The notes under the pieces: generated by a model
Database searches by the model: none
Told to the model about the DNA's origin: nothing
The model's input: the letters and a program-made list of their open reading frames with translations, nothing else
Translations under genes and position numbers: made by a program
DNA from: Candidatus Hydrogenedentota bacterium
Lineage (GTDB): Bacteria > Hydrogenedentota > Hydrogenedentia > Hydrogenedentales > SLHB01
Direction of reading: 5' to 3'
Assembly (NCBI GenBank): GCA_016215105.1
Contig: JACRLJ010000125.1
Coordinates: 1 to 45,044, forward strand
Length of the DNA: 45,044 nucleotides
Shown here: one piece after another, positions 1 through 45,044 of the stretch
Layout of the letters: the number at the start of each line of letters is the position of its first letter
How positions within the stretch are numbered: the first letter of the stretch is position 1

Positions 1-16
1 CTCGTCGAGTCTGCAT
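1..16 (-). CDS. 5' end of an unidentified gene cut by the window edge
   Basis: On the minus strand an ATG at 16-14 is preceded by AGGAGG at 32-27 with a 10-base spacer, and the frame stays open to the window edge (first residues MQTRR). It lies in the same direction as, and about 107 bases downstream of, the sugar ABC transporter genes, so it may belong to that catabolic locus. Five codons are too few to identify the product. The case rests on the strong ribosome binding site. Confidence 0.45.
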
Positions 17-123
17 CGGGCTCTTTCCTCCTAAGCCCTGAGCTAAACTACATCCGCGGATCTGTCAAGAAAAAATCCTGCACGGGGTTTTTCAACGGCT
101 CCTCTGTCCCTTTTTAGAGCGGA

Positions 124-1068
124 CTAGGCCTTGAAGGCGCCCGAGGTGACGCCTTGGATGAAGGGTTTGGTGGCGTAGACGAAGAGCAGCAGCAACGGAA
201 CGCTGGACAGCAGATACGCGGCAAACAGCGTGCTGAAATTTGACGCATAGGGGGACGTCGCCAGCACATACAGACCGGACGCGATGACGTGGTACTTTCC
301 TTCCGTATTGGTGATGAAAGGCCACAGAAACTCGTTCCAGGTGCCCAGGATAGACATCACCGCCACCACGGATAGGATCGGTTTTGATAGCGGCACAACA
401 ATGTGACGGTAGAGCTGCAAATGGCCCGCGCCGTCGAGACGGGCGGACTCCATAAGTTCCTCGGGCAGTCCATCGAAGAAACTCTTGAACACGAATATCG
501 CAAACACCTGCCCGCCGGCGACGTACGGCAGAATCATGGCCCAGTAGGTATTGAGCAACCCCAGTTCTTTTACCAGCATAAAGCTCGGCACGAGCGTAAG
601 CACGCCGGGAAACATCATCGTGCTGATGACATAGTAATAAAGCGCGCGAGACCCGAAGAAACGCTGGCGGGACAGCACGTAGGCTGTCAGCGATCCCAGT
701 ATGACAACGCCCGCCGCCGTCGTGAGGCTTACAAACAACGAATTGAGCATGTATGGACGGATCACCTCCCACGCATACCGGTACCCCTTGAACGCTACCC
801 TTCCACTCAAGCGCACCGCTTCGCGCGGCGTGACTTGCCGGGACAGGCCCTCCTTGTCCTCGACCGTAACCGTCGCGTTCGAACCTCGAAGCGCCGCGGG
901 CAAATTCCCGATGACTTTTTTGAGTGACTGCGGCGCCCCGAAAAAGGCGTGGTACTGCTCGGCATTCGTCCGCAACGAGTTATTGACCACGAAGACAAAG
1001 GGCAGCAACGTCGCCGCAGCAAAGGCGATCACGAGCGAGTGGAGGACGAACCGCCGAATACCGCTCAT
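124..1068 (-). CDS. carbohydrate ABC transporter permease (MalG/UgpE type)
   Basis: Inner-membrane permease of a CUT1 sugar importer, 314 residues. TM1 lies near residues 5-30. A hydrophilic periplasmic insert of about 60 residues separates it from a five-helix core. The cytoplasmic EAA loop reads ELMESARLDGAGHLQLYRHI and is followed by LSKP, the docking site for the transport ATPase. The C-terminus, FIQGVTSGAFKA, is typical of MalG-like proteins. The start chosen is ATG 1068-1066, which overlaps the stop of the upstream permease by four bases (ATGA), so the two are translationally coupled. A longer upstream frame exists but only shadows that neighbour. No ATPase gene is present in the window; a shared MsiK/UgpC-like ATPase elsewhere is inferred. 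The substrate cannot be read from the sequence. Confidence 0.93.
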   Translation of the reverse strand: MSGIRRFVLHSLVIAFAAATLLPFVFVVNNSLRTNAEQYHAFFGAPQSLKKVIGNLPAALRGSNATVTVEDKEGLSRQVTPREAVRLSGRVAFKGYRYAWEVIRPYMLNSLFVSLTTAAGVVILGSLTAYVLSRQRFFGSRALYYYVISTMMFPGVLTLVPSFMLVKELGLLNTYWAMILPYVAGGQVFAIFVFKSFFDGLPEELMESARLDGAGHLQLYRHIVVPLSKPILSVVAVMSILGTWNEFLWPFITNTEGKYHVIASGLYVLATSPYASNFSTLFAAYLLSSVPLLLLFVYATKPFIQGVTSGAFKA

Positions 1069-1982
1069 CGTCCGCCTTCCAATTCCTCGGTCGAGCGGAA
1101 GTATTTCATGTTCAACACCGTCAACCCGAAAATAAGCACGAATAGGCACACGCCGATAGCGCACGCATATCCCATGCGCTGGAAACTGAACGCGTTGAAA
1201 TACATCCAAAGTCCGGGCACGGTGGTCTCGAATCCTGGGCCGCCCCGCGTCACAATAAACAATCCCTGAAAGCCCTGGACGCCGCCGATAAGCGTGAGGA
1301 TGAGTATGAGCTTGAGTTGACTCAACACCATTGGAATGTCGATCAGGAAAAACTTGCGTATGCCCACGCATCCTTCGAGCCGGGCGGCCTCGTTTACGCT
1401 TTCAGGAATGTTGGAAAGACCCGCATAGTAGATCAGCACCTCGAACCCGCCTACAAAGGGCAGTCCGATGAGGGCAACCGCGGGCAGCGCAGTATTCGGA
1501 TCGCTGAGCCAGCCCCGAACCAGCGAATCAAGCCCGACCGCCCGCAATGTCTCGTTGACCAGCCCGTTTTCGGCGTAGATCAGCCCGCTCCAAATAAGCT
1601 GGACGGCCACACCCGGCACAACGATTGGTATTAAGAATACGATACGGTAGATGTAGCGCCACCGCTCGGCTGGAATCGAAAGGACCAGCTTCGCAACAAC
1701 CAGAGGAATGGACAGCCGCACGCACACCGCGAAAAGCGTCAGAAACACCATGTGCCCCAATGATGGCCACGCCACGGGATCTTTGGTCAGAAACTCCTTG
1801 TAATTCGCCAGGCCCACAAACGTGGATTCGCCGCCAATTTCGAATTGGTACAGGGACTTGGTGAACGCCCAGATCACCGGAATGTAGATGAACACGGTGA
1901 GTAGTAACACGGGAATGGCGACAATCGCGTAACACGCAAGCGTAGCGCGCAGCCGGTGCGCCGAGAATCCGCTTCTACTCAT
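1065..1982 (-). CDS. carbohydrate ABC transporter permease (MalF/UgpA type)
   Basis: Partner inner-membrane permease, 305 residues, with about six hydrophobic segments starting near residue 15. The EAA loop reads ESVNEAARLEGCVGIRKFFL, close to the family consensus EAAxxDGAxxxxxFxxI. It lies between the binding-protein gene, which it overlaps by eight bases, and the second permease, which it overlaps by four. One polycistronic mRNA is therefore likely. The two permeases should form a heterodimeric channel for a sugar or sugar derivative, in keeping with the sulfatase and glycosidase genes nearby. The C-terminus, FRSTEELEGGR, is short and polar as usual for UgpA-like proteins. Confidence 0.93.
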   Translation of the reverse strand: MSRSGFSAHRLRATLACYAIVAIPVLLLTVFIYIPVIWAFTKSLYQFEIGGESTFVGLANYKEFLTKDPVAWPSLGHMVFLTLFAVCVRLSIPLVVAKLVLSIPAERWRYIYRIVFLIPIVVPGVAVQLIWSGLIYAENGLVNETLRAVGLDSLVRGWLSDPNTALPAVALIGLPFVGGFEVLIYYAGLSNIPESVNEAARLEGCVGIRKFFLIDIPMVLSQLKLILILTLIGGVQGFQGLFIVTRGGPGFETTVPGLWMYFNAFSFQRMGYACAIGVCLFVLIFGLTVLNMKYFRSTEELEGGR

Positions 1983-3570
1983 GCGGCAGATCTTTCATGG
2001 TTGCGCGCGCGGGAGCCTGTCGATCCCATGTGGCGCGCAATGCGGACATATCTACGGACTTGCGGGACACGAGATTCTCGCAGGCCGCATCAAGACTTTC
2101 CTTCTGCCACCCGAGAAAACCGTCTAACGTGATGCCGTCATTCAGATAGAGTTCGAGCATACGCCGCTGGATCTCGCCGAATTTGAGATCGAACGTGTAT
2201 ACCCATTTCGTCGTGGTATAGGGCCGCTCGAGGATCTCCTCGAACGGTTTAAGCGGTCCCAGCACGGGCACGCCGACGGTGTTGGGAATCAGGCAGGTGT
2301 ATTCGTTAACGATGCGCTCGCAATTCTCCGGCACCGTCATGAATTGAAGCAGCGCCATCACGCGTTTGAGCCGCTCCGACGTTTTCGGGTCGCCCGTGTC
2401 CCCAAACGCGCTATTGGTAACCTCGATCTGATTTGCCGATCCTCCGATCACGCACATTGGCGTATGCGAGGCGTACGGCGAGGTGTTGTCGGTAAACTGA
2501 GGCGGGTAAAACACGCCCCACTCGAATCCCAACTGCGGATCGGCGAGCAAGCGATACGTGAAGTTGCTGGAATTCCAGTGCATGGCCCCGCGCTGGGTCA
2601 CAAACTCGCGGGTCATATCGGTCGTGCTCAGATTCTTGTTTACGTACTGACGGAATTCTTTCATGATCCGCCACACGTCGCGGTATCGTTTGTCCTGCGG
2701 CGTGAAGAATCCTCGTTCATGCAGAAAACAAATTTCGTCCCAGTCCAGATAGCCCTGCAAATACGGTTCGCGCTTGGGATCCTTGAACAGATCGATGCCG
2801 GGCAGGGTATTGGAATACAACTGGTCAAAAAACAGGTCTGTACACCAATCGCTGAACATATCGACATTCATCAGCACCGGCGTGTATCCCGCCGCCTTGA
2901 CCTTCTTGCACACGTCGAGAAACTGATCCCAGTCCTGCGGGACCTCAACGCCTACTTTCTTGAAGATGTCCTTGTTGTAGAAGAGCCCGGTCTCGATCAT
3001 GTCGTAACTGAGGCAATACACCAGCCCGTCCGGCGCCGCCTTGCCGCGGCTGATCGCCTGGTAGCGGAAGATGTCCCACCACTGCTTATAGCCGGGCGCA
3101 TTAGGATCGCCGCGTTCCACCACGAAGGGGTTGGGTTGCTCGAGAAACGGGTCAAGCGCGACGTACCACCCCTTCTGCACGTCGGTCCACACGTCCTCGA
3201 CGTTCACGTTGATGATGTCCGGCGCGCGTCCGCTGCTCAATTGCGTCACGAGGTACTCGCGCACGCCGGGCACATTGAGAAACTCGACCTTGGTGTCCGG
3301 AAACCGCTCCTCGAATTCGCGCACGACCGTCTTGAGACCTTGAAGGGGTTTGCCGATACCGTAGGGAATGCTGTCCGGCATGAAGAAATAGCCCGGAGAG
3401 AATTTGATGACGTAGCGGATGTTGGCGGGATTGGACGGGGCCTTCTTGCTTTCATTGGAACCGTTCGTTGGGCTTTCCTGTGGCGCTGGCCAGAGCAGCC
3501 AAACACCGGCGGACAGAAACAGCGCCAGCGATACCCATCGCACGATCGAACGAGTCAAACTACCTTCCAC
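1975..3570 (-). CDS. ABC transporter extracellular solute-binding protein
   Basis: Secreted or membrane-anchored binding protein of the family-1 (sugar) type, 531 residues, first gene of the importer operon. Translation most likely starts at GTG 3570-3568. A basic N-terminus is followed by a hydrophobic stretch at about residues 11-27 and a Pro/Ser/Asn-rich linker, consistent with an uncleaved anchor or signal peptide. Typical family features are FEERFPDTKVEFLNV early in the mature part, a GLFYNKDIFKKVGVEVPQDW segment and a tryptophan-rich C-terminal half. At 531 residues it is longer than the usual 420-450, as in many oligosaccharide binders. It overlaps the next gene by eight bases. The ligand is unknown. 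Confidence 0.9.
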   Translation of the reverse strand: MEGSLTRSIVRWVSLALFLSAGVWLLWPAPQESPTNGSNESKKAPSNPANIRYVIKFSPGYFFMPDSIPYGIGKPLQGLKTVVREFEERFPDTKVEFLNVPGVREYLVTQLSSGRAPDIINVNVEDVWTDVQKGWYVALDPFLEQPNPFVVERGDPNAPGYKQWWDIFRYQAISRGKAAPDGLVYCLSYDMIETGLFYNKDIFKKVGVEVPQDWDQFLDVCKKVKAAGYTPVLMNVDMFSDWCTDLFFDQLYSNTLPGIDLFKDPKREPYLQGYLDWDEICFLHERGFFTPQDKRYRDVWRIMKEFRQYVNKNLSTTDMTREFVTQRGAMHWNSSNFTYRLLADPQLGFEWGVFYPPQFTDNTSPYASHTPMCVIGGSANQIEVTNSAFGDTGDPKTSERLKRVMALLQFMTVPENCERIVNEYTCLIPNTVGVPVLGPLKPFEEILERPYTTTKWVYTFDLKFGEIQRRMLELYLNDGITLDGFLGWQKESLDAACENLVSRKSVDMSALRATWDRQAPARATMKDLPHE

Positions 3571-3695
3571 GCCCTTATCCCCGTGTTACGGAAAAGCCAG
3601 GGCGTATTAAGGCACGGGAGGCCGCGCAATGTCCAGAAGGAATTTGCGCATCGGAGCCACTGCGCCAATCCGTCCACGCCAGTCGCCGCCGAGAC

Positions 3696-3800
3696 CTATT
3701 TGAAATTGGCGCCGGCGGCGGGATAGCGGTAGACGCGTTGCGGCGCCGCCGGCGCGCGCGTTCCCATAATCGCAAGAAGAGCGAGAAGTAGCGGTTTCAT
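3696..3800 (-). pseudogene. short signal-peptide-like ORF, probable gene remnant
   Basis: A 34-codon minus-strand frame reads MKPLLLALLAIMGTRAPAAP followed by QRVYRYPAAGANFK and a stop. The first 20 residues are a good signal peptide (one Lys, a Leu/Ala core and an APAAP cleavage-like region), but only 14 residues follow. It lies 125 bases upstream of the sugar-binding-protein gene in the same direction. It may be the 5' remnant of a secreted protein gene, a tiny exported peptide or chance. No clear ribosome binding site was found. Confidence 0.3.
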
Positions 3801-4002
3801 GGGCGCCGCGTCAATTAACAGGTTGTCTGGCCGAACGCCCGGTTCGAGACCGGGCCCGTTGGACGTTCGCGGCGTGGGACGTGTATCGTCTACGGCGTCG
3901 GAAATGTCCAACAGGAAACGCGCAGGGTGGCGCTACGATCTCGCGAGGGAGATTCATCCATCGCGTCACGGCATCCGCCGGCGCAGTTGTCGGAACTGGA
4001 TA

Positions 4003-4257
4003 ATGGCGAAACTCAAACTCGATCTTCACGACATATTTAACGACGGCGCCCAGCTCGAATCAGAATTGAATCGGGTCATCCAAGAGGCCGTGCGCAAGCG
4101 CATCGAACTCGTGGAGATCATACCTGGCAAGGGCAGCGGCCAATTGAAGAAGCGCGTGCTGCGCTTTCTGAACCAGCCCGAAATCAAAGTTCTCTACCAC
4201 CGTATCGAAAAGGACAGCAAGAACTTTGGGCGTGTATTTGTGCATTTCCGGCATTGA
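4003..4257 (+). CDS. stand-alone Smr-domain protein
   Basis: Small cytoplasmic protein of 84 residues made almost wholly of a Smr (small MutS-related) domain. The LDLHD motif near the start and the EIIPGKGSGQLKKRVLRFL segment correspond to the family's LDLHG and HGKGxGxLR motifs. His in the second motif is replaced (IIPGKG) and Gly in the first by Asp (LHD). Smr domains are DNA or RNA nicking nucleases in MutS2 and some stand-alone proteins; whether this variant keeps catalysis is uncertain. The start is ATG 4003, because upstream codons in this frame read as unconserved sequence. No operon partner is seen. Confidence 0.8.
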   Translation: MAKLKLDLHDIFNDGAQLESELNRVIQEAVRKRIELVEIIPGKGSGQLKKRVLRFLNQPEIKVLYHRIEKDSKNFGRVFVHFRH

Positions 4258-4310
4258 CGGCCATGCGCCGAAATAAGCGTGTCACGTTGAGTTCAGCGCC
4301 TAAGGGTACA

Positions 4311-4331
4311 CCCGCGCTCGATGAGCGCAGG
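4311..4331. repeat. REP-like palindrome, copy 1
   Basis: CCCGCGCTC-GAT-GAGCGCAGG forms a 9-bp stem with one mismatch and a 3-base loop. The same sequence in a near-perfect version recurs at 20464-20486, with matching flanks (GTAC before and GGC after). It lies between the Smr gene and the convergent PhoPQ-activated-like gene. Confidence 0.5.
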
Positions 4332-4418
4332 CAGTCCGGGCGACCGAGAGCCCAGACCGGCGAGTGAGGACATTCGCCCTCCCGGCCATCGCGCGTTTGT
4401 CATACCGGTTGCTGAATA

Positions 4419-4463
4419 CAAACGCCGCGCACGAAATCATAGACGAGTTGTGCGCGGCGTTTG
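4419..4463. terminator. 14-bp perfect inverted repeat between convergent genes
   Basis: Arms CAAACGCCGCGCAC (4419-4432) and GTGCGCGGCGTTTG (4450-4463) are perfectly complementary around a 17-base loop. It lies between the 3' ends of the Smr gene (+) and the PhoPQ-activated-like gene (-). A bidirectional transcription terminator or mRNA 3' stabiliser is the likely role. There is no strong T-run on either side, so intrinsic termination is not certain. Confidence 0.55.
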
Positions 4464-4480
4464 TTAATACTTAGGAATCC

Positions 4481-4514
4481 GGCCAGAAAGTCGGCTTTCT
4501 GGCCGCGCCTCTAG
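4481..4514 (-). repeat. dispersed 3'-end repeat (CTAGAGGCGCGGCCAGAA family), copy 1, with hairpin
   Basis: Read on the minus strand this begins CTAGAGGCGCGGCCAGAAAG, six bases after the stop of the PhoPQ-activated-like gene. It contains a perfect 9-bp hairpin, GGCCAGAAA (4481-4489) with TTTCTGGCC (4496-4504). Related copies lie at 18658-18687 and 41148-41177, with a partial match near 15061-15079. Its position just past a stop codon suggests a terminator-like or REP-like 3' element. Confidence 0.55.
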
Positions 4515-4519
4515 GGCAA

Positions 4520-5941
4520 CTACTTCTTGTCTTTTCCCGGATAGGTGTCGGGGACGACGCTTACGCCGGTGGTGAATCGGAAGGGCGTGCTAAAGTCCGG
4601 ATTCGGGAATTCGAGTTCGATGAAGAAGGCAGTCCAGCCTTTGTCGGCGGGCTTTACGTTGGACGCGTATACGCCGGGCGCGGATTCCGTTAGGGGCGTG
4701 CTTTCAAATTTCTTTCCCAGCGTGGCGAGGCGAAAATCGCGCGCGTCGGGATTGTAGGCCTTCCATAGCTGGGCCTTGGTTGGCTTGGTTTCGCATTTAA
4801 CGCTTAGCGAGCCATCGTCTGCGCGTTTCCACGCGAACTTCGGCAGCGGGGTCTTTGCAAGCACGGCTTCGTAGAACGAGGCGAGCAAGAAATAGGCTTC
4901 GGCGTTCAGACTGTGGTCGGCGTTGGGAAAGTAGCACAGGTATTTTTCGCCCTTGAGGTCATCAAAATACAATTTTGATGAGTCCAGCGTGAAGTACTGA
5001 TCGCCCGATCCATTCATAATGTATTTGGGCATTGTCAGGCGATCGAGGTAACTGTAGGGGTCTACGACCTTGAGCAGGTTTTTCATTTCCGGCGTGTGAA
5101 TGCGATCGACGATCTTCGTCTCGACGTAGTTTTCAATTGCGGGCGCCCAGAATCCGTAGACGTCGTGGTGATTTTGGAGAGATTTCTCGAAATTGAGGCA
5201 ATCGATCACAACGGGCGCAATTCCGATAACCCGCTTGTCTACGGCGGCGACGTTCCAGGTAGTCCAGCCGCGTTTTGAGGCGCCGGCGACAAAGAATCCG
5301 TCGATTTTCGGAAATTCCTTCTGCGCCAAGTCCATGGCGCGAACGACAGCTTTGGTCATCGGGAGCCGCGGGAGCCACGCGGGATCGCCATTGGTCATGA
5401 ACTTGTCCCAGCCGTAGGTAATGAGTTCATCTTCTCTTCTGCCCGACTCTTTGTACTTCGGGTCGTGTTCACCGACGAAATGCAGGGGTTGATTCGGAAT
5501 CTGCTTGACGACGACCACAATCGACTTCGTCGCCACGGCGATCTTTTCCAGGGGGCCGTTTTCTTCGCCGAGTTTGTCATAACCACCCTCGTTGCCGCCG
5601 CCGCCAATGAACATCATGGCCTTCGTGTACTTCACCTCGGCCGGTACGGCGATCGTAACAGAATGTTCCCAAAGCGGCCGGTCCACTTTCGACTTGTCGA
5701 GCCAATTCTGGGAAACCATGTGGTAGATTGACGTCGTGGAGTTGGCCAGTTCCGTGTCTCCAATCTTGGTGTATTTGAATGCAGGGTCCGGCTTCGCGAC
5801 GTAGTCGTCCAAAGGCGTCGCGATTGCCGCAGCCGCAGCGAAAACAAAAGCGAGCGGCGCCAACGCGGCGGCGCGCGATATCCGGCACAATCTCCGCGCG
5901 GCAGTGTCGGCTCTGACAACGTTGTCATTTCGGGTGGGCAT
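4520..5941 (-). CDS. PhoPQ-activated pathogenicity-related family protein
   Basis: Exported protein of 473 residues of the PqaA-like family, an alpha/beta-hydrolase-like family of unknown reaction. The N-terminal 42 residues are a signal peptide (Arg-rich start, APLAFVFAAAAAIA core). Family features include TPLDDYVAKPDPAFKYTKIG at the mature start, TTSIYHMVSQNW, an MMFIGGGGNEGG turn and VAGASKRGWTTW, whose Ser lies in a nucleophile-elbow-like G-A-S-K-R-G. The start ATG 5941 is supported by AGGAG about 8 bases upstream and a very good promoter. In planctomycete-like genomes these genes often occur beside sulfatases and glycosidases, as here. Substrate unknown. Confidence 0.88.
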   Translation of the reverse strand: MPTRNDNVVRADTAARRLCRISRAAALAPLAFVFAAAAAIATPLDDYVAKPDPAFKYTKIGDTELANSTTSIYHMVSQNWLDKSKVDRPLWEHSVTIAVPAEVKYTKAMMFIGGGGNEGGYDKLGEENGPLEKIAVATKSIVVVVKQIPNQPLHFVGEHDPKYKESGRREDELITYGWDKFMTNGDPAWLPRLPMTKAVVRAMDLAQKEFPKIDGFFVAGASKRGWTTWNVAAVDKRVIGIAPVVIDCLNFEKSLQNHHDVYGFWAPAIENYVETKIVDRIHTPEMKNLLKVVDPYSYLDRLTMPKYIMNGSGDQYFTLDSSKLYFDDLKGEKYLCYFPNADHSLNAEAYFLLASFYEAVLAKTPLPKFAWKRADDGSLSVKCETKPTKAQLWKAYNPDARDFRLATLGKKFESTPLTESAPGVYASNVKPADKGWTAFFIELEFPNPDFSTPFRFTTGVSVVPDTYPGKDKK

Positions 5942-5991
5942 GAAACAGACTCCTTATTGCTTTGATTGGTTGATTGGAGAAAACGCATGCC

Positions 5992-6020
5992 ATTGTAATG
6001 GGACCATATCAAGTTTTCAA
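5992..6020 (-). promoter_or_regulatory. sigma-70-like promoter of the PhoPQ-activated-like gene
   Basis: On the minus strand, TTGAAA (6020-6015) and TACAAT (5997-5992) are separated by exactly 17 bases, close to the sigma-70 consensus. Transcription would start about 40-50 bases before the ATG at 5941. It is the best-matching promoter for this gene by eye. Confidence 0.6.
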
Positions 6021-6067
6021 AGCATTCTCGGCGCCGACTGCAGCCGTGGCGAGTGGCGTCTCCGTTC

Positions 6068-6097
6068 TTGATGACGCGGCGGCCAGTCCCCTATAGT
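6068..6097 (+). promoter_or_regulatory. candidate promoter of the frameshifted sulfatase gene
   Basis: TTGATG (6068-6073) and TATAGT (6092-6097) are separated by 18 bases, about 50 bases upstream of the sulfatase GTG start. The -10 region overlaps a small inverted repeat, CCCTAT/ATAGGG (6089-6109), that could be an operator. It forms a divergent promoter region with the minus-strand promoter at 5992-6020. Confidence 0.4.
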
Positions 6098-6149
6098 CTG
6101 GCAATAGGGTCCGGATGGGACAAGGCCGCGGACAACCAGGAGAATCGCT

Positions 6150-6653
6150 GTGGCGGCGCATGAATTCACTCGCAGAGCATTTCTTCAAACGGTCGCGGCG
6201 CAAGGCGCCGCCCTGGCGTTTGCAGGCGGGGCAGCGGCTCGACCAAGGGACTCGCGCATGAAACCGAACTTCGTATTCATCCTCATAGATGACATGGGCT
6301 GGCGGGACGCGGGCTGTTTCGGAAGCACATTCTACGAAACCCCGAACATTGACCGCCTCGCGTCAAAGGGCATGAAGTTCACCAACGCGTACGCGGCATG
6401 CCCGGTGTGTTCGCCTACACGCGCCAGCATCATGACCGGCAAGTACCCAGCACGCCTTCACCTGACACAGTGGCTAAGTCCGCCCCCCATGAAAAAGCGG
6501 CTCATTGATGCGCCCTGGATCGATCACCTGCCGCTCGAGGAAGTCACGATTGCGGAAGCGCTGAAGTCCGCCGGCTACGCGACTGGGCTAATTGGGAAGT
6601 GGCACACCTGGGTGGCGAAGCGTACTCCGCAGAGCGCCAGGGATTTGATGTGA
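6150..6653 (+). CDS. sulfatase, N-terminal part (gene broken by a frameshift)
   Basis: First part of an arylsulfatase-type alkaline-phosphatase-fold enzyme. The start is GTG 6150, eight bases after AGGAG. The leader [20 protein letters not shown] looks like a Tat signal. Metal-binding [19 protein letters not shown] (residues 41-59) and the formylglycine site CSPTR (Cys87) are intact. The frame is correct up to GKWH, then reads [15 protein letters not shown] and stops at 6653. The expected sequence after GKWH continues in another reading frame because CACAC at 6603-6607 carries two extra bases. As written the gene makes a 167-residue fragment without the C-terminal half; a sequencing or assembly error is an equal possibility. 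Confidence 0.85.
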
Positions 6654-7627
6654 ACATTGCGGGCAGCGAACGCGGAAGCACACGAAGCTACTTCAGTCCA
6701 TACCAGATGCAAAACCTCGAGGATGGCCCCGAAGGGGAGTGCCTGAATGATCGCTTGGCTGACGAGGCGGTTAGGTTTCTTCGCGGGCACAAAGATCAAC
6801 CGTTCTTTCTGTATTTCGCGCACTATGCGGTCCACACGCCTCTGCAGACCAAGGAGGACTTGCGCAAGAAATATGAGGCCAAGGCGGCCGCGCTCCCGCC
6901 AACGGCAGGCCCCAAGTTCATCCCGGAAGGAGTTCGCCAGGTGCGCCAGATTCAGGACCACGCCGTGTACGCCGGGATGGTACAAAATATGGATGAATCC
7001 GTGGGCCGCGTGCTCGATACGCTGACCGAACTGGGTATCGCGGACAACACCGTGGTGTTCTTCATGTCGGACAACGGCGGCCTTTCGACGTCTGAAGGAG
7101 CGCCAACCTCGAACGTTCCGCTGCGCGGCGGTAAAGGCTGGCTCTACGAAGGCGGCATTCGCGAACCGCTTATCGTCAAGTGGCCCAGGGTAACCAAACC
7201 CGGCGCCGTATGCCACGAACCTGTGGTCAGCACGGATTTTTATCCGACAATCCTCGAAATGGCGGGGTTACCCGAGCGTCCGAAGCAACACCGAGACGGT
7301 ATCAGCTTCGCGTCCGTTCTCAAGGAACATGGCCGCCTGCGCCGCAAGGCTATCTACTGGCATTACCCGCACTACTCCAACCAAGGCGGCGCGCCTGGTG
7401 CAGCCGTGCGCTACGGCGAATACAAACTGATAGAGTTCTTCGAGGACCACCACGTCGAGCTCTACTGTCTCAAGGACGATATTGAAGAGCGCTGCAATCT
7501 GGCCGAGATATTTCCCGACAAGGCAAAATCCCTGCAGAAGATGCTGGACAAATGGATCAAATCCGTCAACGGCGCCATGCCAACGGCAAACCCTGATTGG
7601 AAACCCGCGGCGCCAAGACAAACCTAG
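6599..7627 (+). CDS. sulfatase, C-terminal part (gene broken by a frameshift)
   Basis: Second part of the same sulfatase, in a frame offset from the first. The homologous sequence resumes at [19 protein letters not shown] (about 6608) directly after GKWH of the first frame. It includes the family landmarks [27 protein letters not shown] (metal and substrate residues D, N), a [20 protein letters not shown] segment, and ends with the usual [17 protein letters not shown] and C-terminal subdomain. A GTG at 6599 could restart translation but would not give an active enzyme without the FGly half. Joined, the two parts give about 490 residues, a normal sulfatase length. Substrate probably a sulfated glycan (inference from neighbours). 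Confidence 0.85.
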
Positions 7628-7689
7628 GAACAATCTGCGTACGGTCCGCCGTCATGGCGCGCCGTTGGCTGAATGGGAAGGATGTGAGT

Positions 7690-9486
7690 ATGGTTAAAGG
7701 ACATGTCCGCTGGTTTCTTATCGCGGTATTGGCGACCGCTGGTTTTGTAGCCGCGGCGGAGGAGGCAGAGCCATCAATGCCCGCAGTGATTCCCCGGCCG
7801 AGAGTGATGAGTTGCGAGGAGGGCGCGTTTCGCCTCACTCCCGATTTGCGAGTCGCGACTGCCGGTAAAGCGGTTGAGGCGCGCGCGGAGGCCGGGAAGC
7901 TCGTCGCGCGCTTGAAGGACGAATTGGGTCTGAGCGCCCGTTTGTCCCCTGTTGGCTCCGGAACGAATCGCATCGTCTTGCGCATCAAGAAGCGGGTGGA
8001 AGGCGTCGCCGAAACGTCGCAGGGCGATGAGGGGTACAGCCTGCGCGTCACCGAGAACAAAGCGGAACTGACCGCCCGCACGGATCGCGGACTGTTCTAC
8101 GGCGTGCAGACACTGTTGGACCTGGTCCGTCGTGACGGCGCGGAGTGGTCGTTACCTTGCTGTGAAATCCGTGACTGGCCGGAATTCCCTGTTCGAGGGC
8201 TGCTCGTGGCGCCGGGACAAGGCTTCATGACGATTCCGGATCTGAAGTACCGAGTCGATCAGATGGCCGCCAACAAACTCAATCTCATGCACCTTCACTT
8301 GACCGATGAAGTGCTGTTCACGCCGCGGTTGACCAGCTATCCCGCACTGGCGGGCTCCGCCGCCAACCTGGAACAGAGTTACTCGCTCGACGACTTGCGA
8401 TCATTCGTGACGTACTCTAGCGACCGCAAGATAGGACTCGTTCCCGAGATTAGCATGCCGGGGCACGCAACGCGCATCCTCGAAGTCCTGCCCGAATTGC
8501 GGTGTAAGCCCAAAGAGGGGGCGCCAAGTATGTGGGCCATGTGCATCGGCTCCGAAAGTACGTACGAGTTTGTCGAGCGCGTCGTATCGGAACTCGGTCC
8601 GATCTTTCCGAATCCGCTCTTCCACATCGGTACGGATGAAATCGAGTTCCTCGACATTCCCAATTGCCCGGTCCGCATCTCCTGGCGCGAGTGCGCGGTA
8701 TGCCAAGACCGCATTCACAGCGAACATCTCAAGGATGAGCGCGCGCTCTTCTACTACTTCATCCGCCGCGTGGACGACATCACGAAGCGCCACGGCAAGC
8801 GCCTAATGATGTGGAACGACCAAATTGATATCGGCAAGCCGGACGAAGTGACGGTTCCGCAGGACGTCCTCATGCACTTCTGGAGAATCGCTGCGCCGGG
8901 CCGCGGCCCCGTCGAGAATTGCGACTACTTGGGATTCTTGAAAAAGGGGTACCAGGTCATCAACTCCTACTACCCGGAAACGTACATCGACTTTCACATC
9001 ATCGAGAAGAATCTGCTCAAGTGGAATCCCTACAGCAGCCCCGAGGCCCCAGAGCAGTATCGCGCTCAAGTCCTTGGCGGAATGATGTGCGCCTGGTCCA
9101 ACCACGATATGTATCGGCGCGTCCTGCCGTCTGCGATCCCGGTGTTCGCGGACCGCGTCTGGAACCTCGCGCCCATCGATGACCCACGGGCGTTCGCCCA
9201 CGCGTTACCGCGTCATATCTTCGGGCCATCCGCGCCACCGGAGCTCGATACCTTGTTCGATGCCATGGGAAGCATCATTCCGCCGCTGGCGCTGCAACCG
9301 GACTTATTGGCGCACCTCAAAACGTCTCTTCCCGATATGGACGTGGCAAAAAAACTGGGTGAGTACCGGCGCCTCATCGCAGTGCTGGATCGGGAAGTCA
9401 CCTCGAATCGTCTACGGTTTGTTCCAGCATTGACGGCCTACAAAGAAAGCCTGCAATGGCTCGTCGAGCAAAGCGAAAAGAAGTAG
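7690..9486 (+). CDS. secreted beta-N-acetylhexosaminidase (GH20)
   Basis: Glycoside hydrolase family 20 enzyme, 598 residues, expected to release terminal GlcNAc or GalNAc by substrate-assisted catalysis. The start ATG 7690 has GGAAGGA about eight bases upstream; a signal peptide (VRWFLIAVLATAGFVAAA) follows. The GH20b domain spans about residues 30-160, the catalytic barrel about 165-510. The catalytic pair is D316-E317 in HIGTDEIEF. LVPEISMPGHA matches the conserved substrate-binding strand of the family, and a Trp-rich C-terminal half (MMCAWSNHD) follows. It lies 63 bases after the sulfatase, so desulfation followed by hexosamine removal from a sulfated glycan is plausible. Confidence 0.9.
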   Translation: MVKGHVRWFLIAVLATAGFVAAAEEAEPSMPAVIPRPRVMSCEEGAFRLTPDLRVATAGKAVEARAEAGKLVARLKDELGLSARLSPVGSGTNRIVLRIKKRVEGVAETSQGDEGYSLRVTENKAELTARTDRGLFYGVQTLLDLVRRDGAEWSLPCCEIRDWPEFPVRGLLVAPGQGFMTIPDLKYRVDQMAANKLNLMHLHLTDEVLFTPRLTSYPALAGSAANLEQSYSLDDLRSFVTYSSDRKIGLVPEISMPGHATRILEVLPELRCKPKEGAPSMWAMCIGSESTYEFVERVVSELGPIFPNPLFHIGTDEIEFLDIPNCPVRISWRECAVCQDRIHSEHLKDERALFYYFIRRVDDITKRHGKRLMMWNDQIDIGKPDEVTVPQDVLMHFWRIAAPGRGPVENCDYLGFLKKGYQVINSYYPETYIDFHIIEKNLLKWNPYSSPEAPEQYRAQVLGGMMCAWSNHDMYRRVLPSAIPVFADRVWNLAPIDDPRAFAHALPRHIFGPSAPPELDTLFDAMGSIIPPLALQPDLLAHLKTSLPDMDVAKKLGEYRRLIAVLDREVTSNRLRFVPALTAYKESLQWLVEQSEKK

Positions 9487-9686
9487 ACCCGCGCCGAATG
9501 CGTTTCGTACTTCCGCTGTAGTACGAGAACCGCCGACTTTAGCCTCGAACAGGTCCATGGAAAAGGCCCAGCAGATGTGGGGCTTGGAGTACGCCAAGGA
9601 AACCCGGAACCGTTGGACGGACATAATACTGTCACAGACATGGTGGCCTGAACTGTCAGCCTTTTCGGCTTAACGGAGGAGGAACG

Positions 9687-10598
9687 ATGAAACGCAATAG
9701 GCGGTTCGCTCCAGCAGCCTGGGTATGTCTATTTGCGCTTGCAGCCTTTCCGACCAGGGCCAGCGCAACCCGCGTGACGCTCGATGACTTTGATGCCAAA
9801 TCGATGGAGTTTACGGGTAACGTCTGGAAGCTCACGAAATACGTGAAAACAGACCCCAAGAGCGGCGGCGATTATTGCTTTGTCCGCTTCGAAGCGGATG
9901 GTAAAGTCCTGCACGATTTTCGGTGCGGACCCGTCAAGAATTCAGCAAATGCCGACATGGACTGGACGCGCGTTTATCAATTCAAAGCGGAAGGCAAATG
10001 GCCCAGCCTGTTAGCCGTTCTATGGTACGAGGGAGGCGCGCACAGCGCCCACGTTCTGCGCTTAATCAAACTCGCTGATAGCTATCCCGTCATCTTCGAC
10101 ACCAACGAAACCAGCTTCCGTTACTTCGAAGATCTGGACAACGATGGCATGGCTGAGATTGTCGTGGATTCGTTCGCTTTCGACTACTTCTATGAGTCAG
10201 CCATCCATTTCAGCCACGCAGACTCGCCTTATGGAACGCTTGTCGCCAAGTACACTGACCGTTGGACGAGATACATGTGGGCGAACAACCTGTTCCCCGA
10301 CCTGCTTCGTGTGCGGGAGGACGAGGGCAAGGAAGACTTCTTGAGGAAATGGCCCGGCGGCGAGAAGATTCCAGTCAGCATCGCCACGGAACAGTATTCG
10401 GATGCTGCGTATGCCTATCGCGCGCTAGTTCGTTGGGCGGTGCATGCTGCTTATGCTGAGGGCGAGCAGAAAGCGGATGCAATCATCGAGCAATATACCG
10501 ATCCAGTTCTAGCCGTGTTTGCCAAGCACGAGTTCAAGCTCACACTGCGGGGCGACCAAAACTACTCCAATATGCTTAATAACCCCGTGAAGCGTTGA
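9687..10598 (+). CDS. secreted protein of unknown function
   Basis: Protein of 303 residues starting at ATG 9687 after GGAGGAAC. A clear signal peptide (RRFAPAAWVCLFALAAFPTRASA) targets it for export. The middle has LDNDGMAEIVVDSFAFDYF, which resembles the calcium-binding strand of FG-GAP/VCBS repeats, but only one copy is visible. The remainder is rich in aromatic residues. It follows the hexosaminidase by 200 bases and precedes another exported unknown protein by 14 bases, so a shared transcript is likely. No enzyme motif was recognised. Confidence 0.75.
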   Translation: MKRNRRFAPAAWVCLFALAAFPTRASATRVTLDDFDAKSMEFTGNVWKLTKYVKTDPKSGGDYCFVRFEADGKVLHDFRCGPVKNSANADMDWTRVYQFKAEGKWPSLLAVLWYEGGAHSAHVLRLIKLADSYPVIFDTNETSFRYFEDLDNDGMAEIVVDSFAFDYFYESAIHFSHADSPYGTLVAKYTDRWTRYMWANNLFPDLLRVREDEGKEDFLRKWPGGEKIPVSIATEQYSDAAYAYRALVRWAVHAAYAEGEQKADAIIEQYTDPVLAVFAKHEFKLTLRGDQNYSNMLNNPVKR

Positions 10599-10612
10599 AC
10601 GCGGTGTTCAAC

Positions 10613-12643
10613 ATGAAACCAATTATCCTGGGGTTGTTAGCGTTGTTCGCCGTCCTCGCGTCGTCCGCCGACTCTCTGCATGACGCCATTCTGCAGGCTG
10701 GGAATGCCGCTACCGACGAGCAGCGCCTCGCCATGCTCAAAGACCTCCGCGCTCGCGAGAGTCTCTCGGCGGCTAACGCCGCTGAACTCGACCGCGTGAT
10801 CGCTCAGGTCGACCAATACATCACCGACCCCAAGCTCGCCTATTTCGATCGCGCCGTGCGTGACGGCGCTCTCTACGCGTTCGGCATACGGCCCGATTCG
10901 CCCTTCCGCCCGATCGAGCTGCTCTACCAGGCCCGCATGCACGTCTGGTTCACACTCGAGAACGGCGGGTATTGGAGTGTCCCCGAAACGCGCCGGGCCC
11001 GACTCGACGAGGTCCGCGCGTTGTTCGAAAAAGCCGCTGCGGCCCTTCCCGGCAATCGTCGAGTAGCTATGTACCTTGGCAAGCCCGTCCCTCCAGAGAA
11101 ATCCTTTCGCGTTCCATCCAATGCTCCCGAATGGGCCGTACATCAACGCGAGGGACTCGAACGCCTTACCGATATCATCGGCTGGTGGATCGATCATCGG
11201 ATGAAGCCCGACGGTCAGTATGGCGGCGGGTGGGGCGACGATTGCGAAATGTGGCGCTGGTGGGTTCCGGTGTTGATCGGGTTCGACGACCCCAAGATCG
11301 CGGACGCGCAAAGCCGCTTTTCCAGAGCCCTCATGAACCAGCTTCACATGAAAGACGGCTACACCACGCAACTCTACGACGTCGAGCACACTGCCGAGGA
11401 TTCGGCCGACGCTATCACACCCATGATGCATCTCGAGCCCGGCGCCCCGGAATGGCGGGACCGCGCCCTGCGCCTCGCCGAACTCATGGAGCAACTCTGG
11501 ACCGGAAGGAATGATAAAGGCCAGGTCCAGTTCAAGAGCACGTACTTCAGTGTCAACAAAGTCGACCTGGCGCCGAAGCGGGCCTGCGACACGGTTTACC
11601 ACGCGCGCGCGGTTCAGCCCGCGCTGCTCTATTGGCAACGCACCGGTGACAAGCGCCTCGCTAAACTGTTCACCGCGTGGATGGATACCTGGGTTGACGC
11701 CACAAGCCGCGCCGAACGCGGCAAACCCGCCGGCGTCATTCCCAGCGCAATTCATTGGCCCGACGGCGTTGTCGGCGGTATCGGCGAGCATTGGTGGGAC
11801 CCTGAAAACCACAACGCCGATCCGCTTTACGTCTGGCCCAGCGCCATGGGGTGCTTGACCAATACGCTTCTCCTCGCGTATCACATGACGGGAGACGAAA
11901 AGTACCTCGATCCGCTGCGGTCCATGGCCGCGATTCGGCTTGCGTATCTCCTATCGCCGCCCACGGACCAACCCGAACCGGGTAGCCGCGAATGGTGCGC
12001 CGGCAAAATGAAAGGCCTCGCGGACGCGTTGGCCAAATACCGGCTATTGACCGGCTCGACGGAGTTCGATTCGCTCTTTGCCCGAGACCCGGCCCCGTAC
12101 CTCCGCTTTCGTTTGAACGGAGACATGGCCGGCCTGACCCAAGCCTTGCGCAAGAACGCCGACGCACTGCGGATCAATTTCCCCGGCTACACCAGCGAAG
12201 TGCGCTACACGGATCGCGTGCTCCGCTTCCCCTCGCTCTTCCAGAAGAACGGCATGTTCCCCGAGCCGGTCCCCGGCATCGCAGAGCCCGAACCGGCCTT
12301 GCTCTATTCCACCGTCACCGGCGACCCCGGCGACGCGGGATACTTCCCCCTCAACGCCGTCCGCTGGCTCACACCTCCACGCGCAATTGCCGCGCTCGTC
12401 ACCGAATCCTCCCGCACGCGGTTCGAGGCGCGCCTCTTCCACTTTGATTCGAAGCCGCGACCCATGAACGCCGAACTCTATCTGCTCAGTCCCGGCGCCT
12501 ATTCCTTGACGCTCGGCCGGATGGGCAGCGAGCGCTCCGAGTACCAGAAGACCGTCAATGTAACAGGGTCGCCGACGCGTATCCGCTTTGTGCTTCCTCC
12601 GCAACGCGAGTGTCTTCTGAGGCTGGTCCCCCGTTCGAAATAG
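10613..12643 (+). CDS. secreted large protein of unknown function, possibly alpha/alpha-toroid fold
   Basis: Protein of 676 residues. ATG 10613 gives MKPIILGLLALFAVLASSAD, a standard signal peptide. An alternative TTG start 18 bases upstream overlaps the previous stop and was rejected. The body is alpha-helical with many Trp and Tyr residues and recurring acidic/aromatic motifs (GGGWGDDCEMWRWWVP, GEHWWDPENHNADPLYVWPS), the appearance of glycosidases or lyases built on an (alpha/alpha) barrel. The C-terminal roughly 130 residues look like a beta-rich domain. I do not recognise a named family. Between a GH20 enzyme and an oligogalacturonate-lyase-like protein, a polysaccharide role is plausible but unproven. 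Confidence 0.75.
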   Translation: MKPIILGLLALFAVLASSADSLHDAILQAGNAATDEQRLAMLKDLRARESLSAANAAELDRVIAQVDQYITDPKLAYFDRAVRDGALYAFGIRPDSPFRPIELLYQARMHVWFTLENGGYWSVPETRRARLDEVRALFEKAAAALPGNRRVAMYLGKPVPPEKSFRVPSNAPEWAVHQREGLERLTDIIGWWIDHRMKPDGQYGGGWGDDCEMWRWWVPVLIGFDDPKIADAQSRFSRALMNQLHMKDGYTTQLYDVEHTAEDSADAITPMMHLEPGAPEWRDRALRLAELMEQLWTGRNDKGQVQFKSTYFSVNKVDLAPKRACDTVYHARAVQPALLYWQRTGDKRLAKLFTAWMDTWVDATSRAERGKPAGVIPSAIHWPDGVVGGIGEHWWDPENHNADPLYVWPSAMGCLTNTLLLAYHMTGDEKYLDPLRSMAAIRLAYLLSPPTDQPEPGSREWCAGKMKGLADALAKYRLLTGSTEFDSLFARDPAPYLRFRLNGDMAGLTQALRKNADALRINFPGYTSEVRYTDRVLRFPSLFQKNGMFPEPVPGIAEPEPALLYSTVTGDPGDAGYFPLNAVRWLTPPRAIAALVTESSRTRFEARLFHFDSKPRPMNAELYLLSPGAYSLTLGRMGSERSEYQKTVNVTGSPTRIRFVLPPQRECLLRLVPRSK

Positions 12644-12783
12644 TCGTATCAGACCGTAGTATCCTCGCCGGTGTGTTCCTCGCACGCAACGTAGACGACG
12701 CCCGCAACAAAGTCGTACCATGGCCTCATCAATTGCGGCTGCCCCGTTCAGCGGGTATCAAGGTACAGGAAGGAGATTGTAAC

Positions 12784-13983
12784 GTGAAGAGAAGGTATGT
12801 CCTGGCCCTCGCGGGCCTGGCGAGTATGGCGATGGCGGCGTGCGCACAAGCGGAATCGGCGGCGCGTCCGCTTCCGGTCTCTCCGCCCGAGTTCAAGAAG
12901 ATGACGGACCCGCAGACCGGCGCCGAATTAACCTTCTTGACCACCAATCCGGCCAAGGATAACAACCTCTATTTCCATCAGCGTTCGTGGTTTTCCGACG
13001 GGTCAGTTATTCTGTTCACTTCCGCGCGCGAAAAAGGCGGGCTAATGGGATATTTGACGGCCACCGGTGAACTGGTCCGTATCGATAGCGACGGTTCACC
13101 GTTACGGGGATTCACCGCGGCGGGAAATCGTCCCGCGGTGCTGGCGGCGCGCGACAATAATCTCCTCGAAGTCTCGCTGGAGATTGCTGCGTCTACAGAC
13201 CCCAAGAATACACCGTCAAAGGTGACCGCGCGCGAGCGCGTGCTCGGTGCGCTTCCGGATCACGGCGATGCCGTCGAAGTTACCGAGAACAGTGGCAACA
13301 AGGTCGTGGCGGTGGGCAGCGACTGGAAAGGCATGGGAGGAAACGGCATTGTGCTTGTCGACGAGACCACCGGCAAAGTAAAGGATCTCTGCAAGGTGGA
13401 CCCGGCGCTTGGATACGGCGGACACCTCCAGTGGAGCCACACCGATCCCAACATCATGAGCTTCGCCGCCCGGTCGGCGCGCTTGTGGATGGTGGACGCG
13501 CGCGAAGGCAAGCCAAAGAACTTCTACAAGCAAGTTGAAGGCGAACTCGTTACGCACGAGTCGTGGTGGGTGAACGATCAACTCATTTTCTGCGGTGGCA
13601 CGCACCCAAAGCCCACCGAAGATGCCCACGTAAAGGTGCTCGATCCGCATACCGGCCTGGTGCGCGTCATCGGCGCGGGCGCGTGGTGGCCCGGCGCGAC
13701 GCCCGAGGCGTTAGCCAAAGTAAACTGGTGGCATTCCGATGGCAGCGACGACGGGCGGTGGGTCGTGGCCGACAATTGGCACGGAGACATCATGCTCTTC
13801 GAAGGCAAGACCACTCGGCCGCATCTCCTTACTGCTGGCCACCGCACCTATGGGCGGGGCGAGCACCCTCACGTAGGGTTTGACCGCGCCAGCAAACAGG
13901 TCGTCTTCACGTCCGCATTGCTCGGCGATCCCAACGTTTGCGTCGCGACGATCCCGCAGGATTTGCAGGACAAGAACCCGTAG
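12784..13983 (+). CDS. oligogalacturonate-lyase-like beta-propeller protein
   Basis: Exported protein of 399 residues. The start GTG 12784 is set by GGAAGGAGA eight bases upstream and is followed by a signal peptide (VLALAGLASMAMAACAQAE); the Cys at the cleavage site may make it a lipoprotein. About seven WD40-like blades can be seen, such as HQRSWFSDGSVILFTSARE, GHLQWSHTDPNIMSFAAR and EHPHVGFDRASKQVVFTSAL. This organisation and the repeated His residues resemble oligogalacturonate lyases (family PL22), which cleave unsaturated pectin disaccharides. The PL22 call is moderate; a general TolB-like propeller is the alternative. A strong hairpin follows at 14005-14036. Confidence 0.75.
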   Translation: MKRRYVLALAGLASMAMAACAQAESAARPLPVSPPEFKKMTDPQTGAELTFLTTNPAKDNNLYFHQRSWFSDGSVILFTSAREKGGLMGYLTATGELVRIDSDGSPLRGFTAAGNRPAVLAARDNNLLEVSLEIAASTDPKNTPSKVTARERVLGALPDHGDAVEVTENSGNKVVAVGSDWKGMGGNGIVLVDETTGKVKDLCKVDPALGYGGHLQWSHTDPNIMSFAARSARLWMVDAREGKPKNFYKQVEGELVTHESWWVNDQLIFCGGTHPKPTEDAHVKVLDPHTGLVRVIGAGAWWPGATPEALAKVNWWHSDGSDDGRWVVADNWHGDIMLFEGKTTRPHLLTAGHRTYGRGEHPHVGFDRASKQVVFTSALLGDPNVCVATIPQDLQDKNP

Positions 13984-14004
13984 TCTCCGCAGTCATAACA
14001 GAAG

Positions 14005-14036
14005 CGAGCGCCGTGGCCTCGCGGCCGCGGCGCTCG
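14005..14036 (+). terminator. GC-rich hairpin after the propeller gene
   Basis: Arms CGAGCGCCGTGGCC (14005-14018) and GGCCGCGGCGCTCG (14023-14036) pair over 14 positions (one T-G wobble) around a TCGC tetraloop. It begins 22 bases after the stop codon of the propeller gene. The very stable stem suggests the end of the transcript, although no T-run follows. Confidence 0.6.
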
Positions 14037-14119
14037 AATCGAAGTCCTATGCTCTTTGCGAGCACGCTATCCAATGATGCCGTGAATCGCCTTGGGATTC
14101 ACTCGCATCGGCTTTCTCA

Positions 14120-14659
14120 TTACCAAGTCCCGCCGTAGCGTCCTATGGTTTCCGCCAGTTCCTCGTATCCCATCAGCTTCGCAATGCTCAACGGAGTCAG
14201 TCCGCCGGCATAGCCGTCGCGAACATTCGCGCGCGCGCCTTTCTCCAACAGTAACTCCGCCACGTCCTGATGGCCGCTCAACGCCGCCCAATGCAACGTA
14301 GTCATGCCTAAGTCGTCCGGAGAATCAGCGTCCGCTCCGTGCTCCAGCAAGAGCTTCACCGTCAACGAGTGACCTTGCCGCACAGCCTTGTGAAGCGGCG
14401 TCTCTCCCTGGCCGTCGCGTTCCGATGGATCGGCCCCGTTGTCCAGCATGCGCCGCACCGCGTTTTCAAGCCCCCAATATGCGGCGCGCTGTAACGGAGG
14501 CAATTCGGCGACCTTGGACGGGCGGCTCGCTTCTTCGTGTTTGATCACGAGGTCCGCCAATGCAACATGGCCGCTCTTGAACGCACGGCTCAGGGGTGTT
14601 TCACCCTGTTCGTCCATCTGGTAACGCCAGTCCGTGCTAACGGCTTCTGTTCCACCCAT
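14120..14659 (-). CDS. ankyrin-repeat protein
   Basis: Protein of 179 residues with no signal peptide. Ankyrin repeats run through almost its whole length: QGETPLSRAFKSGHVALADL, LQRAAYWGLENAVRRML, GETPLHKAVRQGHSLTVKLL, MTTLHWAALSGHQDVAELLL and LTPLSIAKLMGYEELAETI. The TPLH consensus is clear in repeats 3 and 4. The start ATG 14659 follows GGAGG at an eight-base spacing. Ankyrin repeats mediate protein-protein contacts; the partner is unknown. It converges on the propeller gene and stands alone in its direction. Confidence 0.88.
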   Translation of the reverse strand: MGGTEAVSTDWRYQMDEQGETPLSRAFKSGHVALADLVIKHEEASRPSKVAELPPLQRAAYWGLENAVRRMLDNGADPSERDGQGETPLHKAVRQGHSLTVKLLLEHGADADSPDDLGMTTLHWAALSGHQDVAELLLEKGARANVRDGYAGGLTPLSIAKLMGYEELAETIGRYGGTW

Positions 14660-15239
14660 AATTCGAACCTCCCACGGTACTTCGCAACGACACACGCCTT
14701 AATGTAGCAATTCCGGCGCCAATTGGCGCGGACCGCCTCCGCCCCGGCGCGTTAAGCTTTTCCGCGTCCGTCAGTTATGAACCAAGCGCCCCTGCTACCG
14801 CGCGGCGGGTCCCTAGGTCGTTACTGCCACTACGGGATAACTTGTCTTGTCGATGTGACCAACACTTGACAGAAAACCCCTCAAAATCTGGCCGCCGCCG
14901 AAACCAGGGGTTTGAAACAACAAAAGACGGCAATATGACATCTCTGAGAAATAGGGGCCTCCGACCTGCCCCCCCGAGGACTCCCGTGACCTGTTCGCTT
15001 CCAGGGAGATTGCGTGACATGGGCCAACAAAACAGCGGTAATCCGCGGCGCCGCGCCAAATAGCCGGCTTTCTGGCCGAACTCCGAGGGGCTTGACTTAT
15101 AACGATAAATACGATATGATATGTCTGGTTTGGCCGATTACCGGTCCCGCCACGGACACAGCGCCCGTATGGCGAGGACCGGGGACGCGCCGCCGTACAT
15201 AACATTGTCCACTTCAGAAAGGAGTCAGTAATACCTCTT
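14660..15239. other. 580-base intergenic region between the ankyrin and hcp genes
   Basis: No convincing coding frame was seen; short frames here lack ribosome binding sites and recognisable composition. The right part carries the hcp promoter (15092-15120). A CCCCT/AGGGG inverted repeat (about 14876-14911) and a partial copy of the dispersed CGGCCAGAAAGCCGGC repeat (15061-15079, minus orientation) are also present. Confidence 0.5.
15092..15120 (+). promoter_or_regulatory. sigma-70-like promoter of hcp
   Basis: TTGACT (15092-15097) and TATGAT (15115-15120) are separated by exactly 17 bases. The spacer and -10 region are unusually AT-rich for this genome (ATAACGATAAATACGATATG) and contain ATACGATATGATAT, a partly symmetrical stretch that could be the operator of the Rrf2 regulator encoded downstream (inference). 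The 5' leader to the hcp start is about 110 bases. Confidence 0.6.
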
Positions 15240-16547
15240 ATGACAACCATGTTTTGCGACCAATGTGAACAAACCGCCAACGGTACCGCGTGTACCGACT
15301 CCGGGATCTGCGGAAAGAATCCCGATATCGAATCGTTGCAGAAGATTCTCCTGTACGGACTCAAGGGCATGGCGGCGTACAAGCATCATGCCCGCCGTCT
15401 CGGCAAGACCGATCCCGAAGTGGACGCATTTGTGGAAGAGGCGTTATTCGCCACTATCACCAACGTCAACTTCGATATGGAAAGTCTGCTCGGACTGGTC
15501 CTTGAATGCGGACACATGAATCTGCGCGCGATGCAGTTGTTGAACGACGGCCACGTCGAGACCCTGGGCCGTCCAGCGCCCGCCGAAGTCACTGAAGGGA
15601 TCCAAGAAGGCCCTGGTATTCTCGTCACCGGTCACGACATGGTGGACTTGAAGGCGCTGCTCGAACAAACCGCGGGTACCGGCATAAAGATCTACACCCA
15701 CGGCGAAATGCTGCCCGCGCACATGTATCCTGAACTCAAGAAGTATCCTCACCTCGCCGGTCACTTTGGCGGCGCGTGGCAAAAGCAACGCTTCGAGTTC
15801 GAGGCGTTTGGCGGCCCGATTCTGGCCACGACCAACTGCGTGCTTATTCCCGGCCCGGCAATGTCCTATCTCGACCGCCTCTACACGACACGCGTCACCG
15901 CGGTTCCCGGCGCCGTGCGGCTCACCACGGACGATTTCGCCCCGGTTATTCGCCGCGCACTCGAAATTGGCAACCTCAAACCCACAGCGTTGAAGAAGTC
16001 CATGACCGGGTTCCATTACACCACCATTCTCGATCTTGCAGGAAAAGTTGTCGAGGCCGTCAAGTCCGGACAGGTCAAGCGTTTCTTCTTGATTGGCGGG
16101 TGCGACGGCGCCGAGGTCGGCCGTAACTACTTCACCGACTACGCCGCGTCCGCTCCGCAGGATTCGATCATCCTTACTCTGGGCTGCGGAAAGTTTCGTA
16201 TCCGCGACCACGAGTACGGTACCGTGGCGGGACTCCCCCGGCTGCTCGACATGGGTCAATGCAACGACGCCTACGGCGCGATTCAAGTCGCATTGGCGCT
16301 GGCAGGCGCTTTCAAGTGCGGCGTGAACGACCTGCCGCTTACGCTCGTCATATCGTGGTTCGAGCAAAAAGCCGTCGCCGTGCTCCTTACCCTGCTCTAC
16401 CTCGGCGTCAAGGGAATCCGGCTCGGACCCGCCTTGCCGGCATTCGTAACTCCGAACGTGTTGGCGGTGTTACAAGAGAAATTCGACCTGCGGCCCATTG
16501 GCGCCAATGCGAAAGCGGACGTCGAAGCGGCCATGGCGGGAGCGTAG
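15240..16547 (+). CDS. hcp: hydroxylamine reductase / hybrid-cluster protein, short form
   Basis: Hybrid-cluster protein, 435 residues, thought to reduce NO or hydroxylamine during nitrosative stress. The N-terminal cluster motif is Cys6, Cys9, Cys18, Cys24 (CDQCEQTANGTACTDSGICG). Candidate hybrid-cluster ligands are present: GHD, HGEM, NCVLIPG, IGGCDGAE, LGCGKFR, DMGQCNDAYG and WFEQKAVAV. It is about 110 residues shorter than the usual 540-550-residue protein; the missing part lies between Cys24 and GHD, in the helical domain, as in archaeal-type (class III) Hcp. The four-cysteine spacing is nevertheless the class I/II-like CxxC-x8-C-x5-C. No Hcr reductase gene is adjacent; the FMN reductase downstream may serve. 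Confidence 0.93.
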   Translation: MTTMFCDQCEQTANGTACTDSGICGKNPDIESLQKILLYGLKGMAAYKHHARRLGKTDPEVDAFVEEALFATITNVNFDMESLLGLVLECGHMNLRAMQLLNDGHVETLGRPAPAEVTEGIQEGPGILVTGHDMVDLKALLEQTAGTGIKIYTHGEMLPAHMYPELKKYPHLAGHFGGAWQKQRFEFEAFGGPILATTNCVLIPGPAMSYLDRLYTTRVTAVPGAVRLTTDDFAPVIRRALEIGNLKPTALKKSMTGFHYTTILDLAGKVVEAVKSGQVKRFFLIGGCDGAEVGRNYFTDYAASAPQDSIILTLGCGKFRIRDHEYGTVAGLPRLLDMGQCNDAYGAIQVALALAGAFKCGVNDLPLTLVISWFEQKAVAVLLTLLYLGVKGIRLGPALPAFVTPNVLAVLQEKFDLRPIGANAKADVEAAMAGA

Positions 16548-16603
16548 AAACCGCGTCCCGTAATTGAATTGGTATGTGTGGCGGCAGACGCCGTGTTCGG
16601 TTG

Positions 16604-16636
16604 CGCGAGGAGCATACCTCCGGTATGCTCCTCGCG
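16604..16636 (+). terminator. 15-bp perfect hairpin between hcp and the Rrf2 gene
   Basis: Arms CGCGAGGAGCATACC (16604-16618) and GGTATGCTCCTCGCG (16622-16636) are perfectly complementary with a TCC loop. It starts 57 bases after the hcp stop and ends 34 bases before the regulator ATG. It could terminate hcp mRNA, attenuate read-through into the regulator gene, or be an operator. No T-run follows. Confidence 0.55.
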
Positions 16637-16669
16637 AACTCACTCTGCCCCCGTGTGGATGAAGCTGAT

Positions 16670-17176
16670 ATGTTGAGCAAGACCTCAGAGACGGCAATAC
16701 TTGCCCTGGTCTACTTGTGCCGTGAAGGCGCCAATGGACCGGTGGCGCCAACCCAAATCGCTGCGGACTTGGGCGCCTCCGCAAGCTACATGGCCAAAGT
16801 AAGCGCTTCGCTCACCCGAGCGGGCTTGCTTCGAGCTCACCGCGGCGTCAAAGGGGGCGTGACACTCAGCCGTCAGCCGTCCGAGATTTCGCTGCTCGCC
16901 ATCGTGGAAGCCTGCCAGGGACACATTCTTGGCAACTACTGCCAGGACGACGACCGTGTGGAATTGGTCTGCGCCTTTCATCACGCCATGCTGGAGCTTC
17001 ATCGCGCATTTGTCGGCGTGCTCGCCCGTTGGACTCTCGCGGATCTGGCGAGTCGCACACAACCGGCGCCAGAACTTGCCCGGGTCGTCAACTGCCGCAT
17101 GGCCTGCCTGCACAACTCCACCGCTAAGAAGAAAACCTCCCCGAAGCGCGCTGCGGCGCCACGACGCCGCAACTAA
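16670..17176 (+). CDS. Rrf2 family transcriptional regulator
   Basis: DNA-binding regulator of 168 residues. The winged helix covers about residues 1-80, with recognition-helix region PTQIAADLGASASYMAKVSASLTRAGLL and wing HRGVKGGVTLSR. Three cysteines follow in EACQGHILGNYCQDDDRVELVC, with a His just after (CAFHHAM). This is the place where IscR and NsrR bind an Fe-S cluster, though spacing (x8 and x9) is wider than usual. The C-terminus is basic (KKKTSPKRAAAPRRR). The start is ATG 16670. Position directly after hcp suggests NO- or redox-responsive control of hcp, as NsrR does in other bacteria (inference). Confidence 0.88.
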   Translation: MLSKTSETAILALVYLCREGANGPVAPTQIAADLGASASYMAKVSASLTRAGLLRAHRGVKGGVTLSRQPSEISLLAIVEACQGHILGNYCQDDDRVELVCAFHHAMLELHRAFVGVLARWTLADLASRTQPAPELARVVNCRMACLHNSTAKKKTSPKRAAAPRRRN

Positions 17177-17295
17177 CCGCCTCACGAGTCTCGCATCCAT
17201 CGCGATCTCCGGCGCCGCGGAGTTGCGTCGGCGCTCCTAAAACCGCACAATTGCCCGCGAACACACCTTTACCCGGCGGCCTTGAGGAGTCCTGC

Positions 17296-17826
17296 ATGAG
17301 CTTTCTGACTATCAGTTCCAGCTTGCATCCCGATAGCCGAAGCAGTGTGCTGGCCCGAGCCGCGTTTCAGCGATTCCAAATCCTGGGCGTCGACGCCGAA
17401 TACGTCGATCTGCGCGACTTGGCGTTGCCCCTGTGCGACGGCGCCGACTGCTACAAGCATCCCGCGGTGCTCAAGCTCACCGAGCAAATTCAAAGCGCTA
17501 AAGGCGTGCTGCTCGCCGTCCCCATCTACAACTACGGCGCCGGAGCCACCGCCAGGAACCTTATCGAGCTTACGGGAGACGCCTGGAGAGGTAAGGTCGT
17601 CGGATTCGCATGCGCCGCCGCCGGTGACGGCAGCTACATGGCGGTCATGGCGCTGGCAAACAGCCTGATGCTCAATTTCAGGACTGTCATTGTTCCACGC
17701 TTCGTGTATACCGATTCCGAGGCCTTCGACGGTGACGCCATCGCAAATCCCAAAATCCAAAAGCGCATGGATGAGTTGACGGAAACCCTCGTTCGTTTCG
17801 CCTCGGCTTTGCAGGGCATCATCTAG
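17296..17826 (+). CDS. NADPH-dependent FMN reductase family protein
   Basis: Flavodoxin-like reductase of 176 residues. The start ATG 17296 is set by GAGGAG six bases upstream. The N-terminal strand and phosphate loop read FLTISSSLHPDSRSSVLA, where FMN phosphate binds in the SsuE/ArsH-like family. VLLAVPIYNYGAGATARNLI is the flavin-contacting loop (family P-x-Y-N-x-G). It may reduce flavin or quinone, or pass electrons to Hcp in place of the absent Hcr. It sits in the hcp-Rrf2-FMN reductase-Nif3 gene row, all on the plus strand with short gaps. Confidence 0.88.
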   Translation: MSFLTISSSLHPDSRSSVLARAAFQRFQILGVDAEYVDLRDLALPLCDGADCYKHPAVLKLTEQIQSAKGVLLAVPIYNYGAGATARNLIELTGDAWRGKVVGFACAAAGDGSYMAVMALANSLMLNFRTVIVPRFVYTDSEAFDGDAIANPKIQKRMDELTETLVRFASALQGII

Positions 17827-17863
17827 CGTTTGTAGGGCCTCGTTTCCAAAAGGGAAGATCATC

Positions 17864-18661
17864 ATGACGACAACGCTGGATATTCGACACTACCTTCTCT
17901 CCCACAGTTCCTGGGTTGACCCGGACAATACCGTAGACACCGTGAAGATTGGCGACCCGAACCGCGAGGTCCGCAAGGCAGGCGTGTGTTGGATGCCGTC
18001 CATCGAGAATATCCGCGCCGCGCATCACGCGGGATGCGATCTACTGGTGGTACATGAGCCCACGTTCTGGGAACACGCCGCCTCCGAATTGGCTTGGCGT
18101 GATCAAGAGCCCGGAGTAGCCAAGCGTGAGTTTCTCGAAAAGACCGGCATGGTCATTCTCCGCGCGCACGACTCGTGGGATAATTGGCCCGACATCGGCA
18201 TTCGAGATTCCTGGGCCCGCGGGCTCGGGTTGACGCGGCTCGTACGGGAAGGGTCCGTTCTGCGTTGGCACGCAATGTACGAAGTGCCGGCGCAGACGCT
18301 CCGCGACTTCTCCCGGTACATTGCTCAAAGGATCAAGCCCCTCGGCGAAGACAGCGTCCAGGTCATAGGCGATCCGGACAAGACGATCCGTTACCCTTCA
18401 TTGGGCGTGGGCTGCGTGGGCCCCGACCGTGAGATGGTCGAATTCGGTTCGGACGTGCTCATCGTGTGCTTCGACGGCGCTTCGTACTGGTCCACGCGCG
18501 AACGCCTGGCCGAGATGGGCGTCGGAGTGATTGCGGTGGAGCACGGCACTTCGGAAATGTGGGGCATAGAAAACCTATGCGCCCACCTCTCCCAAGTGTT
18601 TCCAGAAGTCGCGTTCCAGTACTTTGCATCCCATCCCAGAACCTGGATCGCAAGCGCCTAG
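17864..18661 (+). CDS. Nif3-like dinuclear metal-centre protein
   Basis: Protein of 265 residues of the NIF3/YbgI/YqfO family, toroidal proteins with a dinuclear metal site of unsettled function (GTP cyclohydrolase type 1b-like). Metal-ligand motifs are visible: LLVVHEPTFW near residue 62, ILRAHDSWDNW near 93-103 (family xxHTxxD), and GVIAVEHGTSEMWGIENL near 223 (family GHxxxE). The ATG 17864 has AAGGGAAG upstream. It ends a row with hcp, Rrf2 and FMN reductase genes, which makes a metal- or redox-stress task plausible. The stop codon lies inside a copy of the dispersed CTAGAGRCGCGGCCAGAA repeat. Confidence 0.88.
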   Translation: MTTTLDIRHYLLSHSSWVDPDNTVDTVKIGDPNREVRKAGVCWMPSIENIRAAHHAGCDLLVVHEPTFWEHAASELAWRDQEPGVAKREFLEKTGMVILRAHDSWDNWPDIGIRDSWARGLGLTRLVREGSVLRWHAMYEVPAQTLRDFSRYIAQRIKPLGEDSVQVIGDPDKTIRYPSLGVGCVGPDREMVEFGSDVLIVCFDGASYWSTRERLAEMGVGVIAVEHGTSEMWGIENLCAHLSQVFPEVAFQYFASHPRTWIASA

Positions 18662-18687
18662 AGACGCGGCCAGAAGACCTCCGTATA
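18658..18687 (+). repeat. dispersed 3'-end repeat, copy 2
   Basis: CTAGAGACGCGGCCAGAAGA, followed by CCTCCGTATA, starts on the stop codon of the Nif3-like gene. It matches 41148-41177 with three to four differences over 30 bases, and the first 20 bases of the minus-strand element ending at 4514. Like copy 1 it sits at a gene's 3' end. Confidence 0.55.
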
Positions 18688-18778
18688 GCGGTACTCCGCA
18701 ATCGCAAGCACTGGTGTTGAGCAGCTTACAGACTCTTTCGGCCGCGCCGTGTCCGCTATGGCGAATGGCGTTGTAGCG

Positions 18779-19195
18779 CTAGTACACACGCCAGCCTGAC
18801 GCATGACGGCGCCGGCGGAACGACCGGCTGGCCATCAAAATCCCCACTGCGCCGCCTTGCGCTTCCGCCCGGCGCCGCAGCTTGCGCACCGCTCGAAGTA
18901 CGGCGCGATAGACCGACGAAGGGTGCGCGCCGAGAATCTCGCTTATTTCCCGGTAACTCAACCCGCGGAAATGGTAGAGCTCGACACACTGACGCTCGAG
19001 AACCGAGAAACCGCTGAGCATTTCCATGCGTACCCAGACCAGCAGCCTCTTCTTTTCACGGCCATACCGGAGCTTTCCCCGGATCTCACTTCGCGTCTCG
19101 AACCACGGGCCATCCTCCTCGCGGAAGTTCCGCCGCCACGCAGTGCGGTTCCATGCGCCAAATTCTTCCCAAACTCGTCTATCGTGCTCATGCAT
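18779..19195 (-). CDS. sigma-70 region 4-like DNA-binding protein
   Basis: Protein of 138 residues with one recognisable domain at about residues 58-112: LSGFSVLERQCVELYHFRGLSYREISEILGAHPSSVYRAVLRAVRKLRRRAE, described here by its parts: an ERQ-start helix, the LSYREISEILG turn helix and the SSVYRAVLRAVRKL recognition helix. This is the sigma-70 region 4 (ECF type) helix-turn-helix. Region 2, needed for -10 binding, is absent, so it is not a complete sigma factor. The N-terminal 55 residues are rich in Trp, Arg and Glu; the C-terminus is basic. The start ATG 19195 follows AGGAGG at nine bases. It may be an orphan regulator or a solo sigma-4 protein. Confidence 0.8.
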   Translation of the reverse strand: MHEHDRRVWEEFGAWNRTAWRRNFREEDGPWFETRSEIRGKLRYGREKKRLLVWVRMEMLSGFSVLERQCVELYHFRGLSYREISEILGAHPSSVYRAVLRAVRKLRRRAEAQGGAVGILMASRSFRRRRHASGWRVY

Positions 19196-19672
19196 GACAC
19201 TTCGCCTCCTGAACTTGCCGTGTACGCGTCACACGCCCAACGCGTCGTGACGCATACGTACAGTAGGAGGGAATAGCTCCAAAAGGCTTTTGCTGCCGTT
19301 GGTCTTTTTCTTTTCTTTTGACGGTCCTCCGGAAAACACCCGGAAAATGATCCGCATTCGAGCGGCATCACGATTGCACATAGACGCCGACGTGTCCGAC
19401 CTATCCACCCCGTCCACTCTCTCACCGGCCCCCGTCCCAATTCGCCGCGTCTTCTTACGCTATCGGCCACGCTCGCAGCTATACAGTTCTTCAATGGCGG
19501 AAGGCCTAAGAACGGTATACTTACTACCGTTATAGCCCGAAGCCTTGACATCGGGGCGGCGCCGGGATAGTGTGGTGATACTCCAGTTCACCGTTGGACT
19601 TCGACCGGCTGAACCGGAACGCGATGAAGCAAGGTGCGCTTTCCGCGCCCTTAGCGTAGGGAGTCACGTCAA
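19196..19672. other. 477-base divergent intergenic region
   Basis: No coding region was recognised. It contains a pyrimidine-rich run (about 19300-19320), an inverted repeat AACGGTA-TACTTAC-TACCGTT (19511-19531) that looks like an operator, and a TTGACA (19545-19550) with a weak TAGTGT 17 bases on. These could control the DUF4288 gene starting at 19673. The -10 match is poor, so the promoter is tentative. Confidence 0.4.
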
Positions 19673-20431
19673 ATGAAGCCCGTAGTGGTGGGCCTTGATA
19701 GCTTCGGACTCACCAAGTCCACGGTGCGGCGGCTCAAGGATACCCCCGTGACCGTCGAGGTGCATTTATTCACGCCGCCTTACGTGTACCCCAGTCCGTC
19801 CCAATTCCAAAAGCTCTTGCTCATCACCCCCCAAGAGCGGAGTCGGCTGGTTCGCGAATGGCGTGTGCAAACCCACAGAAAGCTTCGCGAGGAATTCCCG
19901 TTCGACGAATACAAGATTACATACTTCAACCGCGCTCCAGCGGGGCTGCGCGCAACAATCCCCGCAAGAGACGTCGAGAAGCTCTTCAAGCTTCGATACG
20001 CCGATGTCGTGGACATCCTGAGCGTCAAGGGGATTCGAAAGAAGAAGGTCATCGTCAAGCCTGAAGACTACTGCTTCTACGCGGTACGGGCGCTATTTGC
20101 AATTCAGATCGAAGGTCAAACTTCAGGTCTGCAAACCTACGAAGATCGCATTCTGCTGGTCAAAGCCGCAGACAAAAGGCACGCTGTTCGTTTAGCAAAG
20201 CGCGAATTCCGTGACTATGAGCAGATTAGTCTCAGGACCACCGGGTACTTCTGGCGATGGCACTTCGAGAGGATTACTGACGTATGGGGCACCTCATATA
20301 ATTCAATTGGCTGCGAAGGTACCGAGGTCTATTCAAAGTTACAGGATCGCCGGATGAAACCCGAATACGAATGGCATCCGGCGAAATCGCCGCAGGCCTC
20401 CTCCAGCAAACGCAAGAACTCGAAAAGCTGA
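19673..20431 (+). CDS. DUF4288 domain-containing protein
   Basis: Protein of 252 residues, cytoplasmic by appearance. The C-terminal half contains the DUF4288 pattern: FYAVRALFAIQIEG, YEDRILLVKAADKRHAVRLA and FRDYEQISLRTTGYFWRWHF (about residues 134-205), a small beta-rich domain of unknown function. The N-terminal 130 residues (LTKSTVRRLKDTPVTVEVHL onward) are charged and unrecognised, so the protein is longer than single-domain DUF4288 members. The C-terminus is Lys/Ser-rich. The ATG 19673 follows GGGAG. Transcribed apart from its neighbours; a REP-like hairpin lies 33 bases after the stop. Confidence 0.7.
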   Translation: MKPVVVGLDSFGLTKSTVRRLKDTPVTVEVHLFTPPYVYPSPSQFQKLLLITPQERSRLVREWRVQTHRKLREEFPFDEYKITYFNRAPAGLRATIPARDVEKLFKLRYADVVDILSVKGIRKKKVIVKPEDYCFYAVRALFAIQIEGQTSGLQTYEDRILLVKAADKRHAVRLAKREFRDYEQISLRTTGYFWRWHFERITDVWGTSYNSIGCEGTEVYSKLQDRRMKPEYEWHPAKSPQASSSKRKNSKS

Positions 20432-20463
20432 TCCGTCGGGGTTCCTCAGACCTATCAGAGTAC

Positions 20464-20486
20464 GCCCGCGCTCGATGAGCGCGGGC
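20464..20486 (+). terminator. REP-like palindrome, copy 2, after the DUF4288 gene
   Basis: GCCCGCGCTC (20464-20473), loop GAT, GAGCGCGGGC (20477-20486): a perfect 10-bp stem. It is a second copy of the palindrome at 4311-4331 with shared flanks. At 33 bases past the DUF4288 stop it may act as a terminator or mRNA stabiliser. Confidence 0.5.
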
Positions 20487-20657
20487 TGCCGGGGCGCCAG
20501 GGGCGCAGCCCATCGTGGCTGCGCTTGGCGGCCGAGTCCGCTGACCATGCGCTTACGCCGAAGGCGTCCCACTTCTGGGCAGACTTTAGAGAGCCGTGCT
20601 TTCTTGCGCTACCCCTCCCGCAAACGCTAGATTAGAGCCGACTACCAGGAGATCGTG

Positions 20658-21098
20658 ATGAGCATCAAAGACCGTGTACAAGACGAAATCAAGACCGCCA
20701 TGAAGAATAAGGACAGCTTCCGCCTCGAGTGCCTGCTGATGGTGAAGGGCGTGCTGCTGCTCAAGGAAAAGGAGTCGGCCGACGCTTTGACCGACGAGGT
20801 GGCCATTGCGGCGCTGCGAGCCGAGGTCCGTAAGCGTCAGCAGTCGCTCGAGATATTCCAGCAGCTCGCCAAGACTGACGAGGCCGCCGGCGCTCAAAAG
20901 GAAATCCAAATCATCGAGGAGTTCCTGCCCAAACAACTCTCCGCGGAGCAACTCGAAGCGAAAGTGCGCGAGTATCTGGCTGCCCACCCCGAGATGAACC
21001 ACGCCGGAAAACTAACCGGCGCGCTCAAGAAAGAACTCGGTGACCTCGCAGACGGAAAGCTGCTCAGCGACGCCTGCAAAAAGGTACTCGGCGTTTGA
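20658..21098 (+). CDS. yqeY: GatB/YqeY domain-containing protein
   Basis: Helical protein of 146 residues with the YqeY domain, related to the tRNA-binding C-terminal domain of the GatB amidotransferase subunit. It is full length for stand-alone YqeY. Family motifs: SIKDRVQDEIKTAMKNKDSF at the start, VRKRQQSLEIFQQLAKTDEA, IIEEFLPKQLS, and GKLTGALKKEL near the end. The start ATG 20658 follows AGGAG at six bases; GTG three bases earlier is possible. The stop overlaps the TTG start of the next gene by four bases, so the two are coupled although their functions are unrelated. The exact cellular role is not established. Confidence 0.9.
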   Translation: MSIKDRVQDEIKTAMKNKDSFRLECLLMVKGVLLLKEKESADALTDEVAIAALRAEVRKRQQSLEIFQQLAKTDEAAGAQKEIQIIEEFLPKQLSAEQLEAKVREYLAAHPEMNHAGKLTGALKKELGDLADGKLLSDACKKVLGV

Positions 21099-22444
21099 GC
21101 GTTGCACGAACTTTCGCGCTCTTCGCCGTCGTGATCGGGCTAATCGGCGGACTGTTTCTACTCACTGGCGCCCCGCCCGCTCCGCCCGCCGGAAAGACGA
21201 TTATCAATGTTTGGCATGCGTGGCCAGGTGACCAAGGCGAAGAGTTCCGCCGTCTTGTGGGCAACTTCAATAGCAGCCAGGACCGTGTTTTCGTTCGTCT
21301 GCTCTTCGTTCCCAACAATCTTTCCTCGAATCAAAAGTTGTTCCTGTCTATCTCCGCCGGCATGCCGCCGGACTGCACCTTCGTTGACGGACCGCAGGTC
21401 TGTGAATGGGCCGCCCGCGGCGCCATCGAACCGTTGGACGCCCTCATGGCCAAATACGGGATCAAAAACGAGGATTTCTGGGAACCCTGTTGGAGACAGA
21501 ATCAGTTCTTGGGAAAGACCTACGCATTGACCTACTGCGCTGATCCCAATTTCGCCTTCTTCTGGAACAAGGAAGTCTTCAAAGAGGCGGGCGTATTAGA
21601 TCAAGGTTCGCCCAAGACCATCGAAGACCTGGACCGCATGAGCCGCCTGCTGACCAAGACCGACGCCGGCGGACGCATCACCCGCATCGGTTCGTTTCCC
21701 TGGAACGTCTTTGGCAACGCCAACTCGATCTTCACCTGGGGATGGGCCTTCGGCGGGGAGTTCTACGACGAGAAAGCCGGGCGCATCACGTGCGGCGACG
21801 ACCCGAAGATTCTCAAAGCCCTCGAATGGATGAAGTCTTACGCGGACGAGTATGGCTTCGTGAACATCAGCAGCTTCGCCGAAGGATTCGGCGATCAGCA
21901 AGACACACCCTTCCTGCGCGGCAAGATTGCCATGGCGGCCGGCCACGTGTCTAACGTGAAGTTGTTCAAGAAATTCGCGCCCAATCTCGAGTACGGCGCC
22001 GTTCCCATGCCCTATCCGGCGGAAATGGGCTCCGACCATAGCGCCTGGATGGGCGGCTGGTGCCTCTCCATACCGCGCGGCTCACGCCACCCTGAAGAGT
22101 CCTTCGAATTCATCAAGTGGATTTGCACCAACGAAGAGGCTGGCCGGTCCGAAATCGAGACCACCGGCACCTTCCCTGGCTACAAGAACTCGCCCGCTTT
22201 CGCGGTCGTCAAAGGCGACGAAAAGCTCGAAATCTTCTACGACGTGCTCAAGAATACCCGTCATCAGCGGCCCGTCATGCCCGCCCAGGCCTTCTACATG
22301 GGCGCGCTCGACCGCGCCGTCAGCGACGTCCTCAACGGACTCGCCACGCCGCAAGAGGCGCTGCAAAAGGCCCAGCGCGAGACCCAGAAGGAACTCGATC
22401 GGGTGATGGCGCCGTTTAGAAAGGAAAACCGCGAGAATGGATAG
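21095..22444 (+). CDS. orphan ABC transporter extracellular solute-binding protein
   Basis: Family-1 type sugar-binding protein of 449 residues. The start is TTG 21095, overlapping the yqeY stop (TTGA); no better start exists before the signal sequence. A membrane anchor or signal peptide covers about residues 5-24 (TFALFAVVIGLIGGLFLLTG). The mature part starts INVWHAWPGDQGEEFRRLVG, and the family segments NFAFFWNKEVFKEAGV, AMAAGHVSNVKLF and WMGGWCLSIPRGSRHPEESF are present. Unlike the binding protein at the left edge, it has no permease or ATPase beside it. It may serve a distant permease pair or a sensor. A small frame overlaps its stop. Confidence 0.88.
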   Translation: MSVARTFALFAVVIGLIGGLFLLTGAPPAPPAGKTIINVWHAWPGDQGEEFRRLVGNFNSSQDRVFVRLLFVPNNLSSNQKLFLSISAGMPPDCTFVDGPQVCEWAARGAIEPLDALMAKYGIKNEDFWEPCWRQNQFLGKTYALTYCADPNFAFFWNKEVFKEAGVLDQGSPKTIEDLDRMSRLLTKTDAGGRITRIGSFPWNVFGNANSIFTWGWAFGGEFYDEKAGRITCGDDPKILKALEWMKSYADEYGFVNISSFAEGFGDQQDTPFLRGKIAMAAGHVSNVKLFKKFAPNLEYGAVPMPYPAEMGSDHSAWMGGWCLSIPRGSRHPEESFEFIKWICTNEEAGRSEIETTGTFPGYKNSPAFAVVKGDEKLEIFYDVLKNTRHQRPVMPAQAFYMGALDRAVSDVLNGLATPQEALQKAQRETQKELDRVMAPFRKENRENG

Positions 22445-22646
22445 ACTGGACACCCCTGCCAAACCTTTACCCGCCGGAGAGTGGCCGCCGAACTTTTTCG
22501 AGCGCACCGCGGGATGCCTCTCTGACGATCCCATCCGCCGCTGGCCACAAGAAGCGCTTGAGCGGGGTGAAGTCAAAGCAACTCAGCAATCGCAAGCAGA
22601 GGCTGCGGATCGAGAAGAGCCCCTAGAAGGGGTCGATGCAATCTGA
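22437..22646 (+). CDS. small protein coupled to the binding-protein gene
   Basis: A frame of 69 residues starts at ATG 22437 and overlaps the stop of the binding-protein gene by eight bases. It reads MDRLDTPAKPLPAGEWPPNF, then FERTAGCLSDDPIRRWPQEA and a charged, Gln/Glu-rich tail. WPPxFFERTxGxxxDDPIxRxPQ resembles a short C-terminal motif I associate with some small antitoxin-like proteins, but I cannot confirm this. No toxin is adjacent. Coding is supported by the overlap with its neighbour and the non-random motif; function is unknown. Confidence 0.5.
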   Translation: MDRLDTPAKPLPAGEWPPNFFERTAGCLSDDPIRRWPQEALERGEVKATQQSQAEAADREEPLEGVDAI

Positions 22647-22665
22647 TTTGCGGCATGCGCTACGC

Positions 22666-22782
22666 AACGTGTCATTCTGAACGAAGTGAAGAATCTGCCT
22701 CACCTGTGGGAAGACACGGTCCCAAACGCGCGGTAGTCGCACGTTAGACGTAGATTCTTCACTTCGTTCAGAATGACACGTT
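22666..22782. repeat. 117-base palindromic element with 31-bp perfect inverted repeats
   Basis: Left arm 22666-22696 and right arm 22752-22782 are perfectly complementary over 31 bases (arms begin AACGTGTCATTCTGAACGAA) with a 55-base centre. It lies between convergent genes (small ORF + and GNAT -). The TCATTCTGAACGAAGTGAAGAA core is familiar as a widespread intergenic repeat in many uncultured bacteria. A MITE- or REP-like non-autonomous element is the best guess; it could also terminate both transcripts. Confidence 0.7.
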
Positions 22783-22818
22783 TCGAAGTCGGTTCTCCGA
22801 TGGATAGACGTTGGTTCT

Positions 22819-23436
22819 TTAGTGGGTCGCTCTCCGCTCCATCCAGCAGAAGCGGAGTTGCGGAACCGGTCCGTCCAGCCGGATGTGAGGACGCACTTCG
22901 GCCCATTCGGGCTGCGTGAGGTCCGCTTCGGCGAGCTTGGGGTCGTCGCGCCAGAACTCACCCGTAATGGCAAAGCCCGATTTTTCGTAGCACCGGATGG
23001 CGCGGGCGTTTGAGGCGGCTACGTCAAACCGAAGTGTGTCAAACCCGCAGCCAAACACCCAATCGGACACCAGGCGCATCATGCGCGGGCCAACGCCTTT
23101 GCCGCAGAGATCGGCCCTGACGCGCACGCCCATGTTACCCACGACGCAGGTGTGCCAGTCTATGTCTGCAAGTACGAGGTATCCGGCGCATGTGACACCG
23201 TCGGCGTCGACGGCCATGGCAAGCCGTGTGTCGGCGCACGCGCGGGTACGGTACCACTCGTTGTTTGCCTCGGCGGTCTCCCCGCCGAAACAAAGGCGAA
23301 ACACGGCGTACGTTCCCGGATACTGCGGCCACGCGCGAATGATGTCAATGTCCCGCCGTGCAAGCAAGCGGATGGTGATGTCGTCGCAGCTCGCGGGTAG
23401 TCTGTCTCGAAGGTCCGCGGTATTCGTGACGCGCAT
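22819..23436 (-). CDS. GNAT family N-acetyltransferase
   Basis: Acetyltransferase of 205 residues that would transfer acetyl from acetyl-CoA to an amine. The acetyl-CoA binding motif is in VRADLCGKGVGPRMMRLVSD (family R/QxxGxG/A), followed by LRFDVAASNARAIRCYEKSGF, the usual motif B with its C-terminal Tyr. The start ATG 23436 follows AAGGAG at seven bases; a GTG two codons upstream overlaps that site. It is divergent from the graspetide precursor, with 128 bases between the starts. Microviridin clusters include a GNAT that acetylates the mature peptide, so a tailoring role is possible here, but the enzyme looks like a general RimJ/RimL-type protein and the link is inference. Confidence 0.88.
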   Translation of the reverse strand: MRVTNTADLRDRLPASCDDITIRLLARRDIDIIRAWPQYPGTYAVFRLCFGGETAEANNEWYRTRACADTRLAMAVDADGVTCAGYLVLADIDWHTCVVGNMGVRVRADLCGKGVGPRMMRLVSDWVFGCGFDTLRFDVAASNARAIRCYEKSGFAITGEFWRDDPKLAEADLTQPEWAEVRPHIRLDGPVPQLRFCWMERRATH

Positions 23437-23528
23437 CGTCACTCTCCTTCCCCGAACATCATAGCCTGCATGACGCGAGCAGTGCGAAGAAATCGCACGG
23501 TCATCCCGGTAACGGAACGACCCGTGGC

Positions 23529-23537
23529 TGGTATAAT
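23529..23537 (+). promoter_or_regulatory. extended -10 promoter of the graspetide operon
   Basis: TGGTATAAT gives a consensus TATAAT (23532-23537) with the TGn extension; no good -35 box is visible. Predicted start near 23544 leaves a leader of about 20 bases holding AGGAGG (23549-23554), ten bases before the precursor ATG. Confidence 0.6.
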
Positions 23538-23564
23538 TGTTTGGAAAGAGGAGGCCTATCGATC

Positions 23565-23738
23565 ATGATCATGAAACGCACCAAAGCGGTCACCAAAACC
23601 AAGTTATTCATCGAAGAACTGGAACGCCCCGCGTCAGCGGCCTCCAACGGCAACGTGACGACCCTGGCGATAGGCGAGGAAAGCCTTTTCGGCGGGAAGA
23701 AGATGGTCACAACGTTAGCTATCGGCGAGGAAGCATAG
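23565..23738 (+). CDS. graspetide (omega-ester peptide) precursor, plesiocin-like
   Basis: Precursor peptide of 57 residues. ATG 23565 is chosen because AGGAGG lies ten bases upstream; ATG 23571 is the alternative. The leader contains KLFIEELE (residues 13-20), similar to the conserved LFIEDL-type motif recognised by plesiocin-type ligases. The core holds two identical repeats, VTTLAIGEE at residues 31-39 and 48-56, separated by SLFGGKKM and ending in Ala. TTLAIGEE fits the TTxxxxEE motif of plesiocin, in which two Thr and two Glu side chains are joined by two ester bonds. The repeats differ at five of eight codons yet encode the same peptide, a sign of selection. The ATP-grasp ligase gene follows at once. 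The mature product and its activity are unknown. Confidence 0.88.
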   Translation: MIMKRTKAVTKTKLFIEELERPASAASNGNVTTLAIGEESLFGGKKMVTTLAIGEEA

Positions 23739-24688
23739 GCGCTCGCGGAAAGACTGCGCAGAGCGCCGCCGTCCTCATTCTGGGCGGAACAGACGACCCC
23801 GAGGCGGTTCGCGCTGCGAACGAAATCAGAGCGAGAAACGCCGGGCTGATCCATCTGGACTCACCCGCGTTTCCAGACACCGTCCGCGTGTCGTTCCGTA
23901 ACGGTGTGGCATATGCGGATTCGCGGCGTCTGCCCACCCCTTCCTCCGTGTACGTGCGCGGGCTCGCGTGTCATCCCTTATTACCGGATCTCGCCGAGGA
24001 TCTCGAGACGCGGCCCCGCGGCGTCATTGCGCAATGCGCCGAGAAACGCGCCATGTTGGAATCTCTTCTCCGCTGCTTCCAGAAATATGGCGCTCGTTTG
24101 GTGAACAGCCTCGAGGCCAACGCGCAGCACAGTCAGAAGCCGTTCCAGCTCACACTCCTACAGTCCGCCGGTCTGCCCGTCCCGCAGTGGCTCGCCACCA
24201 ACAACCCCGAAGCGGTCCGGGAATTCGCCCGTCACGTCCGCCACGCCGTGTACAAGCCCCTGGCCGGCGGCGCCACGGTGCGCAAGCTTGAAAAAAGGGA
24301 CCTCTCCACCAAACGCTTGTCGGCCTTGGCTGCCGCGCCCGTTTTGTTCCAGGAGTTGGTCGAGGGGACCTCCATACGCGCCTATGTCGTGGGCCGGCGC
24401 GTGGTCGCGGCCGCCGCGATCGACTCCACCGAGCTCGACTATCGCCGAAAGGAGGATGCGGTGACGCCAGCGCGGTTAACACCCCGCGAACGCCACGCCG
24501 CGCTCACCGCCGCGCGCGTCTGCGGCATGCATTTCACCGGCGTGGACCTCATCCGCTCACAAAAGCGTTTCGTCGTGCTCGAATGCAATCCATCCCCCAT
24601 GTTCGCCGTCTTCGAAGAGAAGACCGGATTGGACGTCGCTGGGCCGTTGGCGGATTTTCTGATTCGTCCACGCCGACGCGCCTCTTAG
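23735..24688 (+). CDS. ATP-grasp graspetide macrocyclase
   Basis: RimK-like ATP-grasp ligase of about 317 residues, expected to activate core Glu side chains with ATP and join them to Thr hydroxyls. The N-terminal domain starts AAVLILGGTDDPEAVRAANE as in PsnB/MvdD-type enzymes. ATP-grasp features are KPLAGGATVRKLEK, VLFQELVEGTSIRAYVVG and the metal site GVDLI with VLECNPSPMF near the end. No ATG, GTG or TTG lies in this frame between the precursor stop and the first conserved strand. The only canonical start is TTG 23537, inside the precursor leader region, giving 66 unlikely extra residues. ATA 23735, overlapping the precursor stop (ATAG) after GAGGAAG, is used here as the putative coupled start; a sequence error is possible. 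The stop overlaps the convergent toxin gene. Confidence 0.85.
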   Translation: MGARGKTAQSAAVLILGGTDDPEAVRAANEIRARNAGLIHLDSPAFPDTVRVSFRNGVAYADSRRLPTPSSVYVRGLACHPLLPDLAEDLETRPRGVIAQCAEKRAMLESLLRCFQKYGARLVNSLEANAQHSQKPFQLTLLQSAGLPVPQWLATNNPEAVREFARHVRHAVYKPLAGGATVRKLEKRDLSTKRLSALAAAPVLFQELVEGTSIRAYVVGRRVVAAAAIDSTELDYRRKEDAVTPARLTPRERHAALTAARVCGMHFTGVDLIRSQKRFVVLECNPSPMFAVFEEKTGLDVAGPLADFLIRPRRRAS

Positions 24689-24948
24689 CTGCGCCGGTAT
24701 ACTTCGCGGCGATGACCAATCTTGACCACGATCACGAGCAACTCCCCGTCTCTGACTTCGGAAACAATCCGGTAGACCCCTTGCCGGACGCGGTATTGCT
24801 GCTGAGCAGATAGCTTTTCGCTGCCCATGGGACATGGGTCCTTGCTCAAGGCTTGGACACGTTTGAGAAACCGTTTCACGTCCGTGTTGGGAATCGAGCG
24901 GAGATCTTTGGCTACAGACTCTTTGAAGCGAATCTCAAAGCTTGCCAT
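24685..24948 (-). CDS. RelE/ParE family toxin
   Basis: Toxin-like protein of 87 residues. MASFEIRFKESVAKDLRSIP is the typical RelE start, followed by LSAQQQYRVRQGVYRIVSEV and a C-terminal LLVIVVKIGHRREVYRRS strand with basic residues and Tyr as in active RelE mRNA interferases. The gene overlaps the antitoxin gene by 14 bases, the usual coupling for these pairs, and its stop overlaps the stop of the ATP-grasp gene on the other strand. The likely action is ribosome-dependent mRNA cleavage, neutralised by the upstream antitoxin. Confidence 0.9.
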   Translation of the reverse strand: MASFEIRFKESVAKDLRSIPNTDVKRFLKRVQALSKDPCPMGSEKLSAQQQYRVRQGVYRIVSEVRDGELLVIVVKIGHRREVYRRS

Positions 24949-25168
24949 GGGCTTTGAGATCTTCCAATAAGGCTTCGTGGCACACAGTAGATTCGGCGGC
25001 GCGGTCTTTGAACGCAGCGAGGTCCTCCCTGTCTTCCATCAAGGCTTGCCGAACCGCTTCGTTGACCAAGTCGGACAACGATCGATGCGTGGATGCAGCC
25101 TTCATTCGAAGCGCCTGATGGATCTCAGACTCAAAGTAGACCGTAGAACGCTTAGTGGCTCCATACAT
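24935..25168 (-). CDS. ribbon-helix-helix antitoxin
   Basis: Antitoxin of 77 residues for the RelE-like toxin. The N-terminal part, RSTVYFESEIHQALRMKAAS, has the RHH pattern: an alternating beta strand (STVYFE) and the first helix, then THRSLSDLVNEAVRQAL for the second helix. The acidic C-terminal tail should wrap the toxin. The start ATG 25168 follows GGAGG at eight bases; an upstream start in this frame lacks a ribosome binding site. A perfect palindrome 32 bases upstream is the likely operator for autorepression. Confidence 0.88.
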   Translation of the reverse strand: MYGATKRSTVYFESEIHQALRMKAASTHRSLSDLVNEAVRQALMEDREDLAAFKDRAAESTVCHEALLEDLKAHGKL

Positions 25169-25199
25169 CGTGTTCGCCTCCGAGAGAGATTGTAGCATT

Positions 25200-25217
25200 G
25201 TGACGCTATAGCGTCAC
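25200..25217. promoter_or_regulatory. palindromic operator of the toxin-antitoxin operon
   Basis: GTGACGCTATAGCGTCAC is a perfect 18-base palindrome 31 bases upstream of the antitoxin ATG. A further half-site, CATAGCGTC (25222-25230), follows. Repeated GACGCTA half-sites at a regular spacing are typical for RHH antitoxins that bind their own promoter together with the toxin. Confidence 0.6.
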
Positions 25218-25419
25218 GGCGTCATAGCGTCGGCAGGCGGCATCTTTCCATTCCCGGCCCGCCGCAACAGACGAAATCGGGAGGGGCGGCGTCCTCGCCG
25301 ACCGGTCCAGGCGAACTCATCGACGACGGCGTGGAAACCGCTACTTGCGCCAGCGCTAGGCACGGGGATATTCTTGCCCAGCTCACACGGTTCGCTGCTA
25401 CTGGGGATTCTGATTTGTC

Positions 25420-26565
25420 ATGACGCATGCAATAGTCCACCCGCCCATTTCGCGCATCGCCGAACTCGAATCATGGTCGCAGGCATTGACTCGTATCGCC
25501 GCAGAACCACTCGAATTCTGCCCCGGCTTCCCGCGCATCGCGCGGCGGTTCGAGGCGTGGTGGAACCAGGAACTGCTGGATCGGCCCATATTCATCGCTT
25601 CGACGAATAGCAGTCCGGCGCGCCCCATTCGGCGGCGGTTGGAACTGCTCCACAATCCCGCGGCGTGGTTTGAAGCCAAACGCGCCGACGTCGCGCAAAC
25701 GCGCTACCTCGGCGATGCGATTCCATTTATCCGGACCGATTTCGGCCCGGTGTTTCTCGGCGCGCTGCTCGGCGGAGACCTCGAGTTTGGCGCCGACACC
25801 GGCTGGACACACGCCTTCATCAACGACGACTGGTCGAACGCGCCGGACTGGATTCTGCGCGAGGACAATCCCTGGTGGCTACGGCTTCGCGAACTCACCG
25901 AACTGGTCGCGTCCGACGCGCGGGGACGCTACCTCGTGTGTACGCCCGACCTCGGCGGCTCGGCGGACGTTCTCCTGAACCTTCGCGGTTCACAAGGCCT
26001 GTGCATGGACGTGATGATGGAGCCCGACCGCGTTCGCGCGGCCGTGGACGCTATCTACCCCGCCTGGCGCCGTGCGTTCTCCGAGTTGTACCGCATCGCG
26101 CTGTGCGCCGGCGCGGGGATCTTCCACTGGCTCACGCTTTGGTCGAATCGCCCCTACATGATCCCGGCCTGCGACTTCAACTACATGATCGGCCCCGAGC
26201 AGTTCAACGCCGTGTGCCTGCCCGACATCGCCCGCCAGGCCGCCACCGTCGGCCGTGCCGTATTTCACCTCGACGGCGCCGGCGCAGCCCGCCACATTGA
26301 CGCCCTGCTCGAAGTTCCCGGCATCCAGGCGATCCAGTTCACCCCAGGCGAAGGAACGCCTTCCGCCCTGCCGTGGATCGACATGTTCAAGAAGATCCAG
26401 AGCCGCGGTCGCTCGGTGCTAATCATCGCGCCCGCGCACGAGGTGTTGCCGCTGTGCGACGCGCTTAAGCCCGAGGGCTTGGCGTTCTTGGCAACTGGCG
26501 CCATCGCCGGCGAATCGGACGAGGTGTTCGCGCAGGTATGCACGCGCTTTGGCGCGAAATCGTAG
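25420..26565 (+). CDS. uroporphyrinogen decarboxylase (URO-D) superfamily protein
   Basis: Protein of 381 residues with a URO-D-like TIM barrel. LVCTPDLGGSADVLLNLRGS, the LCMDVMMEPDRVRAAVDAIY segment, a HLDGAGAARHIDALLEVPGI turn and IQAIQFTPGEG are the family landmarks. It is not haem-pathway HemE: the N-terminal substrate loop of HemE is absent. Such proteins in uncultured bacteria usually belong to the group related to corrinoid-dependent methyltransferases (MtaA-like), with His/Asp and Cys for metal or thiol binding. The ATG 25420 lacks a strong ribosome binding site. It stands alone between the TA operator region and the ABC exporter. Confidence 0.82.
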   Translation: MTHAIVHPPISRIAELESWSQALTRIAAEPLEFCPGFPRIARRFEAWWNQELLDRPIFIASTNSSPARPIRRRLELLHNPAAWFEAKRADVAQTRYLGDAIPFIRTDFGPVFLGALLGGDLEFGADTGWTHAFINDDWSNAPDWILREDNPWWLRLRELTELVASDARGRYLVCTPDLGGSADVLLNLRGSQGLCMDVMMEPDRVRAAVDAIYPAWRRAFSELYRIALCAGAGIFHWLTLWSNRPYMIPACDFNYMIGPEQFNAVCLPDIARQAATVGRAVFHLDGAGAARHIDALLEVPGIQAIQFTPGEGTPSALPWIDMFKKIQSRGRSVLIIAPAHEVLPLCDALKPEGLAFLATGAIAGESDEVFAQVCTRFGAKS

Positions 26566-26598
26566 ACCGTACAGATCTCCAATACGAGTTCGGCGCCT

Positions 26599-26706
26599 GG
26601 TAGTCCGGTTTTTCCAAAACCGGAGTTTGCCATGCCGCCGTGGAAGCCGGTAACGTACATCTACTTCGTCCCTCACCGAATCCGGCTTTAGAAAAGCCGG
26701 ACTACC
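26599..26706. repeat. 108-base element with inverted hairpin-containing ends
   Basis: GGTAGTCCGGTTTTTCCAAA with ACCGGA at 26599-26624 and its imperfect reverse complement at 26680-26706 flank a 55-base centre. Each end is itself a hairpin: CCGGTTTT/AAAACCGG and CCGGCTTT/AAAGCCGG. It lies 34 bases after the UroD-like gene. A MITE- or REP-like element or a pair of tandem terminators would explain it. Confidence 0.6.
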
Positions 26707-26729
26707 CGGTCCCTAGAGAATTTTGTTCT

Positions 26730-26757
26730 TTGCTTTTATCGCTGTCTCTGGTACTCT
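26730..26757 (+). promoter_or_regulatory. candidate promoter of the ABC-2 exporter operon
   Basis: TTGCTT (26730-26735) and TACTCT (26752-26757) with a TG extension are separated by 16 bases in a short AT-rich stretch. It would give a leader of about 90 bases before ATG 26853. Moderate match only. Confidence 0.35.
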
Positions 26758-26852
26758 GGCGGACTGCGTGTCTTGGGCAAGGCGGCGGCGTTTTCGGGGA
26801 CCTCGACTAAGGGCGCCGGACTGACCGCGAGCAACGGGGACGGACATTTCAC

Positions 26853-27836
26853 ATGCCACACATCGTCGTGGAGAACCTTGCCAAGACGTTTCAGGTCGCT
26901 GAACGCGATCCCGGGGTCTGGGGCGCCATCCGCGGTCTCGCAAAGCGGCGCTACCGCACCGTACACGCCCTGGACGGCGTCTCATTCTCTATCGAGCCCG
27001 GCGAACTCGTGGGATACATCGGCCCGAACGGGGCGGGTAAATCCACTACCGTCAAAGTCCTCGCGGGTATTCTGGTGCCCGACTCCGGCCGCTGCGAGGT
27101 CCAAGGCCGAGTCCCATGGAAGGATCGCATCGCCCACGTCGCCGATATCGGCGTCGTGTTCGGTCAACGCACCCAATTGTGGTGGGACCTGCCGGTCATC
27201 GAGTCCTTCGACCTCTTGCGCGACATCTATCGCGTGTCCAAATCTGACTACACCCGCGCGCGCGACGAATTGATCGCGATGCTCGATATCGAACCCATCC
27301 TCGATGTGCCGGTTCGCCAACTCAGCCTCGGCCAGCGCATGCGCTGCGACCTGGCCGCCTCATTGCTGCATTCGCCGTCCCTGCTATACCTCGACGAGCC
27401 GACCATCGGACTCGACGCCGTCAGCAAACTCGCCGTGCGCGAATTCATCACCCGCCTGAATCGCACGCGGCAAGTCACCGTGATCCTCACCACGCACGAT
27501 ATGGACGACATCGAGGCGCTCTGCACGCGCGTCATGGTCATCAACGAGGGCAAGATACTCTCTGACGGAACGCTCGCGGATTTGCGCGCCGGTGTTACAA
27601 AGGAGCGCTGGCTCATCGTGGACTTGGTTAATGGGGAGGACACCGTCACCGATTCGGCGGCCAACGTGGTTCGACGGGACGGCGCCCGCGTGACATTGGC
27701 GTTCGATCCGGAGCGCGTTCCAACGCCGGAGCTTATTCGCCGCGTAACGGCGAACCACGCCATCCGCGACCTCTTCGTCGAGAACCCGCCCATCGAGGAG
27801 ATCATTGCCCGTATCTACCGGGAGACCAAGTCATGA
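26853..27836 (+). CDS. ABC-2 type exporter ATP-binding protein
   Basis: ATPase subunit of 327 residues of the COG4586 type. The Walker A motif GPNGAGKST is near residues 53-61, an FGQ Q-loop-like motif follows, the signature is LSLGQRMR, Walker B is LLYLDEPTIGLD, and the switch His is in LTTHD. A C-terminal extension of about 90 residues (YRET end) is typical of this subgroup. The next two genes encode the membrane subunits, the first overlapping by four bases. Such exporters move drugs, lipids or peptides. It lies 2 kb downstream of the graspetide locus, so peptide export is conceivable but unsupported. Confidence 0.92.
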   Translation: MPHIVVENLAKTFQVAERDPGVWGAIRGLAKRRYRTVHALDGVSFSIEPGELVGYIGPNGAGKSTTVKVLAGILVPDSGRCEVQGRVPWKDRIAHVADIGVVFGQRTQLWWDLPVIESFDLLRDIYRVSKSDYTRARDELIAMLDIEPILDVPVRQLSLGQRMRCDLAASLLHSPSLLYLDEPTIGLDAVSKLAVREFITRLNRTRQVTVILTTHDMDDIEALCTRVMVINEGKILSDGTLADLRAGVTKERWLIVDLVNGEDTVTDSAANVVRRDGARVTLAFDPERVPTPELIRRVTANHAIRDLFVENPPIEEIIARIYRETKS

Positions 27837-28624
27837 GACCCTATTGGGCGATGCTCAGCGCGCGGTTCCGCACGCTCCTCCAATACCGCGCCGCCGCGTT
27901 GGCCGGATTCGGAACGCAACTCTTCTTCGGTGTGGTAATCGTCATGACCTATCAAGCCTTCTACTCCGCGAACACCACGCCCCAGCCCATGTCGCTTGAA
28001 CACGTGGTGAGCTATATCTGGCTCGGGCAGGCGCTGTTTGCCTTGATGCCCTGGGCCCCGGACGCCGATATCCGCCTGCTTATACGGACGGGCGGCGTGG
28101 CCTACGAACTCCTTCGGCCCGTCAACGTATATTGGCTCTGGTTCAGCCGCGCCTTGGCGCGCCGCACCGCCCCCACGGTCTTGCGGTCAATTCCCATGTT
28201 CATTACCGCGATGCTGCTTCTCGGCTTGCAGCCCCCGGCATCGCTCGCGAGCGGGTTAGCTTGGGGTATGGCGACGGTGTGCGCCGTGCTTCTGGCCTCC
28301 GCGATCGCGACTATCTTCGGGATCGGTATGATCTGGACCATCTCCGGCGAAGGCCTCCATCGCTTGGTGTCTCCGCTCGTGATGCTCCTCTCGGGAATGT
28401 TGATTCCCCTTCCGCTGATGCCCGCATGGTCGCAGACCTTCCTCCGGGTACTGCCGTTTCGCGGCCTCGCGGACATCCCGTTCCGCCTTTACCTCGGGGA
28501 CATCCCCCCGTCCAGCGTCGGACCCATGCTTCTTCACCAATTGACGTGGGTCGCCCTGCTCGCCCTCTTCGGGCATTGGTTGTTGAGCCGCGCAATGCGC
28601 CGGCTCGTGGTGCAAGGAGGGTAA
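27833..28624 (+). CDS. ABC-2 type exporter permease 1
   Basis: Membrane subunit of 263 residues, COG4587-like, with six hydrophobic segments spread from residue 20 to the C-terminus. The ATG overlaps the ATPase stop (ATGA). Recognisable stretches are FGTQLFFGVVIVMTYQAFYS early, SYIWLGQALFALMPW and LVMLLSGMLIPLPLMPAWSQ, the family's fourth to fifth helix region. It works with the ATPase and the second permease as a heterodimeric channel. Confidence 0.88.
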   Translation: MRPYWAMLSARFRTLLQYRAAALAGFGTQLFFGVVIVMTYQAFYSANTTPQPMSLEHVVSYIWLGQALFALMPWAPDADIRLLIRTGGVAYELLRPVNVYWLWFSRALARRTAPTVLRSIPMFITAMLLLGLQPPASLASGLAWGMATVCAVLLASAIATIFGIGMIWTISGEGLHRLVSPLVMLLSGMLIPLPLMPAWSQTFLRVLPFRGLADIPFRLYLGDIPPSSVGPMLLHQLTWVALLALFGHWLLSRAMRRLVVQGG

Positions 28625-28626
28625 CC

Positions 28627-29430
28627 GTGCGCAACGCGCTCGTTCTCTACTTCCAATACGTTGGTGTCTCAATCCGTGGACAACTCCAGTACCGCGCTTC
28701 ATTTGTCATGCAGTCCATCGGCGAATTCTGGGCCCACGTCACGGAATTCATCGCGATCTGGGCGCTCTTCCACCGCTTCGGCAGTATTGGCGGCTGGTCT
28801 TTGCCGGAGGTAGCGCTGCTCTACGGTCTGGTCAACACCCAATGGGCCATCACCGATATGATCGGGCGCGGATTTGATGCGTTTGACACTATGGTCAAGT
28901 CCGGCGATTTCGACCGCGTTCTTCTGCGCCCCCGCGCCACCACCCTGCAGTTGGCTGGTCTGGAATTCACCTTGCGGCGTTTAGGCCGGCTGGCGCAAGG
29001 ACTTGCAATATTGGTCTGGGCCCTGGTGGCCTTGAATATCCTATGGACCCCGGGAAAGGTGGCGCTGTTCGTGCTCGCGGTGGCTGGGGGCGTATGTCTA
29101 TTCTACGGTCTGCTTGTAGTTCAGGCCACCTTGTGCTTTTGGACCGTCGAATCCCTCGAGATCATGAATGTATTCACCTACGGCGGATTGGAGACCGCCC
29201 GCTATCCCGTGAGTATCTACCGCCCCAATTTCCGCCGCTTCTTCACCGCCGTGGTCCCCTTGGCGTGCGTGACATATTTCCCGGCGCTTGCGCTGCTGGG
29301 GCGCGCCGACCCCCTCGGCTCAACGCTGGTATTCCAATACGCGGCGCCGCTCGCCGGTCTGATCTTTCTTCTGGTGTCACTTCAGGTGTGGAAGTTCGGC
29401 GTGCGCCACTATCAGTCGACGGGAAGTTAA
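28627..29430 (+). CDS. ABC-2 type exporter permease 2
   Basis: Second membrane subunit, 267 residues, COG3694-like. The start GTG 28627 is set by AGGAGGG six bases upstream and lies two bases past the first permease. Six hydrophobic segments are visible; VALLYGLVNTQWAITDMIGR and the GDFDRVLLRPRATTLQ loop are typical of this family. Longer upstream frames merely shadow permease 1. Its stop overlaps the stop of the convergent PilZ gene by four bases. Confidence 0.9.
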   Translation: MRNALVLYFQYVGVSIRGQLQYRASFVMQSIGEFWAHVTEFIAIWALFHRFGSIGGWSLPEVALLYGLVNTQWAITDMIGRGFDAFDTMVKSGDFDRVLLRPRATTLQLAGLEFTLRRLGRLAQGLAILVWALVALNILWTPGKVALFVLAVAGGVCLFYGLLVVQATLCFWTVESLEIMNVFTYGGLETARYPVSIYRPNFRRFFTAVVPLACVTYFPALALLGRADPLGSTLVFQYAAPLAGLIFLLVSLQVWKFGVRHYQSTGS

Positions 29431-29807
29431 CGCGGCTTGATACCGAGGTGGCCAAGAAACTCGTCACTAACGCGATCGGGATCGGAAGAATTGTACAAGA
29501 CGAGATTGCGAAGGTGCTCAAAGCTGTCCGCGTCAACCTGGTCGAAGGTGATCGCCATTCCTTCCGCGTCGGACCGCGTTATCTGTCCTTTCGCCTCGAC
29601 GGTCAGTATTTCGCCCCCGCCATCCAACCGCAGCCGCATATCGCATCGGGCGCCCACCGGAGCGCCTTCACTCGCCGCCAGGAGCAATCCGTTGAGACTC
29701 AAGTCCGAAACTACGCCCGTCAACACGACGCCGGAATCGCAGCGGACCTCCACCCCTACCTTAATCGGAATTCGCGTGAATTCACGCCGGTTACGACCTT
29801 CGGTCAT
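29427..29807 (-). CDS. PilZ domain protein
   Basis: Small cytoplasmic protein of 126 residues, a single PilZ domain that should bind cyclic di-GMP. The motif RREFTR at the N-terminus (family RxxxR) is followed by GVVSDLSLNGLLLA (family D/NxSxxG) about 30 residues later. The start ATG 29807 has GGAGG six bases upstream. It precedes no effector domain, so it probably acts as a c-di-GMP adaptor. A cNMP-binding protein gene lies 75 bases upstream, in the same direction. Confidence 0.88.
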   Translation of the reverse strand: MTEGRNRREFTRIPIKVGVEVRCDSGVVLTGVVSDLSLNGLLLAASEGAPVGARCDMRLRLDGGGEILTVEAKGQITRSDAEGMAITFDQVDADSFEHLRNLVLYNSSDPDRVSDEFLGHLGIKPR

Positions 29808-29881
29808 GCGAGTCCTCCATTCCTGAACTGGACCCGGAGCTTCCAAACGCTCTTCACTGCGGCGCTCGGAACTGCGGAGAC

Positions 29882-30337
29882 CTACGACCCCTCTTGCGCC
29901 ACTTCCAACTCCGCCAACTTCTCGTTTGCGGTCTTCAGGCGGTGGCTTAGCGTCGTCACGATATTGAGCAGTATCTTAATCGCCACCGATTTGGTCATCA
30001 GCTTGTGAAACGTCTGTTCGTTCAACGCGAACAAAAACGAGTCTTCCATGGCGAGCGCGGTCGCGCTCCTCGGCTCAGCGTTAATCAACGCCATTTCACC
30101 AAAAAGGTCCCCCGACGTCAGCGACGCCAGTATCTTATGCCCGTCAAAGATGCCCACCTTGCCGCCGAGCACGATGTACATCAGATTGCCCGTTGTACCC
30201 TTGATGAAGATCGTCTCTCCTTTGGGAACGCGCATGGTCGTGCCGCGAGAGAATATCTTCGCCACATTCTCCGGCTCCACGCCACGGAACAATTCGACGC
30301 GTTTCGCTAGCACTTCGAATTTCGCAAGATCCGACAT
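29882..30337 (-). CDS. cyclic nucleotide-binding domain protein
   Basis: Protein of 151 residues with one CRP-type cNMP-binding jelly roll and no DNA-binding helix-turn-helix. GETIFIKGTTGNLMYIVLGG opens the barrel; the phosphate-binding cassette is GDLFGEMALINAEPRSATAL, with Glu and Arg in the expected positions. The C-terminus is a helix rich in charged residues (ANEKLAELEVAQEGS), possibly a coiled coil. Either a nucleotide-sensing adaptor or a subunit of a larger complex. Flanked by PilZ and EIIA-fusion genes, all on the minus strand, which hints at a signalling cluster. Confidence 0.88.
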   Translation of the reverse strand: MSDLAKFEVLAKRVELFRGVEPENVAKIFSRGTTMRVPKGETIFIKGTTGNLMYIVLGGKVGIFDGHKILASLTSGDLFGEMALINAEPRSATALAMEDSFLFALNEQTFHKLMTKSVAIKILLNIVTTLSHRLKTANEKLAELEVAQEGS

Positions 30338-30368
30338 CGAACGCCACCTCCGCTTTTTGACTCGGGGC

Positions 30369-31199
30369 TTATACTACGTAGATGTACCGGCTGCAGTTCG
30401 AACACGTATGTATGTGGGCGGGATCCTGGCGAACGCGCTGCACAAACATCGACGGCAATTTCATAAAGCACCCTTGGCAGGTGTCCCCTTCGACCGGCAC
30501 CAGCGCCGGAGCGCGGCCAACACAAAGCCGATCATAGTGGGCCAAGACGCGCGGCGCCACCAGACCCCGAATCGTGTCAATCCGCTGCTTGATCTGGGAC
30601 TTCCCTGTCTTGGCCGCCGCGAGCATTTCCTGGCACAGCTGCAACCGCGCAAGCAGGATGATATCCGCCTGCGCGTCGCCCAGCTTGGTAAGGGCCGGAT
30701 CGGTCTTCATCGGCCGTCCGGACACCTCGTGAGTCGCCGTAAACCGCTCCGACGCCCCGTCCAGAATCTCCAGCATTTGGTCCGGCGTCTTCGCCGCCAT
30801 CATACCCTTCAAATGCTCCGGCTCACTGAGAAGCCTGGCGACGGTCGCCACAAAGTTGAGATAGGTCGTTTGCTCCGCGGGAGGATAGCAGATCAGGAAA
30901 ATCAGATGTACCGGCTTGCGATCGACCGCCGTGAAGTCGAGACCATCGGGAATTCGGCCCAAAGCGCACGCCAAACCCTTCATCCCCGGAATGCGCGCGT
31001 GCGGAACCGCGATGCCGCGTCCGATGCCCGTGCTCTCCGTAATCTCGCGGGCCATGACTTGCGCCAATACCGGCCCGATATCCTTCACTTTCTTGCTTTC
31101 GCACAACAGATAGGTCAGTTCTTTGAGCGCATCCGACTTGTTCCGGGACTCCATCTGGGGAACAACACAGCCTGTGCTGATAAACTTCGTGGGTACCAT
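30369..31199 (-). CDS. PTS EIIA (PtsN-like) domain fused to a C4 zinc ribbon
   Basis: Protein of 276 residues with two parts. Residues about 1-150 are a type-2 EIIA domain, with phospho-acceptor His67 in RGIAVPHARIPG and the LIFLICYPP strand. Residues about 175-276 are a helical region (LGDAQADIILLARLQLCQEM onward) ending in a four-cysteine zinc ribbon, CQGC and CSNC with MKLPS, as in the C4-type (CT398/zf-RING_7) proteins. The join is in one uninterrupted frame, so it is a real fusion as written. A regulator whose zinc-ribbon half responds to PTS phosphorylation is a reasonable guess. No EIIB/EIIC or HPr gene is nearby. Confidence 0.85.
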   Translation of the reverse strand: MVPTKFISTGCVVPQMESRNKSDALKELTYLLCESKKVKDIGPVLAQVMAREITESTGIGRGIAVPHARIPGMKGLACALGRIPDGLDFTAVDRKPVHLIFLICYPPAEQTTYLNFVATVARLLSEPEHLKGMMAAKTPDQMLEILDGASERFTATHEVSGRPMKTDPALTKLGDAQADIILLARLQLCQEMLAAAKTGKSQIKQRIDTIRGLVAPRVLAHYDRLCVGRAPALVPVEGDTCQGCFMKLPSMFVQRVRQDPAHIHTCSNCSRYIYVV

Positions 31200-31343
31200 A
31201 ATTCCTCTCTTTGCTTCGCGATCGTGCGCGCGGCGCCCATTCTACGGGAACCAATGACAGTTCCACAGAGCAGCCCATGTCGTGTTTGATGATTGTAGCA
31301 CCCGGCGGCGGTAAGCACAACCGCGATTCTGGCGTGGGCCGAT

Positions 31344-31529
31344 TTAGTACCAGACCGAGGTGATTACCACCGGTTCCTGACTGCCCCCGTCATAGTGCCT
31401 CTCATACCCGAATGTCTGGGTCACCCGCGCCGGCGTGACATGGTGCGCTTCCAACCACTGGTTAATGTGCTCGTCCATCTGCCGCAACGCCTCAACCGTC
31501 ACCTTCCCGATAAAGGTCTGTACCCGCAT
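31344..31529 (-). CDS. small conserved protein of unknown function
   Basis: Protein of 61 residues starting at ATG 31529, with GGGAGGA about eight bases upstream. MRVQTFIGKVTVEALRQMDE, then HINQWLEAHHVTPARVTQTF and a GYERHYDGGSQEPVVITSVW tail. The pattern (short beta strand, amphipathic helix, beta hairpin) suggests a compact soluble domain. I believe similar short proteins occur in planctomycete-like genomes but cannot name a family. Its ribosome binding site and composition make it a likely true gene. Confidence 0.72.
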   Translation of the reverse strand: MRVQTFIGKVTVEALRQMDEHINQWLEAHHVTPARVTQTFGYERHYDGGSQEPVVITSVWY

Positions 31530-31648
31530 AAAGTAGTTCCTCCCCGCTCAACGGGCTTTCTTAGTCATAGAGCCACCATAAGACTACTCACTCTTCAAAG
31601 GCTTCGTTCCGTCTGTCTCAAAGCTGACTTTCTAGTCAAACTCCTGTC

Positions 31649-31680
31649 TGTCCGACCCGTGCGACCTGTCCGACTTGTCT
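31649..31680 (-). repeat. 9-bp tandem repeat after aroK
   Basis: Three to four 9-base units, on the minus strand of the form ACAAGTCGG-ACAGGTCGC-ACGGGTCGG, begin on the stop codon of aroK. The same unit is repeated five times at 34300-34344 inside the DUF3299 protein gene in the same strand orientation. Confidence 0.5.
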
Positions 31681-32200
31681 AATCTCTCGAGGCCGGCCCG
31701 GGATATGCCGCCGCAATCTCGTGCGCAACTTCCTCCACGGTCCGTCCCTCCGTCGATACCACCAAGTCCGCCGCAGCCTGGTAGAGAGGAGTACGGGCCA
31801 AGAGCACTTCGCCAATCTCTTCCAGAAATGACTTGGCGCCGGTAAGCGAAGGACGATCCGTTGTGTCCTGGATCCGTTGCGCAATCACCTCCGCGCTGGC
31901 CCGTAACCACACTAACCGCCCGTTCTTCTTCAACACGGCTATGTTTTCGGGACGCAATACCACACCGCCTCCGGTATCGATTACCGTGTTCTCTCGTCCG
32001 CCGGCCTCGCAGGCTACTTCGCTCTCTAGATCGCGAAACGCTTCCCAGCCGCGCCGCGCCACGAACTCGGATATCGAACAGCCTGCCCGCCGAGCAATAG
32101 CGTCATCCATGCCAAACACGGAACGGCCAGTCGCCTCGGCGACAAGCCGCGCCACCGCCGATTTGCCCGTTCCCCGATAGCCAATGAGAACCACGTTCAT
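31679..32200 (-). CDS. aroK: shikimate kinase
   Basis: Cytoplasmic enzyme of 173 residues phosphorylating shikimate with ATP in the aromatic amino-acid pathway. Walker A is GYRGTGKS (residues 7-14); the shikimate-binding DDAIARRAGCSISEFVARRG segment with Asp, then FRDLES and the DTGGGV loop, are all present. The lid Arg is in TDRPSLTG. It lies three bases after aroE, so the two are co-transcribed, and pheA is further upstream on the same strand. Confidence 0.94.
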   Translation of the reverse strand: MNVVLIGYRGTGKSAVARLVAEATGRSVFGMDDAIARRAGCSISEFVARRGWEAFRDLESEVACEAGGRENTVIDTGGGVVLRPENIAVLKKNGRLVWLRASAEVIAQRIQDTTDRPSLTGAKSFLEEIGEVLLARTPLYQAAADLVVSTEGRTVEEVAHEIAAAYPGPASRD

Positions 32201-32203
32201 ACG

Positions 32204-33064
32204 CTAATCCGTATTCAACTCGGCCAGAAGCGCCTCGCGCATGACCGCATACGGCGCAGTTTCCCCAGTCCATGTTTCAAATTGCAGGGCGGCCTGATTA
32301 ACCAGCATCTCGACACCCAGAATAGTCTTGCAGCCCGATTCCTCCGCGTCCTTGACAAACCGGGTCTTGAGCGGACGGTAAACCATGTCAAATACAACAT
32401 GATCCGGCCGAAGCAGTTCCTTTGGGACGCAGGTTGCGTCTGGATGCGGATACATCCCAACCGGCGTGCCCTGCGCCACCACGTCGTGGGCCGCCATCGC
32501 CTGCGCCAAATCGCCGGCGAGATCTCCCCCCGCAACACTCACACGCGTCTTCGCGGGGAGGTCGCGCACGAGCGCGGCGACCTTCCCCGCGTCGCGGCCA
32601 AGGATGGTGATGTGCGCGGCCTCGGCCATGTCGGCAAACGCAAACGCGACCGACCGCACCGCGCCGCCAGCCCCTAGGAAAAGCACGCGCTTCCCGCGAA
32701 GGTCTACTCCGGCGTCGGCAAAGGCCTTGAGCGTGCCCAGGCCGTCGGTCGTGGACCCGGCAAGACGCCCGTCGTGATTCACAATCGTATTGACGCAGCC
32801 CACCTTGACGGCCATGGGATCGATCTCGTCGAGAAAAGGCATCACGGCGACTTTGTGCGGAATCGTGACGCTCATCCCGCGGAAACTGCGCAGCGCGCGC
32901 ATGCCCGTGAGACAAGCCCCCACGTCATCAACGTGAAACGCGACATATACATAATTCAACCCCGCTGCCTCAAAGGCGGCGTTATGCATGGCGGGGGAAA
33001 GCGAGTGGCCCACCGGGGCGCCAATCACCGCGCACAATTTCGTCGCCGTATCGATTCGGGGCAT
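32204..33064 (-). CDS. aroE: shikimate dehydrogenase
   Basis: NADPH-dependent enzyme of 286 residues reducing 3-dehydroshikimate to shikimate. Substrate motif VGHSLSPAMHNAAF, catalytic Lys in TIPHKVAV, GSTTDGLG (family GxNTDxxG, with Thr replacing Asn), dinucleotide glycine loop GAGGAVRS and C-terminal VNQAALQFETWTG all fit. The ATG 33064 lies seven bases from the stop of the HIT gene upstream, and aroK follows after three bases, forming an HIT-aroE-aroK operon. Confidence 0.94.
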   Translation of the reverse strand: MPRIDTATKLCAVIGAPVGHSLSPAMHNAAFEAAGLNYVYVAFHVDDVGACLTGMRALRSFRGMSVTIPHKVAVMPFLDEIDPMAVKVGCVNTIVNHDGRLAGSTTDGLGTLKAFADAGVDLRGKRVLFLGAGGAVRSVAFAFADMAEAAHITILGRDAGKVAALVRDLPAKTRVSVAGGDLAGDLAQAMAAHDVVAQGTPVGMYPHPDATCVPKELLRPDHVVFDMVYRPLKTRFVKDAEESGCKTILGVEMLVNQAALQFETWTGETAPYAVMREALLAELNTD

Positions 33065-33071
33065 TGGACGT

Positions 33072-33419
33072 CTACCCCGGAGGCCAGGCCATGGGACGGC
33101 CGCCTAAAATATGCACGTGCAGGTGAAACACGGTTTGGCCGCCCCACGCGCCACAATTGATCACGTAGCGGAAACCGTCCTTCGTAAGGCCTTCCTTCTC
33201 TGCGATTTTGTTCGCGACCAAGAGCAGTCTGCCCAGCAACAGCGCGTCCGCCTCCGTGGCGTCCGTGATCATGGGGATTGGCCTGCGCGGAACGACCAGA
33301 ACATGCGTCGGCGCCCCGGGATTGATATCCCGAAACGCATAGAAATTCTCGTCCGAATAGACCTCGGTCGAGGGAATTTCGCCCCGCGCGATCTTGGAAA
33401 ACAGTGTATCCTCGGGCAT
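33072..33419 (-). CDS. HIT family protein (HINT-like hydrolase)
   Basis: Nucleotide phosphoramidate hydrolase-like protein of 115 residues. It starts MPEDTLFSKIARGEIPSTEV, the usual HINT N-terminus, and has HVLVVPRRPIPM, GGQTVFHLHVHILGGRPMAW at the C-terminus with the histidine triad HLHVH. ATG 33419 is used because the family starts there; a longer frame has no homology before it. First gene of the aroE-aroK group. Confidence 0.93.
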   Translation of the reverse strand: MPEDTLFSKIARGEIPSTEVYSDENFYAFRDINPGAPTHVLVVPRRPIPMITDATEADALLLGRLLLVANKIAEKEGLTKDGFRYVINCGAWGGQTVFHLHVHILGGRPMAWPPG

Positions 33420-33527
33420 GGGAAATCTCTCCTTACGCCGTAGCCAGATGTGTTGAAAAGGGTATAGCACGCGCTAGCGCCAAAGCAATGAGCCTGAGTT
33501 TAGCTCGGAAACACTATCGCGCTATCG

Positions 33528-34244
33528 CTATGCGCCAAACTCGCCCAACTCGCGCAGAATAAGAGTAGCCCCCAAGATCGCCGCTGCTTCGGATCGATAG
33601 GTCACCGAGCCGAACGAAACGGCCTTGGCGCCGTGACGGAGCGCCGCCGCACGCTCCTCGGCTGTAAAATCCCCTTCCGGCCCCACCAGCAGCGTCACTT
33701 CCGAGCCCGTCACAGCGTCGCGCAACGCCGTTGGCGCCTCGTCCTTGGTGGCAAGGATTACGGCGCCGCGAGAGTTCTGCAGCGCCCCTTCCAGGCTCTC
33801 CGCCACGTCAAACGCAGGCAGCCACGCGCGGCCACACTGTTTGCAGCTTTCGATGGCGTACTTCAGCCATTTCTCCTCGCCGTGCGGCTTGCGCTCGGAA
33901 TGCGTTGCCGGGAAAAAGCTAAACCGGCCTACCCCCAGTTCGGTCCCGCGTTGAATGATGGACTCGATGGCCTTGTCGCGTTTGATCCACGCCTGCGCCA
34001 GCGTCAAGCGCCAGCGCGGCCGCGGAACTTCGCGAACCGGCCCAATCGCAATCACCGCGTCCCGCCGTGTCGCATTGGCCACACGGCCGTCCCATTCCCG
34101 CCCTTGACCGTCAAACAGGGTCACCGCGTCACCCACCTGCACCCGCGCGACGTGCAGCGCGTGATGCGCCTCATCCGGCGGAAGCGCGACCTCATCCGCT
34201 ATCGGGCTGTCTGGCGCGATATAGAAGCGAAACGCGTGTGCCAT
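33528..34244 (-). CDS. rsmE: 16S rRNA (uracil-1498-N3)-methyltransferase
   Basis: SPOUT methyltransferase of 238 residues acting on U1498 of 16S rRNA. The N-terminal PUA-like part contains DEAHHALHVARVQVGDAVTL; the knot part has AWIKRDKAIESIIQRGTELG, SERKPHGEEKWLKYAIESCK and LLVGPEGDFTAEE with the SAM-binding glycine loop, then SFGSVTYRSEAAAILGATLI. The ATG 34244 is used; a longer upstream frame only reads the repeat region of the next gene. Confidence 0.94.
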   Translation of the reverse strand: MAHAFRFYIAPDSPIADEVALPPDEAHHALHVARVQVGDAVTLFDGQGREWDGRVANATRRDAVIAIGPVREVPRPRWRLTLAQAWIKRDKAIESIIQRGTELGVGRFSFFPATHSERKPHGEEKWLKYAIESCKQCGRAWLPAFDVAESLEGALQNSRGAVILATKDEAPTALRDAVTGSEVTLLVGPEGDFTAEERAAALRHGAKAVSFGSVTYRSEAAAILGATLILRELGEFGA

Positions 34245-34254
34245 ATCCCCGCGC

Positions 34255-35040
34255 CTATGGGCCTTTGCTCGTATCCACCGGCGCTTCCGCAGCCGGCGTC
34301 TGACCCGCCTGACCCGTCTGACCTGTCGGACCTGTCGGACTGGCCGGCGCCGCCGGAGCAGCGCTTGGCGCAGGGACCGGCGCGACCGCCCCGCCTTCCG
34401 GCGCGCCGTCTTTCTTCGCCTTTGGCGGCTCGTGGCCCTCAATCATCGTCGTGCTCTCTTTTGACTCGTGCGGCAGCGTGTGTTCTTGCGGGGTTTCCTT
34501 CGGACTTAACGGCCCGCCTTCCTTGCCGGCGCCCAGTCTTGCGTTCTTGATTACGTAGAAGAACTTGGTGTTCGGCCCTTCGTTCAACGTCAATGTTCCG
34601 TTAATGAGCACCGGTTCCTTATACAGACTCTTGACCACTTCGCCCTCGGCCATCTGCACCAATACCACGTCGTGCATCGGCGGTTGCTGGCAGAAATAGC
34701 ACTCGAGCGGTAACGGCAGAACCATGAATTCCTTGATGTTCCGGAATTTATCCAGGCCCACCATGAAACCAATGATGTCCACATGGGTGTCGCGGTACGG
34801 CAACAGCTTCGGATCGAAGGTCGGACCGCTGCGCACGCCTCCTGTCGTCTTCTGGAGCAAGTTCCAGGGGAGCAGCTTGAGTCCCTGCCCGATTCGTTCT
34901 TGCTCTATTCGCTTGCGGAGCTTCTCCATCCGATCCCTGAGATCGAGGCGCCCGCATTGCATGTTCACAAAAAGCAGGGCGAGCAGCAACACGACGATGC
35001 CACCGATAATTCCAATTTCTTTCGCGGCGCGTATTCGCAT
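34255..35040 (-). CDS. DUF3299 membrane-anchored protein with a TGQ repeat tail
   Basis: Protein of 261 residues. A single hydrophobic anchor (IGIIGGIVVLLLALLFVNM) at about residues 8-27 is followed by a DUF3299 domain: VDIIGFMVGLDKFRNIKEFM then LPLECYFCQQPPMHDVVLVQ (family VPYFGACIHVPPPPPNQ), a likely metal-binding beta barrel. The C-terminal third is low complexity, rich in Lys, Glu, Pro and Ala, with SPTGPTGQTGQAGQTPA coded by a 9-bp tandem repeat. It follows an ABC permease and ATPase of LolC/LolD type. In Vibrio the zinc-regulated zrg locus pairs a DUF3299 gene with an ABC transporter, so metal handling is a reasonable inference. Confidence 0.82.
   Translation of the reverse strand: MRIRAAKEIGIIGGIVVLLLALLFVNMQCGRLDLRDRMEKLRKRIEQERIGQGLKLLPWNLLQKTTGGVRSGPTFDPKLLPYRDTHVDIIGFMVGLDKFRNIKEFMVLPLPLECYFCQQPPMHDVVLVQMAEGEVVKSLYKEPVLINGTLTLNEGPNTKFFYVIKNARLGAGKEGGPLSPKETPQEHTLPHESKESTTMIEGHEPPKAKKDGAPEGGAVAPVPAPSAAPAAPASPTGPTGQTGQAGQTPAAEAPVDTSKGP
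34300..34344 (-). repeat. 9-bp tandem repeat in the DUF3299 gene
   Basis: Five imperfect 9-base units (CTGACCCGC, CTGACCCGT, CTGACCTGT, CGGACCTGT, CGGACTGGC) encode on the minus strand the tripeptide-like TGPTGQTGQAGQ stretch. A related run follows aroK at 31649-31680. Confidence 0.6.
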
Positions 35041-35080
35041 CAGTATGTAATCCTATCGTTCGTGAATCACAGAAAGTTAT

Positions 35081-35185
35081 CCTGAATTCGGCGGTTGGGC
35101 GGAACTGACTCCGTAATTCGCGCGGTAGTCTTGTGCGAAATACGGAGTCTGTCCCTCCCTTGTACTTCCAATGGCCGAATTCAGG
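35081..35185. mobile_element. 105-base palindromic element (MITE/REP-like)
   Basis: Ends CCTGAATTCGGC (35081-35092) and GCCGAATTCAGG (35174-35185) are perfectly complementary, and inner arms GACTCCGTAATTCGC (35107-35121) and GCGAAATACGGAGTC (35135-35149) pair with one mismatch. The right inner end, GACAGACTCCGTATTTCGC on the minus strand, resembles ends linked to REP-associated transposases. It sits between the permease stop and the DUF3299 start. No transposase gene is in the window. Confidence 0.6.
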
Positions 35186-35186
35186 G

Positions 35187-36488
35187 CTATAATTCCGCCA
35201 AGTCGCGCGCCACATCCGTCCGATAGGCCTGCCACGCCGGAATGATTCCCGCGAGAATTCCCACGCAGGCCACTGTCGCGAACGCCTGCAACAGTTCGCT
35301 CGGCACGTGAAACGCGTTTATGATTAGCCCGTATTGCTGTTCCAAGAACAGTCCAAAGCCCCAGCAAGTCACGATGCCCAACACCCAGCCGCAACCAATG
35401 CCGAGAATCGTAACTAGAAACGCCTCAATGATCACCGAGCCGAAGATCTCCGGCTTCGAGGCGCCCAGGGCCCGCATAATGGCCATATCGCGCTTACGCT
35501 GCAGGATCGAGAGATAGAGGCCAATCAGTATGGACAGCGCCGAGATCACTACGACCAGATACCCGATCCCCAGCAACACCGCCTTCGCAAACCCGAGCAC
35601 TTGATCGTAAAGGTTCTTGATCTGTGTCAACGGATTCACCGCCATCGCGTTATAGGCCGTATTCACGTAGTCAATGAATTGGAACCGCAAGGCCGGACTC
35701 TGTAGCTGCACCAGCACCGCGGTTACGCCTCTGTCCATGCCCCGCTCATCTTCATCATCGTCTGCATGCGGCGCGGCGGCCGGAGATGCCGGGGTCCCCA
35801 CGGCCGTGGGCGTGGCCGGCTCCTCATCGTGCTTGTGAATTTCCCACACCGACGATAGCGGGCAAAAGATGGCCCGATCATTGGGGGTGCCGGCGCTCTT
35901 GAGTATCCCCACGACCGTGTATGAGACATGCTTGTGCCCTTCGACCTGCGCGCCCGGCGCCTCGATCAACCCGTGTGTTCCGTAGAACTCCTTCCCCAAA
36001 GTCAGCCCCGTCTCCCTAGCGACCTCACTACCGATCACGGCCTCCATATCGTGCTCGAATGCCCTCCCTTGGGCCAGAACAAACGGATGCTGCTCCTCGT
36101 CGGTTATGGGATCGGTCCAGGTGTACGAAAGCAACTCCGGTGTCGTACCGACAATCCGATACCCCTGGTACGTGTCCCCCAACCCAATCGGATACGCGTG
36201 CGCCACGTCATCATGCGTCCGCAACGCCTCGTAGTCCGCGTACTTGATGTTGCCCGTCGGCGTGTCCATGAAGTACAGCGTGCTCAACACCAATTGAAGC
36301 GGACTCCCCTTGGCGCCGATCACCACGTCAAACGACTGTCCTTCTTCCTCGAAGCGGCGCTTCGTCTCCTCGCGAAGCGAAAGCACCGATGCGATAAGAC
36401 CAACCGCTAGCGCGACCGACAGGATCGTCATGCTGGTCGTCAGCTTGCGGTTCCACAGGTAACTCCAGGCGATAAACCAGATACTCAT
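35187..36488 (-). CDS. MacB/LolC-type ABC transporter permease
   Basis: FtsX-family permease of 433 residues: one N-terminal helix (TMTILSVALAVGLIASVLSL), a periplasmic domain of about 220 residues, and three C-terminal helices. The FtsX domain includes LLGIGYLVVVISALSILIGL, LQRKRDMAIMRALGASKPEI and FLVTILGIGCGWVLGI. The periplasmic part contains a short Asp/Glu-His-rich stretch, APHADDDEDERGMD, that could bind metal. It overlaps the ATPase gene by four bases. With DUF3299 downstream, a metal- or lipoprotein-related role is likely. Confidence 0.9.
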   Translation of the reverse strand: MSIWFIAWSYLWNRKLTTSMTILSVALAVGLIASVLSLREETKRRFEEEGQSFDVVIGAKGSPLQLVLSTLYFMDTPTGNIKYADYEALRTHDDVAHAYPIGLGDTYQGYRIVGTTPELLSYTWTDPITDEEQHPFVLAQGRAFEHDMEAVIGSEVARETGLTLGKEFYGTHGLIEAPGAQVEGHKHVSYTVVGILKSAGTPNDRAIFCPLSSVWEIHKHDEEPATPTAVGTPASPAAAPHADDDEDERGMDRGVTAVLVQLQSPALRFQFIDYVNTAYNAMAVNPLTQIKNLYDQVLGFAKAVLLGIGYLVVVISALSILIGLYLSILQRKRDMAIMRALGASKPEIFGSVIIEAFLVTILGIGCGWVLGIVTCWGFGLFLEQQYGLIINAFHVPSELLQAFATVACVGILAGIIPAWQAYRTDVARDLAEL

Positions 36489-37084
36489 AGGGTCACGTCC
36501 TTCACCAGCCCATAACAGTCGAAGCGCTCGGGCAGCCGTGCGGCAATATCCTGCTCATGAGTGACGACCAGGAGGCTCACCTCCTCTTCGCGGCCGGCGA
36601 CGACAATCTTCTGATGATTCGCAAGCGCGCGCGCAATCGCCACGCGCTGGCGTTCACCAACACTCATCGTGGACGGTTTGCTGTGCAGGCGATGCTTCAA
36701 ACCCACGCGTTCCAGCAAGTACGACGCCCGTGTTTTCCATTCCGGCTTCGGCCGCGTGTCGCTAAAGCGCATGCCCAGCATCACGTTCTGCAACGCCGTG
36801 AACGGCGCCAACAAGTTGAACGTTTGGAACACAAACCCCAGACGCTCCCCGCGGAACTGATCCAGCTTGGCCTCGCTCAGACCCTGAATCTCGACTCCGT
36901 CAACGGTGATTGCGCCCTCATCCGGACGCAGCAGCCCCGAAATCAGGTTTAGCATGGTGGATTTGCCGCAGCCGCTCGGGCCCCACAGCGCCATGTGAGC
37001 GCCCCGTTCCAGTTGAAAATCCTTACAGAAATATTCGACCCCCGGTCCGAGCCGCCGGCGGACGTTTTTCATCTCTATCATCAT
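36485..37084 (-). CDS. LolD-type ABC ATPase lacking Walker B and D-loop
   Basis: ATP-binding subunit of 199 residues for the adjacent FtsX-type permease. Walker A is GPSGCGKST (35-43), Q-loop FVFQTFN (84-90), and signature MSVGERQRVAIARALA (140-155). The usual segment after KIVVA (DEPTxxLD and about 15 more residues) is missing: the frame runs from KIVVA straight to GREEEVSLLVVTHE, which holds the switch His. The gap is about 22-24 codons, in frame, at about 36590-36600. Without Walker B and the catalytic Glu, hydrolysis should be lost. The protein is correspondingly shorter than the usual 220-230. Either a true degenerate ATPase or an assembly collapse. The start ATG 37084 follows AGGAG at seven bases. 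Confidence 0.85.
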   Translation of the reverse strand: MMIEMKNVRRRLGPGVEYFCKDFQLERGAHMALWGPSGCGKSTMLNLISGLLRPDEGAITVDGVEIQGLSEAKLDQFRGERLGFVFQTFNLLAPFTALQNVMLGMRFSDTRPKPEWKTRASYLLERVGLKHRLHSKPSTMSVGERQRVAIARALANHQKIVVAGREEEVSLLVVTHEQDIAARLPERFDCYGLVKDVTL

Positions 37085-37182
37085 GGGTTTACTCCTGGGT
37101 AGACCGCTGGGAAACGTGACGCTGGGACGCCCCGCAAGGCCAATTCGTCTTCGATGTGCGCAGAACTAACTACAGCGATCGA

Positions 37183-37515
37183 CTAGGCGAATGGCGGAGA
37201 ATGCGCCCGGCGGGAAAGTCCAAGATGACGGGAGGCCGGCGCGTCGCATACCACCATCGCGCCGGCAAGCGGTCCATCGAATGACGAAATCGCAACGGCC
37301 GGTTCGGCGGTGGCGAGGGGAGTAGAGATATTGAACGCGCACGCCGGGCAATACACGGTGGGCAAGGGCTCGTGCATCAGCAGCGCGCCCGTCCGCAAGC
37401 AGGCGCACGCCGGCTTGTGCGTCACGGGCAAGACCGCGATCATCAACAGCGCGGGAACGCCGTACGTGGCGAACAGAAATGTTATCCAGTTTTTGCGTTG
37501 GCTCAGCTTCAGCAT
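37183..37515 (-). CDS. small membrane protein with Cys pairs, upstream of the ABC genes
   Basis: Protein of about 110 residues (start uncertain: ATG 37515 or GTG 37566). One hydrophobic helix (WITFLFATYGVPALLMIAVL) at residues 9-28 is followed by two cysteine groups, HKPACACLRTG and TVYCPACAFN, then an Ala-rich tail. The His-Cys patterns suggest metal or disulfide binding outside the membrane. It is the first gene before the LolD-like ATPase, 98 bases upstream, in the same direction, which fits an accessory role in that transporter. No family was recognised. Confidence 0.55.
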   Translation of the reverse strand: MLKLSQRKNWITFLFATYGVPALLMIAVLPVTHKPACACLRTGALLMHEPLPTVYCPACAFNISTPLATAEPAVAISSFDGPLAGAMVVCDAPASRHLGLSRRAHSPPFA

Positions 37516-37637
37516 ATCAACCGGCCCAAAGGCGCTCCATACGGCGCCATGCCAACTGAATCGCACTAGCGCGGTTCAGCCAGCCTTGAAGGGTAGCATA
37601 TTACCGGTATCTTGTCCAGAAAGCCGCGCTGTTCCGG

Positions 37638-39245
37638 CTAAGCGCCGCCAGTCTTCTTTTCACGGTTCGACGGTCTTCCCTTTGAATCCAACGGATGACA
37701 CGAGCATCCCGGGAAATTGGGCGAAAGCGGCATGGCTTCGGGGCGCAGCGCCAAGCGGCCTGCCTTGACCCACGCCTCACCGCGCTCCGCGAGATGTTCG
37801 ACCATTTTCGAGCGCCACACTCGAAGCGTTCGCGCATGCCCCGTATCCCCCGCCAGGTCACGCTCTTCGCCCGGATCGGATTTCATGTCAAAAAGCTGCT
37901 CCTCTCCGTCGCGCGCGTGGAAGATGTACTTCCAGCGCCCGTCCGTCAGCGCCGTCCAATGGTTGCCCGGGTGATAGCAGATGTCGTGCTCGAGATCGAT
38001 CAGCCGCCGCCAGTCCTTGCTCTTGCCCTCCGCCAACGGAATCAGGCTGCGCCCTTCCAGGCCGGCGCCGTCGCGTCCTTTGCCTGCCACCTCCAGCAAG
38101 GTTGGCAAGACGTCGCGAATCTCTACCGGCTGGTGTAGTGTCTGGCCCCGTTTTCCTGACACCAATCCCTCCGGCCAACGCACCAGCATGGGAATCCGAA
38201 CCGAGGATTCGTAGGGGTACGATTTCCTCCAAAGATGATGGTCGCCGGTCATGTCGCCGTGATCGGACAAGAACAGGATGAACGTCTCTTCCAGCCATCC
38301 CCGCCTCTCCAGAGTCTCGACAATCCGCCCAATCTGCTCGTCCACGAACGTAACCGATCCGTAGTACCCTTGCCTCGAATGCCGGACTTGGTCCGCGCCG
38401 AGATCTCCCTGCCAGTACGACTCGCTGGAGCCACCTGGAGTCGCGTTTCGCCCCGCCCACGCGCCTACCTTCGCACGAGGCAAGTCCGCGTCTGCGTACA
38501 TGTTCATGAGTCGCTCAGGCGGATCGTACGGACTGTGCGGACGCGTGAAGGAAACTTTCAAAAAGAACGGCTCCGGGCGCCGGTACGTCTCCAGGAAGCG
38601 CACCGCCGTGTCCCCCGTCCAGCGCGTAGGATGCAACTCCTCCGGCAACGCATACGCTTTCGCGCGGTAGTCGTTCCAGCCGATACCCGTTGCGTTGAAG
38701 TCAAGGTTCGGCGCCTGTGTCGCAAACCACGCGCGGTAGTCGCTCCGGAATTCGGGTGTCTCCTCCCGGCTCGATTCGTCCAGCAACAGCTTGTGAAGTC
38801 CGTGACCGTTTCGCTGCGGATGGTAGTGCATCTTGCCTATACCTGTCGTGTAGTATCCCGCGTCCCGCATCGCCTGCGGCAACTCCAACGGGTACTTCTC
38901 GGCCATCTTCGACATGCCCAACATGCCGTGCCGCCACGGACCCAGCCCTGTCAACAGCGCTGTGCGCGCCGGAGTACACGTCGGCGTAGTGCTGTACGCC
39001 CGGTGAAACCAGGCGCCTTCCTTCGCAAGACGATCCAGATTCGGTGTCCGGATCACGGCATTGCCATCCACCCCCACGCAATCACCGCGGTGCTGATCAT
39101 CCATCAGGAGAAGAATATTCGGGCGGCGGGAAAACGTCTGCGCCCGCGAAACCCTCGGCGCCGCCATGGCAAACGCCGCGGCGCCCAACCCCGCCTTGAT
39201 CACTTCCCGCCGAGTCAGCCCAACGCCATTTCTCTCTCTGCCCAT
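37638..39245 (-). CDS. sulfatase with Tat signal
   Basis: Arylsulfatase-type enzyme of 535 residues. The leader LTRREVIKAGLGAAAFAMAA is a Tat-like signal. RPNILLLMDDQHRGD holds the first metal ligands, and the formylglycine site is CTPAR (Cys90), intact. Other conserved parts: GKMHYHPQ, FFLKVSFTRPHSPYDPPERL and LFLSDHGDMTGDHHLWRKSY. It ends with a Gly/Lys-rich tail. Unlike the 6150-7627 sulfatase this frame is complete. Needs an anaerobic or aerobic FGly-generating enzyme, none in the window. It follows the M6-type protease gene by 40 bases. Confidence 0.92.
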   Translation of the reverse strand: MGRERNGVGLTRREVIKAGLGAAAFAMAAPRVSRAQTFSRRPNILLLMDDQHRGDCVGVDGNAVIRTPNLDRLAKEGAWFHRAYSTTPTCTPARTALLTGLGPWRHGMLGMSKMAEKYPLELPQAMRDAGYYTTGIGKMHYHPQRNGHGLHKLLLDESSREETPEFRSDYRAWFATQAPNLDFNATGIGWNDYRAKAYALPEELHPTRWTGDTAVRFLETYRRPEPFFLKVSFTRPHSPYDPPERLMNMYADADLPRAKVGAWAGRNATPGGSSESYWQGDLGADQVRHSRQGYYGSVTFVDEQIGRIVETLERRGWLEETFILFLSDHGDMTGDHHLWRKSYPYESSVRIPMLVRWPEGLVSGKRGQTLHQPVEIRDVLPTLLEVAGKGRDGAGLEGRSLIPLAEGKSKDWRRLIDLEHDICYHPGNHWTALTDGRWKYIFHARDGEEQLFDMKSDPGEERDLAGDTGHARTLRVWRSKMVEHLAERGEAWVKAGRLALRPEAMPLSPNFPGCSCHPLDSKGRPSNREKKTGGA

Positions 39246-39284
39246 GCCGTCCCTTTCATTCCATTGGTTCCCTCTGATCCAATC

Positions 39285-40907
39285 CTACGCCCCCGCCAAC
39301 GCCGAATTGATAACCAGTTGCACATCCACCGCGTCAACACTCAATTCCAAATTCAAATCGGCGTTCACCCCCCCAATGTCGAGCCCCAACGCCGCGTTAA
39401 TCACCAACTGCACGTCCACCGCATCCACGCCGCCACTGTGATTGACGTCTTCGGACAGCGCTCCGATTACGAACGTCATGGCCGCCTGCGAAGGCCCGAC
39501 GTTCGTAATGCTGAGGCCACTCGCAATGCCAAGCTTCAGATCGCTGCTCGGGTTCGACAGCGCGTTCAAGGTAACGTTGTTTCCGCGGCGGTAGTAGTCC
39601 GTGTCGACGCCCCGGTTCGCAAGCGTGCGCAGCGCATCATCGCCGTCGGCTTCAATCAATCGAATGCCAGCGTCGTTCGGACTGTTATTGACATGATTAT
39701 TCAGACGGACGTTCTCATCCGTCAAAATCAAGCCATCGCAATGATAGATTACCAATCCGCCGCGTGTCCCCGGCAGTCCGGCGTCAAATCCCGTGTGTTG
39801 ACGGTTTTCGATCAGGAAATACTCCGGACTGGCCGGCACATTAATCCGCAATACCTCGTTGCCGCCATTTGCGGTGTTCAGCGTCGCCAGCCGATTGCCC
39901 GGTACCGTCACCACGGTCTCGTTCGCCCATCCCAGCCAGCTCTTGCAGAATCCGTCCATATGTACCGGCGACGCCCCGAATACGCCTCCCGCTGCCCCCC
40001 AACTGCCCAACGCCATCAACGAATGCTCTCCAAGCCCCTCCCAATCTCCTCCGCTCCCCGCGCCATCCACGTCATACAAATCCGGAAGCCCCAGATCGTG
40101 CCCAAGTTCATGGGTCATTTGGCCCATGCTTGCCATCATCGTGTGGTTGAACTCCGAACCCGCATAGCAGTAGCTCGTGATGTGTACCCCGTCTGAATCG
40201 GCGCCCGGCGCAAGCCCGGACAGAATCGGTGTCTGCCATTGCATGTGGCTCCACGCCCGCGGCGTCTGGCTCGACCCGTACGAACTCTCGTCACCCGCCT
40301 GATAAACGAGAATATGAAGCTCATCGGCCTCGAGCGTGCCGTCCAAGTTCGTATCATATGCCGCAAAGTCGATATACGGATTCGCCGCCTGAATCGCCGC
40401 CACCACCAGCGGTAACGACTGCCCGATTTGTATGTCGGTACTGAAGTTCAGCCCGGATACCGTCACCGGACCGATCACGCCGTCGTTCGCGGCGCCAAAC
40501 GTTTCAGCAGCAGCTTCCAACCGGAATTGGCCATGCGAGACCTCGCCATAGTACGTCGAAATATCCTGAAGCCGTTGCGCCCACAGCGCCGCGTTCGGGT
40601 ACGCAAACGGCGCGCCGCCCGCCGCGTTCTCGATCAGGATGATGACCGTAGGATGAATTCCAAAGATCGGAGGCGTTGGCGGCACGGACAGCCCCTTCGC
40701 GCGAGCATCCTTCCACGCCCGCGTAATCTTCCCATCCATGATTCCGTTGGGCCCGCTCCCTCCCCAAACCGGAACCGCGCCATCCCGCCCAACACACGCG
40801 TACGCCGCCGCCGCGAAGGCCAGCGCATAGACGCACAGCATCCTCGCCAGACACAACGACGCATGGCGCTGCCGCCGTGAAGCGTAGCTATCGTTCCAAT
40901 CGTTCAT
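39285..40907 (-). CDS. secreted M6-type metalloprotease with a dockerin-like C-terminus
   Basis: Exported protein of 540 residues. The start is taken as ATG 40907, giving a signal sequence ending near ALAFAAAAYACVG; ATG 40841 is the alternative. The zinc site is HELGHDLGLPDLYD (His266-His270), the immune-inhibitor-A/M6 consensus, with EFNHTMMASMGQMT just before and EYFLIENRQHTGFD after. The last 55 residues hold two dockerin-like units (DVNHSGGVDAVDVQLVINAA and NADLNLELSVDAVDVQLVIN), calcium-binding type with VDAVDVQLVIN in both. Such modules usually attach enzymes to a surface or complex. No cohesin is in the window. A tandem of two units is unusual for an M6 protease. Confidence 0.85.
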   Translation of the reverse strand: MNDWNDSYASRRQRHASLCLARMLCVYALAFAAAAYACVGRDGAVPVWGGSGPNGIMDGKITRAWKDARAKGLSVPPTPPIFGIHPTVIILIENAAGGAPFAYPNAALWAQRLQDISTYYGEVSHGQFRLEAAAETFGAANDGVIGPVTVSGLNFSTDIQIGQSLPLVVAAIQAANPYIDFAAYDTNLDGTLEADELHILVYQAGDESSYGSSQTPRAWSHMQWQTPILSGLAPGADSDGVHITSYCYAGSEFNHTMMASMGQMTHELGHDLGLPDLYDVDGAGSGGDWEGLGEHSLMALGSWGAAGGVFGASPVHMDGFCKSWLGWANETVVTVPGNRLATLNTANGGNEVLRINVPASPEYFLIENRQHTGFDAGLPGTRGGLVIYHCDGLILTDENVRLNNHVNNSPNDAGIRLIEADGDDALRTLANRGVDTDYYRRGNNVTLNALSNPSSDLKLGIASGLSITNVGPSQAAMTFVIGALSEDVNHSGGVDAVDVQLVINAALGLDIGGVNADLNLELSVDAVDVQLVINSALAGA

Positions 40908-41217
40908 AGAATATCGCCGAGCACCCAATCCACAAGGAAGCAACCCTACGATTCTACCATGTCATACGAAGTCAGAACTCAACGTTTCTGACAAAACCCA
41001 GGTGACTCTGCCGTTGCGGCCGGGCCGCCTTAGGGCATTGAGCTCCAATTGTTCACGGGATCGATAGATGGGTGTTCGCTAAAGTAGGCGCGGAGTCTCG
41101 CCGCGCCAGTCGGGGCGCAATTGCTGCCTGCATGTGTAGCGCCTGTTCTAGAGGCGCGGCCAGAAGGCCTCCTTATACCAAATCCCAACACAAGCGGGCG
41201 CTGGTGTCGACGCGGCC
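40908..41217. other. 310-base intergenic region between M6 protease and pheA genes
   Basis: No coding frame was recognised. The region holds a third copy of the dispersed 3'-end repeat (41148-41177) and otherwise unremarkable GC-rich sequence. The promoter of the protease gene probably lies in the left part, but no good match was seen. Confidence 0.4.
41148..41177 (+). repeat. dispersed 3'-end repeat, copy 3
   Basis: CTAGAGGCGCGGCCAGAAGG, followed by CCTCCTTATA, matches copies at 18658-18687 and 4490-4514 (minus). It lies 41 bases beyond the pheA stop on the other strand. The GGCCAGAAGGCC core is nearly palindromic. Confidence 0.55.
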
Positions 41218-42288
41218 CTACCGCTGCACGTCCCCGTGCGGATACGACCCCAGAATCTTGAACTCGTTACAATGCGACGAAATCGTCTCGATCGCGTGTT
41301 TGAGCACCGGGTCGGCCGCGTGGCCGAGCATGTCCACGAAGAACACGTACTCCCACGCTTTCTTGCGCGAGGGGCGCGACTCGATGCGGGTCATGTTGAC
41401 ACCCTCCGCCGCGAGCGGTTTCAGCAACTCGTACAAGGCCCCGGGCTTGTCCTTCAGCGAAAACAAAATCGAAGTCTTGTCGTGACCCGTGGGTTTGGCC
41501 AATTGGCGGCTGATCACGAAAAACCGCGTGTAGTTGTGCGCCGCGTCCTCGATACCGGCTACCAGCGTCCCAATATTGTAGGTCTCCGCGGCTAGTTCGC
41601 TCGCAATCGCCGCCGCGCCTTTTTCCGACGCGGCCATACGCGCCGCTTCCGCCGTGCTGGGCGCCTCGATCTGCTCCGCGTGCGGCAGATTGGCCTTCAG
41701 CCAGTTCCGGCACTGCACGAACACCTGCGCCTTCGAATAGATCTTCTGAATCTCCTCGAACGGGCCGTTGGACAACAGGTTTTGCGCAATATGAAGCATC
41801 ACCTCATTGACAATCTTCAGGTCCGACGTCAGGAAACGATCCAACGTGTCGCTCACTCCGCCGCCCATCGCCGTCTCGACCGGCACCACGCCGTAATGGA
41901 TGCGCTCGCGCTCCACCTCGGTGAAAATGTCCGGCACCGCCGCCATCGGATGATACTCAGCCCCCGCGCCAAAGATGCGGATCGCCGCCATGTGACTGAA
42001 CGTGTCGCGTGGACCCAGAAACGCCACGCTGATGGGCTTTTCGAGCGCGCGCGTCGCGCTCATGATTTCGCGGTAAATCGCCTTGATGGCGCGCTCCGGC
42101 AGCGGCCCTTCGTTCTTCGCGATCAGCCGGTTGAATACTTCCCGTTCGCGTTCCGGAACATAGTACGGCTGATTGTTCTCGCGCTTGATATGCCCGATGT
42201 CGACCGCGCACTTGGCGCGCTCGTTGAGCAACTCGAGGATTCGCGCGTCAAGCGAATCTATCTTGCCCCGCAGTTCATCGAGACTCAC
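41218..42288 (-). CDS. pheA: bifunctional chorismate mutase / prephenate dehydratase
   Basis: Enzyme of 356 residues for phenylalanine synthesis. Residues 1-80 are an AroQ chorismate mutase (LRGKIDSLDARILELLNERA, then the Arg/Lys-rich second helix). The prephenate dehydratase domain covers about 87-265, beginning VAFLGPRDTFSHMAAIRIFG, and keeps the catalytic Thr in NYTRFFVI. A C-terminal ACT domain (KTSILFSLKDKPGALYELLK, ESRPSRKKAWEYVFFVD) is the phenylalanine feedback site. It overlaps the helicase gene by four bases, an unexpected partner for an aromatic gene. Confidence 0.95.
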   Translation of the reverse strand: MSLDELRGKIDSLDARILELLNERAKCAVDIGHIKRENNQPYYVPEREREVFNRLIAKNEGPLPERAIKAIYREIMSATRALEKPISVAFLGPRDTFSHMAAIRIFGAGAEYHPMAAVPDIFTEVERERIHYGVVPVETAMGGGVSDTLDRFLTSDLKIVNEVMLHIAQNLLSNGPFEEIQKIYSKAQVFVQCRNWLKANLPHAEQIEAPSTAEAARMAASEKGAAAIASELAAETYNIGTLVAGIEDAAHNYTRFFVISRQLAKPTGHDKTSILFSLKDKPGALYELLKPLAAEGVNMTRIESRPSRKKAWEYVFFVDMLGHAADPVLKHAIETISSHCNEFKILGSYPHGDVQR

Positions 42289-44444
42289 CGGCTTCCCTCC
42301 AGTATTTCCAGCGGCGTCGCGCTAACCATGAATTCCCGCGTGGGCCCGGTCGCGAACCGTATCCGCGCCTTGAGCTTCGTTCCAACGCCCGAAGTGTACA
42401 TCACTGTCCCCACGCCAAACCGCGCATGCCGGACACGCGTGCCCATCTTCAGACGGCCCGCGTCGGCCTTCGGCGCCTCCGCGGGAACTCGCCGCGCCTT
42501 CCCGCCCGGCGCGCCGGCCCGGCGGTAATCGGTCTCGTCCTCTTCTTCGCCCAATACCTCGATCTGTCCGCTGGGAATCTCGTCCAGGAACCGCGACGCC
42601 TTGCACGGCCGTTTCTGACCATACACCATGCGCGATTCCGCCGCGGTCAGCGTCAGCCGCTTTCGCGCCCGCGTCATCGCCACGTAGCACAACCGGCGCT
42701 CTTCCTCCACGTCCATCTCGGAGTCTTCGGCGTTGGCGTGCGGCAGCAGACCTTCCTCCAAACCTACCAGGAAGACCGAATCAAACTCAAGACCTTTCGC
42801 GCTGTGACACGTCATCAGCGTCACCATGGGCTGACCCGCTTGGTACTCGTCGGTGTCCGAAACCAGCGCCAAATCCTGCAAGAAGCTCAGCAGGTCGCCG
42901 GACTTCTTCTCGTCGTACTGCGCGCACGCCGTCACGAACTCGTCCACCACCTCGAGCCGCGCGCGGAAATCCCGTTCGTCGCTGCTCTGCACGTAATCCC
43001 GGTACTTCGTCTTTTCCAGCAGCGTCTTGACCAGTGTCGCCGTCTTCGACGTCTGCGCCAGCAACGTCAAATCGTCAATCAACCGCACAAATTCCGCCGC
43101 CGCGTCGCGCGGACGCGGCCCGAGGCTCTGGTCAATCTCAATCTCGCGCAGCACCTGCATTAACGGCAGCTTGCGCTCCGTCGCATACGCTTCAATCCGC
43201 TCCAGGCTTACCCCGCCGATACCGCGCGGCGGCACGTTCAATACCCGCCGAACCGAAACGTCGTCTTCCGGATTCACCAGAAGCCGCAGGTACGCCAATA
43301 TGTCCTTGATCTCTTTGCGCGCGTAGAACTTCACGCCGCCAATGACGCGGTACGCCAGCCCTTTCCGCCGCAGCGCCTCTTCAATCGGCCGCGCCTGTCC
43401 GTTCGTGCGGTACAGCACCGCGGTCTCGTTCAACGCCGTCCCGCCCGACGCGATCTCGTCGATCACGAAGCGGGCCTCGTCCTCGTCGTCCTTCGCCATG
43501 TAGAGACGTACCCGGTCGCCCCCTTGCGCCGCGGTCCACAAGGTCTTGCCGAGCCGTTGCTCGTTATTCGCAACCACCGCGTTCGCCGCCGCCAGAATGG
43601 CCTGCGTGCTGCGGTAATTCTGCTCCAGACGAAACACCTTCGCATCCGCAAAGTCGCGCTCGAAATCGAGAATGTTCCGGATGTTCGCCCCGCGCCACGA
43701 GTAAATGCTTTGGTCCTCGTCGCCTACCACGAACAGGTTCCCAGCGCCCTCGCTCAGCCGCTTCGCGATGAGGTACTGCGCGCGGTTCGTGTCCTGATAC
43801 TCGTCAATGTGTACATACCGGTAACGGCGCTGGTACTTCTCGCGCACCTCTGGGTGCTCCTCGAGAAGCCGGGAGGTCAGCACGAGCAAGTCGTCGAAGT
43901 CCACCGCCGATGCCCGCGCCAGCGCATCGTGATACCGGTCCCACAACGCGCGATACGATTCCTCTTCCGGACTCGCCGGAGCGGTCGTCTTGTCCGGCGA
44001 AGCCACGTCTTGCTTGAGCCGGCTGACCCACTGCAACGCCTCTCGGGGGGACACCCGCGCAAAGGTCTGCGGCAAGTCCTGAACCAGCCGCTTCATCGCC
44101 GAAAGCTGGTCCGTGTCGTCGAATACGGTGAAACTCTTCTTGCGCCCCAGCCGGTCGATGTCGCGCCGCAGCACGTACAACCCGAACGAATGGAACGTGC
44201 CCAGCCACGCGCCCAGCCTATCCACACCCAGCCGCGCCAGCACTCGTTCCCGCATCTCTTCCGCGGCCCGGTTCGTGAAAGTCATCGCGAGGATATTCCG
44301 CGGATCGACGCCCCGTTCGCCTGCCAGCCACGCCAAACGCTCCACAATCACCCGGGTCTTCCCGGACCCGGCGCCGGCCAGGACCAGCGTGTGTCCGTCG
44401 CCATCGGTGATGGCGCGGCGCTGTACTTCATTCAAATCGCTCAT
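42285..44444 (-). CDS. pcrA: ATP-dependent DNA helicase (UvrD/PcrA type)
   Basis: Superfamily 1A helicase of 719 residues, unwinding 3'-5' in nucleotide excision repair and recombination. Walker A AGAGSGKT (23-30), motif Ia TFTNRAAEEM, motif II DEYQDTN, motif III GDEDQSIYSWRGA, motif IV LEQNYRST, motif V TCHSAKGLEF and VAMTRARKRL. The C-terminus (RVRHARFGVGTVMY) carries the Tudor-like RNA-polymerase-binding domain typical of PcrA/UvrD. The last codons overlap pheA. The length and all motifs are normal. Symbol is pcrA/uvrD by family; I cannot choose between them. Confidence 0.94.
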   Translation of the reverse strand: MSDLNEVQRRAITDGDGHTLVLAGAGSGKTRVIVERLAWLAGERGVDPRNILAMTFTNRAAEEMRERVLARLGVDRLGAWLGTFHSFGLYVLRRDIDRLGRKKSFTVFDDTDQLSAMKRLVQDLPQTFARVSPREALQWVSRLKQDVASPDKTTAPASPEEESYRALWDRYHDALARASAVDFDDLLVLTSRLLEEHPEVREKYQRRYRYVHIDEYQDTNRAQYLIAKRLSEGAGNLFVVGDEDQSIYSWRGANIRNILDFERDFADAKVFRLEQNYRSTQAILAAANAVVANNEQRLGKTLWTAAQGGDRVRLYMAKDDEDEARFVIDEIASGGTALNETAVLYRTNGQARPIEEALRRKGLAYRVIGGVKFYARKEIKDILAYLRLLVNPEDDVSVRRVLNVPPRGIGGVSLERIEAYATERKLPLMQVLREIEIDQSLGPRPRDAAAEFVRLIDDLTLLAQTSKTATLVKTLLEKTKYRDYVQSSDERDFRARLEVVDEFVTACAQYDEKKSGDLLSFLQDLALVSDTDEYQAGQPMVTLMTCHSAKGLEFDSVFLVGLEEGLLPHANAEDSEMDVEEERRLCYVAMTRARKRLTLTAAESRMVYGQKRPCKASRFLDEIPSGQIEVLGEEEDETDYRRAGAPGGKARRVPAEAPKADAGRLKMGTRVRHARFGVGTVMYTSGVGTKLKARIRFATGPTREFMVSATPLEILEGSR

Positions 44445-44544
44445 ATTGGGGTTTTTCTGTCAGATTTCGTAGTTTCGTGATTCGCCAAGAAAGGATTAGA
44501 ATCCCCATACTACGGCACAACCCCAGCATTTTCAAGGCCAGTAT

Positions 44545-44573
44545 TTGACCACACCACTATCCCGTGGTATCAT
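44545..44573 (+). promoter_or_regulatory. sigma-70-like promoter of the pseudopilin gene
   Basis: TTGACC (44545-44550) and TATCAT (44568-44573) are separated by exactly 17 bases, and TGG directly precedes the -10, giving an extended -10. The leader to ATG 44613 is about 33 bases. Confidence 0.65.
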
Positions 44574-44612
44574 CACTTTACAGGGACATCGGCGCCAACC
44601 GGAGAAAGACAC

Positions 44613-45044
44613 ATGCGTACCACGCGTTCGCGGGGCTTTACTCTCATCGAACTACTCACCGTCATTGCAATTATCGCCATACTGGCGTCTCTAACCGCCG
44701 CCACGCTGCCAAGGGTGCTCGAAAAAGCAAAAATCACGCGCGTCGAGTCCGACTTCAAGGCCATTGAAAAGGCGCTGGCCACGTACGCCACGGAATACGG
44801 CAGTTATCCCCCCGGCAAAGGCTTCGTGCTTCGCCGACCCGAAGGGCTAGGAAGCTTCGCGACGGACTACATGGCCACCCTTCAGTTGAAAGATGTTAAG
44901 GATGTCTATGATCGCTTCGCCGGTGGCAATCCGGCCCCCCCAGGCGACTACCCCTTCATCTACATCCCTGTGAATCTCGCCCAATTTGAAAAAGTGAGAA
45001 AGTATCTCGACGAACAGACGACCAATCCGGCAGCCCGGTACTAC
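44613..45044 (+). CDS. type II secretion / type IV pilin-like prepilin (partial)
   Basis: First 144 codons of a pseudopilin, cut by the window end. The prepilin peptidase site is RGFTLIELLTVIAIIAILAS, with cleavage after the Gly at residue 8 and the conserved Glu at +5. The helix that follows (VLEKAKITRVESDFKAIEKA) and GSYPPGKG are typical of the GspG/GspH group. GGAGA precedes ATG 44613. It belongs to a secretion or pilus system whose other genes lie beyond the window. Confidence 0.92.
   Translation, partial: MRTTRSRGFTLIELLTVIAIIAILASLTAATLPRVLEKAKITRVESDFKAIEKALATYATEYGSYPPGKGFVLRRPEGLGSFATDYMATLQLKDVKDVYDRFAGGNPAPPGDYPFIYIPVNLAQFEKVRKYLDEQTTNPAARYY

Follow-up and report, generated by a model that had tools for sequence, protein, structure and literature searches.

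The window, by which we mean the whole stretch of 45,044 nucleotides analysed here, carries on its minus strand a conserved cluster of three genes, for an ABC transporter ATPase, its partner permease and a DUF3299 protein. The nearest named relatives of its genome (G000; 171 contigs totalling 6.68 Mb, 95% complete) are in Candidatus Hydrogenedentota. The ATPase gene lacks 66 bp that intact orthologues have, and the features needed to follow the argument are these:

36485–37084, minus strand: ZrgC-like ATP-binding subunit of an ABC transporter, 199 aa, 22 codons missing internally
36956–36982, minus strand: Walker A, GPSGCGKST
36647–36664, minus strand: signature motif SVGERQ, a family-wide SGGQ variant found also in intact orthologues
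36594–36595, minus strand: junction of the deletion or skip (G|GC, hybrid Gly codon), 66 bp short relative to orthologues, 0 bp microhomology
36554–36565, minus strand: switch region VTHE, including the H-loop His
35187–36488, minus strand: partner permease, MacB-like periplasmic core and FtsX domain, 433 aa, intact and normally conserved
34255–35040, minus strand: ZrgE-like DUF3299 protein, encoded by the third of the clustered genes

The system in the window resembles the ZrgB/ZrgC/ZrgE core of the Zrg zinc transporters. Vibrio ZrgABCDE is a zinc transporter in which zrgC, zrgB and zrgE encode an ABC ATPase, a permease and a DUF3299 protein, and the genes for the ATPase, the MacB-like permease and the DUF3299 protein lie adjacent here as they do there (PMC9817125, PMC9820375). 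The permease is alike too, with few transmembrane helices and a large MacB-like periplasmic domain, whereas the window ATPase differs in having no Walker B. The binding protein ZrgA (DUF2796, PF10986) was found above the Pfam cut-off in none of the 68 genomes of the phylum, which leaves zinc, a putative substrate by analogy with Vibrio, as a guess. A search of the DUF3299 protein against the PDB gave nothing, and a literature search on zinc in Hydrogenedentes found nothing relevant. Permeases of some relatives (L009, 3362–4705; L011, 2775–4046) contain a His/Asp-rich periplasmic stretch, which the window permease has only in a weak version; His-rich stretches of this kind are suggestive of a metal substrate.

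The first-pass annotation had called the ATPase LolD-like, a label that holds for the superfamily but not for LolD itself. TIGR02211 is the best-scoring NCBIfam model, and the ATPase belongs to the same MacB/LolD/FtsE branch. However, the window ATPase reaches 150.7 bits and an intact orthologue 193.2 bits, both under the LolD equivalog cut-off of 307.75 bits; linkage to LolC/LolE is likewise lacking, the permease scoring 51 bits on the lolCE model (cut-off 362), and the linked genes encode a MacB-like permease and a DUF3299 protein. LolD was rejected as an identity on these scores and neighbours. The MacB-type exporters share the MacB_PCD and FtsX domains of the permease, but here ATPase and permease are separate genes, and the scores fall far under the model cut-off of 966.

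The reading frame at 36485–37084 contains no stops, and its product reads ...MSVGERQRVAIARALANHQKIVVA-GREEEVSLLVVTHE..., with KIVVA joined straight to GREEEVSLL; that KIVVA runs directly into GREEEVSLLVVTHE had been read correctly from the start. GPSGCGKST, VFQTF, MSVGERQ and VVTHE are all present. In terms of the family PF00005, the protein thus retains Walker A, the Q-loop, the signature (as MSVGE) and the H-loop, as the first-pass annotation had claimed, and lacks the Walker B Asp, the catalytic Glu and the D-loop; the segment gone extends from the Walker B Asp to the D-loop and the next helix. Pfam ABC_tran still scores the shortened ATPase at 102.9 bits, in a match that ends at profile position 131 of 137. 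Orthologues throughout the phylum have MSVGE or LSVGE in place of the usual LSGGQ signature (L009–L011, L089–L117).

The size of the gap was measured against intact orthologues within the phylum Candidatus Hydrogenedentota. These read ...ALANxQKIVVADEPTGSLDPKTAxxVMDLLLEMCxEExVTLLLVTHD... and bear out the earlier claim that a Walker B/D-loop segment is lost in frame. The distance from SVGE to VTH[DE] is 59 residues in them and 37 in the window ATPase, a shortfall of exactly 22 codons (66 bp), where 22–24 codons had been estimated. In 33 comparisons the best breakpoint followed the first base of the Walker B Asp codon 29 times; the junction accordingly splits the hybrid GGC codon between 36594 and 36595, within the interval 36580–36610 given earlier. 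The junction is in frame and mid-codon, with 0 bp of homology between its two ends, and no Ns stand at the junction itself. No second copy or fragment of the missing segment was found elsewhere in G000, the best matches being paralogues with at most 49% identity.

How unusual is such a gap? A frame-independent pattern scan (AIARAL, a short gap, then VTH) of the 68 genomes of the phylum returned shortened spacing at two sites only, the window ATPase and its orthologue in G010, against normal spacing at ~196 sites, a sum of per-genome counts that includes at least two chance matches. The gap is therefore not chance variation. About 50 orthologues in the phylum have the segment intact, and the scan found no shortened site in 50 genomes from other groups. 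The single-copy ABC ATPase LptB, taken as a control, scores above cut-off in 56 genomes, in each of them at full length. Walker B is kept in every other G000 ABC ATPase that was read, and skipping of this motif as a common fault of the G000 assembly was rejected for this reason.

The G010 orthologue (L120/L089; G010:C22:76254–76838) has a different in-frame gap, of 60 bp, over the same motif. It reads ARALA-AGVMDLLLELC, with 20 codons lost, the whole Walker B strand included, and its junction homology varies between 0 and 4 bp with the relative used. The orthologue in G021, a congener of G010, is intact (L124).

Around the gap the window ATPase is well preserved. Only F19Y and T193S depart from near-invariant columns, a third departure, D165G, being the junction codon, and intact orthologues vary as much; in the permease, 2 of 112 near-invariant columns are changed, in G000 and in G010 alike. 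Intact relatives show no higher conservation in the remainder of the ATPase or in the permease, and the damage is therefore recent or technical. Gradual pseudogene decay was rejected, both proteins being otherwise normally conserved.

Could the shortened protein work? Hydrolysis is not expected of ABC ATPases without the Walker B Asp and the catalytic Glu. The first-pass annotation had expected none here, an expectation we uphold with the Walker B Asp, the catalytic Glu, the D-loop and the following helix all gone. Its further suggestion, that the transporter might work differently, found no sign of an alternative mechanism, AlphaFold losing most of the Walker B strand (reduced from 5 to 2 residues) and the next helix (171–187 of the intact model). 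Mean pLDDT of the shortened chain is 88.6, with a dip to 60 at residues 161–170, the junction, and pTM is 0.75 compared with 0.89 for the intact model, from an input alignment of intact relatives that biases the shortened model upwards, towards the normal fold. A literature search on Walker B deletions found nothing relevant. One might still imagine a subunit of a transporter or sensor that functions without hydrolysis, or in regulation, despite the loss of Walker B, the D-loop and the adjoining helix, and that arose convergently in two genera; the appearance of in-frame gaps in this orthologue on two independent occasions, the conservation of the other motifs and of the permease, and the high mean pLDDT would fit such a subunit. 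The predicted losses of strand and helix, the pLDDT dip and the drop in pTM speak against it, as do the loss of the Walker B strand itself in G010, the intact gene in the congener G021 and the lack of any compensating changes seen. Because the Walker B Asp and catalytic Glu are gone and the predicted fold is damaged, we regard an active variant as very improbable.

A different kind of evidence comes from G006 (L119, G006:C7:4000–9000), where a scaffold gap of two Ns stands directly after DEPTGS of the orthologous ATPase. The left flank of this gap ends in GTGGCCGACGAGCCCACCGGCAG, and the two sides share an exact repeat of 23 bp; the right flank is chimeric, beginning with a SGGQQQRVAIARALVNDPAVI-type (SGGQ-type) ABC fragment, which looks like a second ABC ATPase, and continuing with this 23-bp stretch. 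The break at DEPTGS on a shared 23-bp repeat shows that the Walker B motif can break metagenome assembly. In G013 and G053 the contig stops ~30 residues short of the Walker B region, as is expected by chance in such fragmented genomes. In G000 itself, 20 consecutive Ns close to where another ABC ATPase gene begins (L141, G000:C12, 589–608) indicate that the contigs of this assembly are gapped scaffolds.

We lean towards an assembly misjoin as the source of the 66-bp gap, the organism probably having an intact Zrg-type ATPase gene. The assembled contig would then skip the highly conserved Walker B/D-loop stretch of an ordinary gene, and a tangle like that in G006, followed by joining or gap closing, may have produced the window junction. 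A misjoin is favoured by the place of the skip, at a proven trouble spot for assemblies, and by the lack of any other decay, which is expected if the gene in the cell is intact. The second, differently placed skip of the motif in G010, beside the intact gene of its congener, also counts for a misjoin, and so does the presence of at least one run of 20 Ns in the G000 assembly. Several observations count against it: a plain k-mer collapse needs a flanking repeat, and there is none (0–4 bp in G010); both gaps are multiples of three, a one in nine event by chance; no Ns mark the site; and the motif was not skipped in the ~196 sites of the phylum, the 56 LptB genes and the other G000 ATPases read. 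The first-pass annotation had held that finding the segment in related genomes would point to an assembly collapse; the segment is indeed in nearly all relatives and one assembly is broken at the motif, but simple repeat collapse was rejected for want of flanking repeats at the junction.

What favours real DNA is that the junction is blunt and in frame and that genes with the same motif are intact elsewhere. A real, recent 66-bp in-frame deletion would make the ATPase of this strain a null allele and the transporter inactive, with the gap in G010 an independent loss. The permease start overlaps the ATPase stop (ATGA), and on this reading, which we entertain as a possibility of the second rank, an in-frame gap would preserve the translational coupling with the permease gene. 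The clean junction without Ns or flanking repeat, the absence of a second copy of the segment in G000 and the unaffected other NBDs of the same assembly would all agree with a deletion. The orthologue is undetected in some relatives, for example G002, G019 and G023, so the system may be dispensable. However, neither ATPase nor permease has decayed further, a random null deletion would rarely strike the same motif twice and both times in frame, and the motif is the very one at which the G006 assembly broke. The weights behind our wording of the three readings are judgements and were not computed, and they leave a small remainder unassigned.

The gap in the sequence is thus confirmed, and the surprising biology probably does not hold. 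If the gap is an artefact, short in-frame Walker B gaps in metagenome-assembled genomes escape gene callers and HMM cut-offs, and the ABC_tran score reported above is a warning that one could take them for degenerate ATPases. With a real deletion, the product is a dead ATPase and the transporter is off, and the same transporter was recently switched off in two genera. The mechanism of ABC proteins would be affected only if the shortened protein were demonstrated to work.

Elsewhere in the window, an ABC-2-type exporter set of an ATPase and two membrane proteins occupies 26853–29430, with Walker B intact.
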